Source of the DNA: an uncultured Alphaproteobacteria bacterium
GTDB lineage: Bacteria > Pseudomonadota > Alphaproteobacteria > Rhodobacterales > Rhodobacteraceae
Direction of reading: 5' to 3'
DNA length: 64,000 nucleotides
NCBI GenBank assembly: GCA_902570265.1
Contig: CACFXF010000006.1
Coordinates: 1 to 64,000 of the forward strand
Below the pieces are notes generated by a model. The model searched no databases. It saw nothing but the letters and a program-made list of their open reading frames with translations, and was not told the DNA's origin. A program made the translations under genes and the position numbers. This document shows positions 1 to 64,000 of the stretch, one piece after another; position 1 is the first letter of the stretch, and each line of letters starts with the position of its first letter.

Positions 1-839
1 GGATCATATAATCTAGTTTCCTGAATAATTTTACCACCATCTTCTAAAATTCCTACTTGACGCTTGGCTTCATAGTCTATTGCTTGTTGAATAAAACGCA
101 TAGAATTCATATTCTTAATCTCACACCTTGTTCCAAGAAATGAAAGGTCTTCTTTTTCCAAATATTTTTTATAATCACCTTTTCTTAGAACAGAAACATT
201 TATATCAGCTCTCAAGGATCCTTCCTGCATATTTCCATCACAAGTATCAAGATACTGTAGAATTTGCCTTAATTTTTTTAAGTAAGAAATTGCCTCTTCT
301 GAACTTCTAATATGTGGACGAGATACAATTTCCATCAGACCTACGCCTGTTCTATTTAAATCAATAAAAGACAGATTTGGATCCATGTCGTGGATGGATT
401 TACCAGCGTCTTGTTCGACATGTATTCTTTCTATACCGATATTTCTAATTTTATCTTTAATATTTATGGAAATTTCGCCTTCGCCCACAAGAGGATGATA
501 AAGTTGGCTTATTTGATATCCTTGTGGTAGGTCAGGATAAAAATAATTCTTTCTGTCAAATTGTGAGTAGAGATTTATTTTAGCTTTTAAACCAAGCCCA
601 GTTTTTACTGCCTGCTCAATACAAAACATATTTAATACAGGTAACATTCCAGGCATTGCTGCATCAACTATACTCACATTTGAATTTGGTTCACTACCAA
701 AGTTTGTTGAGGCAGAAGAAAATAGTTTTGCTTTTGATTTAATTTGAGCATGAACCTCCATGCCAATAACTAATTCCCAACTATATTTATTTCCTTCGAT
801 AATTTGAGGTTTTGGTAATTTACAATCAAAATCTGTCAT
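1..839 (-). CDS. gatB: Asp/Glu-tRNA amidotransferase subunit B, N-terminal part (cut by window edge)
   Basis: GatB is the subunit of the GatCAB amidotransferase that binds misacylated Glu-tRNA(Gln) or Asp-tRNA(Asn) and activates it for amidation. Translating the minus strand from an ATG at 839 gives an open frame to base 1, about 279 codons of an expected 470-500. Near residue 25 it reads [12 protein letters not shown], followed by [22 protein letters not shown] and [12 protein letters not shown], all characteristic of the GatB catalytic domain. The C-terminal tail domain lies outside the window. It sits downstream of pepN on the same strand, 62 bases away. The family call is secure. Confidence 0.95.
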
Positions 840-870
840 AATAATAATTTTATTTTAATTAATTAATAAA

Positions 871-919
871 GTATTAGGTTTTTGGTATTAAGTATTGAGT
901 ATTATGTATTAAGTATCCT
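871..919. repeat. Degenerate tandem heptamer repeat over the pepN stop codon
   Basis: Seven consecutive 7-base units can be laid out here. The clean core is GTATTAA, GTATTGA, GTATTAT, GTATTAA at 885-912, flanked by more degraded units at 871-884 and 913-919. The array fills much of the gap between pepN and gatB and covers the last codons and stop of pepN (stop complement at 902-904). Heptamer slippage would alter the aminopeptidase C-terminus. A second heptamer array is at 23011. No function is assigned. Confidence 0.7.
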
Positions 920-3469
920 ATCAGTTATGTCTAAGGTATCTTTAGATAAATCCTTCGAATAACGAATATCCTTTAAAATAGTTTTCATCAATGATTTTCG
1001 TTTTGGTTCAATTCTATTCATAGTCTCAAATGCTGTAGACAATCTAGCTGCTACTTGTGGATTTAATTTATCAATTTTTTTTACCCACTTAGAAACAATT
1101 TTGTAACCACTACCATCTTTTGAATGAAATGCTACATGGTTATTAAAAGCAAACGAACCGATTAAACTTTTAAATCTATTGGGGTTTTTAAAATTGAAAT
1201 CTGGATGAATACTCAGTTTGTCAATTGTATGAAAAATACTGTTATAGGGTGTGAATATTGCTTGTATGGAGAACCATTTATCAATTAATAAGGGATTTTT
1301 TTTCCACTTATCGTAAAAGGAATGCAAGGCACTAATTGCATTTTCTGTCTTAATTAATAGTTTTAAAGAGTTAAGTACCTCAGTCATGTTAGTAGAGTTT
1401 TCAAATGCATTAAGAAGAATATCTTTCTCTTGACCTGACAGTATGATAAGTTCTAAATATCTATTTTTCAATAGTCTTAGACCTGTATTTTTATTATTAA
1501 ATTCATCACTAATTTTTCCGATTTTATTATATAATTTTAGAAGTTTATTTTTAAAGCTTATAGCAATAATTTGATTTATCTGTTCTCTAGATGCATAAAT
1601 ATTTTCTGGGATTATGAAATTACAGGATTTTAGCAAATGATCCGAAATATCTTCTTCAGATGGTGGTGTTAATAGTTGTGCTAAAAAGCCAGGATTAGAA
1701 TGAAAACGTGATAGTAAATCGTTTAAAATTTCAGCAAAATTAATCTCATAATTGGTACCATTTACTATATTTTCAGCTAAATTAAGATATATTTTTTGAG
1801 CAGAATCCCAAATACAAAACGAATTTGCATTACTCCTCATAATACTTATGTGATCATCCAAAGAATGATTAATTTCTAATTTAATGGGTGCCGAAAAATC
1901 ACTTAGGTAAACGGGAATTGGCTTTTTTTTAAATCCTGAAAATTTAAAATTTTGTTTTTTCTTATTAAGAATAATTAGCTCATCTTTTACAATCTTTAAT
2001 CCATTACCATCGATAAATGATAAATTTATTGGTATGACCATGGATTTGGCTTTTACACTATCATTTTGAGCAGGTATAAATTGTGTTAGCTCTATAATAA
2101 AATCTCCTGAACTATATTTTTCTTCTGCTTTTACAATTGGAGTACCTGATTGTGTGTACCATAAAAAAAATTGTTTTAAATCTTTTCCTGTACTCTCTTC
2201 AAAAACTTTTATCCAATCTTCAACGGTAATTGCTTGCCCATCATATGTATTAAAAAATAATTTAATTGCATTAAAATAATCCTTTTCACCAATAATCAAA
2301 TTCAACATTCTAATTAGTTCAGCACCTTTTTCATAAACAGTAGCAGTATAGAAATTATTGATTTCGGAATATTTTTCTGGTCTTACTGAATGTCTTAATG
2401 GACCTGCATCCTCTCTAAATTGTCTACTACGTAATAATTTTACGTCATCAATTCTAACAATTTCCTTGTTTTGCATATCTGCTGAAAATTGCTGATCTCT
2501 AAATACTGTCAATCCTTCTTTTAAACATAATTGAAACCAATCTCGGCAGGTTATGCGATTTCCAGTCCAATTATGAAAGTATTCATGAGCGATAATTCTT
2601 TCTATCATTTCGAAATCCATATCAGTGGCAGTTTTTTTATTTGATAAAACATACTTTGAATTAAAAATATTCAGTCCTTTATTTTCCATAGCCCCCATAT
2701 TAAAGTCGTTTATAGCAACTACCATAAACCGTTCTAGATCATATTCTCTACTGTAAATTTCTTCATCCCATTTCATGCACTTTTTTATAGAATTCATTGC
2801 ATGTTCACACTTATCTTCATTTCCTTTTTCAACATAAATTTGTAAGAGTATTTTTTTGTTTGTCATCGAGACAAATTCATCCTCAATTACCTTTAAATCT
2901 CCTGCAACTAGAGCAAATAAATAAGATGGCTTTGGCCATGGGTCATTCCATTCTGCCCAACCTTGGCCCTGACTAATCAGATTGCCGTTTGATAACAAAA
3001 ATTTATAATTTCCTTCAATTCTTACCTTAAATTTTGTCATTACATCGGGCCTATCTAGAAAGTAGGTTATCTTTCTAAAGCTTTCTGGTTCACATTGGGT
3101 GCAATAAATTCCTTCTGATAAGTAAAGACCTTCAAGAGCAGTATTATCTTTAGGATTAATCTCTGTAATACAATTTAATTTAAATTCAGAATTTGTTATT
3201 TTATTAGATAGAATTTCTAACTTATCTTCTTTTAACTTATAACTATTTTTGTCTAATTTAATGCCGTCTATAGCTAGAGAAATTAATTTTAAATTTTTTC
3301 CATCTAATATAAGATATGAATCATGATTAGGATTATTTTTAATACATTTAAATTTTATTTCTGAAGAGACGATTGTTTTTTCAGGATCAAGCTTGAAGCA
3401 TAAATCTATATTGATGACCTTAAATTCGGGTTTTTTATAATCTGATAAAAAGATTTCTTGTGGATTCAT
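902..3469 (-). CDS. pepN: Aminopeptidase N (M1 family, PepN type)
   Basis: This is a zinc aminopeptidase that removes N-terminal residues from peptides in the cytosol. At 855 residues it is close to the bacterial PepN length. The substrate-binding GAMEN motif is at residues 259-263. The zinc site HEYFH is at 295-299 with the third ligand Glu near 318, inside the diagnostic stretch HNWTGNRITCRDWFQLCLKE. The C-terminal half has the helical PepN domain (DUF3458/ARM type). The ATG start at 3469 faces the divergent glutaminase gene. The stop codon lies inside a heptamer tandem repeat, so the last few residues may vary between strains. Confidence 0.96.
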   Translation of the reverse strand: MNPQEIFLSDYKKPEFKVINIDLCFKLDPEKTIVSSEIKFKCIKNNPNHDSYLILDGKNLKLISLAIDGIKLDKNSYKLKEDKLEILSNKITNSEFKLNCITEINPKDNTALEGLYLSEGIYCTQCEPESFRKITYFLDRPDVMTKFKVRIEGNYKFLLSNGNLISQGQGWAEWNDPWPKPSYLFALVAGDLKVIEDEFVSMTNKKILLQIYVEKGNEDKCEHAMNSIKKCMKWDEEIYSREYDLERFMVVAINDFNMGAMENKGLNIFNSKYVLSNKKTATDMDFEMIERIIAHEYFHNWTGNRITCRDWFQLCLKEGLTVFRDQQFSADMQNKEIVRIDDVKLLRSRQFREDAGPLRHSVRPEKYSEINNFYTATVYEKGAELIRMLNLIIGEKDYFNAIKLFFNTYDGQAITVEDWIKVFEESTGKDLKQFFLWYTQSGTPIVKAEEKYSSGDFIIELTQFIPAQNDSVKAKSMVIPINLSFIDGNGLKIVKDELIILNKKKQNFKFSGFKKKPIPVYLSDFSAPIKLEINHSLDDHISIMRSNANSFCIWDSAQKIYLNLAENIVNGTNYEINFAEILNDLLSRFHSNPGFLAQLLTPPSEEDISDHLLKSCNFIIPENIYASREQINQIIAISFKNKLLKLYNKIGKISDEFNNKNTGLRLLKNRYLELIILSGQEKDILLNAFENSTNMTEVLNSLKLLIKTENAISALHSFYDKWKKNPLLIDKWFSIQAIFTPYNSIFHTIDKLSIHPDFNFKNPNRFKSLIGSFAFNNHVAFHSKDGSGYKIVSKWVKKIDKLNPQVAARLSTAFETMNRIEPKRKSLMKTILKDIRYSKDLSKDTLDITDRILNT

Positions 3470-3552
3470 TTTTGACCTTTACTTTAAAAAAATATTTATT
3501 TTAATTAGATATAACATCATATAATTTTTTAAAAGAGGTAGAATATAAAGTT

Positions 3553-4299
3553 GTGTCAAAACCAATCGTAGGCATTATAGGAAATAGTTACAAAATTGAT
3601 AACAAATACCCAGCACAAGGTTCGGGAACAATCAATATAGAGGCTATTGCTGAAGTTTCGGAAGCCTTACCAGTCATTATTCCCAGTTTGCCTAATTACT
3701 TTACTATAAATGAATTACTTAGTTCTTTTGATGGTTTTCTGTTTACTGGAGGAAGACCTAATATACATCCATCATATTATGGAGAAAAAGCAACGGAAGC
3801 GCATGGTGTTTTTGATATAGAAAGAGATGAATTAGTTTTACCACTTATAAAAGCTTGTGAAAAAATAGGTAAACCAATTCTAGGTTTATGTAGAGGGTTT
3901 CAAGAATTCAATGTTGCGTTTGGTGGAACACTGCATCCAGAAATAAGAGAGCTACCCGGTAGAATGAACCACAGGATGCCTCCAGATGGTACTCTGGAAG
4001 AACAATTTGCTATTAGACATGAAGTAAAAATTAACAAAAATAGTGTTTTTGAAGATATTTTTGGTTCAAACAAAGTAATGGTTAATTCTCTTCATGGACA
4101 AGGAATTAAAGAACCTGGCACCAGAGTAATCATAGATGGTTATGCTAATGATGGAACACCTGAAGCATTATCTATTAAAGATTCCATTGGTTTTTGTTTA
4201 GCAGTTCAATGGCATCCAGAGTGGAATGCATCTTATGATAATGTTTCAAAACCTTTATTTCAAAATTTTGGAAAGAACCTTAGATTACCATCTAATTGA
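3553..4299 (+). CDS. Class I glutamine amidotransferase-like hydrolase (peptidase C26, PuuD-like)
   Basis: This is a stand-alone glutaminase-fold hydrolase of the gamma-glutamyl-GABA hydrolase family. The nucleophile elbow GLCRGFQ places Cys113, and the catalytic pair His221/Glu223 sits in VQWHPEW. An oxyanion-region glycine pair (FTGGRPN) is near residue 66. The start is a GTG, because the frame begins with VSKPIVGIIG and no ATG lies upstream. PuuD acts in putrescine catabolism, but no other putrescine genes are nearby, so the substrate is unknown. Its 3' end overlaps the convergent metallo-hydrolase by 15 bases. Confidence 0.85.
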   Translation: MSKPIVGIIGNSYKIDNKYPAQGSGTINIEAIAEVSEALPVIIPSLPNYFTINELLSSFDGFLFTGGRPNIHPSYYGEKATEAHGVFDIERDELVLPLIKACEKIGKPILGLCRGFQEFNVAFGGTLHPEIRELPGRMNHRMPPDGTLEEQFAIRHEVKINKNSVFEDIFGSNKVMVNSLHGQGIKEPGTRVIIDGYANDGTPEALSIKDSIGFCLAVQWHPEWNASYDNVSKPLFQNFGKNLRLPSN

Positions 4300-5241
4300 T
4301 GCTGGAATAAATTCATAGGATTTTTCATGCGCAATTATATGTCCTACTCCCGGGAAGGGGAAATGATACCCTAAATAAGCAATTTTTTCTTTAGTAAGTA
4401 AGTCTAAAATTTCATTCCTTGTTTTTTTTGCTTTAACTGGATCCATGTCAGTATCTGGAATAAAGTCTGGATTTTTTAAACTTGTGTAAGTATTTCTAAA
4501 AACATCTCCTCCTATTATTAATTTTGATCCTTCACTCTCTACAAGTATACTTGAGTGACCAGGGCTATGTCCTGATGTATCAAAAGCTGTAATACCAGGA
4601 AGAATGGATTTTTCATTTGTAAATAGTGAAATTTCAGGTATTGCTTTTAGTGAGTTTTGTGCCCACAAAACCATTTGTATAAATGTTTCTTCTACCTCGT
4701 TTACTCTATCCTTTTTTGTCCACCAATTATATTCTTTTTCAGAAATCATAAATTTAGCATCAGGAAAAATAGTCTCATCAAAATCATCCCTTATGCCCAA
4801 AATATGATCAGGATGTGCGTGGGTTAAAAAAACATGTGTTATACTATCTGGATCTATATTGGCTTTAGATAAATTATCGAAGAGTTTTCCAGTACTTCCT
4901 ATAAAACGTGATCCAGAACCAACATCAATTATTAATTTGTTTTCTCCAACTTCAATTACTGCAAGATTAGTATTCATATATATATGGTCATCCGGCATAT
5001 GATACTTTCTTAGATGCTCTTTTAAACTTTCCTCTGTACTATTTATATCAATTGAAGATATTGGAAGTTGAAATCCTCCATCTGAAACTACAGTTATCTT
5101 AATATTTCCAATTGAAAATTTAAAATAATCTAGGTGATGAGTATTACCATTAGTATTCATCGCTCCAAATATAGGTGTTGAAATAGCTGCTATTCCTGTG
5201 CAATTTATGTAATTTAGAAGTTTTCTTCTAGAAAGAAACAT
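4285..5241 (-). CDS. MBL-fold metallo-hydrolase with twin-arginine-like signal
   Basis: This 318-residue metallo-beta-lactamase-fold hydrolase carries the dinuclear metal motif HAHPDH at residues 141-146. His225 lies in SGHSPGH and Asp246 in GGDVF. The N-terminus MFLSRRKLLNYIN has consecutive arginines followed by a hydrophobic stretch (residues 10-26), consistent with Tat export of a prefolded metalloprotein to the periplasm. The family includes lactonases and glyoxalase-like enzymes; the substrate cannot be told from sequence. It is not in an obvious operon: dusA diverges from it upstream, and its 3' end overlaps the C26 hydrolase. Confidence 0.85.
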   Translation of the reverse strand: MFLSRRKLLNYINCTGIAAISTPIFGAMNTNGNTHHLDYFKFSIGNIKITVVSDGGFQLPISSIDINSTEESLKEHLRKYHMPDDHIYMNTNLAVIEVGENKLIIDVGSGSRFIGSTGKLFDNLSKANIDPDSITHVFLTHAHPDHILGIRDDFDETIFPDAKFMISEKEYNWWTKKDRVNEVEETFIQMVLWAQNSLKAIPEISLFTNEKSILPGITAFDTSGHSPGHSSILVESEGSKLIIGGDVFRNTYTSLKNPDFIPDTDMDPVKAKKTRNEILDLLTKEKIAYLGYHFPFPGVGHIIAHEKSYEFIPASIRW

Positions 5242-5334
5242 GATTTTACATTATCTAAAATTTAGTTTTTAATTTATATAACCTTATTAAAATAAACAAA
5301 TTTTGCAATATACTTTAACTCTAAAGGCTCAATT

Positions 5335-6375
5335 ATGAATATTTCAAGACTTCTATCGGTGGCACCTATGATGGAAAGAACGGATAGACATTGTAGATAT
5401 TTTTTTAGGTTACTATCCCAGCAAACTTTATTATATTCCGAAATGATTAATGCTAATGCAATTATTAAAGGAAATAAGACAAGATTACTTAATTTCTCTG
5501 AAATAGAGCATCCTTTAGCACTACAAATAGGAGGAAGTGATCCTAAATTGCTAGCGGAGGCTACGAAAATTGGAGTTGACTGGGGATATGATGAAATCAA
5601 CTTAAATGTAGGTTGTCCTTCCTCTAGAGTGAGTTCAGGTGATTTTGGTGCAGTTTTGATGAAAAGAAAAGATCATGTTGCAAAATGTATTGATGCTATG
5701 GCGCAATTTTCTTCTAATGTTCCGATAAGTGTAAAATGTAGAATAGCAGTTGATGATCAAGATCCCGAGGAAATTCTTCCTAGTTTTATAAAAACTGTTT
5801 CAAACTCAGGTTTATCTATTTTCATTATTCATGCTAGAAAGGCAATCCTAAGTGGGTTAAGTCCTAAAGATAATAGAAAAATTCCTCCAATTGAGTATAA
5901 TTTGGTAAAAAAAATTAAGGCACAATTTCCAAAATTAGAAATTTGTTTAAATGGAGAGATAAAAGATTTAAGTTCGGTTATGAATTTTATAAATGATGGC
6001 ATTGATGGCTGTATGATAGGAAGAGAAGTTTACAAGAACCCTAGTAAAATTCTTGAAAATGCTGATGAGAAAATTTTTAACAAAATGGACCTATCTGGAA
6101 AATCAAAAAAACGAAGATTGTATGAGGCACTTTTAAAAATGATTCCATATTTGGAAAGTCATCTTCTAGAGGGTGGTAAAGCTTCTAGTGTCCTAAGGCA
6201 TCTCATTAATTCAGTTTCTGGGTTGGAAGGGGCAAAATTATTTCGATCAACTCTTTCAGAAAATATGAATAAAAAAAATCAAACAGAGATATTCGAAAAA
6301 GCATTAAAATTAGTCAATTTTTCAGATAAAAAAATAGATGTAGAAGGTACCCAGTTTGAATCAGGATTGGTCTAA
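5335..6375 (+). CDS. dusA: tRNA-dihydrouridine synthase A
   Basis: This is an FMN- and NADPH-dependent enzyme that reduces uridines 20/20a in the tRNA D-loop. The start SVAPMMERTDRHCRYFFR is the DusA hallmark. The active-site Cys94 is in NLNVGCPS, and the phosphate-binding GCMIGREVYKNP comes near residue 225. The length of 346 residues is normal for DusA, which is longer than DusB/C. The ATG at 5335 is the natural start. The following oxygenase-like gene begins 20 bases before the dusA stop, which suggests translational coupling. Confidence 0.95.
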   Translation: MNISRLLSVAPMMERTDRHCRYFFRLLSQQTLLYSEMINANAIIKGNKTRLLNFSEIEHPLALQIGGSDPKLLAEATKIGVDWGYDEINLNVGCPSSRVSSGDFGAVLMKRKDHVAKCIDAMAQFSSNVPISVKCRIAVDDQDPEEILPSFIKTVSNSGLSIFIIHARKAILSGLSPKDNRKIPPIEYNLVKKIKAQFPKLEICLNGEIKDLSSVMNFINDGIDGCMIGREVYKNPSKILENADEKIFNKMDLSGKSKKRRLYEALLKMIPYLESHLLEGGKASSVLRHLINSVSGLEGAKLFRSTLSENMNKKNQTEIFEKALKLVNFSDKKIDVEGTQFESGLV

Positions 6376-7189
6376 TTTAAAAAAAAATGGCTGGATTTTT
6401 TTAAATACTGATCATATCCATTATGAATGGATAGTTGAAGCACAAAAAAAATTAGAAACTAAATTTCATCAAAAATTATTTGATCATAAAGACTTAAGAT
6501 GTGGTTCTACATGGTTTGTAGGAACAAATTTTTTAGATAATAGTTCTAATGGAAATATTGGAACAAAATTAATGAGTAGAAAAATTTTTAACAACATTTC
6601 AAAAAAATTTGGAAACAATATTAAATATTGGGATAAAGGTCAGGTTTCAATTTGTTGGCCAGGTTATCCTAGAAAAGACGATAAAGAAACAATAAAATCT
6701 TTTAATTTTCGAATTAAAAGGTTTGCGTCTCACATTGACGGTATAATCCCTTTTGGCAAAAAAAAACGAAGATTTGCAAAAGAATTTCATGCATTTATTC
6801 TAGGGTTTCCATTACAAAATAATTGTTTGGAAAGTGCTCCATTAGTTTTATGGGAGGGGTCTCACAAAATTTTTAGAAACTTTTTTAAAGAAATTTATGA
6901 AGGTATTACTTCTGATAAGATATCTAGTATTGATATTACAGAGTTATATAGTGAATGTAGAAAAAAAGTTTTTAAAAATTGTGAAGTGAAAAAAATTACT
7001 CCTCGATTCAAACAGCCCTATTTATTAGATAGACATGTACTTCATGGCATTGATGCATGGCCAGAAAAAAAAAATGTAAAATATAATCCCAAAAATAATA
7101 TGCTATTAAACAATTTATCTAATGGTAGGATTATTATATATTTTAGACCAGTTTTTTTTAATCCTCATGATTGGATTAATATGGAATAG
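6356..7189 (+). CDS. Putative Fe(II)/2-oxoglutarate oxygenase-like protein
   Basis: I do not recognise a named family with certainty. The 277-residue protein has spacing expected of a phytanoyl-CoA-dioxygenase-like double-stranded beta-helix. It shows His126-x-Asp128 (FASHIDGI), a distal His at 227 or 230 in LLDRHVLHGIDAW, and an Arg at 264 (IIYFRPVFF) that could bind 2-oxoglutarate. PLVLWEGSHKIF at 162-173 resembles the segment after strand IV in PhyH proteins. There is no signal peptide or membrane segment. It overlaps the end of dusA by 20 bases in another frame, so the two are probably translated together. A role in tRNA modification is only suggested by that position. Confidence 0.6.
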   Translation: MNQDWSNLKKNGWIFLNTDHIHYEWIVEAQKKLETKFHQKLFDHKDLRCGSTWFVGTNFLDNSSNGNIGTKLMSRKIFNNISKKFGNNIKYWDKGQVSICWPGYPRKDDKETIKSFNFRIKRFASHIDGIIPFGKKKRRFAKEFHAFILGFPLQNNCLESAPLVLWEGSHKIFRNFFKEIYEGITSDKISSIDITELYSECRKKVFKNCEVKKITPRFKQPYLLDRHVLHGIDAWPEKKNVKYNPKNNMLLNNLSNGRIIIYFRPVFFNPHDWINME

Positions 7190-7194
7190 AAAAA

Positions 7195-7668
7195 TTATGA
7201 ATTTTTTAATCTATCAAGAAATCCTTGTAATATATAACAGGCTGCAATTTTATCAATAATTTTCGTTCGGGATTTTCTTGAAATATCTGAAGATATAAGA
7301 CTTTTTTCTGCTGCCAAAGTCGATAATCTCTCATCCCATAGGCATATAAAATGATTTGTTATTTGTGACAGTTTTGTAGCAAAAGATCTAGTAGATTGGC
7401 ATCTTGGTCCTTCAGTTCCATTCATATTTATTGGTAAACCTAAAATTATACCAACAAATGAGTACTTTTTTTCTAAATCTTTAATTTTTTCAAGATCATC
7501 CAAAAATTTTTTTCTTTTAATTACAGTAACAGGAGTAGCGATTGTCCTCGAAATATCTGACACTGCTACACCTATAGTTTTAGTTCCCAGATCAAAACCA
7601 ATAAGAGGCCCATTTGTGTTAACATACTCTTCAAATTTTTCTGCGCTTTGTGTAACTAAATTATTCAT
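7195..7668 (-). CDS. ruvX: RuvX/YqgF-family RNase H-fold nuclease
   Basis: This small RNase H-fold protein is essential in many bacteria and implicated in 16S rRNA 5'-end maturation; it was first proposed as a Holliday junction resolvase. The first acidic residue Asp26 is in IGFDLGTKTIGVAVSD. ILGLPINMNGTEGPRCQ and LWDERLSTLAAE follow, the last carrying the second and third acidic positions. The length of 157 residues is standard. It lies 6 bases downstream of ccmI on the same strand and is probably co-transcribed with it, converging on the oxygenase-like gene. Confidence 0.93.
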   Translation of the reverse strand: MNNLVTQSAEKFEEYVNTNGPLIGFDLGTKTIGVAVSDISRTIATPVTVIKRKKFLDDLEKIKDLEKKYSFVGIILGLPINMNGTEGPRCQSTRSFATKLSQITNHFICLWDERLSTLAAEKSLISSDISRKSRTKIIDKIAACYILQGFLDRLKNS

Positions 7669-7674
7669 AACTAT

Positions 7675-8844
7675 TCAATTAATAAAACTTTTAACCAGAT
7701 TTTCTAACCTTAAAATTAAATCAGCACTATTCTGGAAGATATCTTTAGCCTTTGTAAATCTTTCAAGTGCTAATTCATTTTCACCTAAAACTAAGTAAGA
7801 TCTAATCAGTTTAAACCACTCTTCAAAAGTACCACCTTCACTTTCAATACGTTCGTTTAAATTTGATACCATATTATAAATCATATCTTTTTCATCTTCA
7901 GTCATTTCAATGTTTTTTTGAGTTTTTATTAAATTTTCTAACCTAACAATATCTTGTTTTATTAATTGTGACCAATGACTTTCTTCAGTTTCTTCCTTTA
8001 ACAAATTCTTCCAGATTTTATAACCCTCCTCTAATTTATTTTTCTGTAACTTAAGAAGTCCATAATAATATCTAGCTCTTTTGTCAGAGCCGTCTAAGTG
8101 AAGTGATTTTACTAAATTATTTTCCGCTTCTATTGAAATATAACCATCAGTTGCTGCTATCATTAATTCAGATAGTTTACTATAATCTGATGCACTAACA
8201 GTAGGATTTATGTTTTGGATAATATGTTCCATTGCATAATATGCAGTTTTGAAATCCCCAAGTCTAGCTGAATTTTCTACCAGTAAATTATATCCCTTTA
8301 AATCATTTGGACGATTTTTTAATATTTTCTTAAGCTTATTTACAAGTTCTCTCAACTGATTATTTTTTAGAAAATTGGTATCTTTATTTTCAATAAGATT
8401 TTCAGCATTTATTTGATTTAGTCGGGTTTGATTAAGATTATCTTCAATTAAATTGATATCACTAAAGGGATTATCTTCTAACTTATAGTTACCTATTTGC
8501 AAATAAATCAAACCTGTGACTATCGAAATCAGAAGAAAGGATATGAAAAAAAATATTTTATTAAAAAGGATCGGTGAAGTTGACTTACTAGATTTTTTTT
8601 CTTCGCTATAATTAAGTTCCTTTAAAATTCTTTTTTCAATTTCAAATTTGGTTGAAATATATTCACTTTCATCAATCTCATTTTTTTCAAATTCAAGAAC
8701 AAGATTATTCAATTGTAATTTGAGCTCGATAAGCAAAGGATTTTTTTTACTAATAATATTTTTTTTAATTAAGAAACTATTTCTTAAGAAAATAAATATT
8801 AAAATAATTGATATGGAAATAATGAATAAATAAAAGAATAGCAT
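7675..8844 (-). CDS. ccmI: Cytochrome c biogenesis protein CcmI (CycH) with TPR region
   Basis: CcmI is the membrane-anchored apocytochrome c chaperone of the System I haem ligation complex. Two hydrophobic helices are visible at residues 1-23 and about 93-118. Between them is a charged segment (residues 40-80, ending RILKEL) typical of the CcmI N-domain. The periplasmic remainder has repeated helical pairs consistent with TPRs (for example residues 160-260). It stands alone, about 53 kb from ccmABCDG at the right edge of this window, so this genome splits the ccm genes into at least two loci. It precedes ruvX by 6 bases. Confidence 0.8.
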   Translation of the reverse strand: MLFFYLFIISISIILIFIFLRNSFLIKKNIISKKNPLLIELKLQLNNLVLEFEKNEIDESEYISTKFEIEKRILKELNYSEEKKSSKSTSPILFNKIFFFISFLLISIVTGLIYLQIGNYKLEDNPFSDINLIEDNLNQTRLNQINAENLIENKDTNFLKNNQLRELVNKLKKILKNRPNDLKGYNLLVENSARLGDFKTAYYAMEHIIQNINPTVSASDYSKLSELMIAATDGYISIEAENNLVKSLHLDGSDKRARYYYGLLKLQKNKLEEGYKIWKNLLKEETEESHWSQLIKQDIVRLENLIKTQKNIEMTEDEKDMIYNMVSNLNERIESEGGTFEEWFKLIRSYLVLGENELALERFTKAKDIFQNSADLILRLENLVKSFIN

Positions 8845-8988
8845 ATTATTTCTATTATATAATCAAAGGATATGCTTCAATAAAAAACTTATAAAATTTT
8901 TCTATTGAATTAAATTGATATATGTAAAATAGTGTCCTTTTGAAACAACTCTTACAATCAAAAAAAAACTTAGGTAATACTACTCATT

Positions 8989-10236
8989 ATGAAAAAATAC
9001 TCAGCATTTTCTTTAATAAAAGAATCATTTAATAACCATTTTGGATGGGAAAAAGCATGGAAGAAAAACAACCTTAAAAAAAGATATAAAGTTATTGTTG
9101 TAGGTGCTGGAGGTCATGGATTAGCAACTGCATATTATCTTGGAAAAAATTTTGGGATAAGAGATGTTGCTGTTATTGAAAAAGGTTGGTTGGGTGGCGG
9201 TAATACTGGAAGAAATACTACAATTATTAGGTCAAATTATCTACAAGAAGAATCTGCTGCAATTTACGAAAAATCTAGATCCCTATACGAAAAACTCTCC
9301 CAAGAACTAAATTATAATGTGATGTTTAGCCCAAGAGGGGTAATGATGCTATGCCAAACTGAGCACGAATTAAGGGCTATGAAAAGAACGTACTATGCAA
9401 ATCGTATATTTGGGGTTGATACGGAAATGGTTAGTCCAGCTAGAATGAAGGAAATGATACCTATTATAAATATAAATGGTCCAAGATTTCCAATATTAGG
9501 TGGATTATGGCAACCCCGTGGTGGAACAGCAAGACATGATGCAGTAGCCTGGGGATATGCACGAGCTATTTCAAATTGGGGTGTTGATATTATTGAAAAT
9601 TGTGAGGTAATTGGAGTAAATAAAAATAAAAATAAAATTAATTCGGTTGAAACCACAAAAGGTACTATTAATTGTGAAAAAATGTGTTTTGTAGTTGCAG
9701 GAAGTTCGAGTATTTTAGCTGAATTATGTGGTTTCAGACTTCCTGTTGAATCTGTGGCCCTTCAAGCACTTGTTTCTGAACCAATTAAACCAGTCATGCA
9801 CTGTGTTGTTATGGCCAACACCGTTCATGGGTATATGAGCCAATCAGATAAAGGAGAAATGGTAATTGGTGGTGGGGCAGATGGATATAATAATTATACT
9901 CAAAGAGGAAGCTTTCAGCATATTGAAGAAACTGTTAGGGCTCTTATAGAAACTTTTCCTTTTATAAGTCGGTTGAGACAACTAAGGCAGTGGGGTGGTA
10001 TAGTTGATATGACTGGCGATAGATCACCAATCATTTCAAAAACGCCAATTGAAAATATCTACGTAAATTGTGGTTGGGGTACTGGAGGATTTAAAGCCAT
10101 ACCAGGTTCTGGATGGGCTACCGCTGAACTTATAGCTAATGGTGAGCCTGGAGAGTTAGCTTCTCCGTTTTCTTTAGAAAGATTTAAAGAGGGTAGAATG
10201 ATAGATGAAAGTGTTGCAGCGGCAGTAGCACATTAA
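8989..10236 (+). CDS. soxB: Sarcosine oxidase, beta subunit
   Basis: This is the flavin subunit of the heterotetrameric sarcosine oxidase, which demethylates sarcosine to glycine. The dinucleotide motif VVGAGGHGLATAYYLG begins near residue 37. GGGNTGRNTT near 70 and RGGTARHDAVAWG follow; His183 in the latter is the probable counterpart of the FMN-attachment histidine. The C-terminal GWGTGGFKAIPGSG is typical of SoxB. The length of 415 residues matches the family. It is the first gene of soxB-soxD-soxA-soxG. The related N-methylglutamate dehydrogenase subunit is an alternative, but the four-gene order fits sarcosine oxidase. I saw no glycine-riboswitch-like structure upstream. Confidence 0.92.
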   Translation: MKKYSAFSLIKESFNNHFGWEKAWKKNNLKKRYKVIVVGAGGHGLATAYYLGKNFGIRDVAVIEKGWLGGGNTGRNTTIIRSNYLQEESAAIYEKSRSLYEKLSQELNYNVMFSPRGVMMLCQTEHELRAMKRTYYANRIFGVDTEMVSPARMKEMIPIININGPRFPILGGLWQPRGGTARHDAVAWGYARAISNWGVDIIENCEVIGVNKNKNKINSVETTKGTINCEKMCFVVAGSSSILAELCGFRLPVESVALQALVSEPIKPVMHCVVMANTVHGYMSQSDKGEMVIGGGADGYNNYTQRGSFQHIEETVRALIETFPFISRLRQLRQWGGIVDMTGDRSPIISKTPIENIYVNCGWGTGGFKAIPGSGWATAELIANGEPGELASPFSLERFKEGRMIDESVAAAVAH

Positions 10237-10253
10237 CATGAGGTTGATCATTA

Positions 10254-10577
10254 ATGCTTAAATTTATATGCCCTATTTGTGAAATAGAAACTGACGAAAC
10301 TGAACTAACGCCTGGCGGTGAAGCTCATTTAAAAAGGATGGGACCAGGTAGCAGTGATCAAAACTTTTATACGTATCTCTTTGAAAGAAAGAATCCTAGA
10401 GGTATTCATTTTGAAAGATGGTTGCACTCCTACGGCTGTGGTAAATGGTTTCATGTTGCAAGATGTACTAAAACTATGGAAGTTTTTGGGACATATAGTG
10501 CTCAAGAAATAAAACCACCAAAAAAAATATTGGATGCTATTAAGAAAAAATTACCCAATGGAAAGAATGTAAAATGA
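10254..10577 (+). CDS. soxD: Sarcosine oxidase, delta subunit
   Basis: This small zinc-binding structural subunit of the sarcosine oxidase heterotetramer has 107 residues. The N-terminal pair CPIC is at residues 6-9. SYGCGKWFHVARC near residues 60-72 supplies further Cys and His ligands. RNPRGIHFERW is the conserved core of this family. It starts with ATG 17 bases after soxB. Its TGA overlaps the soxA ATG by four bases (ATGA), indicating translational coupling. The gene has no role outside this complex that I know of. Confidence 0.93.
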   Translation: MLKFICPICEIETDETELTPGGEAHLKRMGPGSSDQNFYTYLFERKNPRGIHFERWLHSYGCGKWFHVARCTKTMEVFGTYSAQEIKPPKKILDAIKKKLPNGKNVK

Positions 10578-13500
10578 CTTCGAGATTTTCAAAGGGTGGT
10601 ATATTAATCAATCGCAAGAAAAAACTTTCATTTAAATTCAATGGTAAAAATCTTTTTGGTTTTTCCGGAGATACATTAGCTTCTGCTTTATTAGCAAATA
10701 ATCAGGTTCTGATTGGAAGATCATTTAAGTATCATAGACCAAGAGGTTTTGTGTCAAGTGGAGTAGAAGAGCCAAATGCTTTATTGAGTATTGGTAGTGG
10801 TGGAAGCTTAGAACCAAATAGGTCAGCTACTACATTAGAATTATTTGATGGTATTGAAGCTATCTCTCAAAATCATTTTGGATCATTAGAATGGGACATA
10901 GGTTCAATAAGTAATTTTTTGTCAAAAATTTTTCCGGCAGGATTTTATTATAAAACTTTCATTAAGCCTAGATTTGCATGGAAGCATATTTTTGAACCGA
11001 CGATTAGAAGCGCAGCGGGATTAGGTAAGGCCCCTAAGGAACATGATTTATCTTCCTATGATTATTTTTATGCTCATTTGGATGTAGTAATCGTGGGGGG
11101 GGGGTATATCTGGATTAGTAACCGCAAAAAATTTAGCGAGTTTAGGTTTAAAAATACTTTTGGTTGAACAAAAACATTTTTTTGGGGGATATGCGCTATC
11201 AGAAGAATTTAAAATTAATAATTTAGATTCATCTGAGTTTATAAAAAATTTAGAAGATGATTTATCGAACAATGAGAATGTTATTTTAAAGAAAAACTTT
11301 TCCATTGTAGGAGTTCATGATCATAGTTATTTACTTGGGTTAGAAAATCTTGAAGTTCTTGAAAGTGAAGATCACAGTTCAATAAGGAATAGGCTTTGGC
11401 GAATAAGAACTAAACATCTAATTTTAGCAACAGGAGCTATTGAAAGACCCCTAGTTTTTGCTGGAAATGATATACCTGGAGTTATTTTATCTTCTGCAGC
11501 TAATGAGTTTTATAAGCTTTATGGGATATCGCAAGGTGATAGAGTAATACTCATAACAAATAATGACTCTGCATATTCCGCTGTGGTTGAGCTATTCAAT
11601 GCAGGTATTAGTATTCCTCTTGTAATTGATGTCAGGGAGAAAAGTGTTGGTGAACTTCCGCTCAAAGTTAAAGATTTAGGAATAAGAGTAGAATTCGGCA
11701 AAGCAATTACAAAAGTTTTGGGAAAGAAAAGAGTTAAAGCAGTAGAAATATGCTCGGTAGTGGGTGAAGGATCTGTTTTGGAAACCATAATTTGTGACTC
11801 AGTATTAATGTCAGGTGGTTGGACCTCTACACTAAATTTATGGTCACATTGTGGTGGTAAAATAAAATGGGATAATCAACTTAATACATTAGTACCTGAC
11901 GAAACTAAACAATCTACTAATGAATTAGGTCAAAGTTTTATTTCTGTAGTCGGGTCAGCAAAAGGTCAATTTTGGCCATCAGAGTTATTTGATAATATGG
12001 AAACAGTGATTAAAAATATTTGTGAAATATTTAATTTAAAAAAGATTAAATATGAAAAATACCAAATCAAAGAAATTATACATGAAAAAACATCTCCTAT
12101 ATCTTGTGTGCCTGAATCTGCTGATGAAAATTTGAAAGGAAAGAGCTTTGTTGACTACCAGAATGACGTAAAACTAACTGATCTAAGAATTGCAACTCAA
12201 GAAGGTTATGAAAGTGTTGAACACTTGAAAAGATATACAACTCTTGGAATGGCAACTGACCAAGGAAAATTATCCAACATTAATGGTATAAAAATCTTAT
12301 CCAACTTAGTTGGAAAAGAAATAAATGAAGTTGGAACGACTACTTTCAGACCACCTTATACTCCTATTTCTTTAGGATCTATCGCTGGTGAAGCAAGAAA
12401 AGAACTATTTAAACCAATAAGAAAAACACCTATGCACAAATGGCATCAGGAGAATGGGGCAATTTGGGAACCTGTTGGTGATTGGCAAAGACCATATACT
12501 TATTTGAGAAATAATGAAACTAAAGAAGAGGCGGTTTACAGAGAAGTTAAGAATACTAGAAATAGTTTAGGGATATTAGATGCTTCTACACTCGGAAAAA
12601 TAATTGTTAGTGGTAATGACGCAGGAGAATTTTTAGATTTAATTTATACTAATATGATGTCTACTTTAAAACCTGGAAGATGTAGATATGGATTAATGTG
12701 CAATGAAAATGGGTTTCTCTTTGACGACGGGGTAGTCGCTAGATTAAACGAAAAAACTTTTTTATGTCATACTACTACTGGTGGTTCAGATAGAGTATAC
12801 TCGTGGATGGAAGAGTGGCACCAAACGGAATGGTGGGATAAAAAAGTATTTATTCAAAATTTAACAGAAGAATATGCCCAAATCACAATAGCAGGACCAA
12901 AAGCTAGATTACTTCTTGAGAAATTAGGCGGTTTAAATGTAGAAAGTAAAAAATTTCAGCCTTTAGATTTCATAGAAGGTAAACTAGGAAATTTTGAAGT
13001 AAGAGTTTTTAGGATTTCATTTTCTGGAGAATTATCTTTTGAAATTGCGACACCTAGCGCGAACGGTGAAGCTTTATGGATAAGATGTTTAGAACTTGGA
13101 AGTGAATTAGGTATAACATCATATGGAACAGAAGCACTACATATAATGAGAGCTGAAAAAGGTTTCATTATGATTGGAGATGAAACTGATGGAACTGTAA
13201 TTCCTCAAGATCTAAATTTGGATTGGGCTATATCGAAAAAAAAGAAGGATTTTATCGGTAAAAGAGCTCATGAACGTACCTATATGCAAGATCCAAATAG
13301 AAAAACTTTGGTTGGATTATCTCTTAAGGATAGTATACAGAAAATACCAGATGGAGCATATGCTTTGAAATCTGGTGGCAATGGTGCAGAAGATGTATTG
13401 GGTCATATAACTTCAACATATTTTTCTCCCTCTTTAGATAAACCTATTGCTATGGCATTACTCAAAAATGGGAAATCATTAAAAGGGCAAGAAGTTGATA

Positions 13501-13586
13501 TACCTTTAGAAAGTGGCAATAAATTAAGAGCAATTGTAGTCGATCCTCAATTTTATGACATTGAGGGGAAGAGGCAAAATGTCTGA
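10574..13586 (+). CDS. soxA: Sarcosine oxidase, alpha subunit, frameshifted in a ten-G run
   Basis: This is the large subunit that binds NAD+ and carries the folate-dependent methylene transfer site. As given, the frame breaks after DVVIVGGG at 11095-11104. Removing one G restores VVGGGISGLVTAKNLASLG and joins frame 10574-11167 to the frame ending at 13586, for about 1003 residues, the usual length. Domains in order: an N-terminal ferredoxin-like fold without cluster cysteines (residues 1-90), an FAD/NAD-binding region from about 170, and a GcvT/aminomethyltransferase region in the last 370 residues. No start signal exists for the downstream frame alone. The frameshift could be a sequencing error or a real slippage site. 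It overlaps soxG by 8 bases. Confidence 0.9.
11095..11104 (+). repeat. Ten-G homopolymer causing the soxA frameshift
   Basis: This uninterrupted run of ten G lies within the Rossmann glycine motif codons of soxA, in otherwise AT-rich DNA. With nine G the reading frame continues correctly; with ten it reads into a stop at 11165-11167. Runs like this slip in polymerases and in sequencers alike. Confidence 0.95.
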
Positions 13587-14133
13587 TAAATTAGAATTTT
13601 CTAACAATTTATTCACTATTACAGATCTTTATTTGCCTGGAATGGTTTCTATAAGGACTCATCTCTTTGATAAGAAGTTTCAAAAAATTATTAAAGATGT
13701 TTTTAAAATTAATGTGCCTAACAAATTAGAATTTACATCTAACAAAAATCTTTATTTAGCATGGATGTCCCCAAATGAATTATTATTATTTTCAAAAAAT
13801 TTAAATGAAGTTATAAAATTAATAACAATTATTGAGGATTCACTGAAGGGAATAGAAACACTTGTATTAGATGTATCAAGTTCAAGAGCTGTTTTTTCAA
13901 TTAAAGGGTCATTATGGAGGGAGTTACTAGCTAAAGGAACTCCTATAAATTTATGTCCAAATAAATTTACCTCCACCTCATTTAGAAGAACAAGATTAGG
14001 ACAGGTTAGTACTGCTTTTTGGATGGTGAAAACTGATCAGATCTACATTATGTGCGGAAGATCATTTAAAGAATTCTTCTTTGAATGGTTGTGTAACGCG
14101 GCTAACGAAAAATCAATTACCAAATTTTTTTAG
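13579..14133 (+). CDS. soxG: Sarcosine oxidase, gamma subunit
   Basis: The gamma subunit closes the sarcosine oxidase heterotetramer and has a fold related to the GcvT domain. I chose the ATG at 13579 because a purine-rich AGGGGAAGAGG lies just upstream and the protein then starts MSDKLEF. An upstream in-frame ATG at 13555 would add eight residues inside soxA. WMSPNELLLFS and SSRAVFSIKG are typical of SoxG, as is LPGMVSIRTHLFD near the start. The length is 184 residues. It overlaps the soxA end by 8 bases and ends 15 bases from the convergent M48 protease gene. Confidence 0.88.
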   Translation: MSDKLEFSNNLFTITDLYLPGMVSIRTHLFDKKFQKIIKDVFKINVPNKLEFTSNKNLYLAWMSPNELLLFSKNLNEVIKLITIIEDSLKGIETLVLDVSSSRAVFSIKGSLWRELLAKGTPINLCPNKFTSTSFRRTRLGQVSTAFWMVKTDQIYIMCGRSFKEFFFEWLCNAANEKSITKFF

Positions 14134-14148
14134 AATGCTTTAATTGCT

Positions 14149-14832
14149 TTATTTCACAAATAACCAATCTTTAGCATTTTTTTTTATTTCCGTAATACGT
14201 TCTTTTGAACTTGGATGACTTTTCAGCCAACTTAAATTATCATTTATTACAGTTAATTTATCTAGTTTTTCAAATAAAGTGATTAATGGTTCTATTCCAA
14301 TTCCCACTTTAATCATTAAAGCAGAGGCATATTTGTCAGCTTCGTATTCATCTAATCTAGAAAGTTTAGCGGTTAACAAGCTAGTAATGAAAGAAGATAT
14401 ATATATCCCAATAAAAGGTATAAACCTAGATATTAAATATCCTAAGCCCATTTGAAGAGCATTTTGTAAACTGTAAGTCACCATTCTTTTTTTTGTATGT
14501 CCTAAAGCTAAATGACCAAGTTCGTGGGAGATAACGCCTATTAATTCTTCAGCTGAAATAATTCCTGAATAATATTTTTCTAAAAAACCTTTGGTTAAAA
14601 ATACCTTTCCATCGTTAGAGGCCAAGCCATTGATATTTAAATCTTCTAAAATATAAACTTCCAATTGAGGAAGATTAAGTGAAAAGCTTAACTTTTTTAA
14701 AAGAGAGTTAATTATAGGATCTTTAAGAATAAGAGAATTTCTCTCCAAATATTTTGACATTTTTTTTGAAGACATTTTGTATCCAATAATCCCTAAAAAT
14801 ATTGGAAATAATATAGAAATTATTTTTATCAT
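14149..14832 (-). CDS. M48-family membrane zinc metalloprotease
   Basis: This 227-residue M48 peptidase has an N-terminal hydrophobic helix (residues 3-19), the zinc motif HELGH at 103-107 and the downstream acidic ligand motif DEYEAD at 161-166. A hydrophobic stretch at about 126-156 lies between the two metal motifs, as in HtpX/Oma1-like members. It probably acts on membrane or envelope proteins. The gene starts 3 bases after the VWA gene on the same strand, making it the last gene of the MoxR / small membrane protein / VWA / M48 operon. It is shorter than BepA-type proteases, which carry TPRs. Confidence 0.86.
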   Translation of the reverse strand: MIKIISILFPIFLGIIGYKMSSKKMSKYLERNSLILKDPIINSLLKKLSFSLNLPQLEVYILEDLNINGLASNDGKVFLTKGFLEKYYSGIISAEELIGVISHELGHLALGHTKKRMVTYSLQNALQMGLGYLISRFIPFIGIYISSFITSLLTAKLSRLDEYEADKYASALMIKVGIGIEPLITLFEKLDKLTVINDNLSWLKSHPSSKERITEIKKNAKDWLFVK

Positions 14833-14835
14833 TTT

Positions 14836-16017
14836 CTAATTAAGTAATTTCATCCCTTCGTCTAAACCATTAAGAGTTAAGGGGATCATTCTATTTTCAA
14901 ACATATCTTGAAGAATTACCGTAGATTGGGTGTATTTCCAATAATCTTCTTGGGCTGGGTTTATCCAAATATTATTAGGCCATTGATTTCTCGCTCTCTG
15001 CAGCCATGTTCTACCAGTTTCATTATTATAATGTTCATTTGCTCCTCCAACCATTTCAATTTCATAAGGACTCATTGCTGCATCACCTACAAAAATGCAT
15101 TTGTAATCTTTATTGTATTTATGTAATAAGTCATAAGTAGGTATCTGTTCTTCCCATCGTCTATAATTATTTTCCCAAACCCCTTCATATAAACAATTAT
15201 GAAAATAATAGTATTTTACATGCTTAAAAGCAGATCTGGCAGCTGAAAATAGTTCTTGAACTTTAGAAACATACATATCCATTGAGCCTCCTACATCAAA
15301 GAAAATAAGTAATTTAACTGCGTTCTCCCTTTCAGGTCTTGTTTTAATATTAAGAAAACCTGAACGTGCAGTTGATGTAATGGTATTATCAAGATCTAAT
15401 TCCTCATCAAGACCATGCCGTGCCCAAATTCGGAGTCTTTTTAAAGCAATTTTCATACTTCTAGATCCAATCTCTGTATTTTCATCTAGATTTTTAAAAA
15501 CTCTTTTATCCCAGACTTTGACTGCTTTCTGATGTCTGCTTCCTTGTTGTCCTATCCTTACCCCTTCTGGATTAAAGCCATATGCCCCAAAAGGTGAGGT
15601 TCCAGCTGTGCCAATCCATTTATTTCCACCCTGGTGACGTTTTTTCTGTTCTTCCAACCTTTTTTTGAGAGTTTCCATCAATTTCTCAAAATTTCCCAGT
15701 GATTTGATTTGTTTCATTTCTTCTTTGGTAAGTAACTTTTCAGCTAATTTTTCTAACCATTCAGAAGGAAGGTCCATTTTATCAAGAAATTTTTCTAATT
15801 CTATTTTTTCAAGTCCATTAAAATTTGAACTAAATATTTGGTCGAACGTGTCAAAATACTTTTCATGTTTTACCAGAGAAGTTTTTGCTAAAAAATAAAA
15901 TTTATCAATTTCAAATTCAGTAAGGTTTGTTTGTAAGCAATTTAAAAAAGTTAAAAATTCCTGGATAGATACAGGAACACCAAATTTTTTTAAGTCTAAA
16001 AAAAAATTTGTATACAT
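14836..16017 (-). CDS. CoxE-like VWA-domain protein, partner of MoxR ATPase
   Basis: This 393-residue protein has a C-terminal von Willebrand A domain. The metal-ion site is DVGGS at residues 241-245, following the strand VKLLIFF. Ahead of it is a charged helical region with repeated Lys/Glu (85-130) and a basic, glycine-rich stretch (129-165). Such proteins act with MoxR AAA+ ATPases in assembling or activating protein complexes or metal centres. Its ATG overlaps the stop of a 57-aa membrane protein gene as TGATG, and the ATPase gene lies just upstream. The client is unknown; no carbon monoxide dehydrogenase genes are nearby. Confidence 0.88.
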   Translation of the reverse strand: MYTNFFLDLKKFGVPVSIQEFLTFLNCLQTNLTEFEIDKFYFLAKTSLVKHEKYFDTFDQIFSSNFNGLEKIELEKFLDKMDLPSEWLEKLAEKLLTKEEMKQIKSLGNFEKLMETLKKRLEEQKKRHQGGNKWIGTAGTSPFGAYGFNPEGVRIGQQGSRHQKAVKVWDKRVFKNLDENTEIGSRSMKIALKRLRIWARHGLDEELDLDNTITSTARSGFLNIKTRPERENAVKLLIFFDVGGSMDMYVSKVQELFSAARSAFKHVKYYYFHNCLYEGVWENNYRRWEEQIPTYDLLHKYNKDYKCIFVGDAAMSPYEIEMVGGANEHYNNETGRTWLQRARNQWPNNIWINPAQEDYWKYTQSTVILQDMFENRMIPLTLNGLDEGMKLLN

Positions 16018-16190
16018 CAGAAAATACCAGATCTCATAATAATTATTTGAATAATCATAGAAATTAATAAGAAAATTATTCCGAATACAGTAATATATTG
16101 CAGTTTATCTAAAAGTTTTCCATTTCTTTTTTTTGCCAAATAATATCCCAAAATGGATCCAAGCATCATAATTATAAATATTAATAACAT
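16017..16190 (-). CDS. Small two-helix membrane protein (57 aa)
   Basis: This short frame on the minus strand fills the gap between the MoxR and VWA genes. It reads MLLIFIIMMLGSILGYYLA, a short basic loop KKRNGKLLDKLQ, then a second hydrophobic helix of about 20 residues, ending RSGIF. Its TGA overlaps the ATG of the VWA gene (TGATG on the minus strand), a common sign of translational coupling and the main support that it is real. The start ATG is at 16190; no strong ribosome-binding site is seen. I do not recognise the family. It could anchor or be a client of the MoxR/VWA pair. Confidence 0.65.
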   Translation of the reverse strand: MLLIFIIMMLGSILGYYLAKKRNGKLLDKLQYITVFGIIFLLISMIIQIIIMRSGIF

Positions 16191-16238
16191 ATCTTAAGGA
16201 TTATACTTTATTTTGATTGAAAAAAATACTGTATACAT

Positions 16239-17075
16239 TCATTGATTCCTATTAATAAACGCTAGTTTTTCAAAAAGCTGAACATCTTGTTCATTTTTCA
16301 AAAGGGCTCCGTAAAGAATAGGGAGCATATCTTTTGGTTCTTTTTTCAAGTCCGTAACAGAAATGTCCTCTACTAAAAGTAATTTTATCCAATCTAAAAT
16401 CTCTGAAGTAGAAGGTTTTTTCTTCAATCCTGGGACTTCCCTTATATCAAAAAAAATTTCCAATGCCGACTGAAGAAGATTTTTTTTGATATCTGGGAAA
16501 TGCACATTTATTATTTTTGATAAAGTTTCCTGATCTGGAAATTGGATATAATGGAAAAAACATCTTCTTAAAAAAGCATCAGGTAACTCTTTTTCATTAT
16601 TAGAAGTAATAATAACAATTGGACGTTTATTAGCAGAAATAATTTCCCCAGTTTCATATACTAGAAACTTCATTTTGTCTAGTTCATGAAGCAAGTCATT
16701 TGGAAATTCAATATCAGCTTTGTCTATTTCATCAATAAGAAGTACAGCCTTTTCTTCAGATGAAAATGCTGACCAAATTGTTCCTTTCTTAATATAATTT
16801 TTAATATCATTAACCTTTTTATCACCAAGTTGGCTATCTCTTAGCCTACTAACTGCATCATATTCATATAAACCTTGATGTGCTTTGGTTGTAGATTTAA
16901 TATTCCACTCAAACAATTTTAATCCAAGTTTTATTGCAACTTGTTTAGCTAATTCTGTTTTTCCTGTACCAGGTTCACCCTTGACCAATAATGGTTTTTC
17001 CAAATTGATAGCAGCATTTACCGCCATCTCAAGATCTTCAGTTGTTATATAATTCTCAGTATTTTTAAACTGCAT
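16239..17075 (-). CDS. MoxR-family AAA+ ATPase
   Basis: This AAA+ chaperone-like ATPase has 278 residues. It has Walker A GEPGTGKTEL near residues 34-43, Walker B VLLIDEIDKAD near 112-122, a sensor-1 region VIITSNNEKELPDAFLRRC with the arginine finger, and a C-terminal lid. I chose the ATG at 17075 because GGAG lies 6-9 bases upstream; an upstream TTG would add four residues. MoxR proteins work with VWA-domain partners. Here the operon continues with a 57-aa membrane protein, a VWA protein and an M48 protease, suggesting membrane-linked complex remodelling. Confidence 0.92.
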   Translation of the reverse strand: MQFKNTENYITTEDLEMAVNAAINLEKPLLVKGEPGTGKTELAKQVAIKLGLKLFEWNIKSTTKAHQGLYEYDAVSRLRDSQLGDKKVNDIKNYIKKGTIWSAFSSEEKAVLLIDEIDKADIEFPNDLLHELDKMKFLVYETGEIISANKRPIVIITSNNEKELPDAFLRRCFFHYIQFPDQETLSKIINVHFPDIKKNLLQSALEIFFDIREVPGLKKKPSTSEILDWIKLLLVEDISVTDLKKEPKDMLPILYGALLKNEQDVQLFEKLAFINRNQ

Positions 17076-17165
17076 TATTTTCTCCAAATTTTATAAAATT
17101 TTTTAGTGACAAACTATTTGATTCCATTTAAAACTCAATTATTAATTATTGAAATTGTAATAAGC

Positions 17166-17175
17166 TGTCTAGACA
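17166..17175. promoter_or_regulatory. Perfect 10-bp palindrome upstream of dksA
   Basis: TGTCTAGACA is a perfect palindrome 20 bases before the dksA ATG. It could be an operator or chance; nothing else supports binding. Confidence 0.2.
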
Positions 17176-17195
17176 TAGAGTGGGGGGTCAAAAAG

Positions 17196-17618
17196 ATGGT
17201 AATATATCAAAAAAATAATCTTAAGCATTCTTCTTTACCTGATGAGGAGTTCATGAACCCTGAACAAATTGAGTATTTTAGAAGCAAATTAATTGCTTGG
17301 AAAGAATCTATCCTAAAAGAAAGTAAAGAAACTATTGAAGATATGCAAACTGATACTAGAAATATTCCTGATTTTACCGATAGAGCATCTGAAGAGACTG
17401 ATAGAGCACTAGAATTAAGAACACGTGATAGGCAGAGAAAACTTATTTCTAAAATTGATTCTGCGTTAAGAAGAATAGAAGATGGAACTTATGGTGTTTG
17501 TGAAGAAACAGGTGACCCAATTTCTTTTAAAAGACTTGATGCAAGACCAATTGCAACATTAAGTATTGAAGCGCAGGAAAGGCATGAAAGAAGAGAGAGA
17601 GTGCATCGAGACGACTAG
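17196..17618 (+). CDS. dksA: DksA-family RNA polymerase regulator, cysteine-poor
   Basis: DksA binds RNA polymerase through its secondary channel and, with ppGpp, adjusts transcription to nutrients. I chose the ATG at 17196, which follows a G-rich TGGGGGGTC and gives 140 residues; upstream in-frame sequence has no family similarity. The coiled-coil region (about 35-100) contains DFTDRASEETDRALELR with the tip residues. The zinc-finger region reads VCEETGDPI ... LSIEAQERHERR, so only one of the four classical cysteines remains. Cysteine-reduced DksA forms are known and still functional. It is single in this window, with a flavin monooxygenase downstream. Confidence 0.92.
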   Translation: MVIYQKNNLKHSSLPDEEFMNPEQIEYFRSKLIAWKESILKESKETIEDMQTDTRNIPDFTDRASEETDRALELRTRDRQRKLISKIDSALRRIEDGTYGVCEETGDPISFKRLDARPIATLSIEAQERHERRERVHRDD

Positions 17619-17665
17619 TTGGAATATTTTATTTTATACTAAGTTAAAATTGAATATTTTTTGTA

Positions 17666-18844
17666 GTGTTTAATATAGGAATTATAGGAGCTGGAATAGG
17701 GGGTCTTTCTGCTGGATTAATGTTGAAAACATCTGGTCATCAAGTTACAATATTTGAAAAACAGCCAGCATCATTTTCATCAGGGGTAGGAATACAAATT
17801 AGTTCTAATGCTATTAGAATTCTTAGAGAGTTTGACTTAGAAGATGACATAATTAAAAGTGGTAATTATCCTCTAGTGGTTGATTGTATCAATGGCCACA
17901 GTGCAAAAAAAATTACTTCTATACCACTCGGAGATTATGCCAGAAAAAAATTTAATGCTGGATTTTATCAGCTTCATAGAAATGACTTAATATCAATTTT
18001 AAAAAATAAAGCCGATGATATTGGTATAAAGATACATTATAATAGTGCAATAATAGATTTATTACAAAATTCATCTAAGGCAACACTTAGATTTGAGAAA
18101 GATCAATTTGATTGTGATTTTGTAATAGGGGCGGATGGTATTAATTCGTTAGTAAGAAAAAAAATTTTCTTTGATAAACCACCAAATTTTTTAAAACAAG
18201 TTGCTTACAGAACTTTGATTCCATCTAAAAAATTACCTGAGTTTTTCTCTCAGGATAAAACTCTTCTTTTTTTTGGTTCAGGTAAACATGTTGTTTCATA
18301 TCCTATTAAAGATAAATCTTTAGTAAATTTTGTTTTTTGCATGGATTCCCATAGTTTTTATGATCACGATTGGACTAAACAGGTGCCACCACTGGAATTA
18401 TGTAAAAACTTCTCTGATTTTCTCGTGTTAAAGGATGTGTTTCAAGAAATCAAATCTTTAAAAAAATGGGGATTGTTTGATTATCCTATCATGAAAGAGT
18501 GGTATAAAAACAGAATACTTCTTTTAGGTGATGCTTGTCATCCCATACTACCTTATTTAGCTCAAGGTGCTTCTCAGGCAATTGAAGATTCTTATGTTTT
18601 ATATCAATGTATGAAAAATAATTGTGATGAAGATTATTCAACGGATTTCTTAAAAGAATATTCTGATAAAAGATATTTGAGAGTTAATAAGATAAAAAAA
18701 GCTTCAAAACAAAATGCGTTCCTATATCACTTAAGAAACCCAATTTTAAGATTGGTCTTTCACCTCTTACTAAAAACAGCAGGTTACTTTCCAAATTTTA
18801 TTTTGCAAAGGTTTAATTGGATTTATTCAGGTGGACCTTTATAA
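17666..18844 (+). CDS. FAD-dependent aromatic-type monooxygenase
   Basis: This is a class A flavoprotein monooxygenase, 392 residues. The FAD-binding GAGIGG is at residues 8-13, the DG motif FVIGADGINSLVR near 152-164, and the second FAD motif LLLGDACHPILPYLAQGA near 290. These are features of salicylate-hydroxylase-like and UbiH-like enzymes. The start is a GTG at 17666, directly before FNIGIIGAG. The C-terminus is basic and hydrophobic (residues 350-392). No aromatic degradation genes are adjacent, so the substrate is unknown. It is convergent with xthA, 8 bases away. Confidence 0.86.
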   Translation: MFNIGIIGAGIGGLSAGLMLKTSGHQVTIFEKQPASFSSGVGIQISSNAIRILREFDLEDDIIKSGNYPLVVDCINGHSAKKITSIPLGDYARKKFNAGFYQLHRNDLISILKNKADDIGIKIHYNSAIIDLLQNSSKATLRFEKDQFDCDFVIGADGINSLVRKKIFFDKPPNFLKQVAYRTLIPSKKLPEFFSQDKTLLFFGSGKHVVSYPIKDKSLVNFVFCMDSHSFYDHDWTKQVPPLELCKNFSDFLVLKDVFQEIKSLKKWGLFDYPIMKEWYKNRILLLGDACHPILPYLAQGASQAIEDSYVLYQCMKNNCDEDYSTDFLKEYSDKRYLRVNKIKKASKQNAFLYHLRNPILRLVFHLLLKTAGYFPNFILQRFNWIYSGGPL

Positions 18845-18852
18845 CTTAAAAT

Positions 18853-19623
18853 TTATTTATCAATGATAATCCATATTGGTATGTGGTCTGATGGTCGGTC
18901 CTTAGACCTCATATACTTATCTAATCCAAATGATATTAATTTATCAGCTGCTAGTGGATTTAATAAAAAATGATCTATTCTGACTCCCTCATTTTGTTGC
19001 CAAGCACCTGCTTGATAATCCCATTGTGTATAAATATTGGACTGAGAGGTTTTAAGTCTTAAAGCATCATAAAAGCCTAGGTTCAAAATCTTAAAAAAAA
19101 TTGATCGGACTTGTTTATCAAACAAAGCATCATTTTTCCATTTTTGAGGTGATTTACAATCAATTTCCTGAGGAATTACATTGAAGTCTCCCATTATGAT
19201 GATAGGTTTTCCTGATGACTTCAATTCTCTAATATACTTATATAAACGGTTCATCCAATTTATTTTATATTGAAATTTTTCAGTTCCTAATGGATTACCA
19301 TTTGGGAGATAAAGGTTGCAAAATAATATTCCATTAATTTCAGCACTTATCCATCTTCTTTGAGGATCATGTTCATTTCCAGGAAAAAAAAATGAAGTAT
19401 TTTTTGTTTCGTATTTGGAAAGAATCCCACAACCATTGTAAGATTTCTGCCCATTATATATGAAGCTATAACCTAAATCAGCAAACATATTCTTTTCTAA
19501 TTTGTTATTATCCGCTTTAAGCTCTTGTAAACCAATCACATCTGGTTTTTCTCTTTCCAACCACTCTCTTAGCAATAACAGTCTTGCTTTAATACCATTA
19601 ATATTGAAGCTGGCGATTTTCAT
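18853..19623 (-). CDS. xthA: Exodeoxyribonuclease III
   Basis: This AP endonuclease and 3'-5' exonuclease works in base excision repair. It has 256 residues, starting MKIASFNINGIKAR. The metal ligand Glu34 is in VIGLQELKA, the catalytic segment is IMGDFNVIPQEIDC, and the C-terminal SDHIPIW holds the active-site histidine. The ATG at 19623 is preceded by an AAAGAAA purine stretch. It lies downstream of erpA on the same strand with a 27-base gap, as in many alphaproteobacteria. Confidence 0.95.
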   Translation of the reverse strand: MKIASFNINGIKARLLLLREWLEREKPDVIGLQELKADNNKLEKNMFADLGYSFIYNGQKSYNGCGILSKYETKNTSFFFPGNEHDPQRRWISAEINGILFCNLYLPNGNPLGTEKFQYKINWMNRLYKYIRELKSSGKPIIIMGDFNVIPQEIDCKSPQKWKNDALFDKQVRSIFFKILNLGFYDALRLKTSQSNIYTQWDYQAGAWQQNEGVRIDHFLLNPLAADKLISFGLDKYMRSKDRPSDHIPIWIIIDK

Positions 19624-19650
19624 TTCTTTTATTAGTAAACAAGTTATTAT

Positions 19651-19974
19651 TTATATTGAAAAACTAGTTCCGCAACCACATGAGGAAGTGGCATTTGGAT
19701 TTTCTATAACAAATTTAGATCCAATTAATTCCTCTTTAAAATCAATTATAGCTCCAGATAAAAACTCAAGAGAAATGGGATCAATTACAACTCTACAATC
19801 ATTTTTTGACAAAATAAGGTCATTTTCTTTAACATCACTTTCCATTGATATTTCATATTGAAACCCAGAACATCCACCTCCTTCCACAGCAACCCTAAGA
19901 CATTTTTTTCCTCCAATGGACATGATCTTATTAAAGGCATTAGCCGTTACTTTAGGTGGAATTTTAACTTTCAT
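19651..19974 (-). CDS. erpA: Iron-sulfur cluster insertion protein ErpA/IscA type
   Basis: This A-type carrier delivers Fe-S clusters to apoproteins. At 107 residues it has the three invariant cysteines, Cys35 in EGGGCSGFQY and Cys99/Cys101 in SSCGCGTSF. The position next to xthA and divergent from dgt is the standard alphaproteobacterial context for ErpA. The gap to dgt contains a 15-bp tandem repeat with palindromic parts that could be a regulator site. ErpA and IscA are hard to separate by sequence alone; context favours ErpA. Confidence 0.93.
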   Translation of the reverse strand: MKVKIPPKVTANAFNKIMSIGGKKCLRVAVEGGGCSGFQYEISMESDVKENDLILSKNDCRVVIDPISLEFLSGAIIDFKEELIGSKFVIENPNATSSCGCGTSFSI

Positions 19975-20000
19975 TGATTTCTCTAGATATAGTAATTAAT

Positions 20001-20030
20001 GATTAATGTAGTACTGATTAATCTAGTACT
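20001..20030. promoter_or_regulatory. 15-bp tandem repeat with palindromes between erpA and dgt
   Basis: Two adjacent 15-base copies, GATTAATGTAGTACT and GATTAATCTAGTACT, differ at one base. The central part is close to a 23-bp palindrome: TAGTACT, then GATTAATC (itself a palindrome), then AGTACTA. It lies 27 bases before the erpA start and 33 before dgt, so a bound regulator could act on both. Control by an Fe-S responsive Rrf2-type regulator is a guess from the erpA neighbour only. Confidence 0.45.
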
Positions 20031-20062
20031 AAGGCATATTAGTTACAAGGAGTTTTTAATTA

Positions 20063-21193
20063 ATGGAAAGTTATGCAATATTGCCAGCACATTCTAAAGG
20101 AAGGGAATATCCAGAAGAACCTTCTAATTACCGATCAGTTTTTCAAAGAGATAGGGATAGAATTTTGCACTGTGGCTCCTTTAGAAAACTACAATTTAAG
20201 ACCCAGGTTTTTTTGGCAAATAAAGGAGATTACTATAGAACGCGATTAACACATACATTAGAAGTTGCACAAATTGCCAGAACAGTATCAAAAGTATTAG
20301 GTGTAAATTCAGAATTAGCAGAGGCTATTGCTTTGGCTCATGATTTAGGTCATCCGCCTTTTGGACATACTGGGGAGGAAGAATTAAATAAATTGCTCAC
20401 AAATGATGGTGGATTTGATCACAATATTCAGACACTAAAAATTGTAACCAAGTTAGAGCAAATGTATGCATCACATCCAGGATTAAATCTAACAATTGAA
20501 ACATTAGACGGGATAATAAAACATAATGGACCTTTGAATATAGTAAATAAATATATAACTGAAGAAATAAAAGACTTAAAGAAATTCAACTTTAAAAAAC
20601 CTCCTAGTATTGAGGCTCAGATCGCTGCAATATCTGATGATATTGCTTATAATAGTCATGACTTAGGAGATGGATTACGTGCCGGTTTTTTTAGTTTATC
20701 AGATATTAAATCACTGCCTATAGTTAAAGAAGCATTTCAAGAAGTAGAAATCAAATATAAATCTATTAATTATAAAACAAAATGTTATGAAATCATTAGA
20801 TACTTTTTAAATAACTTGGTAACTAATGTGATTGATGAAAGTTCAAAAAGATTAAATTTAATAAAAGGTAATAATTTGGAAACTTTAAAAAATGAGAAAT
20901 TGAAATTAATCGATTTTAATAAAAATACTAAGCAGAATTTGGAAATTGTAAGAAAATATCTTTTTGAAAATATGTATCGAAGCAAAGAAGTTATTTTTGA
21001 AAGGGAAAAATGTTCTAAAGTTATAGTGGACCTTTTTAATTTGTATAATAATAATTTAAATTTACTACCTTGTGATTGGCAGAAAAAAATTAAATATTCT
21101 AAATCAGAAACTCCAAAAAGGATTATTGGTGATTATATCTCTGGTATGACTGATAGGTTTGCGATAAACCAGCATAAAGTATTAGTCAATTAA
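20063..21193 (+). CDS. dgt: dGTP triphosphohydrolase-like protein (HD domain)
   Basis: This HD-superfamily enzyme hydrolyses dNTPs to nucleoside and triphosphate. It has 376 residues, the length of the alphaproteobacterial dGTPase-like class. Metal-binding residues are His64 in RLTHTLEVAQIAR and His93-Asp94 in ALAHDLGHPPFGHTG. The later Asp in AAISDDIAYNSHD supplies the fourth ligand. The start follows a good AAGGAG site nine bases before the ATG. argS follows 36 bases downstream. Confidence 0.93.
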   Translation: MESYAILPAHSKGREYPEEPSNYRSVFQRDRDRILHCGSFRKLQFKTQVFLANKGDYYRTRLTHTLEVAQIARTVSKVLGVNSELAEAIALAHDLGHPPFGHTGEEELNKLLTNDGGFDHNIQTLKIVTKLEQMYASHPGLNLTIETLDGIIKHNGPLNIVNKYITEEIKDLKKFNFKKPPSIEAQIAAISDDIAYNSHDLGDGLRAGFFSLSDIKSLPIVKEAFQEVEIKYKSINYKTKCYEIIRYFLNNLVTNVIDESSKRLNLIKGNNLETLKNEKLKLIDFNKNTKQNLEIVRKYLFENMYRSKEVIFEREKCSKVIVDLFNLYNNNLNLLPCDWQKKIKYSKSETPKRIIGDYISGMTDRFAINQHKVLVN

Positions 21194-21229
21194 TTAAGAA
21201 GTTTTATTTTTTTATGGTGGATATAAACT

Positions 21230-22975
21230 ATGGAAATTTTAAGTATTTTAAAAAATAAAGTTATATCAGTAGTTGAAATATTAGAAAAACAAGAAATATT
21301 ACCTTCTGGCCTTAACAAATCTTTAATCACAATTGAAAAACCAAAAGATGAAAGTTTTGGTGAACTTTCCACAAATGTATCTATGGTTTTAGCAAAAGAT
21401 GCTGGAATTCGACCAAGAGATTTGGCTGCTAAAATAGTGGATATATTAAAAGAAGACGAAATGATTAGCAGTACTAGTATAGCAGGACCTGGATTTATTA
21501 ACTTTAGACTTTACAAAAAAATCTGGATTAAATTAGTAAAAAAAATTCTAGAAGATGGTGAAAAATTTGGTTTTAAAAATATTGGTGAAAATAAAAAGGT
21601 TAATATCGAGTTTGTATCAGCGAATCCTACTGGTCCTCTACATGTGGGTCACACAAGAGGAGCAATATTTGGTGACGTATTGGCAAATTTATTAAATAAT
21701 GTGGGGTTTGTTGTAACTAGAGAATATTACATTAATGATGCTGGCACTCAGATAGACTCACTAGCCAGATCTGCACATTCTAGGTACCAAGAAGCTTTGG
21801 GAAAAGAATATAATGCAAATGAAAATGAATATCCCGGAGATTATTTAAAAACTGTAGGTCAGAAGTTAAAGGAAGAATTTGGTGAAAAACTTATATCGAT
21901 CAGAGATAATAATAATTTAGAAAAAATCAAAGAATATACTGTAAAAATTATGATTGATGAAATTAAAAAAGATTTATCGGATCTAGGTGTTTTTATGGAT
22001 AGTTTTGTTTCTGAAAGCTCACTCTATAAAGATGGGAAAGTTCAAGAAGCGATAGATCAGCTCACTAGATTAGGATTAATTTATAAAGGGGTACTTGAAA
22101 AACCTAAAGGAAGTGAAGATCCTGACTGGGTAGAAAGAGAACAAGATTTATTTAAATCTAGTATGTTTGGAGATGATATAGATCGTCCTATAAAAAAAAT
22201 AGATGGTAGTTGGACCTATTTTGCTCCAGATATTGCTTATCACTATGACAAAATTAAAAGGGACTATGATGAAATAATCGACATCTTTGGAGCTGATCAT
22301 AGTGGATATACTGCCAGAATGAAAGCCATTGTGAAAGCACTTTCTGAAGGTAAAAAAGATTTAAAAATCAAACTTTGTCAGCTTGTAAAATTATATAAGG
22401 ACGGTAAACCAGTAAAGATGTCGAAAAGAGCTGGTACTTACATTACTCTTGGTGATTTGCTAAATGAAGTGGGCAAAGATTCTGTTAGGTTTCTATTTCT
22501 AATGCGCAAAAATGATGCACCTTTAGATTTCGATTTCACTAAAGCTATAGAACAAACAAAAGATAATCCTGTGTTTTATGTTCAATATGCTAATGCTAGG
22601 ATATGTTCAATATTAAAAAGAGCAAAGTCTTTGAATATTAAAATAAATGATGAAGTTTTATCTACTTCTGATTTAAATAAATTATCAACTGAAAGTGAAG
22701 TATCAATTATGAGAAAACTTTCCGAATGGCCTAATGTAATATTTTTTTCGGTATCTAGATATGAGCCTCATCGTATAGCTTTCTATTTAAACGAGTTAGC
22801 ACAACTTTTTCATAGCTTGCAAAGTCTTGGAAAAATAGATCATAGTATGAAGTTTTTAATTGAGGGAGATATTCAATTAACTATCGCAAGGATTGCCTTA
22901 ATTAGGTCAATTCAGATAATTATAATTTCAGGATTAAAAATATTGGGAGTTAATCCAATAGATGAAATGTTGTAA
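21230..22975 (+). CDS. argS: Arginyl-tRNA synthetase
   Basis: This class I aminoacyl-tRNA synthetase has 581 residues. The HIGH-type motif is HVGH at 138-141 in NPTGPLHVGHTRGA, and the KMSKS-type loop reads KMSKRAGTYITL. The N-terminal Add1 domain (GELSTNVSMVLAK) and the C-terminal DALR anticodon-binding domain (NPVFYVQYANARICSI onward) are present. The alphaproteobacterial order dgt-argS-SPOR follows. The start is ATG at 21230, preceded by a TGG-rich leader without a strong ribosome site. Confidence 0.96.
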   Translation: MEILSILKNKVISVVEILEKQEILPSGLNKSLITIEKPKDESFGELSTNVSMVLAKDAGIRPRDLAAKIVDILKEDEMISSTSIAGPGFINFRLYKKIWIKLVKKILEDGEKFGFKNIGENKKVNIEFVSANPTGPLHVGHTRGAIFGDVLANLLNNVGFVVTREYYINDAGTQIDSLARSAHSRYQEALGKEYNANENEYPGDYLKTVGQKLKEEFGEKLISIRDNNNLEKIKEYTVKIMIDEIKKDLSDLGVFMDSFVSESSLYKDGKVQEAIDQLTRLGLIYKGVLEKPKGSEDPDWVEREQDLFKSSMFGDDIDRPIKKIDGSWTYFAPDIAYHYDKIKRDYDEIIDIFGADHSGYTARMKAIVKALSEGKKDLKIKLCQLVKLYKDGKPVKMSKRAGTYITLGDLLNEVGKDSVRFLFLMRKNDAPLDFDFTKAIEQTKDNPVFYVQYANARICSILKRAKSLNIKINDEVLSTSDLNKLSTESEVSIMRKLSEWPNVIFFSVSRYEPHRIAFYLNELAQLFHSLQSLGKIDHSMKFLIEGDIQLTIARIALIRSIQIIIISGLKILGVNPIDEML

Positions 22976-23010
22976 AATTATAAAATTTATATTAAAATAA
23001 AAAAAAATAA

Positions 23011-23038
23011 ATAATTAATAATTAATAATTAATAATAA
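23011..23038. repeat. Tandem heptamer repeat ATAATTA downstream of argS
   Basis: Three perfect copies of ATAATTA (23011-23031) are followed by a partial fourth. They lie between the argS stop and the SPOR protein start in a region of nearly pure A/T. Like the array at 871, the unit length is seven bases. Confidence 0.8.
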
Positions 23039-23074
23039 AAGTTATTTAGAGCAGTTTAAATTTTGAGGAATATT

Positions 23075-23731
23075 TTGGTTGACAAATACTTACAGGCAAG
23101 TCCGAAAAAAAATAAGCATTTTTTAATTAAATTTGTTGGATTTTGTATATCTACAGCGATTATCTATTTTATGGTTATATGGACAACAGAATTAAGCAAA
23201 GTAGAAATAGAAGATTTACCAGTAATTTCAGTTTTGAATGATAATTTTAAAATATCAGCAAAAAATTCACATTCCGACATACAGAATCTAGATTTATCTA
23301 TCAATTTATTAAAAGAAGGTAAATTTAAAGAGGATTATAAAGATATTAGACTTCAAAATACAATAGAACCAAATTTATTAGAAGAAGAAAAAGCAGTAAC
23401 ATTAGATATGGAAAAAGCTCTTCAAAAGTCTATTTCTCAAGCACTAAAAAGTTTAGAAAATCAGGAAGTAATCTTGTCAGAAAAATCTTTTTATTTATAT
23501 CTAGGATCTTTTGAAAATCAAAATAGTGCTAACAGAAAACTATCAGAAATTAATAAAATTGATCAAATTAATTTGATTTCAAATTTTTCAGTAATAAAAA
23601 AAATTACAAAAGATAATAAAAATAGTTATATTGTAGTATCTAGTAATAATTTTTTTCATGAAAAAGCTTTAGATTATTGTAATGATATCTCTACTCATAA
23701 TTTGGAATGTAAAATTATATCGGATTTATAA
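23075..23731 (+). CDS. SPOR-domain membrane protein
   Basis: This probable septal peptidoglycan-binding protein has about 219 residues. A basic N-terminus is followed by one transmembrane helix (residues about 19-41, FLIKFVGFCISTAIIYFMV), a low-complexity periplasmic linker, and a C-terminal SPOR-like domain. The SPOR start reads SFYLYLGSFENQNSANRKLSEI. I prefer the TTG at 23075 because GAGG lies six bases upstream; an earlier TTG at 23063 is possible. It sits between argS and scpA, where alphaproteobacteria usually carry a SPOR gene and then nagZ; nagZ is absent here. Confidence 0.75.
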   Translation: MVDKYLQASPKKNKHFLIKFVGFCISTAIIYFMVIWTTELSKVEIEDLPVISVLNDNFKISAKNSHSDIQNLDLSINLLKEGKFKEDYKDIRLQNTIEPNLLEEEKAVTLDMEKALQKSISQALKSLENQEVILSEKSFYLYLGSFENQNSANRKLSEINKIDQINLISNFSVIKKITKDNKNSYIVVSSNNFFHEKALDYCNDISTHNLECKIISDL

Positions 23732-23735
23732 CTAA

Positions 23736-24500
23736 ATGCTTCAGCAAAATATTACACAGGACAAATTTATTGTTGATCTTAATGGATTTGATGGTCCTCT
23801 TGAGCTTTTATTGTCCCTTGCACAAAAACAAAAAGTTGATCTTAAGGAGATTTCAATAACAGAATTAGTCGATCAATACTTATCTTTTGTTAAAAATGCT
23901 AGTAAACTTAAATTAGAATTGGCGGCAGAATACTTGATGATGGCTTCTTTTTTAACTTACTTAAAAAGTAGAATTTTATTACCTAAGGATTGTTTGGAGG
24001 ACGAATTAACTGCCTCTGAGATGGAAAAAAATCTTGCTTATAAATTAAAAAGGCTATCAGAAATTAAAAATTGTACAGAAGAACTTTTTTTGAAACCAAA
24101 ATTGGGTATAGATTTTTTTAAAAGGGGTTTTTATGAAAATACTGATAAAAAGGTTATTAAGAAGTTAGATTCTTCTTTGATTGAGATATTGCGTGCTTTT
24201 GCAAAAATAAATAGTAAAAGGATTTTTTCCCCTTTGAAATTTATTAGGGAATCTGTTTTTAAAATTGACCAGGCACTTAATTCTATTCTTGGATTAGTTT
24301 CTAGAGGTAAAAATTGGGTCCTTTTACAAGAAATAATTCCTAGGGAGTGGAAAGATAGTAAGGTTAAAGTAAGATCTGCAATGGCTACTACTTTTGCTGC
24401 TTCGTTGGAATTAGTAAAATCAGGGGATTGTATTTTAGAACAGAACTCCCCGTTCCAATCTTTAAAAATAAAAAGCAAAGATAGAGAGGATAAAAAATGA
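23736..24500 (+). CDS. scpA: Segregation and condensation protein A
   Basis: This kleisin subunit of the SMC-ScpAB condensin complex has 254 residues. The N-terminal signature LNGFDGPLELLLSLAQKQKVDL binds the SMC neck. LAAEYLMMASFLTYLKSRILLP follows, the linker is charged, and the C-terminal winged helix is around residues 180-235. It begins four bases after the SPOR gene and overlaps scpB by four bases (ATGA), so the three are probably one operon. Confidence 0.95.
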   Translation: MLQQNITQDKFIVDLNGFDGPLELLLSLAQKQKVDLKEISITELVDQYLSFVKNASKLKLELAAEYLMMASFLTYLKSRILLPKDCLEDELTASEMEKNLAYKLKRLSEIKNCTEELFLKPKLGIDFFKRGFYENTDKKVIKKLDSSLIEILRAFAKINSKRIFSPLKFIRESVFKIDQALNSILGLVSRGKNWVLLQEIIPREWKDSKVKVRSAMATTFAASLELVKSGDCILEQNSPFQSLKIKSKDREDKK

Positions 24501-25117
24501 ATTTTATTCATAAAAATGAAAATAAAAATTTTTCAAGCTCTCAAGATAATTTATCTCACTTAAAAAATGAAGTTAAGTTTGAGGGTGAGAAAATTCTTGA
24601 AGCTATTATATTCGCTTCTAAAGAACCTGTTAGTATAAATGATCTAAAAAAATCATGTCCATTTATTGAGGATATAAATGAATCACTTAAGAATTTAACT
24701 GATGTTTACAGAAATCGTGCAGTAAATCTAGTTAAAATAAAAAATACTTATGCATTTAGAACCCTACCTTATTACAGTAATTATATAACCCAGACAATTG
24801 AAAAAAAAGTAAAACTATCGAAAGCAGCCAAGGAAACTTTAGCTGTCATTGCTTATCATCAACCAGTTACAAGAACTGAAATTGAAGATATTAGAGGTGT
24901 AAGTTTATATAAAGGATTAATGGATACTTTATTAGAAACTAAATGGGTTAATATTGGACCAAGAAGAGATACTCCGGGAATGCCAGTTACATATGTTACA
25001 ACTAATGATTTTCTTGATCATTTTGGATTACATACAGTAAAGGATCTACCTAATTTTAAAGAACTAAGAGAAGCTGGTTTCTTAACTGATTTTAAAGATG
25101 AAGAATTTGAAATTTGA
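24497..25117 (+). CDS. scpB: Segregation and condensation protein B
   Basis: ScpB dimers stabilise the SMC-ScpA condensin. The protein has 206 residues: a charged N-terminal extension of about 30, then two winged-helix domains, the first starting KILEAIIFASKEPVSINDL and the second including KAAKETLAVIAYHQPVTRTEIEDIRGV. GRRDTPGMPVTYVTT-like sequence (read as GPRRDTPGMPVTY) is the family end motif. It is convergent with the dCTP deaminase gene, 16 bases away. The tat genes often found next in alphaproteobacteria are not here. Confidence 0.95.
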   Translation: MNFIHKNENKNFSSSQDNLSHLKNEVKFEGEKILEAIIFASKEPVSINDLKKSCPFIEDINESLKNLTDVYRNRAVNLVKIKNTYAFRTLPYYSNYITQTIEKKVKLSKAAKETLAVIAYHQPVTRTEIEDIRGVSLYKGLMDTLLETKWVNIGPRRDTPGMPVTYVTTNDFLDHFGLHTVKDLPNFKELREAGFLTDFKDEEFEI

Positions 25118-25133
25118 AATCGGAAAAACTATA

Positions 25134-26198
25134 TCAAGCCTTGAAGTGTTTTGACAATTTCAATCCTTGTCCTTGGTAATTTGATTTTAATGTTTTGCCA
25201 TATATAAGGTCGGGCTCCTCTAGCATGTTTTCAAATATTAATTGTCCCATGTTTTGTCCATGTTCTAAAATAAAAGGGGTATCATGACATCTTACTTCTA
25301 AAACTGCTCTAGATTTTTGCGTATTGTCAGAACTATAACCAAATCCTGGATCAAAAAATCCTGCATAATGTACTCTAAATTCACCAATTAATGGTAGATA
25401 TGGTGCCATTTCAGCTGCTTGATTTGGTGCTATACTTACAAATTCTCTACTACTCAATATATAGAAAGCACCTGGATCCAATACTATTTGGTAATTATTT
25501 GGTATGATTTTTTCCCAATAATCTTCGATTTTGTAATAATTTATCTTACTTAAATCAATTAAATCAGTATGTGGTTTTGCTCGATATCCTATAATGTAAC
25601 TATTATTACATTTTAAGTTGATAGAAAAATTCTTTGGTTTAAACGAGCTTTTATTTAATTTGTTTTGATTAATAATTTGAGAATGTTCTAATTTGAATCT
25701 TATTTGATTTAGTTTAATATTTTCTTTTGCAAATACTGAAAACGAGTTTGGTGCAATTTCAGCATACAGTGGGCCTTTATAACCTTTTATTACTCTATCA
25801 AATTCAGTACAGTAGTCGCTTATCAATCTAGTAAATAGATCTAATCTGCCAGTAGAACTTTTAGCATTAGCAAGTCCTTCTATATCATCTGGTAGATTTA
25901 AAGACTCCTTTAACTCTATTAAATAAACTGAACCTCTTTCTAAAATATAGCCGTTTGATAATTCTATCTCTTGCATTGCAAATTCTGATATACAAGAATT
26001 TACAGTTCTTTTTATCCCTGGTAAGAATGAGGCTCGCATACGCCATGCCTTTGGTCCTAAACGAAGATCCATGCTTGATGGTTGAATCTGTTCATTTTCT
26101 AATTTTGTATCAGAGAGTATTTGTTGATTTAATAACAGTTTTCTTATTTTTTGAGATGGAAGTACTGATTTATAAGCTGAATGTTCGTTTGAACACAT
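25134..26198 (-). CDS. dcd: dCTP deaminase, long alphaproteobacterial form
   Basis: This enzyme converts dCTP to dUTP for thymidylate synthesis. At 354 residues it is about twice the length of the E. coli enzyme and has two dUTPase-like trimeric folds, as known for the long alphaproteobacterial form. The first repeat has QIQPSSMDLRLGPKAWRM and the catalytic-loop segment ANAKSSTGRLDLFTRLISD. The second has FVSIAPNQAAEMAPYL and HYAGFFDPGFGY. The ATG at 26198 follows AAGGAAA. tRNA-Pro lies just upstream on the same strand. Confidence 0.92.
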   Translation of the reverse strand: MCSNEHSAYKSVLPSQKIRKLLLNQQILSDTKLENEQIQPSSMDLRLGPKAWRMRASFLPGIKRTVNSCISEFAMQEIELSNGYILERGSVYLIELKESLNLPDDIEGLANAKSSTGRLDLFTRLISDYCTEFDRVIKGYKGPLYAEIAPNSFSVFAKENIKLNQIRFKLEHSQIINQNKLNKSSFKPKNFSINLKCNNSYIIGYRAKPHTDLIDLSKINYYKIEDYWEKIIPNNYQIVLDPGAFYILSSREFVSIAPNQAAEMAPYLPLIGEFRVHYAGFFDPGFGYSSDNTQKSRAVLEVRCHDTPFILEHGQNMGQLIFENMLEEPDLIYGKTLKSNYQGQGLKLSKHFKA

Positions 26199-26217
26199 AT
26201 TTTTTTTCCTTACAAAA

Positions 26218-26294
26218 TGGTCGGGCTAGCGAGATTCGAACTCACGACCTCTCGTCCCCCAGACGAACGCGCTACCAGACTGCGCTATAGCCCG
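26218..26294 (-). tRNA. tRNA-Pro (anticodon GGG)
   Basis: The minus strand folds as a 77-base tRNA with an encoded CCA at 26218-26220. The acceptor stem pairs CGGGCTA with TAGCCCG. The D arm has AGTCTGGTA, and the anticodon stem TTCGT/ACGAG encloses the loop CTGGGGG, giving anticodon GGG. The T arm is GTGAG-TTCGAAT-CTCGC with one wobble. It lies between dcd and merR, all on the same strand. Confidence 0.97.
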
Positions 26295-26318
26295 TAATTT
26301 ATTTTTTTTATGATTATT

Positions 26319-26753
26319 TCATAAATCATTTAATATTCTACTTTCAATTTTTGACTTTAAAATATCTAATTGATTAATAAATCCATTTATTTTTTCTTTG
26401 TCAATTTTAGATTTTTGAATATTAATTTTTTTTAAAATATTTTCTTTTTTTTGTAAATTTGAATTATTATCTCTTACATTTTTGCCAATATTAATAATGA
26501 AATTAATACCATTTTCTTTAATTAATCTTTTGACTCCAATAATTGTTAAACCATCAATATGTAAAAGTTTTTTTATCCCAAGAATAAATAGTATATCGTT
26601 TGGTCTATAAAATCTTCTCCCTCCGGCTCTTTTTAAGGGTTTGATTTGATTAAACTTACTTTCCCAAAATCTTAACACATGAGAAGGTAAAAATAGTATT
26701 TCAGATACTTCTGAAATTGTTCTAAAAGCTTCAGGTGATTTTTTAATAATCAA
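26319..26753 (-). CDS. MerR-family transcriptional regulator
   Basis: This 144-residue regulator has an N-terminal MerR winged helix-turn-helix: [22 protein letters not shown] (about 10-31), then [14 protein letters not shown] and a helix pair ending near 85. The C-terminal half is Lys/Asn-rich and lacks metal-binding cysteines, so it is not a metal sensor of the MerR/CueR type. Its place right after ihfA is conserved in alphaproteobacteria. Its targets are unknown. The ATG at 26753 is 14 bases after the ihfA stop. Confidence 0.9.
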
Positions 26754-26767
26754 ATAAAATAACCAAA

Positions 26768-27073
26768 CTAGTTGTTTTGGTTCCCTTTGTTAATTTTTTC
26801 TTTCATTATTTGAGAGGGTTTAAATGTAACCACTTTTCTTGCAGTTATAGGCGCTTCAATACCAGTTTTAGGATTTCTACCAACTCTTTCTTTTTTTTGT
26901 TTACACGTAAATGTTCCAAAGGATGATATTTTAACATTTTCACCATTGGCCAAAGCACTTGATACATGATCTAAAACATCATCTACTAATTGCATAGATT
27001 CGTGTCTTGATAGCCCTACTTCACGAACTACTGCATCAGAAAGCTCTAATCTTGTTAAACTATTATTACTCAT
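26768..27073 (-). CDS. ihfA: Integration host factor alpha subunit
   Basis: This DNA-bending nucleoid protein forms a heterodimer with IhfB. I chose the ATG at 27073 because CGAGGAATAAT lies just upstream and the protein then starts [16 protein letters not shown]; a longer frame begins at 27121 but has no family similarity there. It has 101 residues. [25 protein letters not shown] carries the beta-arm tip RNPKTG with the proline that intercalates DNA. plsX is upstream on the same strand, with the usual fabH missing between them. Confidence 0.94.
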
Positions 27074-27172
27074 ATTATTCCTCGTTACAAAATAATATTT
27101 TAAATAATAACTTAGTGTCAATATATATATTGATTGGGATATAATATAAATTTCAAATAAAAGAATTTAAAA

Positions 27173-28222
27173 CTAAAAATTTTTCAAATTATTGATTTGA
27201 AAAACTTTACTTTCAAGATTTTTTTGAAAATTGTTTTTTGTTAATTGGCTTGCAAGAGTTATAGCAGCACTTATACCTATAGCATCTGCTCCACCATGTG
27301 ATTTTACAATAGTTCCATTCAATCCTAGAAACACACCACCATTTACCCGTCGAGGATCGATTCTTTTTCTTAGGTTTTTGAGAGACTTGAAAGCAATTAA
27401 AGAAGCAATTTTAGCCATTAATGATTTATTAAAAGTTTCTTTAAAAAGTGTTCTAACTAAAGTTGCAGTACCTTCACCAGTTTTTAAAGCTATATTTCCT
27501 GTAAAACCATCTGTTACAATTACATCAATTTTTGATGATGGGATATCATCTCCTTCTACATAACCTATGAATTTAAAACCAAGGATTGATGATAAATTAT
27601 TAATAATATCTGCAGCCTTCAGTAATTCTGAGCTTCCTTTATGCTCTTCTGTTCCAATATTCAAAATTCCAACCTTTGGATTTTTTATATTGAATCCACT
27701 TTTAGCATAAGATACCCCCATCAAAGCATATTGACATAGGTCTTGCGCATCAGCTTTAATATCAGCCCCTGCATCCAATAAAATATTAAATCCTCTAATG
27801 TTGGTTGATGGCCAAAGTACAGCAATTGCAGGTCTGTTTATTCCATTTATTTTTTTTAGTTTTATCATCGACATTGCCATTAATGCTCCGGTATTTCCAC
27901 AAGATATTGCTACCTCTGCCTCTCCATTAGAAACACTAGTTAATGCGTTCCACATTGTAGTATTTCTTGCATTTCTTAATGCTTGTGAAGGTTTATCATT
28001 CATACTCACTATGTTACCTGCCTCAACATATCTGTACGCGTTTAACAATGATTTTTGTTTGAAGAGTAATTGTGGAAGTTTTTTTCCCGCACCATGAATA
28101 ATAAAAAATAAGGAATTATTTTCTTTATATGCTTTTATTATCCCTTTGAGTACTTCTTGTTCTCCCAGATCCCCACCCATACAATCTATGGATATAACAG
28201 TTTTATATTTGTTTTCAGACAT
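27173..28222 (-). CDS. plsX: Phosphate acyltransferase PlsX
   Basis: PlsX makes acyl-phosphate from acyl-ACP for the first step of phospholipid synthesis. It has 349 residues with the family landmarks ISIDCMGGDLGEQEVLKG at the start, AISCGNTGALMAMSM, LDAGADIKADAQDLCQYALMG, VTDGFTGNIALKTGEG and HGGADAIG near the end. It lies 35 bases downstream of rpmF on the same strand, the usual rpmF-plsX pair. No fabH follows. Confidence 0.95.
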   Translation of the reverse strand: MSENKYKTVISIDCMGGDLGEQEVLKGIIKAYKENNSLFFIIHGAGKKLPQLLFKQKSLLNAYRYVEAGNIVSMNDKPSQALRNARNTTMWNALTSVSNGEAEVAISCGNTGALMAMSMIKLKKINGINRPAIAVLWPSTNIRGFNILLDAGADIKADAQDLCQYALMGVSYAKSGFNIKNPKVGILNIGTEEHKGSSELLKAADIINNLSSILGFKFIGYVEGDDIPSSKIDVIVTDGFTGNIALKTGEGTATLVRTLFKETFNKSLMAKIASLIAFKSLKNLRKRIDPRRVNGGVFLGLNGTIVKSHGGADAIGISAAITLASQLTKNNFQKNLESKVFQINNLKNF

Positions 28223-28257
28223 AACTTAGCACAACATAAGAATAGAGCTCCTATATT

Positions 28258-28464
28258 TTATGCAGCATCGTCATCAACATCTATGTCTTCAACGATTGGT
28301 ATAATTTCTTTTTCACCATAATAGCCACAAGCTTTACATATGTGGTGAATAATTCTCTGCTCACCACAATTTGGACATTCAACCACGTTGATTGCCTTTA
28401 AAGAATCATGAGCTCTTCTCATCCCTCTTTTAGATCTAGTGATTTTACTCTTTGGTACGGCCAT
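28258..28464 (-). CDS. rpmF: 50S ribosomal protein L32
   Basis: This is a ribosomal protein of 68 residues. It begins [20 protein letters not shown] and keeps the zinc-ribbon pairs CPNCG and CKACG. The acidic tail ([11 protein letters not shown]) is longer than in E. coli. The start is well placed behind GAGGGTATAA. It is downstream of the DUF177 gene on the same strand and upstream of plsX. Confidence 0.97.
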
Positions 28465-28579
28465 ATTTATACCCTCATAATTTGTTAAGTTAGTCAGTAC
28501 TAAATAAACAAATGATTATTTTCAATCCCAAATTTCGTATAATTATGATATTTTTTGTATAACTACAATAATACAAATT

Positions 28580-29128
28580 TCAAATCTTAAGGTTCTCAAG
28601 TTTTTTAAAAGGATTCAACTCTGAGTTTTCTTCAGTTTTTAGTATATTTTTAAGGTTAACTCCACTCTTTTTAGGATATTTTGGTAAAGCAAGATAAATT
28701 TCTTCACTTACGATATCTCCTAAATCAATATTTTCAGTTAATGGATCTATGTCACAATTAATATTTTCATAATTTATGATTTTATTGCTTTGTACATTAA
28801 GATTTGATGATAAGTATCTTTTAATAGGTATTTTAAATTTAAAACTTAAATCTTCAAGACTTATTACACACTGTAGAGTACAATTAATAGAAACTTCACC
28901 ATTTATTTCCCACTTATCTTTTAAATAGACTAAATTTATGATGCATTTAAATAAATTTATTGATCGTATATCTAAAAATTTTACCAGAGATATAGTTTCT
29001 TTTTTAAATAAATTTATAATGAATTGATTATTTTTTTTTACATTTAAATCTGATATTTTTATAACTCTAGAAAAGGGAGGAGTACTCCATTTGATCTTTT
29101 TTAAATTATCTTTAGTCTTTTTCGGCAT
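28580..29128 (-). CDS. DUF177 (YceD-like) protein
   Basis: This 182-residue protein is from the YceD/DUF177 family, found next to rpmF across bacteria and linked to 23S rRNA or ribosome assembly in some species. Landmarks are SRVIKISDL at residues 20-28, CTLQCVISLEDLSFKFKIP in the middle and IDLGDIVSEEIYLALPKYP toward the end. Only one of the usual C..C pairs (C..xC in CTLQC) is visible. bamE diverges from it upstream, as in many alphaproteobacteria. Confidence 0.85.
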   Translation of the reverse strand: MPKKTKDNLKKIKWSTPPFSRVIKISDLNVKKNNQFIINLFKKETISLVKFLDIRSINLFKCIINLVYLKDKWEINGEVSINCTLQCVISLEDLSFKFKIPIKRYLSSNLNVQSNKIINYENINCDIDPLTENIDLGDIVSEEIYLALPKYPKKSGVNLKNILKTEENSELNPFKKLENLKI

Positions 29129-29234
29129 CTTGATAAAAATTTTTTAATCAAATGATTGAAACAAAATTGAGATTAGGTTAATTTAATTAAACCAGGTTCT
29201 ATCATCATTTAATACTTTTTTGCAAATATTTAAA

Positions 29235-29693
29235 ATGAATGAAAAAAAAAAAATTAATTTTAAAACATTAGTTATTTTATCATTATTTTTTACCCCATTA
29301 GGATGTAGCAAGATAGTTGAACAAAATGGAGTTCCAACAAATGATGAAATATTCCAACAATTAAACATTGGAAAATCAACTAAAAGCAAAGTTAAAAAAA
29401 TCCTTGGTGAGCCTCTGATGATTGATTATCAATTAGTAGAGACTTGGATTTATTTTAGTCAAAAAATTGAAAAATTTGCTTTTTTTGAGCCTAAACTGTC
29501 ATCTAGAAAAGTAATTTTATTATCATTCAAAAATAACATACTTATTAAGAAGGAATCCTTTTCTCAGAAAGATTCTAAGATTATTGAAATAAGTACTAAA
29601 AAAGTAATTTCAGGAGGAAGAAAACTTACTGTTTTACAACAGATTTTTGGAAACATAGGCAACTTTTCATCACAAAACTTTCAGAAAGATTAA
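29235..29693 (+). CDS. bamE: Outer membrane assembly lipoprotein BamE (SmpA/OmlA)
   Basis: This is a small lipoprotein of the BAM complex that inserts beta-barrel proteins in the outer membrane. I chose the ATG at 29235, giving 152 residues with a basic start, a hydrophobic stretch and a lipobox-like TPLGCS near residue 24. The BamE core is LNIGKSTKSKVKKILGEP followed by ETWIYFS. The C-terminal extension (residues 85-152) is longer than in E. coli, as is usual in alphaproteobacteria. It is divergent from DUF177 and converges on msrB. Confidence 0.85.
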   Translation: MNEKKKINFKTLVILSLFFTPLGCSKIVEQNGVPTNDEIFQQLNIGKSTKSKVKKILGEPLMIDYQLVETWIYFSQKIEKFAFFEPKLSSRKVILLSFKNNILIKKESFSQKDSKIIEISTKKVISGGRKLTVLQQIFGNIGNFSSQNFQKD

Positions 29694-29700
29694 AAACAAC

Positions 29701-30081
29701 TTACTTTTTTCCATCTAATGCAATGCCATTGATACAATATCTCAAACCAGTTGGTTCAGGCCCATCTTCAAAAACGTGTCCCAAGTGAGCATTACACTTT
29801 CTACATTTTACCTCAGTTCTAATCATACCATAACTTTCATCACTGTGTTCTGTAATTACTTCAGAGGAATAGGGAGAGGAAAAGCTGGGCCAACCTGAAC
29901 CACTTTCAAATTTATTTTCAATTTTAAATAGTTTAGCGCCACAACAAACACAGACAAAAATTTTATCATCTTTTTCAAAACCTTTATGTGAAAATGGTGG
30001 CTCAGTTGCTCCTTCCTGAGTTACTTTATATTGTAGTAAACTTAAGTTATTCTTAAATCTATATTTGGAAATTTTATCCAT
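29701..30081 (-). CDS. msrB: Peptide methionine-R-sulfoxide reductase
   Basis: MsrB reduces methionine-R-sulfoxide in proteins. It has 126 residues with two zinc-binding pairs, CVCCG (about 44-48) and CRKCNAHLGHVF. The core is SGSGWPSFSSP, and the catalytic cysteine is in the C-terminal RYCINGIAL. The start ATG at 30081 follows AGGTGTT. It is 11 bases downstream of pyrE on the same strand and may be transcribed with pyrC and pyrE. Confidence 0.95.
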   Translation of the reverse strand: MDKISKYRFKNNLSLLQYKVTQEGATEPPFSHKGFEKDDKIFVCVCCGAKLFKIENKFESGSGWPSFSSPYSSEVITEHSDESYGMIRTEVKCRKCNAHLGHVFEDGPEPTGLRYCINGIALDGKK

Positions 30082-30091
30082 AACACCTCTT

Positions 30092-30766
30092 TTACATTTT
30101 ATTATTATGATTTTTTGACCATTCTTTAGGTGAAATTAAGAATTGCTCTATTTGAAATATGGTTTCGTTATCTATAATAGATTTATCTTCTTTGCAATAA
30201 TTCAAAATATCCCACCAACATGCTAAATAGTTAAGATTTATTCCAGATTTCTTTAATTTATTTGGAACATCATCAAAGATATTGTAGTAAAATAATACTA
30301 TTGTTTCTTCAACAATAGCACCAGCTTTTCTAATTGAATTACAAAATTTGATTTTACTTCCGCCATCAGTAGTTAAATCTTCAACAAGTATTACTCTTTT
30401 CCCTTTAATATTATTTCCCTCAATATAAGTATTTACACCAAATCCTTTTGGTTTTTTTCGAACATAATGCATTGGTAACTCAAGTTTGCTCGCCAAAAAT
30501 GATGCAAATGGAATACCTGCAGTCTCACCTCCTACTAAGCTTTCAACTTTATCCAAACCAATTTTATTTACAACTATATCACTACAAAAATTTATGAGAA
30601 TGCTTCTAGCTTTGGGATAGGATATAAGTTTTCTACAATCAATGTAAACTGGACTTTTTAACCCAGATGTAAGAGTAAAGGGGGATACTGAATTAAAATG
30701 AATAGCATTTATTTCTAGAAGAAATTTAGCTGTTGTTCTTGCAATTTTATCATCTAATTTCTTCAA
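30092..30766 (-). CDS. pyrE: Orotate phosphoribosyltransferase
   Basis: PyrE joins orotate and PRPP to form OMP in pyrimidine synthesis. It has 224 residues. The PRPP-binding motif VILVEDLTTDGGSK is near residues 116-129. FTLTSGLKSPVYIDCRKLISYP is near 31-52 and VGGETAGIPFASFLA near 78. The flexible catalytic loop has YVRKKPKGFGVN. It lies 24 bases downstream of pyrC, forming a small pyrimidine operon. Confidence 0.94.
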   Translation of the reverse strand: MKKLDDKIARTTAKFLLEINAIHFNSVSPFTLTSGLKSPVYIDCRKLISYPKARSILINFCSDIVVNKIGLDKVESLVGGETAGIPFASFLASKLELPMHYVRKKPKGFGVNTYIEGNNIKGKRVILVEDLTTDGGSKIKFCNSIRKAGAIVEETIVLFYYNIFDDVPNKLKKSGINLNYLACWWDILNYCKEDKSIIDNETIFQIEQFLISPKEWSKNHNNKM

Positions 30767-30789
30767 AATTCTTCCTCAATGAAATTTTT

Positions 30790-31848
30790 TTAATTTAAAA
30801 TTTCATTTTTCCAATATAATGGGTAACCAGGGTTGAAAACAGTTATTAATCCTTTCCCAACTTTTATTTTGCTTGGATATTCTATAGCTTCTTTGAATTT
30901 TGTAAACTTAGAAAGAGTTGAATTTAAGGACAAATTATAAAATTTTGCTCCATTAATTGAAATAAAATTTTCAAGATTATTTAATGCAGAATCCTCCTCA
31001 AAAATTTGTGCAATATAGCCTAAGGCATTAGGAGCAGAAAAAATTCCAGCACAACCACAAGAGCTTTCTTTATTGTGGTCGAAATGTGGTGCGGAATCAG
31101 TTCCTAAAAAGAATTTTGAATTTCCTGAAGTTGCAGCTTTCCTTACTGCTATTCTATGTTTCTCTCTCTTAACAATAGGACGACAAAAATAATGTGGTCT
31201 TAAACCTTCATCAAATAGGTTATTTCTATTTAGAATGAGGTGGTGTGCAGTAATAGTTGCAGCTGTATTTATATTATTTTCTAAAATATAATCGACACTA
31301 TCTTTGGTAGTAATATGCTCTAATACAATTTTTAATTCTGGAATTTTGTTTCTAAGTTTGTAAACTGTTTGTTCTAGGAAATACGCTTCCCTATCGTAAA
31401 TATCAACTTTGGAGTTTGCAGTTTCTCCGTGAATTAATAATGGAATATTAAGATCTGGTAGTTTTTCTAATAAATTATACATCTTAGATATATCTTTTAT
31501 TCCCCTGTAAGAATTAGTTGTAACTCCTTCGGGATAAAATTTTATAGCTTTTAAGATTCCACTTTTAGCACCTTCATATATATCTATTGCTCTAGTTTCT
31601 TCACTCAAAAAAAGTGTCATTAACGGTTCAAATTTATATCCCGATGTGATTAAAGATTTTATTTTTTTATAATATTCCATAGCTTGAGAAAATTTAATTA
31701 TAGGATTTTCTAAATTGGGCATAATTATGGCTTTTCCATAGTTACTAAATGAATATGGAAAAATGCTTTCAATTATAGGACTCTCTCTTAAATGTAGATG
31801 CCAATCGTCGGGTGTTATAATTTCAATTGATTTAATTTCTTCTTGCAT
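30790..31848 (-). CDS. pyrC: Dihydroorotase (class II, PyrC type)
   Basis: This zinc amidohydrolase cyclises carbamoyl-aspartate to dihydroorotate. It has 352 residues, matching the E. coli-type enzyme. Metal ligands are His17 and His19 in DDWHLHLRE. Lys103 in AIKFYPEGVTTNS is the carboxylated lysine, and later histidines fall in LIHGETA and LEHITTKDS. The substrate Asp is in FLGTDSAPH. It is the first gene of pyrC-pyrE-msrB and divergent from folE, with about 240 bases between the starts. Confidence 0.95.
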   Translation of the reverse strand: MQEEIKSIEIITPDDWHLHLRESPIIESIFPYSFSNYGKAIIMPNLENPIIKFSQAMEYYKKIKSLITSGYKFEPLMTLFLSEETRAIDIYEGAKSGILKAIKFYPEGVTTNSYRGIKDISKMYNLLEKLPDLNIPLLIHGETANSKVDIYDREAYFLEQTVYKLRNKIPELKIVLEHITTKDSVDYILENNINTAATITAHHLILNRNNLFDEGLRPHYFCRPIVKREKHRIAVRKAATSGNSKFFLGTDSAPHFDHNKESSCGCAGIFSAPNALGYIAQIFEEDSALNNLENFISINGAKFYNLSLNSTLSKFTKFKEAIEYPSKIKVGKGLITVFNPGYPLYWKNEILN

Positions 31849-31937
31849 TTTTATGATAAATTATTATTTAAAAGTTTCTCTATTATATAACTCACATTTT
31901 CTGAAATAATTATAATTAATTTGTATCACTATATATG

Positions 31938-31966
31938 TTGCACCTTTAGTTTATGTGATCTATAGT
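31938..31966 (+). promoter_or_regulatory. Candidate sigma-70-type promoter for folE
   Basis: TTGCAC (31938-31943) and TATAGT (31961-31966) are separated by 17 bases, a good housekeeping promoter geometry. Transcription would start near 31973 and leave an untranslated leader of about 115 bases before folE. I see no recognisable riboswitch in that leader. In DNA this A/T-rich such matches also occur by chance. Confidence 0.35.
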
Positions 31967-32089
31967 TAAATTTAAATTTTATAGGATAATAAATATTTAG
32001 GTTATTTTTATCATACTTTATCAATAAATCTAGGTTAAATTCATTGGCGAATTTACATTTAAAAGGTGTTATTGCTTAGGAGAATAATA

Positions 32090-32704
32090 ATGGGTGTTCA
32101 CGACTTTTCTATTAACCCAAAAATAGAAGATTTAAAAAATTTAGAAAAACCGTCAGAAAGTGAAGTGCTTGATGCAGTAAAAACACTTTTGAGATGGACA
32201 GGAGATAATCCTGATAGGGATGGTTTAAAAGATACTCCACAAAGAGTTTTACGAGCTTATGGTGAATGGTTTAAAGGTTATGACGAAAACCCAAAAGCAC
32301 TTTTGAGTAAAACTTTTGAAGAAGTTCAAGGATATAATGATTGGGTTGTTCTAGATTCTATAAGGGTTGAGAGTTACTGTGAGCATCATCTTGCTCCAAT
32401 AATAGGAGTTGCCAAGGTAGGTTATCTGCCCGATGGATTAGTAGTAGGAATTTCAAAATTAGTTAGAGTAGTTAATGCATACTCTAAAAGACTTCAAATT
32501 CAAGAGAGGCTAACAAGAGAGATAGGTTTAGCAATCCATGAGACTTTAAATCCAAAAGGCGTGGCAGTTGCTATAAAAGCTGAACATCATTGCATGTGTA
32601 CTAGAGGTGTGAATAAACCTGGTACCAAAATGCTTACTAGTTCATTTATAGGTGAAGCGGGAAAAAATCTTGAATTTAGAAGATCATTCTTAGAATTCGA
32701 TTAG
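32090..32704 (+). CDS. folE: GTP cyclohydrolase I
   Basis: FolE opens the folate pathway by converting GTP to dihydroneopterin triphosphate. I chose the ATG at 32090 because TTAGGAG lies seven bases upstream; a GTG at 32066 would add eight residues. The protein has 204 residues. Zinc ligands are Cys97 and His100 in SYCEHHLAPI and Cys168 in HHCMCTRGV. The GTP-binding KLVRVVNAYSKRLQIQERLT is present. Other folate genes (folB, folP) are about 7-8 kb downstream on the same strand. Confidence 0.95.
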   Translation: MGVHDFSINPKIEDLKNLEKPSESEVLDAVKTLLRWTGDNPDRDGLKDTPQRVLRAYGEWFKGYDENPKALLSKTFEEVQGYNDWVVLDSIRVESYCEHHLAPIIGVAKVGYLPDGLVVGISKLVRVVNAYSKRLQIQERLTREIGLAIHETLNPKGVAVAIKAEHHCMCTRGVNKPGTKMLTSSFIGEAGKNLEFRRSFLEFD

Positions 32705-32812
32705 TTTTTAGATAAAAATTTTAGAGAAAGATAAAAATTACATTTATAGTTATATGAAACTGATGTATTCATTAGTTTAGTAAATGTTAATTTAATTAGA
32801 AAGCATCTTTTT

Positions 32813-33712
32813 GTGCCTGATTCATTTCAAGACATTATTCATAAATTAAATGATTACTGGTCTTCAATAGGGTGTGTAATTTTACAACCTTATGACTTAG
32901 AAGTTGGTGCTGGTACTTTTCATCCTGCAACTACTTTAAGAGCTTTAGGCAAAAAACATTGGCAAGCAGCTTATGTTCAACCTTCAAGAAGACCTACTGA
33001 TGGTAGATATGGTGAAAATCCAAATCGTTTGCAGCATTTTTATCAATTTCAAGTAATTCTAAAACCTTCGCCTTATGAGATTCAAGAACTATATCTGGAT
33101 AGCTTAAGAACTATTGGAATTAATTTTAAAAATCATGATATTAGATTTGTTGAAGATGATTGGGAAAGTCCAACATTAGGTGCCTGGGGGTTGGGATGGG
33201 AGGTTTGGTGTGATGGTATGGAAGTAAGCCAATTTACATATTTTCAACAAGTAGGCGGAATTGATTGTAACCCTGTTGCAGGAGAGCTTACTTATGGATT
33301 AGAGAGAATAGCAATGTTTGTTTTGGGGATTGATAATGTGATGGACTTACCATTTAATAATCCTAAATCTTTGTATCCTAAAAAGTATGGAGATGTCTTC
33401 CAAAAAGCAGAAAGAGAATATAGTCGTTGGAATTTTGATGTAGCAAACGAAGAATTATTATTACAGCATTTTAATGACTATGAAGAAGAATGTAATAGAA
33501 TTTTATCACAACCAGAAATTGATCCACAAAATGGTAACATTATAATAATGGTTCAGCCAGCATATGATTATTGTATAAAAGCAAGTCATGTATTTAATTT
33601 GCTAGATTCTAGGGGAGTAATTTCACCTACTGAAAGACAAAATTTTATTTCTAGAGTGAGAAATTTAGCCAAAAGTTGTGCTAAAGCTTACATTAAGTCT
33701 GAAGAGGGTTAG
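32813..33712 (+). CDS. glyQ: Glycyl-tRNA synthetase alpha subunit
   Basis: This is the catalytic class II core of the two-subunit bacterial glycyl-tRNA synthetase. It has 299 residues and a GTG start at 32813 ([16 protein letters not shown]). Family landmarks are [61 protein letters not shown] and [12 protein letters not shown]. It is first in glyQ, membrane protein, glyS, with the dikinase homologue downstream. Confidence 0.96.
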
Positions 33713-33724
33713 CGTTAAATAGAG

Positions 33725-34165
33725 ATGACAGGTAAAATTACAGTAATTTTATTAATTGTGATAACTCTAATATTTGGAATAGTATTTTTCTATTTTCAAA
33801 CTTACGCATACTATTCAAAAGTTGATGCTAAAGAGCAAATAATAGTAAATAAAATACAAATCAAAGTTGAAGATTACATAGGAATAAGATCAGACGTATC
33901 TAAATTAAAATTAAGAGGATGCTTTAATATAGACCCTTCTGCTTTTAAATTTTTCTTAACAAGTATTAAAGCTTCACCTTTGTCAGCACCATTTTGGTTT
34001 GAGTGTTTTGATTATAAAGAAATTCAGTCTGATATTGATAACGGTATACTAAAAGCCTATCTCGCAGAAGAAAATGAGTATCCTGGAATTGATAGATATG
34101 TGGCTATTTCTATAAATGGTATTGGCTATGAATGGCGTCAACTAAATGAAAAATATGAGAAATAA
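33725..34165 (+). CDS. Small membrane-anchored protein between glyQ and glyS (possibly DUF6446)
   Basis: This 146-residue protein has one N-terminal membrane helix (residues 4-25, KITVILLIVITLIFGIVFFY) and a predicted periplasmic domain. Its recognisable parts are LRGCFNIDPSAFK, PLSAPFWFECFDYKEIQ and IDRYVAISINGIGYEWRQLNE. Alphaproteobacteria often have such a gene exactly between glyQ and glyS, which I recall as DUF6446, though I cannot confirm the name. It is 12 bases after glyQ and 3 before glyS. Two cysteines in the exported domain could pair. The function is unknown. Confidence 0.75.
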   Translation: MTGKITVILLIVITLIFGIVFFYFQTYAYYSKVDAKEQIIVNKIQIKVEDYIGIRSDVSKLKLRGCFNIDPSAFKFFLTSIKASPLSAPFWFECFDYKEIQSDIDNGILKAYLAEENEYPGIDRYVAISINGIGYEWRQLNEKYEK

Positions 34166-34168
34166 AAA

Positions 34169-36232
34169 ATGTCTGATTTAATTTTAGAATTTTATTCAGA
34201 AGAAATTCCTTCAAGAATGCAAAAAAAGGCCTCTATTGATTTAAAAGATATTTTTAAAAATGGTTTGGATTTAGCGGGTTTAGATTACTCTAAAATCTGT
34301 ACTTTTGTTACACCTAGAAGATTAACATTAATAGTAAAGGGTCTTTCAAATAGCTCTAATTCATATTACGAAGAAAAAAGGGGCCCTAGAGTCGGATCTC
34401 CAGAAAAAGCTATAGAAGGTTTTACTCGTTCATTAAATATCGATAAATCCTCTTTATTCATTAAAAAGGAAAAAAAGGGGGAATTCTATTTCTATAAATT
34501 CCATCAAAAAGGAAATTCTGCAAAAGAAATTATAGCTAAGATTTCTTTAGACGTTATTACAAATTTTCCCTGGAAAAAATCAATGAGATGGGGAGAAGGA
34601 AATTTAAGGTGGGTAAGGCCACTAAAATTTATTTACTGTGCATTGTTTGAAAATAATACAAGTCGTGAAATTATTGATTTGAAATTAAAAGAAATTTCTT
34701 CAGTAAATTTTACTTTAGGTCATTATATGATTTGTTCTAAAAAAATCTTTCCAAAAAATGTAAGTGATTATTTAAAAAAACTAAACGAAAATAAAGTTAT
34801 TTTAGATAGAGATGAGAGGAAGAAAATTATAGTTAATTCATATACTGCATTGTTAAAAGATGGAAACTCTTGTGTGATTGATGATGAAGATCTTGTTGAA
34901 GAAATAATAGGTTTGGTAGAATGGCCTGTAGTTTTTTTAGGATATATTGATGAAGAGTTTTTATCTCTACCAAAAGAGATTTTGCAAGTTACCATGAAAG
35001 AACATCAAAAGTTTTTATCAGTAATTAACAAAGAAACTGAAATAATTGATAAATTTATAGTAGTTGCAAATATGCTTGCAGAGGATGGAGGAGAATCCAT
35101 TATGAATGGAAATTCTAGAGTTTTGCGATCTAGATTAAAAGATGCAAAATTCTTTTTTGAAAATGATATCAAGGTTATTGAAAAGAAAGGTTTATCTAGT
35201 CTTACAAAGAATTTAAATAAAGTAACTTTTCATAATAGGATTGGAAGTCAATTAGATAGAGTGAATAATATTGAAAAACTTTCCCAAAACATCTCAAAAT
35301 TAATGGGTGTAGACAATTCAAAATGTAAGATTGCTGCCAGATTATGCAAAACTGATTTGGTTACACATGTTGTATCAGAATTCCCAGAACTACAGGGAGT
35401 AGTTGGTAAGATTTATGCAGATTACGAAGGTATTGATCAAAAGATTTCTAATTCAATTGCTGAACATTACTTACCTATAAAGCTTAATGATAAAGTACCT
35501 ACTCAAGAAATTTCGATCGTTATTGCATTGTCAGATAAAATTAATTCTCTGATTAGCTTTTGGAAAATTAAAGAAAAACCTACTGGATCAAAAGATCCAT
35601 TCGCATTGAGAAGGTCTGCAATAGGCTTAATTCGGGTACTTTTAGAAAATAAATTAGACATAAATATTGGGGAATTAATCTTTAAAGCTTTGGAAATAAG
35701 TGATGCTAATGATTTGATTAAATTCTTGGAAGAAAGATTTAGAATTTATTTATTAGAAAAAGATTTTGATCATGATTTGTTAGAATCTTGTTTGAAATTC
35801 GGCAATTTTAATAATCCTTATTTGGTTTATTTAAAAATAGAAAGCATAAAAGAATTTAAAAAATCCAATGATTTTAAAAAGTTAATGAATTCTTACAAAA
35901 GGCCTATAAATATCTTAAATTCAGAGGAAAAGAAAAATGATTTTGTTCTTTCTGACGAGCCATCAAAAGAACTTTTTGATAACAAATACGAAAAAGTACT
36001 TTTTGAGAAGTTAATTGAAGTCGAAAATGAGGTTAGTGAGTTAATTAAAAAAAAGAATTTCACATTAGCATTAACATATTTATCAACTTTTGATGATGAA
36101 ATTGAAAATTTTTTTGAAAATGTTGTTATTAATGTAGATAAAGCTAATATGAAAATTAATAGGTTAAAATTGTGTAATAAAATAAGAAAACTTATGCATT
36201 CAGTAGCATATTTTGGTCAACTAAATTTCTGA
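34169..36232 (+). CDS. glyS: Glycyl-tRNA synthetase beta subunit
   Basis: This is the tRNA-recognising subunit of bacterial glycyl-tRNA synthetase, 687 residues. It opens with LILEFYSEEIPSRMQKKA, then has TPRRLTLIVKGL, KGEFYFYKFHQKG, FPWKKSMRWGEG and EHQKFLSV. The HD-like domain includes RLKDAKFFFENDI and KIADYEG-type sequence (GKIYADYEGI). GSKDPFALRRSAIG and a C-terminal anticodon-binding domain follow. The ATG comes 3 bases after the preceding gene. Confidence 0.96.
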   Translation: MSDLILEFYSEEIPSRMQKKASIDLKDIFKNGLDLAGLDYSKICTFVTPRRLTLIVKGLSNSSNSYYEEKRGPRVGSPEKAIEGFTRSLNIDKSSLFIKKEKKGEFYFYKFHQKGNSAKEIIAKISLDVITNFPWKKSMRWGEGNLRWVRPLKFIYCALFENNTSREIIDLKLKEISSVNFTLGHYMICSKKIFPKNVSDYLKKLNENKVILDRDERKKIIVNSYTALLKDGNSCVIDDEDLVEEIIGLVEWPVVFLGYIDEEFLSLPKEILQVTMKEHQKFLSVINKETEIIDKFIVVANMLAEDGGESIMNGNSRVLRSRLKDAKFFFENDIKVIEKKGLSSLTKNLNKVTFHNRIGSQLDRVNNIEKLSQNISKLMGVDNSKCKIAARLCKTDLVTHVVSEFPELQGVVGKIYADYEGIDQKISNSIAEHYLPIKLNDKVPTQEISIVIALSDKINSLISFWKIKEKPTGSKDPFALRRSAIGLIRVLLENKLDINIGELIFKALEISDANDLIKFLEERFRIYLLEKDFDHDLLESCLKFGNFNNPYLVYLKIESIKEFKKSNDFKKLMNSYKRPINILNSEEKKNDFVLSDEPSKELFDNKYEKVLFEKLIEVENEVSELIKKKNFTLALTYLSTFDDEIENFFENVVINVDKANMKINRLKLCNKIRKLMHSVAYFGQLNF

Positions 36233-36251
36233 TGTTATTTAGAGTATGTAA

Positions 36252-38831
36252 ATGAAAGAAAGCTACAAATCATTAATATCTACTTTTTCAAAACTTGATA
36301 TATCGCAAAAAAAATTTGGTGATAGATCTTCAATTTTGTCCAATTTGAGCAAGATTGGTTATCCTATTGTAGAAGGTTTTTTTATTTCTTATGATATAAT
36401 GAAACAAATAGAAATTGGACAACAAACTCCACAAATTCCTTATAAATTTTTAGAATGTGGCCCCTTTTGTTTAAGATCTAGCACAAACAAGACTGAAATA
36501 GCAGGACTTGAACCTTTTCTCTACTTAGGACTAAACAAAGAAAAAATTGACGAGTTGTCTTGTATATTTGGGGAAAAAAAATTAAGTCAAATCTATTTAA
36601 ATCATATAAAAAATTTTGGAATTAGGGTTTTTGACCTTGAGTCAGATTTTTTTGAACACACTATCCTAAAAATTTTAAAGCAAAAAAAAACAAATTCAGT
36701 AAATAATCTAGATATAAAAACTTTAAATTATTTAATAAGTGAATTTGAGGAATACTATAGGAGTAGTTTGGGTTTTGATTTTCCAGAAGACCCGTCTGAG
36801 CAAATACATTATGCTTTAAAAGCTATTATGAATGAATGGCAAAGTCCTACATCTAAAATATTACGAAATTCTCTTGGTATTCTTAACGAAGATCATATAG
36901 GTGTTATAATACAAAAAATGATTTTTAAGAATTTGAATTCTCATATAGTAGATTTAGAAATTCAATTTATTGATAGTAATACTGGTGAGGAAAAAATTAA
37001 TGGTCAATACAAAAAAGTTGGACAAAATCATACTACTGCAAAATCTTTTGAAGGTACTAATTATAAACAATTGTTATCGAAAAATATTGAGATTGGTCGA
37101 CCTAAATTCAATTTATTTTCAAATCCATTTTTTAAAAAAATTAAAGAGTTAGATAAGAAAACTTCAACGATTTACGAAAAAAAATTTAGTTACAGGTTCA
37201 TAGTAGGTGCTGAAGACCTTTTTTTAGTTGATGCTAAGAAAGTTAATTTACAAACGTCTGCAATTTTAAAAATGCACATGAATTGTGTTAAAAAGGGCAT
37301 ATTAAGTAAAGATCAGATTATTTCAAAAGTAGATCCTGATATGTTTGTTCAATCATTACATCCCCAAATAAGTCAAAATTCAGGACTTAATATTATTGGT
37401 GTAGGATTACCCGCCAGTCCAGGAGGAGTTTCAGGAAAAGTAGCATTTAGAGCTGAAGAAGCAATTAGAATGAGTTCAAAGGGAATGACTGTAATTTTGG
37501 TAAGAAGTGAAACAAGTTCAGAAGATATACGTGGAATGCATGCATCTGCCGGAGTTCTTACATTAAGAGGAGGAATGAGCAGTCATGCTGCTGTGGTAGC
37601 GCGTGGTCTTGGTAAACCCTGTGTTGTAGGAGTAACAAATCTTAGTATTAATAGTAGTTTGAATTCAATAATTACTTCAGAGGGAGAAGTCCTTAAATCT
37701 GGTGATGTTGTTACTATAGATGGATCAAATGGCCATGTTTTAAAAGGTAACGCTCATATGGTTAAACCAAAACTACCAAAATATTTTTTCGAAATTTTAG
37801 ACTGGGCCAGTGATCGTGGAAAAATATGTATAAAAGCTAATGCAGATACCACTAAGGAAGCTCAGCAAGCTAAAGGATTTAAAGTTGATGGTATTGGATT
37901 ATGTAGAACGGAGCATATGTTTTTTGAAAAAAAATCTCTGCAAATAATGCAAAAAATTCTTCTTTCTCCTAGTGACAATGATAAAATGAATGCTATTACA
38001 ATCCTTTCCAAAATACAGGAATTAGAGTTTAAAAAAATATTTAAAATTATGCGTGGTAAAACAGTAACCACTAGGTTACTTGATTTGCCAGTTCATGAAT
38101 TTTTACCAAACAGTATAAATGAATTAGAAATTTTAGCTGATGAACTTAAAATGACATTCTTACAAGTTTCGGAAAGATGCAAACAAATGGCAGAGATAAA
38201 CCCCATGTTGGGGAAAAGAGGGGTCAGATTAGGTATTTTATTACCTGAACTATATAAAATGCAAGTAAAAGCAATAATTAAAGCAAGCATAAGTGTCTAT
38301 GGAAAAAATCAAAAAGAATTTCCTCCAGAGATTATGCTACCTATGGTTTCCTCTTTCAAAGAAGTTAATTTCCTTAAAAAACTAATTGATGCCGTAGTTG
38401 CTGAAATAAATAAAGAAATTAATTTTCCTATAAATTACAAGTTAGGAGTAATGGTTGAAACACCTAGAGCTGCATTAAAAGCAGGTGAGCTGGCAATTAT
38501 AAGTTCTTTTTTAAGTTTTGGAACGAACGATTTAACTCAAATGACCTATGGGTTAAGTCGGGATGATTCTGGTACATTTATGAGGGATTACTTAGAAAAA
38601 GGTATATTCCCAGTTGATCCATTTCGTTCGTTAGATTTAGATGGTGTTGGAGAATTATTAAAGATAGCGTCTAAAAAAAGTAGAGCTGCTAATCCGTCTA
38701 TTAAAATTGGTATTTGTGGTGAACATGGTGGAGATCCAAAGTCCATAGATTTTTGTAAAAAAATTGGTTTAGATTTTGTTTCATGTTCCCCTTTTCGTGT
38801 TCCAATCGCAAGGATAGCAGCCGCTCAATAA
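36252..38831 (+). CDS. ppdK: Pyruvate phosphate dikinase homologue with eroded ATP-grasp domain
   Basis: This 859-residue homologue has the three-domain plan of PPDK, which interconverts pyruvate and PEP through a phospho-histidine. The swivelling domain is intact (GGMSSHAAVVARG, His445). The PEP/pyruvate domain keeps Arg552 in LCRTEH, Arg608 in TTRLLDLPVHEF, the Glu in VMVETPRA, the Asn in FGTNDLTQM and the Cys near 845 in VSCSPFRVP. The first 340 residues are highly divergent. The usual GTGVAFTR loop is missing (residues 225-245). The ATP-site segments corresponding to DIEFT and LQTRNGKRT read YRFIV and VDAKKVNLQT. ATP-dependent activity is therefore doubtful. The position after glyS, before a SleB hydrolase, is normal for alphaproteobacterial ppdK. 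Confidence 0.85.
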   Translation: MKESYKSLISTFSKLDISQKKFGDRSSILSNLSKIGYPIVEGFFISYDIMKQIEIGQQTPQIPYKFLECGPFCLRSSTNKTEIAGLEPFLYLGLNKEKIDELSCIFGEKKLSQIYLNHIKNFGIRVFDLESDFFEHTILKILKQKKTNSVNNLDIKTLNYLISEFEEYYRSSLGFDFPEDPSEQIHYALKAIMNEWQSPTSKILRNSLGILNEDHIGVIIQKMIFKNLNSHIVDLEIQFIDSNTGEEKINGQYKKVGQNHTTAKSFEGTNYKQLLSKNIEIGRPKFNLFSNPFFKKIKELDKKTSTIYEKKFSYRFIVGAEDLFLVDAKKVNLQTSAILKMHMNCVKKGILSKDQIISKVDPDMFVQSLHPQISQNSGLNIIGVGLPASPGGVSGKVAFRAEEAIRMSSKGMTVILVRSETSSEDIRGMHASAGVLTLRGGMSSHAAVVARGLGKPCVVGVTNLSINSSLNSIITSEGEVLKSGDVVTIDGSNGHVLKGNAHMVKPKLPKYFFEILDWASDRGKICIKANADTTKEAQQAKGFKVDGIGLCRTEHMFFEKKSLQIMQKILLSPSDNDKMNAITILSKIQELEFKKIFKIMRGKTVTTRLLDLPVHEFLPNSINELEILADELKMTFLQVSERCKQMAEINPMLGKRGVRLGILLPELYKMQVKAIIKASISVYGKNQKEFPPEIMLPMVSSFKEVNFLKKLIDAVVAEINKEINFPINYKLGVMVETPRAALKAGELAIISSFLSFGTNDLTQMTYGLSRDDSGTFMRDYLEKGIFPVDPFRSLDLDGVGELLKIASKKSRAANPSIKIGICGEHGGDPKSIDFCKKIGLDFVSCSPFRVPIARIAAAQ

Positions 38832-38948
38832 ATTTTATTATTTTGATTTTCTTATACTAAATTTTTTAGATATTTTACTTGCATGATTGCAATAGTAGCA
38901 TTATGAGCTATTCATTGTGTGGTTATTGAGATAAGAGATAGATTTTAC

Positions 38949-39596
38949 ATGAAAATATATTTTTTAATTTTTTTTAAAATCTTTTTCATATTATTTTTTA
39001 ATACTTTATATTCAGAAGAATTAAAAAATAGTATTGAAGAAAGAAAAACTGATACTTATGCATTTTTACAAGATTTTATTAACTCTGATCTGATTTTTAT
39101 ATCTTCCTTAGGCCAAAATTCTTTAAAAAATTTTTCAGGTTTTTCTGATTTGGATGAAGGAAAGTTTTCTTTTGAGACAATCGATAATTTTCCCAAACCC
39201 AGACAAACTTCTGAGATGAAATGTTTAGCAGAAGCTATTTATTTTGAAGCCAGAGGTGAAGCTCTTGAAGGACAATATGCTGTTGGAGAAGTAATTATCA
39301 ATAGAGTATTATCAAAAGATTTTCCAAATAGTGTATGTGGAGTAATTTCAGAAGGAGCTAATAGACTAAATGCTTGTCAATTTTCTTATAATTGTGATGG
39401 TAAGTTAGAAACCATAACAGAGAAAAAAATTTATGAAAGGATTTTGAAGTTATCCCAAATGTTATTAGAGCCTTCTGCTAGGTTTCTTACTAGTGGAGCA
39501 ACCTTTTATCATTCTAAGTTAGTAAGCCCTAGTTGGTCAAAGAAATTTATAAAAACTAATGAAATTGGAAATCATGTTTTTTATAAATTGCCATAG
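38949..39596 (+). CDS. SleB/CwlJ-type cell wall hydrolase, exported
   Basis: This peptidoglycan hydrolase of the Hydrolase_2 family has 215 residues from the ATG at 38949. I chose this start because it places a signal peptide first (MKIYFLIFFKIFFILFFNTL); an upstream frame start at 38919 would add ten charged residues. The catalytic domain begins MKCLAEAIYFEARGEALEGQ with the conserved Glu pair and continues VINRVLSKDFPNSVCGVISEG, NACQFSYNCDGK and GATFYHS. In alphaproteobacteria this gene type often follows ppdK. It may act in envelope remodelling at growth or division. Confidence 0.85.
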   Translation: MKIYFLIFFKIFFILFFNTLYSEELKNSIEERKTDTYAFLQDFINSDLIFISSLGQNSLKNFSGFSDLDEGKFSFETIDNFPKPRQTSEMKCLAEAIYFEARGEALEGQYAVGEVIINRVLSKDFPNSVCGVISEGANRLNACQFSYNCDGKLETITEKKIYERILKLSQMLLEPSARFLTSGATFYHSKLVSPSWSKKFIKTNEIGNHVFYKLP

Positions 39597-39656
39597 ATTC
39601 AGTTTAATTACTACGTTCTTTAAAATTTAATTAATATTTCATATTGGAGGTGCTGA

Positions 39657-40004
39657 TTGGATCAGATTTTTGTTAAGGATTTTGTTCATGAAACTGAAAT
39701 AGGGGTATATCAATCTGAATTTGGAAAAAAACAAAGATTAAGGTTTAATGTATTTTTGACAATCGACTATGATCAAAAAAATAAAAATGATAATATAGAA
39801 AATGTTATTACTTATGAGATCATTTTACGTGCTATTGAAAAGCATACTTCTGAAGGAAGATTATATCTTTTGGAAACACTAGCTAATAAGATTTCAGACA
39901 CTTGTTTTAGTGATTCTAGAATTAAGACAATCGATATTCAAATTGAAAAATTAGATAGAATAAAGGGTTCTTTAGGAATTAGAATGATTAATGAGAATGG
40001 TTAA
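39657..40004 (+). CDS. folB: Dihydroneopterin aldolase
   Basis: FolB cleaves dihydroneopterin to hydroxymethyl-dihydropterin in folate synthesis. It has 115 residues. The start is a TTG at 39657 preceded by TTGGAGG, a strong ribosome site. Landmarks are VKDFVHETEIGVYQSEFGKKQ at the start and, in the middle, Glu in LLETLANKISD; the end motif QIEKLDRIKGS carries the catalytic lysine. It overlaps the next gene by 14 bases and is part of folB-gph-folP-glmM. Confidence 0.9.
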   Translation: MDQIFVKDFVHETEIGVYQSEFGKKQRLRFNVFLTIDYDQKNKNDNIENVITYEIILRAIEKHTSEGRLYLLETLANKISDTCFSDSRIKTIDIQIEKLDRIKGSLGIRMINENG

Positions 40005-40659
40005 AGTGAGACATGAATATAATATTATTTTTGATCTTGATGGGACATTGGTGCATACAGCGCCTGCTTTAGCCAAAGCAGCTAATGATCTACTTAGAGA
40101 ATTAAATTTACCTGAGATAAGTACAGATGTTTATTCGTCCTTTATTGGTGGTGGTATTAAAAAACAAGTTCAAAGGTTGCTAAACCATTTTGGATATAGT
40201 TATAGCTCTTTAGAGAAGTATGAGAAGAGATTTAAAGACTTTTATTATATTGATCCATATTTTCAAACTTATCTTTTTCCAAATGTAAAAAATAGTTTAA
40301 CTGAGTTAAAATCTTTAAATTTTAATATTGCTATATGTACTCAAAAAAATAGAGAGCCTGCCTTAAAAATTTTAGACCATTTTGAAATTAAACAATTTTT
40401 CACAGGATTTGCTTTTGGAGATTCATTAGAAGTACTTAAGCCAGATCCATTGATGGTAAAATTAGCAACAAAAAATTTTAGTCCCAAAAAAAATATATAT
40501 ATAGGTGATAGTAATACTGATTTAAAAACTGCAAGAAATTCAGATTCGATATTTATTTTATTTACTGAAGGTTACAGAAAAGAAAATATCTCAGAATTAA
40601 AGCCAGATTATTTCTTTTCGAATTATAGGAATTTACTTGAACTGATAAAAAAAATTTAA
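39991..40659 (+). CDS. gph: Phosphoglycolate phosphatase-like HAD hydrolase
   Basis: This HAD-superfamily phosphatase has 222 residues. Motif I is FDLDGTLVHTAP (residues 14-25), motif II lies in IAICTQKN, motif III in LKPDPLMV and motif IV in YIGDSNTDLKTA. The cap (residues 28-90) is the small helical type of phosphoglycolate phosphatases. It would detoxify 2-phosphoglycolate formed during DNA repair or metabolism, but HAD substrates are hard to predict. It is translationally coupled with folB through a 14-base overlap. Confidence 0.85.
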   Translation: MRMVKVRHEYNIIFDLDGTLVHTAPALAKAANDLLRELNLPEISTDVYSSFIGGGIKKQVQRLLNHFGYSYSSLEKYEKRFKDFYYIDPYFQTYLFPNVKNSLTELKSLNFNIAICTQKNREPALKILDHFEIKQFFTGFAFGDSLEVLKPDPLMVKLATKNFSPKKNIYIGDSNTDLKTARNSDSIFILFTEGYRKENISELKPDYFFSNYRNLLELIKKI

Positions 40660-40677
40660 CATTGAGAGTTTAATTAT

Positions 40678-41676
40678 TTGTCTAAATATTTTCAACCATT
40701 AATAAATTTTGGTCCATACCCTACTAAAGGAAGTACTTTTTTGGCTGATCCAACTTTTTGGTTTGATAGAGTCAAAGTGCTGGAAAGAGATAAAACCCCC
40801 CAAATTGTAAAAGTAAAGGATACTCCTAAAAGAGTTATTAAAGAAATTTCAAATCCATTTAATATTTGTGGTTATAAAAAAGGACCACTTATTATGGGTA
40901 TTTTAAATCTTTCACCTGATAGTTTTTCAGAAACAAATGAACTGAGTAAAGCTAAAGCATCTAATTATATAATGAATTTAGTTCAAAAGGGAGCGGACAT
41001 TATAGATATTGGAGGCCAATCAACTAAACCTAATTTTAATGATATTTCAAATGAATTAGAAAAAGATCGTATTAAAAAAACATTTAAAACAATAAAAAAT
41101 TATTCAAATGTTATATTTTCTATAGACACAAGAAAGGCAAGTGTCGCTGATTATGCTTTAAATAAGGGAGCAACAATTTTTAATGATGTTTCTTCATTAG
41201 AATTTGATCCTGAAAGTATCAACATAGTAAAAAAACATAAATGTTTCGTTTGTATTATGCATAATTCTGGTAATGGAATAGATCTTCATAAAAAATTATC
41301 TGGAAAAAACTTTATGCTTGATATTTATGACTATTTTTTCAATAGGATAAATTTTTTGTTATCATGTGGTATTCCAAAATCCAAAATTATTATTGATCCT
41401 GGTATTGGCTTTGGGAAATCCCTTTTTCAAAATTTACAAATAATTTCAAATATTAGTTTATTTCATTCATTAGGGTGCCCAATATTAGTAGGATTATCTA
41501 GAAAAGGTTTTATTGGAAAAATTACTGGAGAATTTGAACCAAAAAAAAGAAAATTGAGTTCAGTTATTTTAGCATTTGAGCTCATCAAAAAAGGAGTTCA
41601 TATTATTAGGGTGCATGATATTAAAGATACATATAAAATGGTAAAAATTTTTAATAGCTTGAAAGTAAATATATGA
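40678..41676 (+). CDS. folP: Dihydropteroate synthase
   Basis: FolP condenses p-aminobenzoate with the pterin pyrophosphate, the target of sulfonamides. At 332 residues, it has an N-terminal extension of about 70 residues (LINFGPYPTKGSTFLADPTFWFDRV) seen in some alphaproteobacteria. The core follows: MGILNLSPDSFSE, GADIIDIGGQSTKP, FSIDTRKASVADYAL, IIDPGIGFGKS and VGLSRKGFIG. The start is a TTG at 40678. It is 18 bases after gph and 16 before glmM. Confidence 0.93.
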   Translation: MSKYFQPLINFGPYPTKGSTFLADPTFWFDRVKVLERDKTPQIVKVKDTPKRVIKEISNPFNICGYKKGPLIMGILNLSPDSFSETNELSKAKASNYIMNLVQKGADIIDIGGQSTKPNFNDISNELEKDRIKKTFKTIKNYSNVIFSIDTRKASVADYALNKGATIFNDVSSLEFDPESINIVKKHKCFVCIMHNSGNGIDLHKKLSGKNFMLDIYDYFFNRINFLLSCGIPKSKIIIDPGIGFGKSLFQNLQIISNISLFHSLGCPILVGLSRKGFIGKITGEFEPKKRKLSSVILAFELIKKGVHIIRVHDIKDTYKMVKIFNSLKVNI

Positions 41677-41692
41677 TTTTTGAAAGTTTGTA

Positions 41693-43039
41693 ATGGTTAG
41701 GAAAATTTTTGGAACTGATGGTATTAGAGGTAAAGTCAATACACAATTTATATCTGCAGAATTTGCGCAAAAATTGGGTGTTGCCTGTGGCAAATATTTT
41801 TTATCGAAAAGTGGTGGAGAAGGATCTAATAGGGTAATAATTGGTAAGGATACTAGACGTTCAGGTTATATGTTAGAAACTGCGCTTACATCAGGTTTTA
41901 CATCAATTGGTATGGACGTATTTCTATTAGGGCCTATACCTACTCCAGCTGTAGGTATGCTTACAAGATCAATGAGAGCAGATCTTGGGGTTATGATTTC
42001 AGCATCACATAACCATTTTGAAGATAATGGTATTAAATTTTTTGGTCCAGACGGATTTAAATTATCGGATAATGTTGAAAAAGATTTAGAAACAACACTT
42101 GCAAAAAAAATCGACTTAGTTGAGCCTTCATTAGTTGGTCGCGTGAAGAGAATTGATGAAGTGTTAGGTAGATATACTGAAGCTGTTAAGAAAAGCCTTC
42201 CAAAGGCATTAAACTTGAGAGACCTAACGATTGTAATAGATTGTGCTAATGGTTCAGGTTATAAGTGTGCGCCTCAAATACTTTGGGAATTAGGAGCAAA
42301 TGTTATACCAATAGGAGTTGAGCCGAATGGCTTTAACATAAATCTTAATTGTGGATCTACAAACACATTACTGGCTTCAGAATTGGTTAAAAAATATAAT
42401 GCAGACCTTGCAATTTGCTTGGATAGCGATGCAGATAGAGTAGTAATACTTGATGAATTAGGTAATGAAATAGATGGGGATCAATTAATCGCGCTTATTG
42501 CTAACAATTTAAAATCTGAAAATAAAATACAAGGTGATACTATAGTTTCAACCGTAATGTCAAATTTGGGGTTACTTAGATATCTAAAAGATTTAGGATT
42601 AAACCTATTTCGTACTCCTGTTGGGGATCGATATGTTTCTGAAAAAATGAAAGAAAAAGGATTTAATTTTGGAGGTGAAAAATCAGGTCATATAATTATG
42701 ACAGACTATTCATCTACAGGTGATGGTTTATTGGCTGCACTTTACTTTTTATCAATTCTTAAGGATTCAGGAAAAACTACTAGCCAGCTATTGAATGTTT
42801 TTAAACCAACTCCTCAAAAATTATTAAATCTAAACTTTGGATCAAAAGATAATCCGTTAGATAACTCAGAATTCAACAAAACTATTAATGAATTAAGAAA
42901 AAAAATTTCAGATAGTGGTGAAATTTTAGTAAGAAAATCTGGTACTGAACCAGTGATAAGAATTATGATACAACATAATGATACCAAGATATTTGAAGAA
43001 ATTTTGGAAGAAATTAATTATATGATATCCAAATTATAA
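41693..43039 (+). CDS. glmM: Phosphoglucosamine mutase
   Basis: GlmM interconverts glucosamine-6-P and glucosamine-1-P for peptidoglycan and lipopolysaccharide precursors. It has 448 residues. KIFGTDGIRGKVN opens it; the phosphorylated serine is Ser105 in ISASHNHFEDNGIKFF. The metal loop is DSDADR near 243-248, and the substrate loops are GGEKSGHIIM and RKSGTEPVIRIM. The folP-glmM order is conserved widely. Its 3' end overlaps the convergent EamA transporter gene by 6 bases. Confidence 0.96.
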   Translation: MVRKIFGTDGIRGKVNTQFISAEFAQKLGVACGKYFLSKSGGEGSNRVIIGKDTRRSGYMLETALTSGFTSIGMDVFLLGPIPTPAVGMLTRSMRADLGVMISASHNHFEDNGIKFFGPDGFKLSDNVEKDLETTLAKKIDLVEPSLVGRVKRIDEVLGRYTEAVKKSLPKALNLRDLTIVIDCANGSGYKCAPQILWELGANVIPIGVEPNGFNINLNCGSTNTLLASELVKKYNADLAICLDSDADRVVILDELGNEIDGDQLIALIANNLKSENKIQGDTIVSTVMSNLGLLRYLKDLGLNLFRTPVGDRYVSEKMKEKGFNFGGEKSGHIIMTDYSSTGDGLLAALYFLSILKDSGKTTSQLLNVFKPTPQKLLNLNFGSKDNPLDNSEFNKTINELRKKISDSGEILVRKSGTEPVIRIMIQHNDTKIFEEILEEINYMISKL

Positions 43040-43960
43040 ATTTTTAATTACTTTTTTTGACTGACAAATGAAAATTCCTAATAATATAAAAAACGCGGAC
43101 AAGATAAAGTTGTTCGGAAGTACTTCCTTTAGGATTAAAAAACCAAATATAGTAGACCATAATGGTACTTTAAAGTTTACTAAGCTCAAAAAAATTGGTC
43201 CTTCTTTTTTTATTAGATATATTAAAATTATTGTCGCCATACCAGTTGATAATAACCCTAGATTTAAAATTGCAAATATTGATTTATAATCAAATTTAGA
43301 AGAAATTAATCCTTGATTAAATAAAAATGGTAAACTTAAAATAGATGCAATAAAAAGTGCATGTGTTGTAAATGCTAATAAATTTACTGGTTCCGATTTT
43401 CTTATAATTATTGCCCCTAATGAGTAAGAGAATGTGGCTAGTATGCATAAAAAAATGAATACAAGATTTGTGCTTTGATTATATTCAAAATCTGTTTTTG
43501 CTTTTGATAAGACTAGAATACATGAACCAGATAAACCAATTAATAGTCCAATTAATTTTTTTAGTGAGAAAGGTTCTTCTTTTAATAAAAAAAGAGATAA
43601 TACCATAATTAATAGCGGTATAGTAGCCATGCAAAGTCCAACGAATACTGTAGATAAATGTTCCTGTGCTATAGCTAAAATTGTGAAAGGTAACAAATTA
43701 GATAGTACTGCTACACCAAAGCAATATATCCAATATATTTTTGATTGAAAAATATTGAATACGTGAATCTTTAAAATTAAAGAAAACACAAACACAACTA
43801 AAAAGCCTATTACTAATCTGAAAGATGCAATTTGTAGTGGATCAAAAGCAATAATTGCATATTTCACTGATAAAAAGGAACTTCCCCATAGTATTCCAAG
43901 TGCGGAAAGCAAAACCCATGATGATAATTTTTTTGTTTGAATATTTGGAGAAATGATCAT
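43034..43960 (-). CDS. EamA/DMT-superfamily transporter
   Basis: This 308-residue integral membrane protein has about ten hydrophobic helices in two EamA repeats (first roughly 15-150, second 165-300). The first repeat starts LSALGILWGSSFLSVKYAI, typical of drug/metabolite transporters. The second has LGAIIIRKSEPVNLLAF and VPLWSTIFGFLILKEVLPNN. Members export amino acids, nucleosides or other metabolites; the substrate cannot be read here. It is divergent from serC. Confidence 0.88.
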   Translation of the reverse strand: MIISPNIQTKKLSSWVLLSALGILWGSSFLSVKYAIIAFDPLQIASFRLVIGFLVVFVFSLILKIHVFNIFQSKIYWIYCFGVAVLSNLLPFTILAIAQEHLSTVFVGLCMATIPLLIMVLSLFLLKEEPFSLKKLIGLLIGLSGSCILVLSKAKTDFEYNQSTNLVFIFLCILATFSYSLGAIIIRKSEPVNLLAFTTHALFIASILSLPFLFNQGLISSKFDYKSIFAILNLGLLSTGMATIILIYLIKKEGPIFLSLVNFKVPLWSTIFGFLILKEVLPNNFILSAFFILLGIFICQSKKVIKNL

Positions 43961-44054
43961 TTGTTTTAAATATTTTAAATTATTTTTAAAGTAATACTTG
44001 CAGTTATTTCAATTAAATACTATCCGATACTTTTTAAACCTTTAAATAATAGTC

Positions 44055-45221
44055 GTGTTAGAAAAACCAAAAAAATTACCAAAGCGTCCAAATTTTTCCT
44101 GTGGCCCTTGTGTAAAAAGGCCTGGATGGTCTTTGGATAATCTTAAAAGTTTTGAAGTGTTAGGAAGATCTCATAGATCTCAGATTTGTTTAAATTATCT
44201 AAATGATGTAATCAAATTAACTAAAGAAACCTTGGATATACCTGAGGATTTTAAAGTTGCAATAGTGCCTGGTTCTAATACAGGGGCTTTTGAAATGGCC
44301 TTATGGTCAATGATAGGACCACTGCCGGTAGATGCTTTAGCTTGGGAAACTTTTGGTAGTGGCTGGGTAAATGATATTAAAAACCAACTTAAGATAAATG
44401 ATTTAAGGATACATAAAGCTGAATATGGTAATATCCCTGATCTATCTTTAATTGGTGATGATACGGATATTTGTTTTACTTGGAATGGTACTACCTCAGG
44501 AGTAAAAGTTCCAAATGCAAATTGGATAAGTAGAAAAAGAAAAGGAATTACATTTTGCGATGCTACGTCAGCGATCTATTCTCAAAAATTAGAATGGGAT
44601 AAATTGGATGTAACAACTTTCTCATGGCAAAAGTCAATGGGTGGTGAAGGAGGTCATGGGATGTTAATCATGAGTCCAAAAGCAATAGAAAGACTAAAAA
44701 AATTCAACCCAGAAAGGCCATTACCAAAATTATTTAGATTGATAAAAGATGAAGAATTAATTGATGGAATATATGAAGGGAAGACAATAAATACACCTTC
44801 TATGCTTTGTGTAATTGATGCATTAGATTCATTATTATGGATTAAAGATTTAGGCGGATGGGAAAAAACTTATAAAAAATCTTTAAGCAATTTTGAAATA
44901 ATATCAAATTGGTATAATACTAAAGATTGGATTTCGAATTCTGTTAAAGATAAAAAAATACAGTCAAATTCTTCTATCTGTCTAGAAATTACTGATAATA
45001 AGTTTTTAAAACTGGATTCTCAAAAAAAATGGAGTTTTATTCAAAAAATGTGTTCTATTCTTGAAAATAATAATGCTGCTTTTGATATAAAAGGACATCG
45101 GGATGCACCCCCTGGTTTAAGAATTTGGTGTGGTCCAACCGTGGAAGAAGATGACCTAAAAGCAGCTTTACCTTGGTTAGATTGGTCTTTTGAAATAGTG
45201 AGAAGTGAATTTTTTAACTAA
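44055..45221 (+). CDS. serC: Phosphoserine aminotransferase, alphaproteobacterial type
   Basis: This PLP enzyme makes phosphoserine from phosphohydroxypyruvate. It has 388 residues and a GTG start at 44055. RPNFSCGPCVKRPGWSL and LGRSHRS are typical of the alphaproteobacterial/archaeal SerC subgroup. GSNTGAFEMALW binds PLP phosphate, FCDATSAIYSQKL follows, and the Schiff-base lysine is in FSWQKSMGGEGGHG. It is followed 17 bases later by serA. Confidence 0.93.
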   Translation: MLEKPKKLPKRPNFSCGPCVKRPGWSLDNLKSFEVLGRSHRSQICLNYLNDVIKLTKETLDIPEDFKVAIVPGSNTGAFEMALWSMIGPLPVDALAWETFGSGWVNDIKNQLKINDLRIHKAEYGNIPDLSLIGDDTDICFTWNGTTSGVKVPNANWISRKRKGITFCDATSAIYSQKLEWDKLDVTTFSWQKSMGGEGGHGMLIMSPKAIERLKKFNPERPLPKLFRLIKDEELIDGIYEGKTINTPSMLCVIDALDSLLWIKDLGGWEKTYKKSLSNFEIISNWYNTKDWISNSVKDKKIQSNSSICLEITDNKFLKLDSQKKWSFIQKMCSILENNNAAFDIKGHRDAPPGLRIWCGPTVEEDDLKAALPWLDWSFEIVRSEFFN

Positions 45222-45238
45222 ATTGGGAATTTATTACA

Positions 45239-46840
45239 TTGAATTATAAAGTTTTAATTTCAGACAATTTATCAAAAGATATAGTTAATAAATTTAAAAG
45301 GGAGGACATAGGTGTAGTCTATAATCCTGAAATAGGAAAAGATAGTGCATTGCTTTTAAAAGAAATTTGTAACTATGATGCTATAGCTATAAGATCAGAT
45401 ACAAAGCTAGATTCAATAGTATTAAATAAAGCTATTAAATTGAAAGTCATTGGAAGAGCAGGTATTGGAGTTGACAATATAGACTTGGATTCTGCCTCAA
45501 GTAAAGGCATTGTGGTAATGAATACCCCCTTCGGTAATGCTATAACCACTGCTGAACACACTATAGCCATGATTTTTGCTGCTGCCAGAAACATACCTGC
45601 AGCTAATCAATCTACACAAAGTGGAAGATGGGAAAAGAAAAAATTTATAGGAATTGAATTATCTAGAAAAAAATTGGGTATAGTTGGTGTTGGTAATATT
45701 GGATCGATTGTAGCCTCTTTGGCCCAATCTATAGGTATGGAGATAATTGCATATGATCCTTTTTTATCAGATGAAAGAGCAAAGAATTTAAAGATTTATA
45801 AAACTAAGGATCTTAATGATTTATTATCTCAGTCTGATATTGTAACACTTCATTTGCCAAAAAATGAAAATACTCATGATATAATATCTAGCAAGAATAT
45901 TTTTAAAATGAAGAAAGGTTCAATCTTAGTAAATTGTGCAAGAGGTGGTTTAGTAGAGGAGACAGCGGTTGCCGAAGCTATCAAAACAAAACACCTATCT
46001 GCTGCAGCATTTGATGTTTTTCTTGAAGAACCTGCCACATCAAATCCTTTGTTTGGTTTAAAAAATGTAATTTGCACTCCTCATTTAGGTGCTTCAACTG
46101 CAGAAGCTCAAGAAAAAGTTTCATTTCAAATAGCTGACCAAATAATCAATTACCTAAAAAATGGTGCAATTACTAATGCATTGAATGCACCTTCTATTGA
46201 TCCAAAAGAAGCTCTTTTATTAAATCCATGGATAAGATTAGCTAAAATTTTAGGTTCGTTTGTTGGTCAGATTTTAGATTCACCTATTTTAGATATAGAG
46301 ATTGAGTATGTAGGAAAAGTAGGTGAATTAAATTTTAAACCTATTTCATCAGTTTTAATAGCTGAGACATTAAAACCATTAGTTGGTAGTGGTGTAGTTA
46401 ACATGGTATCCGCTCCTTTAATTGCAAGAAATAAAGGGATAAAAATATCAGAGATTAGAAGAGATACTCAGGGTGCTTTTGACTCTTATATAAGAGTTAA
46501 TATAAACCATAAAAGTTCTATGTTTTCTATAGCGGGGACAATATATTCTGATGGTAAACCTAGATTTATCCAAATAAATAGTATTAATCTAGAAGCAGAA
46601 CCGGTTGATCATATGCTTTATACAACAAATATCGACAAACCAGGATATATTGGGGCACTTGGAACGGTATTAGGTGAAGCTAACGTAAACATAGCTACTT
46701 TTTCCTTAGGAAGAGATAATAAAAATGGTAAAGCTTTAGCATTGTTAGGAGTAGATGAATCTATTTCTGATTTAGTGATTAAAAAAATAAAAAAACTTCC
46801 ACAAGTAGATATAGCAAAATCTTTGAATTTTTTAAAATAG
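45239..46840 (+). CDS. serA: D-3-phosphoglycerate dehydrogenase
   Basis: SerA carries out the first step of serine synthesis. It has 533 residues, the long form: catalytic and NAD domains (1-310), an intervening ASB domain (about 320-450) and a C-terminal ACT domain (about 457-533, reading LYTTNIDKPGYIGALGTVLGEA). The nucleotide motif is GIVGVGNIGSIVA near 144. The catalytic Arg is in VNCARGGLVEE and the His in CTPHLGASTAEAQ. The start is a TTG at 45239. Serine feedback through the ACT domain is likely. It forms an operon with serC. Confidence 0.95.
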   Translation: MNYKVLISDNLSKDIVNKFKREDIGVVYNPEIGKDSALLLKEICNYDAIAIRSDTKLDSIVLNKAIKLKVIGRAGIGVDNIDLDSASSKGIVVMNTPFGNAITTAEHTIAMIFAAARNIPAANQSTQSGRWEKKKFIGIELSRKKLGIVGVGNIGSIVASLAQSIGMEIIAYDPFLSDERAKNLKIYKTKDLNDLLSQSDIVTLHLPKNENTHDIISSKNIFKMKKGSILVNCARGGLVEETAVAEAIKTKHLSAAAFDVFLEEPATSNPLFGLKNVICTPHLGASTAEAQEKVSFQIADQIINYLKNGAITNALNAPSIDPKEALLLNPWIRLAKILGSFVGQILDSPILDIEIEYVGKVGELNFKPISSVLIAETLKPLVGSGVVNMVSAPLIARNKGIKISEIRRDTQGAFDSYIRVNINHKSSMFSIAGTIYSDGKPRFIQINSINLEAEPVDHMLYTTNIDKPGYIGALGTVLGEANVNIATFSLGRDNKNGKALALLGVDESISDLVIKKIKKLPQVDIAKSLNFLK

Positions 46841-46870
46841 ACTAATTTTTTTTTAACTTGTAATATTTAA

Positions 46871-48190
<1,320 letters not shown>

Positions 48191-48194
48191 AAAT

Positions 48195-48395
48195 ATGTTA
48201 AATAGAAATCTTCGAAAAAAATTAGCTTATTTGATTTTATTCTTTTTTCTACCCGTTTATATTATTGTCGCGGTTTCAATAATGAATTACCTTGGCCAAT
48301 TAAATATATGGATTGAACTAATTATTTATGTTTTATTAGGTGTATTATGGATTTTCCCATTTAAATTTATCTTTAAAGGGTTAGCATCTAGGTAA
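48195..48395 (+). CDS. DUF2842-type small membrane protein
   Basis: This 66-residue protein has two hydrophobic helices (about 11-30 and 41-60) and ends in a short basic tail. I chose the ATG at 48195 because AAAGGTGA lies six bases upstream; a TTG at 48180 would add five residues inside purA. The pattern LRKKLAYLILFFFLPVYIIV and a second helix ending GVLWIFPFKFIFKGL matches DUF2842, an alphaproteobacterial family of unknown function. It lies 4 bases after purA and 41 before the thiamine pyrophosphokinase gene. Confidence 0.8.
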   Translation: MLNRNLRKKLAYLILFFFLPVYIIVAVSIMNYLGQLNIWIELIIYVLLGVLWIFPFKFIFKGLASR

Positions 48396-48436
48396 AGATA
48401 CAAAAGATTTAATATTTACACATAGGATTTTCTGCT

Positions 48437-49108
48437 TTGCTTGTTAAAAGCTACAATAAGCCTTTAACCTTAATAGGGGGAGGTGAATTTTCACACCAAA
48501 TTCTTTCAAAATGTTTGAGAATTGCTCCAACACTTATAGCCGTTGATGCCGGTTTAAATCATTTAGATGTTAAGAAATCTATTCCAAATTGGGTCATTGG
48601 AGATTTGGATTCTGCAAAAAAATTAGAGGTATGGGAAAAAAAGGGAACAAAAATTAAAAGTATTCAAGAACAAGAAACCTCAGATTTTGAAAAATGCCTT
48701 TATTCTTTTAAGGCACCTTATTTTCTAGCTAATGCCTTTTTAGGTAAAAGAATAGATCACTCTTTAGCTACTATTTCAACTATAGTGAAAATGAGAAATA
48801 AAAAAGTAATACTTTTGGGGAAAAAAGATATTTTATTTCATATCGAAAATTCTATTGAATTAGATTTAAAAAAGGGCACCCGTTTATCTTTATTTCCCAT
48901 AAAAAAAGTGAGTGGTGTAAAGAGTAAAGGTCTAAAATATGATATTAAAAATATTGAATTTTCTCCTAGTAATAGGATAGGAACCTCAAATGAGGTAACT
49001 GGGACAAAAGTTTTAATTGAATTAGATGGTCCTGGGATGATAATAATTCTACCCCAAAAGTGTTTTAAGGCTGTAATCTTAAAATTCGATGAAAAATTTT
49101 TAAGATAG
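48437..49108 (+). CDS. Thiamine pyrophosphokinase
   Basis: This enzyme phosphorylates thiamine with ATP to the active cofactor. It has 223 residues and a TTG start at 48437. The N-terminal TPK domain shows LIGGGEFSHQIL, AVDAGLNHL, WVIGDLDSAKK, QETSDFEKCL and LGKRIDHSLATIS, the substrate and metal site. The C-terminal TPK_B domain has SLFPIKKVSGVKSKGLKY and SNEVTGTKVLIELDGPGMII. It suggests uptake or salvage of thiamine; no other thiamine genes are here. Confidence 0.9.
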   Translation: MLVKSYNKPLTLIGGGEFSHQILSKCLRIAPTLIAVDAGLNHLDVKKSIPNWVIGDLDSAKKLEVWEKKGTKIKSIQEQETSDFEKCLYSFKAPYFLANAFLGKRIDHSLATISTIVKMRNKKVILLGKKDILFHIENSIELDLKKGTRLSLFPIKKVSGVKSKGLKYDIKNIEFSPSNRIGTSNEVTGTKVLIELDGPGMIIILPQKCFKAVILKFDEKFLR

Positions 49109-49208
49109 TTAGATATTAAATCTTAGTAATAAATTTTTTATCCTGTATATAAAAATAATAAATACGATCAATTTGGATAACAACTTTTAGAAAGAAATTA
49201 TTCATATT

Positions 49209-50423
49209 TTAAGATCTATCATTTATTTCATTGACTGTGAAACCATCATTCTCTAGTGAATCAATAATTGTTTTTATATGATTAGTACTCAAAGCTTCTA
49301 TTACAGCATCTATTTTTGCATTTTTAACAGGTACATCATGAAACATTCTCTGGTGAAAAATTTCAATTATATTTCCTCCATTTTCAGCAATTAAATTTGA
49401 TATTCTTGCAAGCATTCCTGGTTCGTCTAAAATATCAATTCTGACTTTAGCTAATCTACCATCTCTTGAAAGTTTTCTATTGAGTATACTGGCAAAAACT
49501 CTTGCATCAATATTCCCACCACAAATTACTGTACCAGTATTCAAACCTTGGAATAAATCTGGACTTTTCATAATAGCAGCTACACCAACTGCTCCAGCTC
49601 CTTCAGAAACAACTCTATCATTTTCAAATAGGGAGCTTATAGCTTTTTCTATTTCAAATTCATTGACCAATATTATATCATCAATATAATTTTGAATTAT
49701 GGAACTAGTAATTTCTCCAGGTATTTTAACAGCAATACCATCGGCTATTGTATCACCAGTAATACTTAGTTGTTTATTCTTAAATAAATTATACATTGCT
49801 GGAAATTTTTTTGTTTGTATTCCATATATTTTTATTTTTGGATTAATAGATTTTGCTGCAACTGCAATACCAGAAATCAACCCACCGCCACCAATTGGAA
49901 TTATTAAACAATCAAGGTCTGGAACACTTTCTAAAAACTCAATGCCAATTGTCCCCTGGCCTAAAATAACATTATAGTTATCATAAGGATGAATCAGTGT
50001 AAGACCCTCTTCTTTAATTTTTTCTTTAACAAATGATTGTGACTCATCCAAGGTTCTACCTTTCAGGATAACATTTGCTCCATATTCTTTTGTTTTCATA
50101 ACTTTGGCAAAAGGTGCTTGCTCAGGCATAACAATAGTTGCCTTTATTCCCTGTTCTCTGGCCCACCATGCAACTGCTTGTGCATGATTTCCTGCAGACA
50201 TTGCAATTACACCCTTTTTTTTGTTTTGTTCCTCTAATCTATCAATAGAAATAAAAGCACCTCTGGCTTTAAAAGAGGAAGTATGTTGTAAATTTTCAAG
50301 TTTTAAAAAAACATTCCCATTTATCAGCTTACTCAGGTAATTTGATTTAATTTCTGGAGTAATGACTGTATTGTTGTTTAAAAGATTTCTTGCTTCTTGA
50401 ATATTTTCTAAGTTTACTTGCAA
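49209..50423 (-). CDS. ilvA: Threonine ammonia-lyase (dehydratase)
   Basis: This PLP enzyme deaminates threonine to 2-oxobutyrate, the first step to isoleucine. I chose the TTG at 50423 (TTGCAAGTAAAC, AAAGG upstream), giving 404 residues; the frame is open to 50795, but that would overlap rpiA by 257 bases and has no family similarity. The PLP lysine is Lys52 in SSFKARGAF. SAGNHAQAVAW and the phosphate loop PIGGGGLISGIA follow. A single ACT domain ends the protein (from about 325, RIDILDEPGMLARIS), the short catabolic/biosynthetic hybrid form common in alphaproteobacteria. Confidence 0.92.
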   Translation of the reverse strand: MQVNLENIQEARNLLNNNTVITPEIKSNYLSKLINGNVFLKLENLQHTSSFKARGAFISIDRLEEQNKKKGVIAMSAGNHAQAVAWWAREQGIKATIVMPEQAPFAKVMKTKEYGANVILKGRTLDESQSFVKEKIKEEGLTLIHPYDNYNVILGQGTIGIEFLESVPDLDCLIIPIGGGGLISGIAVAAKSINPKIKIYGIQTKKFPAMYNLFKNKQLSITGDTIADGIAVKIPGEITSSIIQNYIDDIILVNEFEIEKAISSLFENDRVVSEGAGAVGVAAIMKSPDLFQGLNTGTVICGGNIDARVFASILNRKLSRDGRLAKVRIDILDEPGMLARISNLIAENGGNIIEIFHQRMFHDVPVKNAKIDAVIEALSTNHIKTIIDSLENDGFTVNEINDRS

Positions 50424-50538
50424 GCTTAAATACCTTTCTTTTGAAATTTCAATATTTACATCTAATAAATTATTTTTTCTTATTTGACTATAGTAACTAT
50501 TACTTACATTATTGCAAAATTTAAACAGAGGATGAATT

Positions 50539-51261
50539 GTGTCTGATATTTCAATAAATTTCGATAAAGCTAAAGAGGCTGCTGCAAAAGAAGCATTGAC
50601 CTTTATAAGATCAAACATGGTTATTGGTTTAGGTACTGGATCAACTGCAAAAATTTTTGTTGATTTATTAGCAAAAAAATTTTTTTCAGAGAAATTAGAT
50701 ATTAAAGTGTTATCAACATCTTCACTAACTGAAATCCAGGCAAAAAATTTAGGTCTTCCCCTAACCCAAATAGATAAAGTTTCAAAAATAGACATCGTTA
50801 TAGATGGTGCTGATGAAACAGATATGAAGTTAAATTTAATAAAAGGTGGAGGAGGAGCATTGCTTCAAGAAAAAATAGTAGCATCAAATAGTAATAAAAT
50901 GATAGTTATTGTGGACTCTAGTAAAGTTGTAGAAAATTTAGGTAAATTCCCACTTCCAATAGAAATTGTAAAGTTTGGCTGTAATAGTACAAAGAACCAG
51001 ATTGAAAAAATGCTTTATGAGATAGGTTATTCGAATTTTTCAATGAATTGGAGAAAGGAAAATGATAATTTTTTTATAACGGATGAAAAACATTATATTC
51101 TTGATTTACATCTAAAAAAAATAAAGGATCCTAGTTTTTTAAATAAAATTATTAATCATATTCCAGGTGTTGTTGAAACAGGATTATTTATCAAAATAGC
51201 AAACCAAGTAATTGTTGGTGACGATAAAGGGAATATTAAATTGATTAAAGAAGAAGGTTAA
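50539..51261 (+). CDS. rpiA: Ribose-5-phosphate isomerase A
   Basis: RpiA interconverts ribose-5-P and ribulose-5-P in the pentose phosphate pathway. It has 240 residues and starts at a GTG (50539) behind AGAGGATGAATT. Landmarks are VIGLGTGSTAKIFVDLL (about 31-47), DIVIDGADETDMKLNLIKGGGGALLQEKIVA with the catalytic Asp and Glu, and GVVETGLFI near the end. It is divergent from ilvA with about 115 bases between starts, and glutathione reductase begins 3 bases after it. Confidence 0.95.
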   Translation: MSDISINFDKAKEAAAKEALTFIRSNMVIGLGTGSTAKIFVDLLAKKFFSEKLDIKVLSTSSLTEIQAKNLGLPLTQIDKVSKIDIVIDGADETDMKLNLIKGGGGALLQEKIVASNSNKMIVIVDSSKVVENLGKFPLPIEIVKFGCNSTKNQIEKMLYEIGYSNFSMNWRKENDNFFITDEKHYILDLHLKKIKDPSFLNKIINHIPGVVETGLFIKIANQVIVGDDKGNIKLIKEEG

Positions 51262-51264
51262 GTT

Positions 51265-52605
51265 TTGGCTGAATATGATTTTGACTTATTTATTATTGGA
51301 GCTGGTTCTGGTGGTGTAAGAGCTGCCAGATTAGCATCTAAATTAGGTAAAAAAGTAGCTATAGCTGAGGAGTATAGATTTGGTGGAACCTGTGTGATTA
51401 GAGGCTGCGTTCCAAAGAAATTAATGGTTTTTGCTAGTTCTTATCCAAAAATTTTCAAAGAAGGGAAAGGATATGGTTGGGATCAAAAAAAAGCTTCATT
51501 TTCATGGAATAAATTTTCTAAAAGTATGAATTTTGAAATTGACCGTCTCGAAGAGATTTATAATGACTTACTCATTTCTTCTCATGTAAAAGTATTCAGA
51601 CAGAAGGCAAAACTTTATAACTCAAATTCTGTTATTCTAGATGACAAAACAAAGATTACTGCAAAATATATTTTAATTGCCACAGGAGGAGAGCCGCAAA
51701 AATTAGAAATTGAAGGTGGTAACCTTACAATTTCTTCTAATGATGTTTTTAATCTACCTTCTTTACCAAAAAAAATGATTATAATTGGAGGTGGTTATAT
51801 AGCTTGTGAATTTGCATCTATTTTCAATGGCTTAGGGGTTGAAGTAACTCTACTTTATCGAGGAGACAGAATTTTACGCGGTTTTGACGACGATATAAGA
51901 GAAAATATTGAAGTATCATTAATACAAAAAGGAATTAATATTTCTAATAATTGTTTTCCTACTTTAATTAGATCAAATAATAAAAAATTGGAACTTTTTA
52001 TAAATAAAAACTCCCATCTTAAAACAGATGTTATTTTATCTGCGATTGGTAGAAAACCAAAAATTACAAACCTTGGATTAGATAACGTATCATTGGATTT
52101 GGCAAAAAATGGAGCTATAAAAGTAAATGAATTTCAACAAACTTCTACCAAATCAATATATGCAATTGGCGATGTAACTGATAGGCTTAATCTAACCCCT
52201 GTAGCTATAAGAGATGCAAAGGCCCTCATAAGTACTCTTTTTGGAAATAAAAAACAGTCACCAGATCATAAGCTAGTGCCAACTGCAATTTTTACCAAGC
52301 CAGAAGTTGGAACCGTTGGATTAACTGAAAAAGAGGCAAGAAACAATTTTGAAGTGAAAATTTATAAGACTCTTTTTTCAAGTCTGGGAAGTAGAATCAC
52401 TAATAATAAAGATAAAATAATGATGAAATTGGTAGTTTGTAATAAAACTGATAAAATATTAGGTTGTCATATCGTTGGTGATGGTGCTAGTGAGATGATA
52501 CAAATGTTTGGAATCTCAATGAAAATGGGAGTTAAGAAAAAAGATCTTGATTCTACATGTGCAGTTCACCCTACACTTTCGGAAGAGATTGTTACTTTAA
52601 GTTAA
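51265..52605 (+). CDS. gor: Glutathione-disulfide reductase
   Basis: This NADPH flavoenzyme keeps glutathione reduced. It has 446 residues and a TTG start three bases after rpiA. The FAD motif is IIGAGSGGVRAARLA, and the redox-active disulfide is Cys43/Cys48 in GGTCVIRGCVPKK. The NADPH motif is IIGGGYIACEFASIFNGLG, the second FAD motif is YAIGDVTDR, and the C-terminal His-Glu pair is in AVHPTLSEE. The rpiA-gor neighbourhood is found in many alphaproteobacteria and links NADPH supply with thiol defence. Confidence 0.93.
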   Translation: MAEYDFDLFIIGAGSGGVRAARLASKLGKKVAIAEEYRFGGTCVIRGCVPKKLMVFASSYPKIFKEGKGYGWDQKKASFSWNKFSKSMNFEIDRLEEIYNDLLISSHVKVFRQKAKLYNSNSVILDDKTKITAKYILIATGGEPQKLEIEGGNLTISSNDVFNLPSLPKKMIIIGGGYIACEFASIFNGLGVEVTLLYRGDRILRGFDDDIRENIEVSLIQKGINISNNCFPTLIRSNNKKLELFINKNSHLKTDVILSAIGRKPKITNLGLDNVSLDLAKNGAIKVNEFQQTSTKSIYAIGDVTDRLNLTPVAIRDAKALISTLFGNKKQSPDHKLVPTAIFTKPEVGTVGLTEKEARNNFEVKIYKTLFSSLGSRITNNKDKIMMKLVVCNKTDKILGCHIVGDGASEMIQMFGISMKMGVKKKDLDSTCAVHPTLSEEIVTLS

Positions 52606-52668
52606 AAGAATCTCTTGAAATTTTCATAAGAATTCACAATTAAATAAAAACTACTTAAGGAATATATC

Positions 52669-53829
52669 ATGCCCTATAAAGACGATTCTGATGGCCCTTG
52701 GGGATCAGGAAAAAAAAAGAACTCGAATAACGATGGAAATAGAAGTCCCTGGGGCGGAAACTCAGGTAATAACGGAAGTGGTTCTGGTCAAGGTGAAACA
52801 GGTATTCCCGAGATTGACCAAATTGTAAAAAAAGGTCAGGAAAGGCTTAAGGTCCTTATGGGAGGAAGAGGAGGATCATCAGGTGGAAATGGTTCTGGTA
52901 AAGGTGGTACTCCAAATTTTGGCAAAAGTACTATATCTCTTGTAATTGTTGGTGTAATTGTGGTTTGGGCTTTTCTGTCTTTCTACACGGTTAAACCAGA
53001 AGAAAAATCAATTGAATTATTTTTTGGAGAGTATTATGAAACAGGAGAGTCAGGTCTTAATTTTGCACCTTGGCCACTTATTACTCATGAAGTTTTGACA
53101 GTTACTAGAGAAAATACTGAAGATATCGGAGTTGGTGGAAGAGGTGGTAGACAAGATGAAGGATTAATGCTTACTGGTGATGAAAATATTGTTGACATTG
53201 ATTTTCAAGTTGTTTGGAATATTTCTGATCCTGCAAAATTTTTATTTAATTTAGCTGATCCAACTGAAACAATTAGAGCTGTATCAGAATCTGCAATGCG
53301 AGAAGTTATTGGTAGATCTGAGTTGAGCCCAATCTTGAACAGAGATAGAGCATTAGTGAGTGCAGATGTTAGAGAGTTAATCCAAAACATTTTAGATACT
53401 TACAACAGTGGTGTTAATATTGTGAGATTAAATTTTGACAAAGCTGATCCCCCTGGAGAAGTTATTGATGCGTTTAGAGACGTTCAAGCTGCTGAACAAG
53501 AAAGAGATACTTTAGAGAAAAAAGCAGATGCCTATGAATATCAAGCACTTGCTCAGGCGAGAGGTGAAGCTGAACAATTAAAACAAGAAGCCGAAGGGTA
53601 TAAAGCTAGAGTTATAAATGAAGCTACTGGTGAAGCAAGTCGATTTGTTGCTATATATAATGAATATATAAATTCTAAAGATGTTACCAGGAAAAGATTA
53701 TATATTGATTCTATGGAAAAGGTTTTAGGTGATGTAGATAAGGTTATCTTAGACCAGAATACTGATGGAGGACAAGGTGTTGTTCCTTATTTGCCATTAA
53801 ATCAACTAAGGACGGGGAGTAATAACTAA
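52669..53829 (+). CDS. hflK: FtsH protease modulator HflK
   Basis: HflK with HflC forms a membrane cage around the FtsH protease. It has 386 residues: a Gly/Asn/Ser-rich N-terminal stretch (residues 1-85), a membrane helix (about 86-105, ISLVIVGVIVVWAFLSF), a prohibitin/SPFH domain (VKPEEKSIELFFGEY onward) and a long coiled coil (about 260-330). The low-complexity N-terminus is normal for HflK. The ATG follows AAGGAATATATC. It ends on the first base of hflC. Confidence 0.93.
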   Translation: MPYKDDSDGPWGSGKKKNSNNDGNRSPWGGNSGNNGSGSGQGETGIPEIDQIVKKGQERLKVLMGGRGGSSGGNGSGKGGTPNFGKSTISLVIVGVIVVWAFLSFYTVKPEEKSIELFFGEYYETGESGLNFAPWPLITHEVLTVTRENTEDIGVGGRGGRQDEGLMLTGDENIVDIDFQVVWNISDPAKFLFNLADPTETIRAVSESAMREVIGRSELSPILNRDRALVSADVRELIQNILDTYNSGVNIVRLNFDKADPPGEVIDAFRDVQAAEQERDTLEKKADAYEYQALAQARGEAEQLKQEAEGYKARVINEATGEASRFVAIYNEYINSKDVTRKRLYIDSMEKVLGDVDKVILDQNTDGGQGVVPYLPLNQLRTGSNN

Positions 53830-54698
53830 TGAATAAATCTTTCATATTATTAATATTTGTTGCTATTATATTTATTGGTACTACTTCATCTATATTCGTA
53901 GTGGATGAGAGGGAAAAGGCACTAGTCTTACAATTTGGTCAGGTTAAAAGTGTAAAAACAGACCCAGGCATTAAATTTAAAATTCCGTTTATTCAAAATG
54001 TAGTTAGGTATGACGATAGGATACTTTCCTTAGACACTATGCCATTAGAAGTTACTCCTTTAGACGGTAGAAGGTTAGTAGTAGATGCTTTTGCAAGGTA
54101 TAGAATTGTTGATGTAGTTATGTTTAGAAAAGCAGTAGGAACTGGAGGTACTGCATCTGCTGAAGTAAGGCTAGAAAGAATTTTGAATGCTGCTCTAAGA
54201 GAAGTATTGGGATCTGTTACCTCTAATAAAGTAACTTCTGCTGATAGAGTTGAATTGATGACTAGAATAAGAGATGCAGCAATTACCGAAGCTGGTGGTT
54301 TAGGTGTTGAAATAGTTGATGTTAGAATAAAAAGAGCTGATTTACCAACACAAAACCTAGCAGCTACTTTCCAGAGAATGCAAGCTGAACGTGAAAGAAT
54401 GGCAGCAGATGAGAGAGCTAGAGGTAGAGAAGCGGCGCAAAGGGTAAGAGCCTTAGCTGATAGGAAAGCTATGGAGATAGTTTCAGAAGCCAGAAGGGAT
54501 GCCGAAATTATAAGAGGTGAAGCGGATGCAGAAACAACTCGTCTGCTAGCTGAAGCATTTGGAAGAGATCCTGAATTTTATGCTTTTATTAGGTCCTTAA
54601 AAGCTTATGAAGGATCAATGACAGGAAAGAACACAACCATAGTTTTGAATCCAGATTCTGAATTTTTTGATTACATAAAAGAAAGTGGTTCAAAATAA
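53829..54698 (+). CDS. hflC: FtsH protease modulator HflC
   Basis: This is the partner of HflK, 289 residues. It has an N-terminal helix (4-23), an SPFH domain beginning VDEREKALVLQFGQVKSVKTDPG, and the segment GLGVEIVDVRIKRADLP. A coiled coil rich in Arg/Ala/Glu follows (about 185-245), then AFGRDPEFYAFIRSLKAYE. The ATG shares its A with the hflK stop (TAATG), and the stop is shared with the DUF2065 ATG, so the three genes are tightly coupled. Confidence 0.95.
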   Translation: MNKSFILLIFVAIIFIGTTSSIFVVDEREKALVLQFGQVKSVKTDPGIKFKIPFIQNVVRYDDRILSLDTMPLEVTPLDGRRLVVDAFARYRIVDVVMFRKAVGTGGTASAEVRLERILNAALREVLGSVTSNKVTSADRVELMTRIRDAAITEAGGLGVEIVDVRIKRADLPTQNLAATFQRMQAERERMAADERARGREAAQRVRALADRKAMEIVSEARRDAEIIRGEADAETTRLLAEAFGRDPEFYAFIRSLKAYEGSMTGKNTTIVLNPDSEFFDYIKESGSK

Positions 54699-54883
54699 TG
54701 GAAAAAATTCTATTTGCCTTAGGGTCTGTAGCTGTATTTGAGGGTTTTTTTTTAGCTATAGCTCCTGGTAGGATTCCTAAAGTATTAGAAATGTTGTCAA
54801 AACTTTCCAACTCCGAGTTATCTAGAATTGGTCTAATAATTATGGCAATTGGTGTAGCCATTTTGATGGTTTCTGGGATATAA
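54698..54883 (+). CDS. DUF2065 small membrane protein
   Basis: This 61-residue protein has two hydrophobic helices (about 4-20 and 43-60). It reads LFALGSVAVFEGFFLAIAPGRIPKVLEML and ends GLIIMAIGVAILMVSGI, the DUF2065 pattern. DUF2065 genes are regularly found beside hflK/hflC in proteobacteria. Its ATG overlaps the hflC stop. The function is unknown; a role in the FtsH/HflKC complex is suggested only by position. Confidence 0.88.
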   Translation: MEKILFALGSVAVFEGFFLAIAPGRIPKVLEMLSKLSNSELSRIGLIIMAIGVAILMVSGI

Positions 54884-54908
54884 TTATTTTATTAAGTGGA
54901 GAAATTTA

Positions 54909-56384
54909 ATGAAGAAATTAGTTCTTTTTAGTAATCTATTTATAGTTTTTAAAAAAGTTAATTTTTATAATTTTTGCAATAATTTATTTTTATTTTCTTT
55001 TGTTCTATTAATAAGTTGTTTTCCTGTGAGAGGAAGTAATTTACCAAATAGTTTTGCTGATTTGGTAGAACAATTAAGTCCAGCAGTTGTCAATATTACT
55101 ACTACCGCTATCGTTCCAGAAAGAGAACAGTTCAACCCTATGGTTCCACGAGGATCACCGTTTGAAGATTTTTTTAGGGATTTTATGGAAAAACAACCTG
55201 GAGATCAGCAACCTAAACGTCAAAGAAGAGGAACCGCATTAGGCTCAGGCTTTATCATATCATCAGATGGATTATTAGTAACAAATAATCATGTAATCGA
55301 AAATGCAGATGAAATAAAAATTGAAATGTTAAATGGAGAAATTTTGGAGGCTAAAGTTCTTGGTACTGATCCTAAAACAGATGTAGCATTATTAAAGGTA
55401 GAGACTAAAACCAAATTGCCTTTTGTAGAATTTGGGAATAGTGACGATGCAAGAGTTGGTGATTGGGTTTTAGCAATTGGTAATCCGTTAGGTCAAGGAT
55501 TTTCAGTTTCTGCTGGTATCATTTCGGCACGAGGTAGAGATTTACAAGGTCCTTACGACGATTTTATTCAAACAGATGCTGCTATTAATAGAGGTAATTC
55601 AGGTGGTCCTTTGTTTAATACTAGTGGGAAAGTTATTGGTGTAAATACTGCTATACTATCACCTAATGGAGGTTCCATTGGAATTGGTTTTTCTATGTCT
55701 TCTGTAGTTGTACAAAAAGTAGTTAACCAACTTCGCGATTATGGAGAAACACGCCGTGGTTGGTTAGGAGTTAGAATTCAGAATCTAAATTCAGAAGTGG
55801 CAGAAGCACTAGGATTAGAAAATATTGAAGGTGCTCTTGTAACCGACGTACCTGAAGGACCTGCCAGAAAAGCAGGTATTAGATCAGGTGATGTAATAAT
55901 TGAATTTGATGGCTTCAAAATCAATGACAGTAGTTCTTTAGTAAAAGTTGTTGGAGATAGTGAAGTAGGTAAAGATGTAGACATCTTGATTTGGAGAGAT
56001 GGAAATAAAAAAACAGTAACTGTCAAACTAGGAAGACTTGAAAATGTACAACTTTCTAATGAAAAAAATCAAGACCGGTCAAGTAAAATTAATGAGTATG
56101 CTGGAATGAGCTTTACTGAATTAACTAACGAAATCAGGAAACGTTTTGATTTATCTGATGATAGTATTGGTGTTGTAGTTGTTGGTGTAAATGATAATTC
56201 GCCTGCTGCTGAAAGGGGTATCAAACCAGGAGATATTATACAAAAAGTTGATCAAGTAGACATTAATACATCAAGTGAAATATTAAATGTAGTTGATGAA
56301 GCCAAAAATAAGAAAAAGTCGTCTATACTTTTTCTTATAAAAAGAGGTTTAAATGTAAGATTTATTGCTTTACCGATCAATTAA
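54909..56384 (+). CDS. Do/DegP-family periplasmic serine protease
   Basis: This trypsin-like protease and chaperone has 491 residues. The catalytic triad is His128 in VTNNHVIENAD, Asp158 in KTDVALLKV and Ser231 in GNSGGPLF. Two PDZ domains follow, around 295-385 (with RRGWLGVRIQ) and about 395-490. The N-terminal region has a basic start and a long hydrophobic stretch (about 23-38) ending near SCFPVRGSN, so it is exported or anchored. It follows hflK-hflC-DUF2065, the usual alphaproteobacterial arrangement for this protease (also called MucD/HtrA). Confidence 0.93.
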   Translation: MKKLVLFSNLFIVFKKVNFYNFCNNLFLFSFVLLISCFPVRGSNLPNSFADLVEQLSPAVVNITTTAIVPEREQFNPMVPRGSPFEDFFRDFMEKQPGDQQPKRQRRGTALGSGFIISSDGLLVTNNHVIENADEIKIEMLNGEILEAKVLGTDPKTDVALLKVETKTKLPFVEFGNSDDARVGDWVLAIGNPLGQGFSVSAGIISARGRDLQGPYDDFIQTDAAINRGNSGGPLFNTSGKVIGVNTAILSPNGGSIGIGFSMSSVVVQKVVNQLRDYGETRRGWLGVRIQNLNSEVAEALGLENIEGALVTDVPEGPARKAGIRSGDVIIEFDGFKINDSSSLVKVVGDSEVGKDVDILIWRDGNKKTVTVKLGRLENVQLSNEKNQDRSSKINEYAGMSFTELTNEIRKRFDLSDDSIGVVVVGVNDNSPAAERGIKPGDIIQKVDQVDINTSSEILNVVDEAKNKKKSSILFLIKRGLNVRFIALPIN

Positions 56385-56458
56385 TTGTAGGATATTAGGC
56401 TAAATTATCTTAATTTTTATTATAATGATTTATTATTTTTTTAACCCTTGAGATTTAG

Positions 56459-56782
<324 letters not shown>

Positions 56783-56796
56783 ATAATAAATTTTTT

Positions 56797-58050
56797 TTAA
56801 AGTTTTTTGGCTATATCAGATCGATGGTACTCTTTCTTCCACTTTAGTTTTCTAACTATTTCATATGCCTTTTTTCTGGCCTTTTTGAGTTTTGTTGACC
56901 TTGCCGTTACACTCAAAACTCTTCCCCCACTTGTAACAATGCTGTTTTTTGAATTTTTTGTACCAGAATGAAATATCTCTACATCTTTTTTATCAGATAA
57001 ATCCTTAATACCTTTAATTTTAAAACCAGTTTTATATTTATTAGGATATCCACCAGAAGCCATTACAACTGTTACACCAAAATCATTTGCATAATTGATT
57101 TTAATTTTATTAAATTCATTCATTGCACAATATATAAACGCATCTAATAGTTGAGCACCCAGTCTAATTGCAATTACTTGGCATTCTGGATCGCCTAATC
57201 TGACATTATACTCAATAAGCTTAGGTCCTTCATCAGTAATCATTAATCCAATATAAAGAATACCACAAAAGGGCGTACCCCTTTCATCCATTTCTTTTAA
57301 AGTTGGACTTACAATCCTTTTTAAAATATCTTTTTCCATCTCTGGAGATATATTTAGTGAAGGAGAAAATGCTCCCATACCACCTGTGTTAGGTCCAAGA
57401 TCTTTTTTATATATTTTTTTGTAATCTTGCGCACTGCCTAGTGATTTATATTTATTACCATTACTTATAATAAATAAGCTAGCTTCAATACCTTTTAGAA
57501 ACTCCTCAATTAATATAGTATTATGGTTATTCCTAATTTCATATATATCGTTTATTGATTTAATTGCTTCAGATTTATTTTTTGATATAAATACACCTTT
57601 ACCAGCTGCAAGTCCGTCAAGTTTTATAACAAAAGGTGGCTTGAATTTCTCTATGAAACCTAAGGCTTCTTTTTTTGAATTTGCTATAACGTAATTAGCA
57701 GTAGGTATATTTCTTTTATCACATATAGATTTTGTGAAACTCTTTGATGATTCTAATAACGCCGCTTCTTTAGTAGGCCCAAAGCAGAGTATTTTATTTT
57801 GAATTAGAATATCTATTAGTCCGTTTGCTAGTGGTGCTTCTGGTCCTACGATAACAAAATCTATTTTGTTTGATTTGCAATATGATACTATCTCCCTATT
57901 ATTAAGTATGTTTAAATCTTTACAAATAGCTATTTTTTCAATTCCTGCATTTCCAGGTATGCAGTGAATTTCTTTACATTTGGGATTTTGTAAAAAAGCC
58001 CAAACGAGAGAGTGTTCTCTGCCGCCACTACCAATGATCAGTATTTTCAC
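56797..58050 (-). CDS. purD: Phosphoribosylamine-glycine ligase
   Basis: PurD, an ATP-grasp enzyme, joins phosphoribosylamine and glycine in purine synthesis. It has 417 residues: ILIIGSGGREHSLVWAF at the start, VIVGPEAPLANGLID, FVIKLDGLAAGKGVFI in the ATP-grasp core, GPNTGGMGAFSPS, FCGILYIGLMIT and EYNVRLGDPECQ. The ATG at 58050 faces xseA, which starts 80 bases away on the other strand; the purD-xseA pair is common in alphaproteobacteria. Confidence 0.96.
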   Translation of the reverse strand: MKILIIGSGGREHSLVWAFLQNPKCKEIHCIPGNAGIEKIAICKDLNILNNREIVSYCKSNKIDFVIVGPEAPLANGLIDILIQNKILCFGPTKEAALLESSKSFTKSICDKRNIPTANYVIANSKKEALGFIEKFKPPFVIKLDGLAAGKGVFISKNKSEAIKSINDIYEIRNNHNTILIEEFLKGIEASLFIISNGNKYKSLGSAQDYKKIYKKDLGPNTGGMGAFSPSLNISPEMEKDILKRIVSPTLKEMDERGTPFCGILYIGLMITDEGPKLIEYNVRLGDPECQVIAIRLGAQLLDAFIYCAMNEFNKIKINYANDFGVTVVMASGGYPNKYKTGFKIKGIKDLSDKKDVEIFHSGTKNSKNSIVTSGGRVLSVTARSTKLKKARKKAYEIVRKLKWKKEYHRSDIAKKL

Positions 58051-58130
58051 TTTAAGCTCATTAAATTATTATTATTAGAATCGAATTAATTAGTTAACAT
58101 ATAATTAATCAATATTAAGGAAAATAAAAA

Positions 58131-59486
58131 TTGGAAAATAATTTGACAAATTTAAAAGAGTTTTCTGTGTCAGAAATCTCTTTATCAATAAAAAGACATA
58201 TTGAGGATGAGTTTACTATAGTAAAGGTAAGAGGTGAATTAGGAAGGATATCGAAACCATCATCTGGTCATATTTATTTTGATATGAAGGATGATCGCTC
58301 AAATTTATCATGTGTTGTCTGGCGTAATACTTTAACAGATCAAAAAGAATTTTTGGAGGAAGGATCAGAAATTATAGCATTAGGAAGAATTACTACATTT
58401 TCAGGTCAAAGCCGATACCAACTTATAGTTAATGACATCTTTCCATCTGGTGAAGGTGCCTTGATGGCTTTATTTCAGAAAAGAAAAGAAATGTTTTTGA
58501 AAGAAGGTTTATTTGATCAAATGAGAAAAAAATCTCTACCATTTTTACCTGAAGTAATTGGTGTTATTACATCAGAAAGTGGTGCAGTATTCCAAGATAT
58601 TCTTCATAGACTGGGGGAGCGTTTACCAAGAAAGGTAATTTTATGGTCAGTACCTGTTCAGGGTCAAGATAGTGCACAAAGAGTGGTAGAAGCAATCAAC
58701 GGATTCAACTCTTTTGGTTCACATCAAAAAGCTAAAAAACCTGATTTACTTATTGTAGCAAGAGGAGGAGGTTCTTTAGAAGATTTATGGTCATTTAATG
58801 AAGAAATAGTTATAAGGGCAGTAGCTAATAGTAAAATACCAATAATTTCAGCTATAGGGCATGAAACTGATACTACTTTAATTGATTATGTATCTGATAA
58901 AAGAGCTCCTACTCCAACTGCAGCCGCTGAAATGGCAGTTCCAGAAAAAAAACAATTACTTGAGAAGATAAATAATCTTAATTCAAGGCTTGGTATATCT
59001 ATAAAATTAAAGATTGATAAAGCAAAATCCAAAATTTCTTCCATTGAGAAAAGTATGAATAATGTAACATATATCCTTTCCTATTTTAACCAGAGATATG
59101 ATATTCTAATAATTAAATTTCCAAACATACTTATGAGTTATTTACAGAAGAAGAGAGAAACTTTATTCAGATTAAATCTATCAACTGTTGATAAAAATAA
59201 TTTTCTAAAGGATATTTTGGCTAGAAAAGTTAATTTAGATAAGATAAATAAATCAATGAAACAATTTGTAATTAACATTCTTGATAAAAAAAACACCCAC
59301 TTAGCTAATCTATATAAAATGCATAAGTCATTAAGTTATAGAAGAACGCTAGCCAGAGGTTATTCAATTATAAGAGATAGAAAAAAGAATTTGATTACCA
59401 ATAAAACTTCAGCTCTTGAAGCTAAAGAATTAAAGATTGAATTTAATGAAGATATGCTGGATGTTGAAGTAAAATTTGATAAATAA
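58131..59486 (+). CDS. xseA: Exodeoxyribonuclease VII large subunit
   Basis: This is the catalytic subunit of ExoVII, which degrades single-stranded DNA. It has 451 residues and a TTG start at 58131 behind AAGGAAAA. The N-terminal OB fold is FTIVKVRGELGRISKPSSGHIYFDMKD. The nuclease domain has GVITSESGAVFQDILHRL, DLLIVARGGGSLEDLWSFNEE and SAIGHETDTTLIDYVSDKRAPTPTAAAE. A long coiled-coil C-terminal region follows. The small subunit gene xseB is not in the window. Confidence 0.95.
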   Translation: MENNLTNLKEFSVSEISLSIKRHIEDEFTIVKVRGELGRISKPSSGHIYFDMKDDRSNLSCVVWRNTLTDQKEFLEEGSEIIALGRITTFSGQSRYQLIVNDIFPSGEGALMALFQKRKEMFLKEGLFDQMRKKSLPFLPEVIGVITSESGAVFQDILHRLGERLPRKVILWSVPVQGQDSAQRVVEAINGFNSFGSHQKAKKPDLLIVARGGGSLEDLWSFNEEIVIRAVANSKIPIISAIGHETDTTLIDYVSDKRAPTPTAAAEMAVPEKKQLLEKINNLNSRLGISIKLKIDKAKSKISSIEKSMNNVTYILSYFNQRYDILIIKFPNILMSYLQKKRETLFRLNLSTVDKNNFLKDILARKVNLDKINKSMKQFVINILDKKNTHLANLYKMHKSLSYRRTLARGYSIIRDRKKNLITNKTSALEAKELKIEFNEDMLDVEVKFDK

Positions 59487-59552
59487 TACTTAAATATTTT
59501 AATTTAAGCATTAATATCTAGAATTATTCAAATTTAGAGTATGGAAAACTGA

Positions 59553-60758
59553 ATGAAATTTTTTAGAAAATTAAAGGAAAAATTATTTTCTACCTCTTCA
59601 AAAATAAAGGATGGCTTAGAAGGGATTATTGATAAACAAAGTATTGAGAATGTAAAGGAAGAACAAAGTAAACAAGATATATTAGATAAGAATTTATTAC
59701 AAAAACTAAATCAGAATTTTGAGCAAAAAAAAGAAAAAACTCTAAAGGAAAGCCATAAAAATAATATAAAAATCGATAAAACTAAAAGTTTGGTATCTAT
59801 TTCTAATAAGAATAAAGAACTTCCTAATACTGTTGAGCAAACACAAAAAACTTCATCAAGTAAAAAGACTGGTATCTTCAGTAAAATTATAAGAACTGTA
59901 GAAAAAGTTACCAAGAAAAGAAAGTTAGATGATAAAATGTTAAATGAAATTGAAGATCTATTAATATCATCTGATATAGGAGTGTCTACAGCTTCATTGA
60001 TTGTTGAAAAAATCAAAAAAGAAAACTTTTCAAAAGAATTAGATATTAAACAATTAAAACAGTTAATAAGTGATGAAATTTATGAAATCATGGATGTATC
60101 AGATTCAATTTTGAAAATCAAAGAGGATCAGTTGAACATCTGGCTTTTTGTGGGAGTTAATGGTTCAGGAAAAACTACTACTATTGGAAAAATTGCAAAG
60201 CAAGAAAAAGACAATGGAAAAAAAGTAATTCTGGCTGCTGCAGACACATTTAGAGCTGCAGCTGTTGATCAACTGTCTATATGGAGTAAACGTGTAGGGA
60301 TTGAAATGGTAAAAGGTGAAGAAAAAAGTGATCCTGCATCCGTTGTTTATAAAGCTATAGAAGAAGCAAAAAAAAATGATTATGATTTGCTTTTAATTGA
60401 TACAGCGGGAAGACTTCAAAATAAGACAGACTTAATGCAGGAATTGGAAAAAATAATTAGAGTTATAAAAAAACAGGATCCTTCCGCGCCTCATAATTGT
60501 CTTATAGTTTTAGACGCTACTTCTGGTCAAAATGTAAATTCACAAGTAGAAATATTTTTACAATCTGCGGGTTTAACTGGCATAATTATGACAAAATTAG
60601 ATGGAACAGCAAGAGGTGGTGTTTTAGTAGCGGTAACTAACAAGTTTAATTTACCCATATATAGGATTGGTTTAGGAGAAAAAATTGAAGATTTAGAGAC
60701 TTTTGATCCCAAACTTTTTTCGAGAGTGATTGTTGGTTTGGATAATAATCCAGTTTAA
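59553..60758 (+). CDS. ftsY: Signal recognition particle receptor FtsY
   Basis: This is the membrane-associated SRP receptor GTPase, 401 residues. An N-terminal Lys/Glu/Ser-rich A domain of about 105 residues precedes the N domain. The G domain has the P-loop GVNGSGKTTT at 201-210, the G2/I-box region ADTFRAAAVDQL, DTAGRLQNK (G3) and TKLDGTARGG (G4). DLETFDPKLFSRVIVG closes it. ftsY-yciB-ccm order is typical for alphaproteobacteria. Confidence 0.96.
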   Translation: MKFFRKLKEKLFSTSSKIKDGLEGIIDKQSIENVKEEQSKQDILDKNLLQKLNQNFEQKKEKTLKESHKNNIKIDKTKSLVSISNKNKELPNTVEQTQKTSSSKKTGIFSKIIRTVEKVTKKRKLDDKMLNEIEDLLISSDIGVSTASLIVEKIKKENFSKELDIKQLKQLISDEIYEIMDVSDSILKIKEDQLNIWLFVGVNGSGKTTTIGKIAKQEKDNGKKVILAAADTFRAAAVDQLSIWSKRVGIEMVKGEEKSDPASVVYKAIEEAKKNDYDLLLIDTAGRLQNKTDLMQELEKIIRVIKKQDPSAPHNCLIVLDATSGQNVNSQVEIFLQSAGLTGIIMTKLDGTARGGVLVAVTNKFNLPIYRIGLGEKIEDLETFDPKLFSRVIVGLDNNPV

Positions 60759-60822
60759 ACTAAAGGTATAATTCTATTTATAGCTCGAAATATAATGTAA
60801 TTTGATAAAGGAGATTTGCGTA

Positions 60823-61425
60823 GTGAATGAAATTAATAAAGAAAGACCATTTTCAAAGTTAATTTTAGAAATGGGCCCTTTGATTATATTTTTTGTATGT
60901 TATTACAATGCACCAATACCTGAAAATTTAAAAAATGATTTGGATGAAGCTAATCTTTTTAAGATTATATTTGCCACAAAAATTTTTGTTCCAGCAATAT
61001 TAGTAGCATTATTTATAGGCTGGTTTCAGACTAAAAAAATCGCAAAAATGCCATTAATTACGGCAATCTTAGTAGTGGTTTTTGGTGGGTTAACGATTTG
61101 GTTAAATAACCCTATTTTTATCAAAATGAAACCGACACTTATTTATTTAATTTTTTCAGCTATTTTAGGCTATGGTTTATTAAAGAAAAAAAGTTATTTG
61201 AAAATATTAATGGGTTCAGCGATACCGATGAATGAAGAAGGCTGGTTAATTTTGAGTAAAAGATTTGTTGGTTTTTTCGTTTTACTAGCATTTACAAATG
61301 AAATTATTTGGAGATTTTTCTCACAAGATTTCTGGGTTAATTTTAAAACTTTTGGGTTGCCAATTCTTTTAATATTTTTCATGATATTGCAGTTTAATTT
61401 ATTTAATAAATATTCTAATAAGTAA
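60823..61425 (+). CDS. yciB: Inner membrane protein YciB/IspZ (septation protein A family)
   Basis: This integral membrane protein of the IspZ family is linked to cell-envelope synthesis and septation. I chose the GTG at 60823 because AAAGGAG lies nine bases upstream, giving 200 residues. LILEMGPLIIFFVCYYNAP starts the family pattern. Five to six hydrophobic helices follow, with LNNPIFIKMKPTLIYLIFSAIL, LSKRFVGFFVLLAFTNEIIW and a helix near the C-terminus. It is downstream of ftsY and convergent with ccmG. Confidence 0.93.
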   Translation: MNEINKERPFSKLILEMGPLIIFFVCYYNAPIPENLKNDLDEANLFKIIFATKIFVPAILVALFIGWFQTKKIAKMPLITAILVVVFGGLTIWLNNPIFIKMKPTLIYLIFSAILGYGLLKKKSYLKILMGSAIPMNEEGWLILSKRFVGFFVLLAFTNEIIWRFFSQDFWVNFKTFGLPILLIFFMILQFNLFNKYSNK

Positions 61426-61447
61426 AAATTATAAAAAAATTTGTTTT

Positions 61448-61990
61448 CTATTTAATTAGTGAACTAAATTTTTTTTCTAAAACCGCTTTTGTTATTGGTC
61501 CTGCATGACGAAATAAAACTTTTCCGTGTTGGTCAATAACAAAAGTTTCGGGCACACCATAAACACCCCATTCTATTGCATTTCTTCCATTTTTGTCAGA
61601 TCCTATTTTTAAAAACGGATTCCCATGTTCGCTTAAAAAATTTAATGCTGAATTTTTGCTATCTTTATAATTCACTCCAAAAAGCTGTATGTTTTTTTTC
61701 TTTGATAATTTTTCAAGTTGAGGGTGTTCAACCCTACATGGTGGGCACCAGCTAGCCCAAAAATTAATTAATCTAATTTTATTTTCTTTAATTGGTTTTA
61801 AGTCTCTTTTATCAAGTAATTTGAAGTTTCCTAATTCTTCTAATAATAAAGGAGGTGGAGATTGTCCTATTAAAACGGATGGGATGTTATCCTTGTCATA
61901 ACTCTTTAATGCTATAAAAGCTAATAGTATTAATGAAAAAAAAATTATTAAGGGAATAATTCTAAATAGATTGACTTTTTTTTGAATCAT
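61448..61990 (-). CDS. ccmG: Cytochrome c biogenesis thioredoxin CcmG/DsbE
   Basis: This is a membrane-anchored periplasmic thioredoxin that reduces apocytochrome c haem-binding cysteines. I chose the ATG at 61990, giving 180 residues; an in-frame TTG at 62017 is possible. An N-terminal anchor spans 10-27. The active site WASWCPPC places Cys82 and Cys85. VPETFVIDQHGKVLFRHAGPI contains the cis-proline region and the CcmG-specific end. It overlaps the ccmD end by 29 bases and is last in ccmA-B-C-D-G. Confidence 0.92.
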   Translation of the reverse strand: MIQKKVNLFRIIPLIIFFSLILLAFIALKSYDKDNIPSVLIGQSPPPLLLEELGNFKLLDKRDLKPIKENKIRLINFWASWCPPCRVEHPQLEKLSKKKNIQLFGVNYKDSKNSALNFLSEHGNPFLKIGSDKNGRNAIEWGVYGVPETFVIDQHGKVLFRHAGPITKAVLEKKFSSLIK

Positions 61991-62138
61991 TTGGGTCTTT
62001 ATTTTTAAATTTATCAAGATCTTTTTTTACTTTTTTTGAATTTAAATAGGTTGAAATAACCAAAATTAATATCAATGAAAAAGTACTCAAATACGAAATG
62101 AGAATTTCAAAAGAATATTTTCCAAAATCTAGTATCAT
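61962..62138 (-). CDS. ccmD: Haem exporter protein CcmD
   Basis: This 58-residue membrane protein helps release holo-CcmE from the CcmABC complex. It reads MILDFGKYSFEILISYLSTF, continues through a hydrophobic helix to about residue 32, then has a charged Lys/Asp-rich tail (SKKVKKDLDKFKNK). Its ATG overlaps the ccmC stop as ATGA, and its end overlaps ccmG. The size, single helix, basic tail and place between ccmC and ccmG identify it, although the family has little sequence conservation. Confidence 0.85.
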   Translation of the reverse strand: MILDFGKYSFEILISYLSTFSLILILVISTYLNSKKVKKDLDKFKNKDPNDSKKSQSI

Positions 62139-62875
62139 GTGTTTCCTGTACTTAGTAAAATATTTAAACGTCTTTTTTGAATTTCAGTTTTTATTTTAAT
62201 TACTAACAAAGTAAGGAACAAAAATACAAAACCTGCCATACTTAAAAGCAGAGGAAAATAAAAAACATCATCTATATTCTCTTTTTTGTCTAAAGACAGT
62301 GATGCACCTTGGTGAAGTCCTTGATCCCAAAAAAATACTGCATATCTCGACATCAGTGCAAAAATAGAACCTATAATACAGAGCCAAGAAGATAAGTCTG
62401 CTATTTTATCACTGAATTTCATAGTTTGCCAGATCGATATATATCCTATATAAAACATTAATAATATAGAAAAGGAAGTAAGTCTTGGATCCCAAGCCCA
62501 GTATGTTCCCCAAATTGGTTTTCCCCAAATTGCACCTGTCAAAATAGCAGATAAAGTCATAATAAATCCGATAGGAGCTGCTGATTTGGCAGCAATTAGA
62601 CTTACATGGTGTCTTCTTATTAACCAGATTACTGAAGTTACAAACATCATAAAATATATATTGATTGCAAGAAATGCTGCTGGTACATGTACATAAATAA
62701 TTTTAACTGAAGATCCTTGGCGATAATCCTCAGGTGTAAAGAATAAACCCCATATTATTCCAGTTGATAGTGTAATTATTGTTAAAATTATAAAAAATGG
62801 AGTAATCTTATTAGTAATCCTTAAAAAATTATTTGGATTAGCAAATTCCCATATATTTTTTCTATATTTAATCAT
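62135..62875 (-). CDS. ccmC: Haem exporter protein CcmC
   Basis: CcmC is the haem-handling membrane subunit that attaches haem to CcmE. It has 246 residues and six membrane helices. The tryptophan-rich periplasmic motif GKPIWGTYWAWDPRLTS is near 120-136. Flanking histidines are in IIYVHVPAAF and the later WDQGLHQGAS. It starts with ATG at 62875, ten bases after ccmB, and its stop overlaps ccmD. Confidence 0.95.
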   Translation of the reverse strand: MIKYRKNIWEFANPNNFLRITNKITPFFIILTIITLSTGIIWGLFFTPEDYRQGSSVKIIYVHVPAAFLAINIYFMMFVTSVIWLIRRHHVSLIAAKSAAPIGFIMTLSAILTGAIWGKPIWGTYWAWDPRLTSFSILLMFYIGYISIWQTMKFSDKIADLSSWLCIIGSIFALMSRYAVFFWDQGLHQGASLSLDKKENIDDVFYFPLLLSMAGFVFLFLTLLVIKIKTEIQKRRLNILLSTGNT

Positions 62876-62884
62876 TTGTATGTC

Positions 62885-63547
62885 TCAAGAGTAGTGAACT
62901 TTAATTATTGCTGAAGTTATAAAAGGGGTGATTGCCAAACATATCAAGGACAAAGCAAAAAGAATTAAATGTGCCATAATGTCGTAGATTGAATTAGTAA
63001 TTAAAATTGAAATTTTCATTCCAAATATAATTATCGGAAGAAAAGTAGGGAGTATAAAAATTGATAGTAGTAAATTCCCTCCTTTTTCCCCTAAGGTTAA
63101 AGCGGCTCCTAGTGTTGAAATGAAGCTAAGTGCAGGTGTTGAAACAAGCATTACTAAAGAAATCAGAATAGAATGATAAAATGTAATGCCTAAAGGAATG
63201 GATATTAAAGGTATTAAAAAGATAATAGGTAAGTTAGTTGTGATCCAATGTGTAAATGCTTTCAAACAAATAATTGTTTCAAGAGTAGCAGCAGATAACA
63301 TGTAAAAGTCAAGAGTTCCATCTTCAAAGTCATTTTGAAACATTTCTTTAATTGATAATAAGGATGAAAGTGCAGTAGCTATCCAGATAATAGCTATAAC
63401 TGTTTTTTCAGAACTATCTCCAGTTTGTCCAAATCCAATTCCTACAGTTAAAATTAGTATCACAAAAAAACTAGTTGATAGAAGTATACTTTTATTTGCC
63501 AAAGCAAAAAGCATTTCATATTTAAATAGGTGAATATTTAATTTCAT
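62885..63547 (-). CDS. ccmB: Haem exporter protein CcmB
   Basis: CcmB is the membrane subunit that, with the ATPase CcmA, drives release of haem-loaded CcmE. It has 220 residues from the ATG at 63547; a TTG at 63574 inside ccmA would add nine. About six hydrophobic helices are visible. FEDGTLDFYMLSAATLETIICLKAFTHW matches the conserved cytoplasmic loop of CcmB, and LISLVMLVSTPALSFISTLGAALTLG follows. It begins 4 bases after the ccmA stop. Confidence 0.9.
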   Translation of the reverse strand: MKLNIHLFKYEMLFALANKSILLSTSFFVILILTVGIGFGQTGDSSEKTVIAIIWIATALSSLLSIKEMFQNDFEDGTLDFYMLSAATLETIICLKAFTHWITTNLPIIFLIPLISIPLGITFYHSILISLVMLVSTPALSFISTLGAALTLGEKGGNLLLSIFILPTFLPIIIFGMKISILITNSIYDIMAHLILFALSLICLAITPFITSAIIKVHYS

Positions 63548-63551
63548 AAGA

Positions 63552-64000
63552 TTAAAAGAAAGGATCTTTCTCAAGGTTTTTGGGAGTTTCTAGAGTCAAT
63601 TTTATATCTTTATAAGGTTTAAAAATAAAATTTTCATGGGATGCAATCATAGCTAAGCCACCTTTTTTTTGGTGTAATTTTAAATGTTTTTTTAAAATTT
63701 CAATATTATCAATATCCAATGAATTTGTTGGCTCATCTAAAAGCCAAACTTTCTTATCATCTATAGTCAATCTAGACAATCCTATTCTTTTTTTTTGTCC
63801 ATCGGAACATTCATAAATCTTTAAATCCATAATATTTTTTAAATTAAAAGAATCTAATTCAAGATCATATTTTGTGTGTGTGATTCCTTCCCAGAAATCA
63901 ATTTGTTGTTTAACTGTGAGATAGCTTTTTAGAGGATTATTGTGTCCTAAATAAAAAAAGTTTTCATAAATAACGTCATTTTTATTTGTAATTTTTTTAT
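63552..64000 (-). CDS. ccmA: Haem exporter ATPase CcmA, C-terminal part (cut by window edge)
   Basis: This is the ATP-binding subunit of the CcmAB transporter. The frame is open from the right window edge (base 64000) to the stop at 63552, about 149 codons. It contains YLGHNNPLKSYLTVKQQIDFW, the Q-loop-following segment of CcmA. The ABC signature ECSDGQKKRIGLSRL and Walker B VWLLDEPTNSLD are followed by an H-loop-like ASHENF. The Walker A lies beyond the window. The methionine at 63830 is internal, not the start. Confidence 0.92.
   Translation of the reverse strand, partial: KKITNKNDVIYENFFYLGHNNPLKSYLTVKQQIDFWEGITHTKYDLELDSFNLKNIMDLKIYECSDGQKKRIGLSRLTIDDKKVWLLDEPTNSLDIDNIEILKKHLKLHQKKGGLAMIASHENFIFKPYKDIKLTLETPKNLEKDPFF

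What the first reader, a model, noticed from the sequence alone, without database searches (positions are those of the whole stretch)
36252..37300. Pyruvate phosphate dikinase homologue that seems to have lost its ATP site
Seen: the PEP/pyruvate and phospho-histidine domains are well kept (GGMSSHAAVV, LCRTEH, RLLDLPVHEF, VMVETPRA, FGTNDLTQM, VSCSPFRVP), but the first 340 residues are not. Known: the ATP-grasp half of PPDK carries GTGVAFTR, DIEFT and LQTRNGKRT, with acidic residues plus Gln/Arg that bind ATP. Here those segments read as a non-matching stretch at 225-245, YRFIV and VDAKKVNLQT. One normal arginine (RSS near 75) remains. Inference: the ATP/phosphate half-reaction may be lost, leaving a protein that takes phosphate from PEP only, or a regulator. 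The frame has no stops, so selection still maintains it.
Basis: partly seen in the sequence, partly recalled or inferred. Interest (0 to 1): 0.6.

Follow-up and report, generated by a model that had tools for sequence, protein, structure and literature searches.

The report
Pyruvate phosphate dikinase without ATP site
This gene is the local version of a well-known metabolic enzyme, pyruvate phosphate dikinase, that has kept the half that handles PEP and pyruvate but lost the half that uses ATP; almost the whole bacterial family to which it belongs carries the same altered form, although databases and metabolic models still treat it as the normal enzyme.

Summary
The ORF 36252-38831 (+, 859 aa) has intact phospho-histidine and PEP/pyruvate domains but no recognisable PPDK_N domain. 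Of 12 canonical ATP-half residues only R92 and Q240 remain; all 7 PEP-half residues remain. It is not a local accident. In family f1 (Rhodobacteraceae by two named members), 109 homologues outside the window's genus and 9 inside it have all lost D321, Q335 and E271. All 20 other alphaproteobacterial PPDKs sampled keep them. One f1 genome (G205) still has the canonical enzyme. The gene is the positional orthologue of PPDK (glyQ-glyS-ppdK), usually single copy. The PPDK regulator PDRP is missing from 94 of 100 f1 genomes. Pyruvate kinase is present in 99 of 100. The N-domain fold is still predicted and is under weaker purifying selection, with its own conserved residues, so this is re-tooling rather than decay. 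Published 13C work found no or weak pyruvate-to-PEP flux in roseobacters with an annotated ppdK. Most likely it is a PEP-driven histidine-phosphorylating protein with an unknown acceptor or partner. That last step is inference; no assay was run. AlphaFold's PEP-facing pose is no evidence for locking, because a canonical control gave the same pose.

The parts
36252..38831 (+). PPDK homologue lacking the ATP site, 859 aa, ATG to stop
36252..37271 (+). residues 1-340: degenerate ATP-grasp-like N-terminal domain (19% identity to canonical PPDKs, fold still predicted)
36324..36326 (+). R25, replaces Lys22 of C. symbiosum PPDK
36474..36476 (+). R75 = Arg92, kept in all g1 and in 108/109 other f1 homologues
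36849..36851 (+). T200, replaces Arg219 (one of the charged sites changed in the PPDK triple mutant 2R82)
37005..37007 (+). Q252, replaces Glu271 (Arg in 106/109 other family members)
37188..37196 (+). S313-Y314-R315, replace Asp321-x-Glu323 of the ATP site
37230..37238 (+). D327-A328-K329, replace Gln335-x-Arg337; Asp at position 335 is family-wide (9/9 g1, 107/109 f1)
37389..37751 (+). residues 380-500: swivelling phospho-histidine domain, intact; catalytic His445 at 37584-37586, Ser443 at the PDRP-target Thr position
37794..38828 (+). residues 515-859: PEP/pyruvate TIM-barrel domain with R552, R608, E736, N759, D760, C845 all kept
32813..33712 (+). glyQ, glycyl-tRNA synthetase alpha (named from sequence), conserved neighbour
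33725..34165 (+). 146-aa ORF of unknown function, conserved between glyQ and glyS across the family
34169..36232 (+). glyS, glycyl-tRNA synthetase beta (named from sequence), conserved upstream neighbour; 19 nt before the ppdK homologue
38919..39596 (+). cell-wall-hydrolase-like ORF (named from sequence), conserved downstream neighbour

Best explanation
This is the positional orthologue of pyruvate phosphate dikinase (PPDK) in which the ATP/Pi half-reaction has been dismantled and the PEP/pyruvate half kept. Shown by sequence: the ATP-site residues are lost, the phospho-His and PEP-site residues are kept, the state is family-wide and ancestral, and the gene is under purifying selection. Inferred: the protein still runs PEP + E-His <=> pyruvate + E-His~P; it cannot make or use ATP; the remodelled N-domain now binds something else, either a phosphoryl acceptor or a partner protein. 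The protein would then be a PEP-driven phosphotransferase or a sensor of the PEP/pyruvate ratio. Estimated likelihoods: loss of the ATP half-reaction in this protein about 0.93; PEP-dependent His phosphorylation retained about 0.75; acceptor or partner unknown.
For: No PPDK_N match. Only 2 of 12 canonical ATP-half residues are kept in the window protein and 2-3 in its genus, against 11-12 of 12 in 20 canonical alphaproteobacterial PPDKs; 7 of 7 PEP-half residues are kept. D321, Q335 and E271 are kept in 0 of 118 homologues. On a tree built without the N-domain the ATP-site state needs 2 changes, and the window's genus is one clade inside the lost group. Same glyQ-glyS-ppdK position as canonical PPDK in other alphaproteobacteria. 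The N-domain is constrained (dN/dS 0.10-0.33), its ATP-grasp fold is predicted (mean pLDDT 86.9; best PDB matches are PPDK, Z 48), and it carries family-specific residues: 28 of 38 positions fixed differently from canonical PPDK lie in it. PDRP is absent from 94/100 family genomes. Pyruvate kinase is present in 99/100 and a PEPCK in 9/12 genomes of the genus, so the ATP half-reaction is not needed for PEP/pyruvate traffic. Independent literature: PEP from pyruvate = 0 in D. shibae and P. gallaeciensis despite annotated ppdK (PMC2761930); weak pyruvate-to-PEP flux in R. denitrificans (PMC2749216); pyruvate carboxylase required on lactate and D-malate in C. sphaeroides (PMC12632250).
Against: No biochemical test. 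In the family core (not in this genus) Glu323 is kept in 94/109 and R135 in 96/109, so weak or altered nucleotide binding there is not excluded. The published flux results have other explanations: glucose growth in one study, low ppdK expression in another. The sequences of the published strains were not checked here. The gene can be lost: 8 of 149 family genomes lack a strong match, including one rated 100% complete. No acceptor or partner was found. The AlphaFold model places the His domain on the PEP side, but so does the model of a canonical PPDK, so that pose is not evidence.
Confidence: 0.55

Rival explanations
1. A non-phosphotransferring regulator or scaffold: PEP or pyruvate binding changes domain positions, and the N-domain signals to a partner; the His is kept mainly for structure.
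For: The N-domain is conserved with new family-specific residues; the PPDK-specific regulator PDRP is gone in 94/100 genomes; the gene is dispensable in a few genomes.
Against: All seven PEP/His catalytic residues are kept in all 9 g1 homologues and near-universally in f1 (mean 6.98 of 7), and the His-domain dN/dS is low (0.02-0.15), which argues for catalysis.
Confidence: 0.2
2. Still a dikinase with a rewired nucleotide site (for example Asp in place of Gln335 and Arg in place of Lys22), perhaps slow or using another nucleotide or phosphate donor.
For: Asp at position 335 and Arg at 22 are nearly fixed across the family (107/109 and 104/109); R92 and Q240 are kept; most family-core members keep Glu323 and R135.
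Against: In the window's genus E323, D321, R135, R337 and D280 are all replaced, and E279 in 5 of 9; no PPDK_N match; published pyruvate-to-PEP flux zero or weak in relatives.
Confidence: 0.12
3. A moonlighting PEP/pyruvate-barrel enzyme (PEP phosphatase, or a decarboxylase of oxaloacetate or a related acid) with a vestigial N-domain.
For: The C-terminal barrel is complete; its structural neighbours include pyruvate kinases, malyl-CoA lyase and citrate-lyase-like proteins.
Against: Conservation of His455 and of the whole swivelling domain is unexplained; the N-domain would be expected to be lost rather than kept with its own conserved residues.
Confidence: 0.08
4. Sequencing artefact, recent pseudogene, or misassembly.
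For: Draft genome, 81% complete.
Against: Open full-length frames in 9 genomes of the genus and in the family; dN/dS well below 1.
Confidence: 0.02

Closest known systems
Pyruvate phosphate dikinase, EC 2.7.9.1 (C. symbiosum 1KBL/1DIK, maize 1VBG; NCBIfam TIGR01828)
   Same: Three-domain architecture and length, phospho-His and PEP/pyruvate active sites, genomic position next to glyS in alphaproteobacteria; best structural match Z 48.
   Different: ATP/Pi site residues replaced; score 754.8 is below the equivalog cut-off of 843.45; no PPDK_N domain match; PDRP not found in the own genome.
C. symbiosum PPDK triple mutant R219E/E271R/S262D (PDB 2R82)
   Same: E271 is Arg in 106/109 family homologues (6/9 in the genus) and R219 is Thr/Ser in 106/109 (9/9 in the genus). 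In the mutant these charge changes leave the His domain at the PEP side (PMC5371819).
   Different: Natural, not engineered; in the window protein E271 is Gln; the effect on domain position is inferred. AlphaFold cannot test it (control).
VadK (Rv1127c, M. tuberculosis), PPDK-derived regulatory kinase (PMC13400623)
   Same: A PPDK descendant that lost one of the two half-reactions and changed role. That paper also mentions mycobacteria with full-length PPDK lacking critical kinase motifs.
   Different: Mirror image: VadK keeps the ATP half and His and lacks the PEP domain.
Enzyme I of the PTS (PtsI/PtsP)
   Same: PEP-dependent His autophosphorylation with homologous PEP barrel and His domain (Z 33 to 2HWG).
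   Different: Lacks the EI N-terminal (HPr-binding) domain; the genus has its own EI of about 760 aa in 11/12 genomes, so it is not a surrogate EI.

Membership tests
Pyruvate phosphate dikinase (EC 2.7.9.1) | PEP-utilising phospho-His domain with catalytic His and C-terminal PEP-binding barrel | tested here: met
   PF00391 79.3 bits, PF02896 252.3 bits; H445, R552, R608, E736, N759, D760, C845 kept
[quoted passage not shown]
   No PF01326 match; of these only R92 kept. The fold itself is still predicted
Pyruvate phosphate dikinase (EC 2.7.9.1) | Passes the NCBIfam TIGR01828 equivalog cut-off (843.45 bits) | tested here: not met
   754.8 bits; canonical controls 1091-1424 bits; three family-core members just fail (827-841), while two deep-branching members with a lost site pass (872, 922)
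Pyruvate phosphate dikinase (EC 2.7.9.1) | AMP + PPi dependent conversion of PEP to pyruvate + ATP + Pi (or the reverse) | not testable with these tools
   needs purified protein
Pyruvate phosphate dikinase (EC 2.7.9.1) | Common descent and position (glyQ-glyS-ppdK orthologue) | tested here: met
   synteny, tree
PTS Enzyme I | PEP-utilisers_N (HPr-binding) domain PF05524 | tested here: not met
   not among the Pfam matches of the protein; the own genome has a separate EI at G000:C41
VadK-type PPDK-derived kinase | Keeps the ATP half and His, lacks the PEP domain | tested here: not met
   opposite half kept; definition from PMC13400623

The most novel reading that the evidence does not exclude
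An unrecognised PEP-dependent phosphotransferase of the Rhodobacteraceae, evolved once from PPDK near the base of the family, that passes the phosphoryl group of PEP to a new acceptor (small molecule or protein) through a re-tooled ATP-grasp domain, and is annotated in databases as PPDK.
Probability: 0.35. Interest if true: 0.8.

Novelty: new variant of a known kind. Interest (0 to 1): 0.6.

Why it matters
Rhodobacteraceae are abundant marine and photosynthetic bacteria whose central carbon metabolism is modelled from annotation. If their 'PPDK' cannot use ATP, models that rely on it need correcting: the D. shibae model iDsh827 has the reverse PPDK reaction active in all states studied (PMC3789786), and a proposed mixotrophic CO2-fixation route runs through PPDK (cited in PMC2761930). 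It also gives a simple explanation for the missing pyruvate-to-PEP flux. A nearly universal gene with an intact PEP-phosphotransfer half and an unknown acceptor is a directly testable open question.

Tried and rejected
Split enzyme (ATP half encoded elsewhere): no PPDK_N in the own genome at E<=1 or in G151, rated 97% complete. Surrogate Enzyme I for an incomplete PTS: rejected, EI present in 11/12 genus genomes. Pseudogene or assembly error: rejected. 'Lost only in this organism': rejected. His domain locked on the PEP side, as judged from AlphaFold: rejected as evidence, because a canonical PPDK control is also placed on the PEP side (1KBL rmsd 11.4 for the window model and 11.7 for the control). 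Folate/formate link suggested by a plasmid copy (L151): no close relative found in 149 family genomes (best 58% identity), not pursued. Paper searches found no description of ATP-site loss in this family; only open-licence PMC papers were searched. Ye et al. 2001 on ATP-site mutants of PPDK was not held, so the role of these residues rests partly on general knowledge and the mutant structure titles (2DIK R337A, 1JDE K22A).

Full report
WHAT IS THERE. The finding lies in an 859-aa ORF at 36252-38831 (+), ATG start, directly after glyS in the order glyQ (32813) - 146-aa ORF (33725) - glyS (34169) - this gene - a cell-wall-hydrolase-like ORF (38919) - folB-like (39657) - gph-like (39991) - folP-like (40678) - glmM-like (41693) (gene names are mine from sequence, positions conserved in relatives by tblastn). 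Pfam finds the phospho-histidine domain and the PEP-binding domain but no PPDK_N ATP-binding domain at E<=10. NCBIfam's PPDK equivalog model scores 754.8 bits, below its cut-off of 843.45. Canonical PPDKs in the same tests score 149-211 bits for PPDK_N and 1091-1424 bits for TIGR01828.

RESIDUE MAP. phmmer aligns the protein with C. symbiosum and maize PPDK over residues 75/86-859. The numbering of K22, R92, R219, E271, D321, E323, Q335 and R337 was read off the C. symbiosum chain. In the window protein these are R25, R75, T200, Q252, S313, R315, D327 and K329. Only R92 and Q240 of twelve ATP-half positions are kept; all seven PEP-half positions are kept. Identity to 20 canonical alphaproteobacterial PPDKs is 19% for residues 1-340 but 54% and 48% for the other domains.

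NOT A LOCAL ACCIDENT. All 149 sampled genomes of the order, every one coded as family f1, have a homologue; in a second, genus-even sample of the family 141 of 149 do; 9 of 12 genomes of the window's genus do. I collected 109 family homologues outside the genus, 9 within it, and 20 from other alphaproteobacterial families. All 20 outsiders keep D321, E323, Q335, R337, E271, E279, D280, K22, R92 and R135. None of the 118 family sequences keeps D321, Q335 or E271. H455, R561, R617, E745, N768 and D769 are kept in 118 of 118, C831 in 116. Typical replacements are fixed rather than random: Q335->D in 107/109 and 9/9, E271->R in 106/109, K22->R in 104/109 and 8/9. One family genome, G205 (L109), still has the complete canonical site and scores above the PPDK cut-off. 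Family f1 is Rhodobacteraceae/Paracoccaceae by two named members with the same altered site, Pseudorhodobacter turbinis and Paracoccaceae bacterium La 6; GTDB names are withheld, so this is inference.

HISTORY. A tree on the His and PEP domains alone needs two changes of ATP-site state; one loss near the base of f1, with the canonical G205 sequence at or near the base, is the simplest reading. L109 and L112 are long branches, so their exact place is unsure. The window's genus is one clade (support 100) on a long branch among the early lineages. The loss is graded: 11.9 of 12 ATP-half residues kept in outsiders, 7 in the deepest f1 members examined (L108, L113, L137), mean 4.4 in f1, 2.6 in the window's genus. 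The PPDK regulatory kinase/phosphatase (PF03618) is present in only 6 of 100 family genomes and not found in G000 or G151. Those six are G205 plus five (G160, G163, G172, G207, G223) whose ppdK branches deep in the tree, so regulator and ATP site went in the same part of the tree. Standard bypasses exist: pyruvate kinase in 99/100, PEPCK in 9/12 genus genomes.

SELECTION. Within the genus dN/dS is 0.10-0.33 for the N-domain, 0.02-0.15 for the His domain and 0.06-0.11 for the PEP domain. In canonical PPDKs the three domains are equally conserved (71/69/70% mean pairwise identity); in f1 they are 56/67/74% and in the genus 52/80/76%. Of columns invariant in canonical PPDKs the f1 majority differs in 109 of 170 (N), 9 of 55 (His) and 22 of 167 (PEP); 28 of the 38 positions fixed for a different residue in f1 lie in the N-domain. 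That pattern suggests a changed function under constraint, not decay.

STRUCTURE. AlphaFold2 predicts the full PPDK fold with a confident N-domain (mean pLDDT 86.9, pTM 0.78). The best PDB matches are PPDKs (5jvl_C, Z 48, rmsd 3.3). The model has the swivelling domain on the PEP side, but a control model of a canonical PPDK (L078, mean pLDDT 90.1) does too, so the pose proves nothing. Separately, R219 and E271, two of the three charged sites changed in the C. symbiosum mutant R219E/E271R/S262D whose His domain rests at the PEP side (PMC5371819), are altered family-wide: E271->R in 106/109, R219->T/S in 106/109 and 9/9. This suggests, but does not show, weakened docking at the old ATP site.

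MECHANISM. Best inference: PEP phosphorylates His445, giving pyruvate; the ATP/Pi exit is closed; the N-domain binds an unknown acceptor or partner. Published physiology fits: PEP from pyruvate is 0 in D. shibae and P. gallaeciensis on glucose (PMC2761930), pyruvate-to-PEP flux is weak in R. denitrificans (PMC2749216), and C. sphaeroides needs pyruvate carboxylase on lactate and D-malate (PMC12632250). Those authors gave other explanations (inactive under the conditions, low expression), and I did not check the sequences of those strains. A trans-acting ATP half and an Enzyme I surrogate role were tested and not supported.

COMPARISON. It descends from PPDK and should work like its PEP half, but it fails the ATP-site criterion and so should not be called a PPDK enzyme. 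VadK of mycobacteria (PMC13400623) is the mirror image: ATP half kept, PEP half lost. I found no description of the family-wide loss in the open-licence literature searched, which is not proof of novelty.

Noticed in passing
L151:4069-8475 (CP031587.1, plasmid pLA6_002): A second ATP-site-less ppdK ('ppdK_2', 54% identical to a typical chromosomal copy) sits on a plasmid beside folB-like and folA genes and an NAD-type formate dehydrogenase cluster; no close relative in 149 family genomes.
   Followed up: partly
L109 (G205:C68:2600-5600): The only family genome examined with a fully canonical glyS-linked PPDK, together with the PDRP regulator; useful for dating the loss.
   Followed up: partly
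L198:1261-2466 (G000:C5) and L199:841-2457 (G151:C5): The window's genus is split in its PEPCK: some genomes, including the own one, carry a short 402-aa ATP-PEPCK-like protein with the P-loop GLSGTGKTTLS; others carry a 539-aa form.
   Followed up: partly
L201:866-2999 (G000:C39): A second, divergent 383-aa pyruvate-kinase-like ORF lies directly beside an ORF that looks like ATP sulfurylase (named from sequence).
   Followed up: no
window 33725-34165: A 146-aa ORF of unknown function between glyQ and glyS is conserved in that position in the family neighbourhoods examined and not detected in the four from other alphaproteobacterial families.
   Followed up: no
G237, G454, G458 (genomes rated 98-100% complete): These family members lack a strong match to the gene, so it can be lost.
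   Followed up: no
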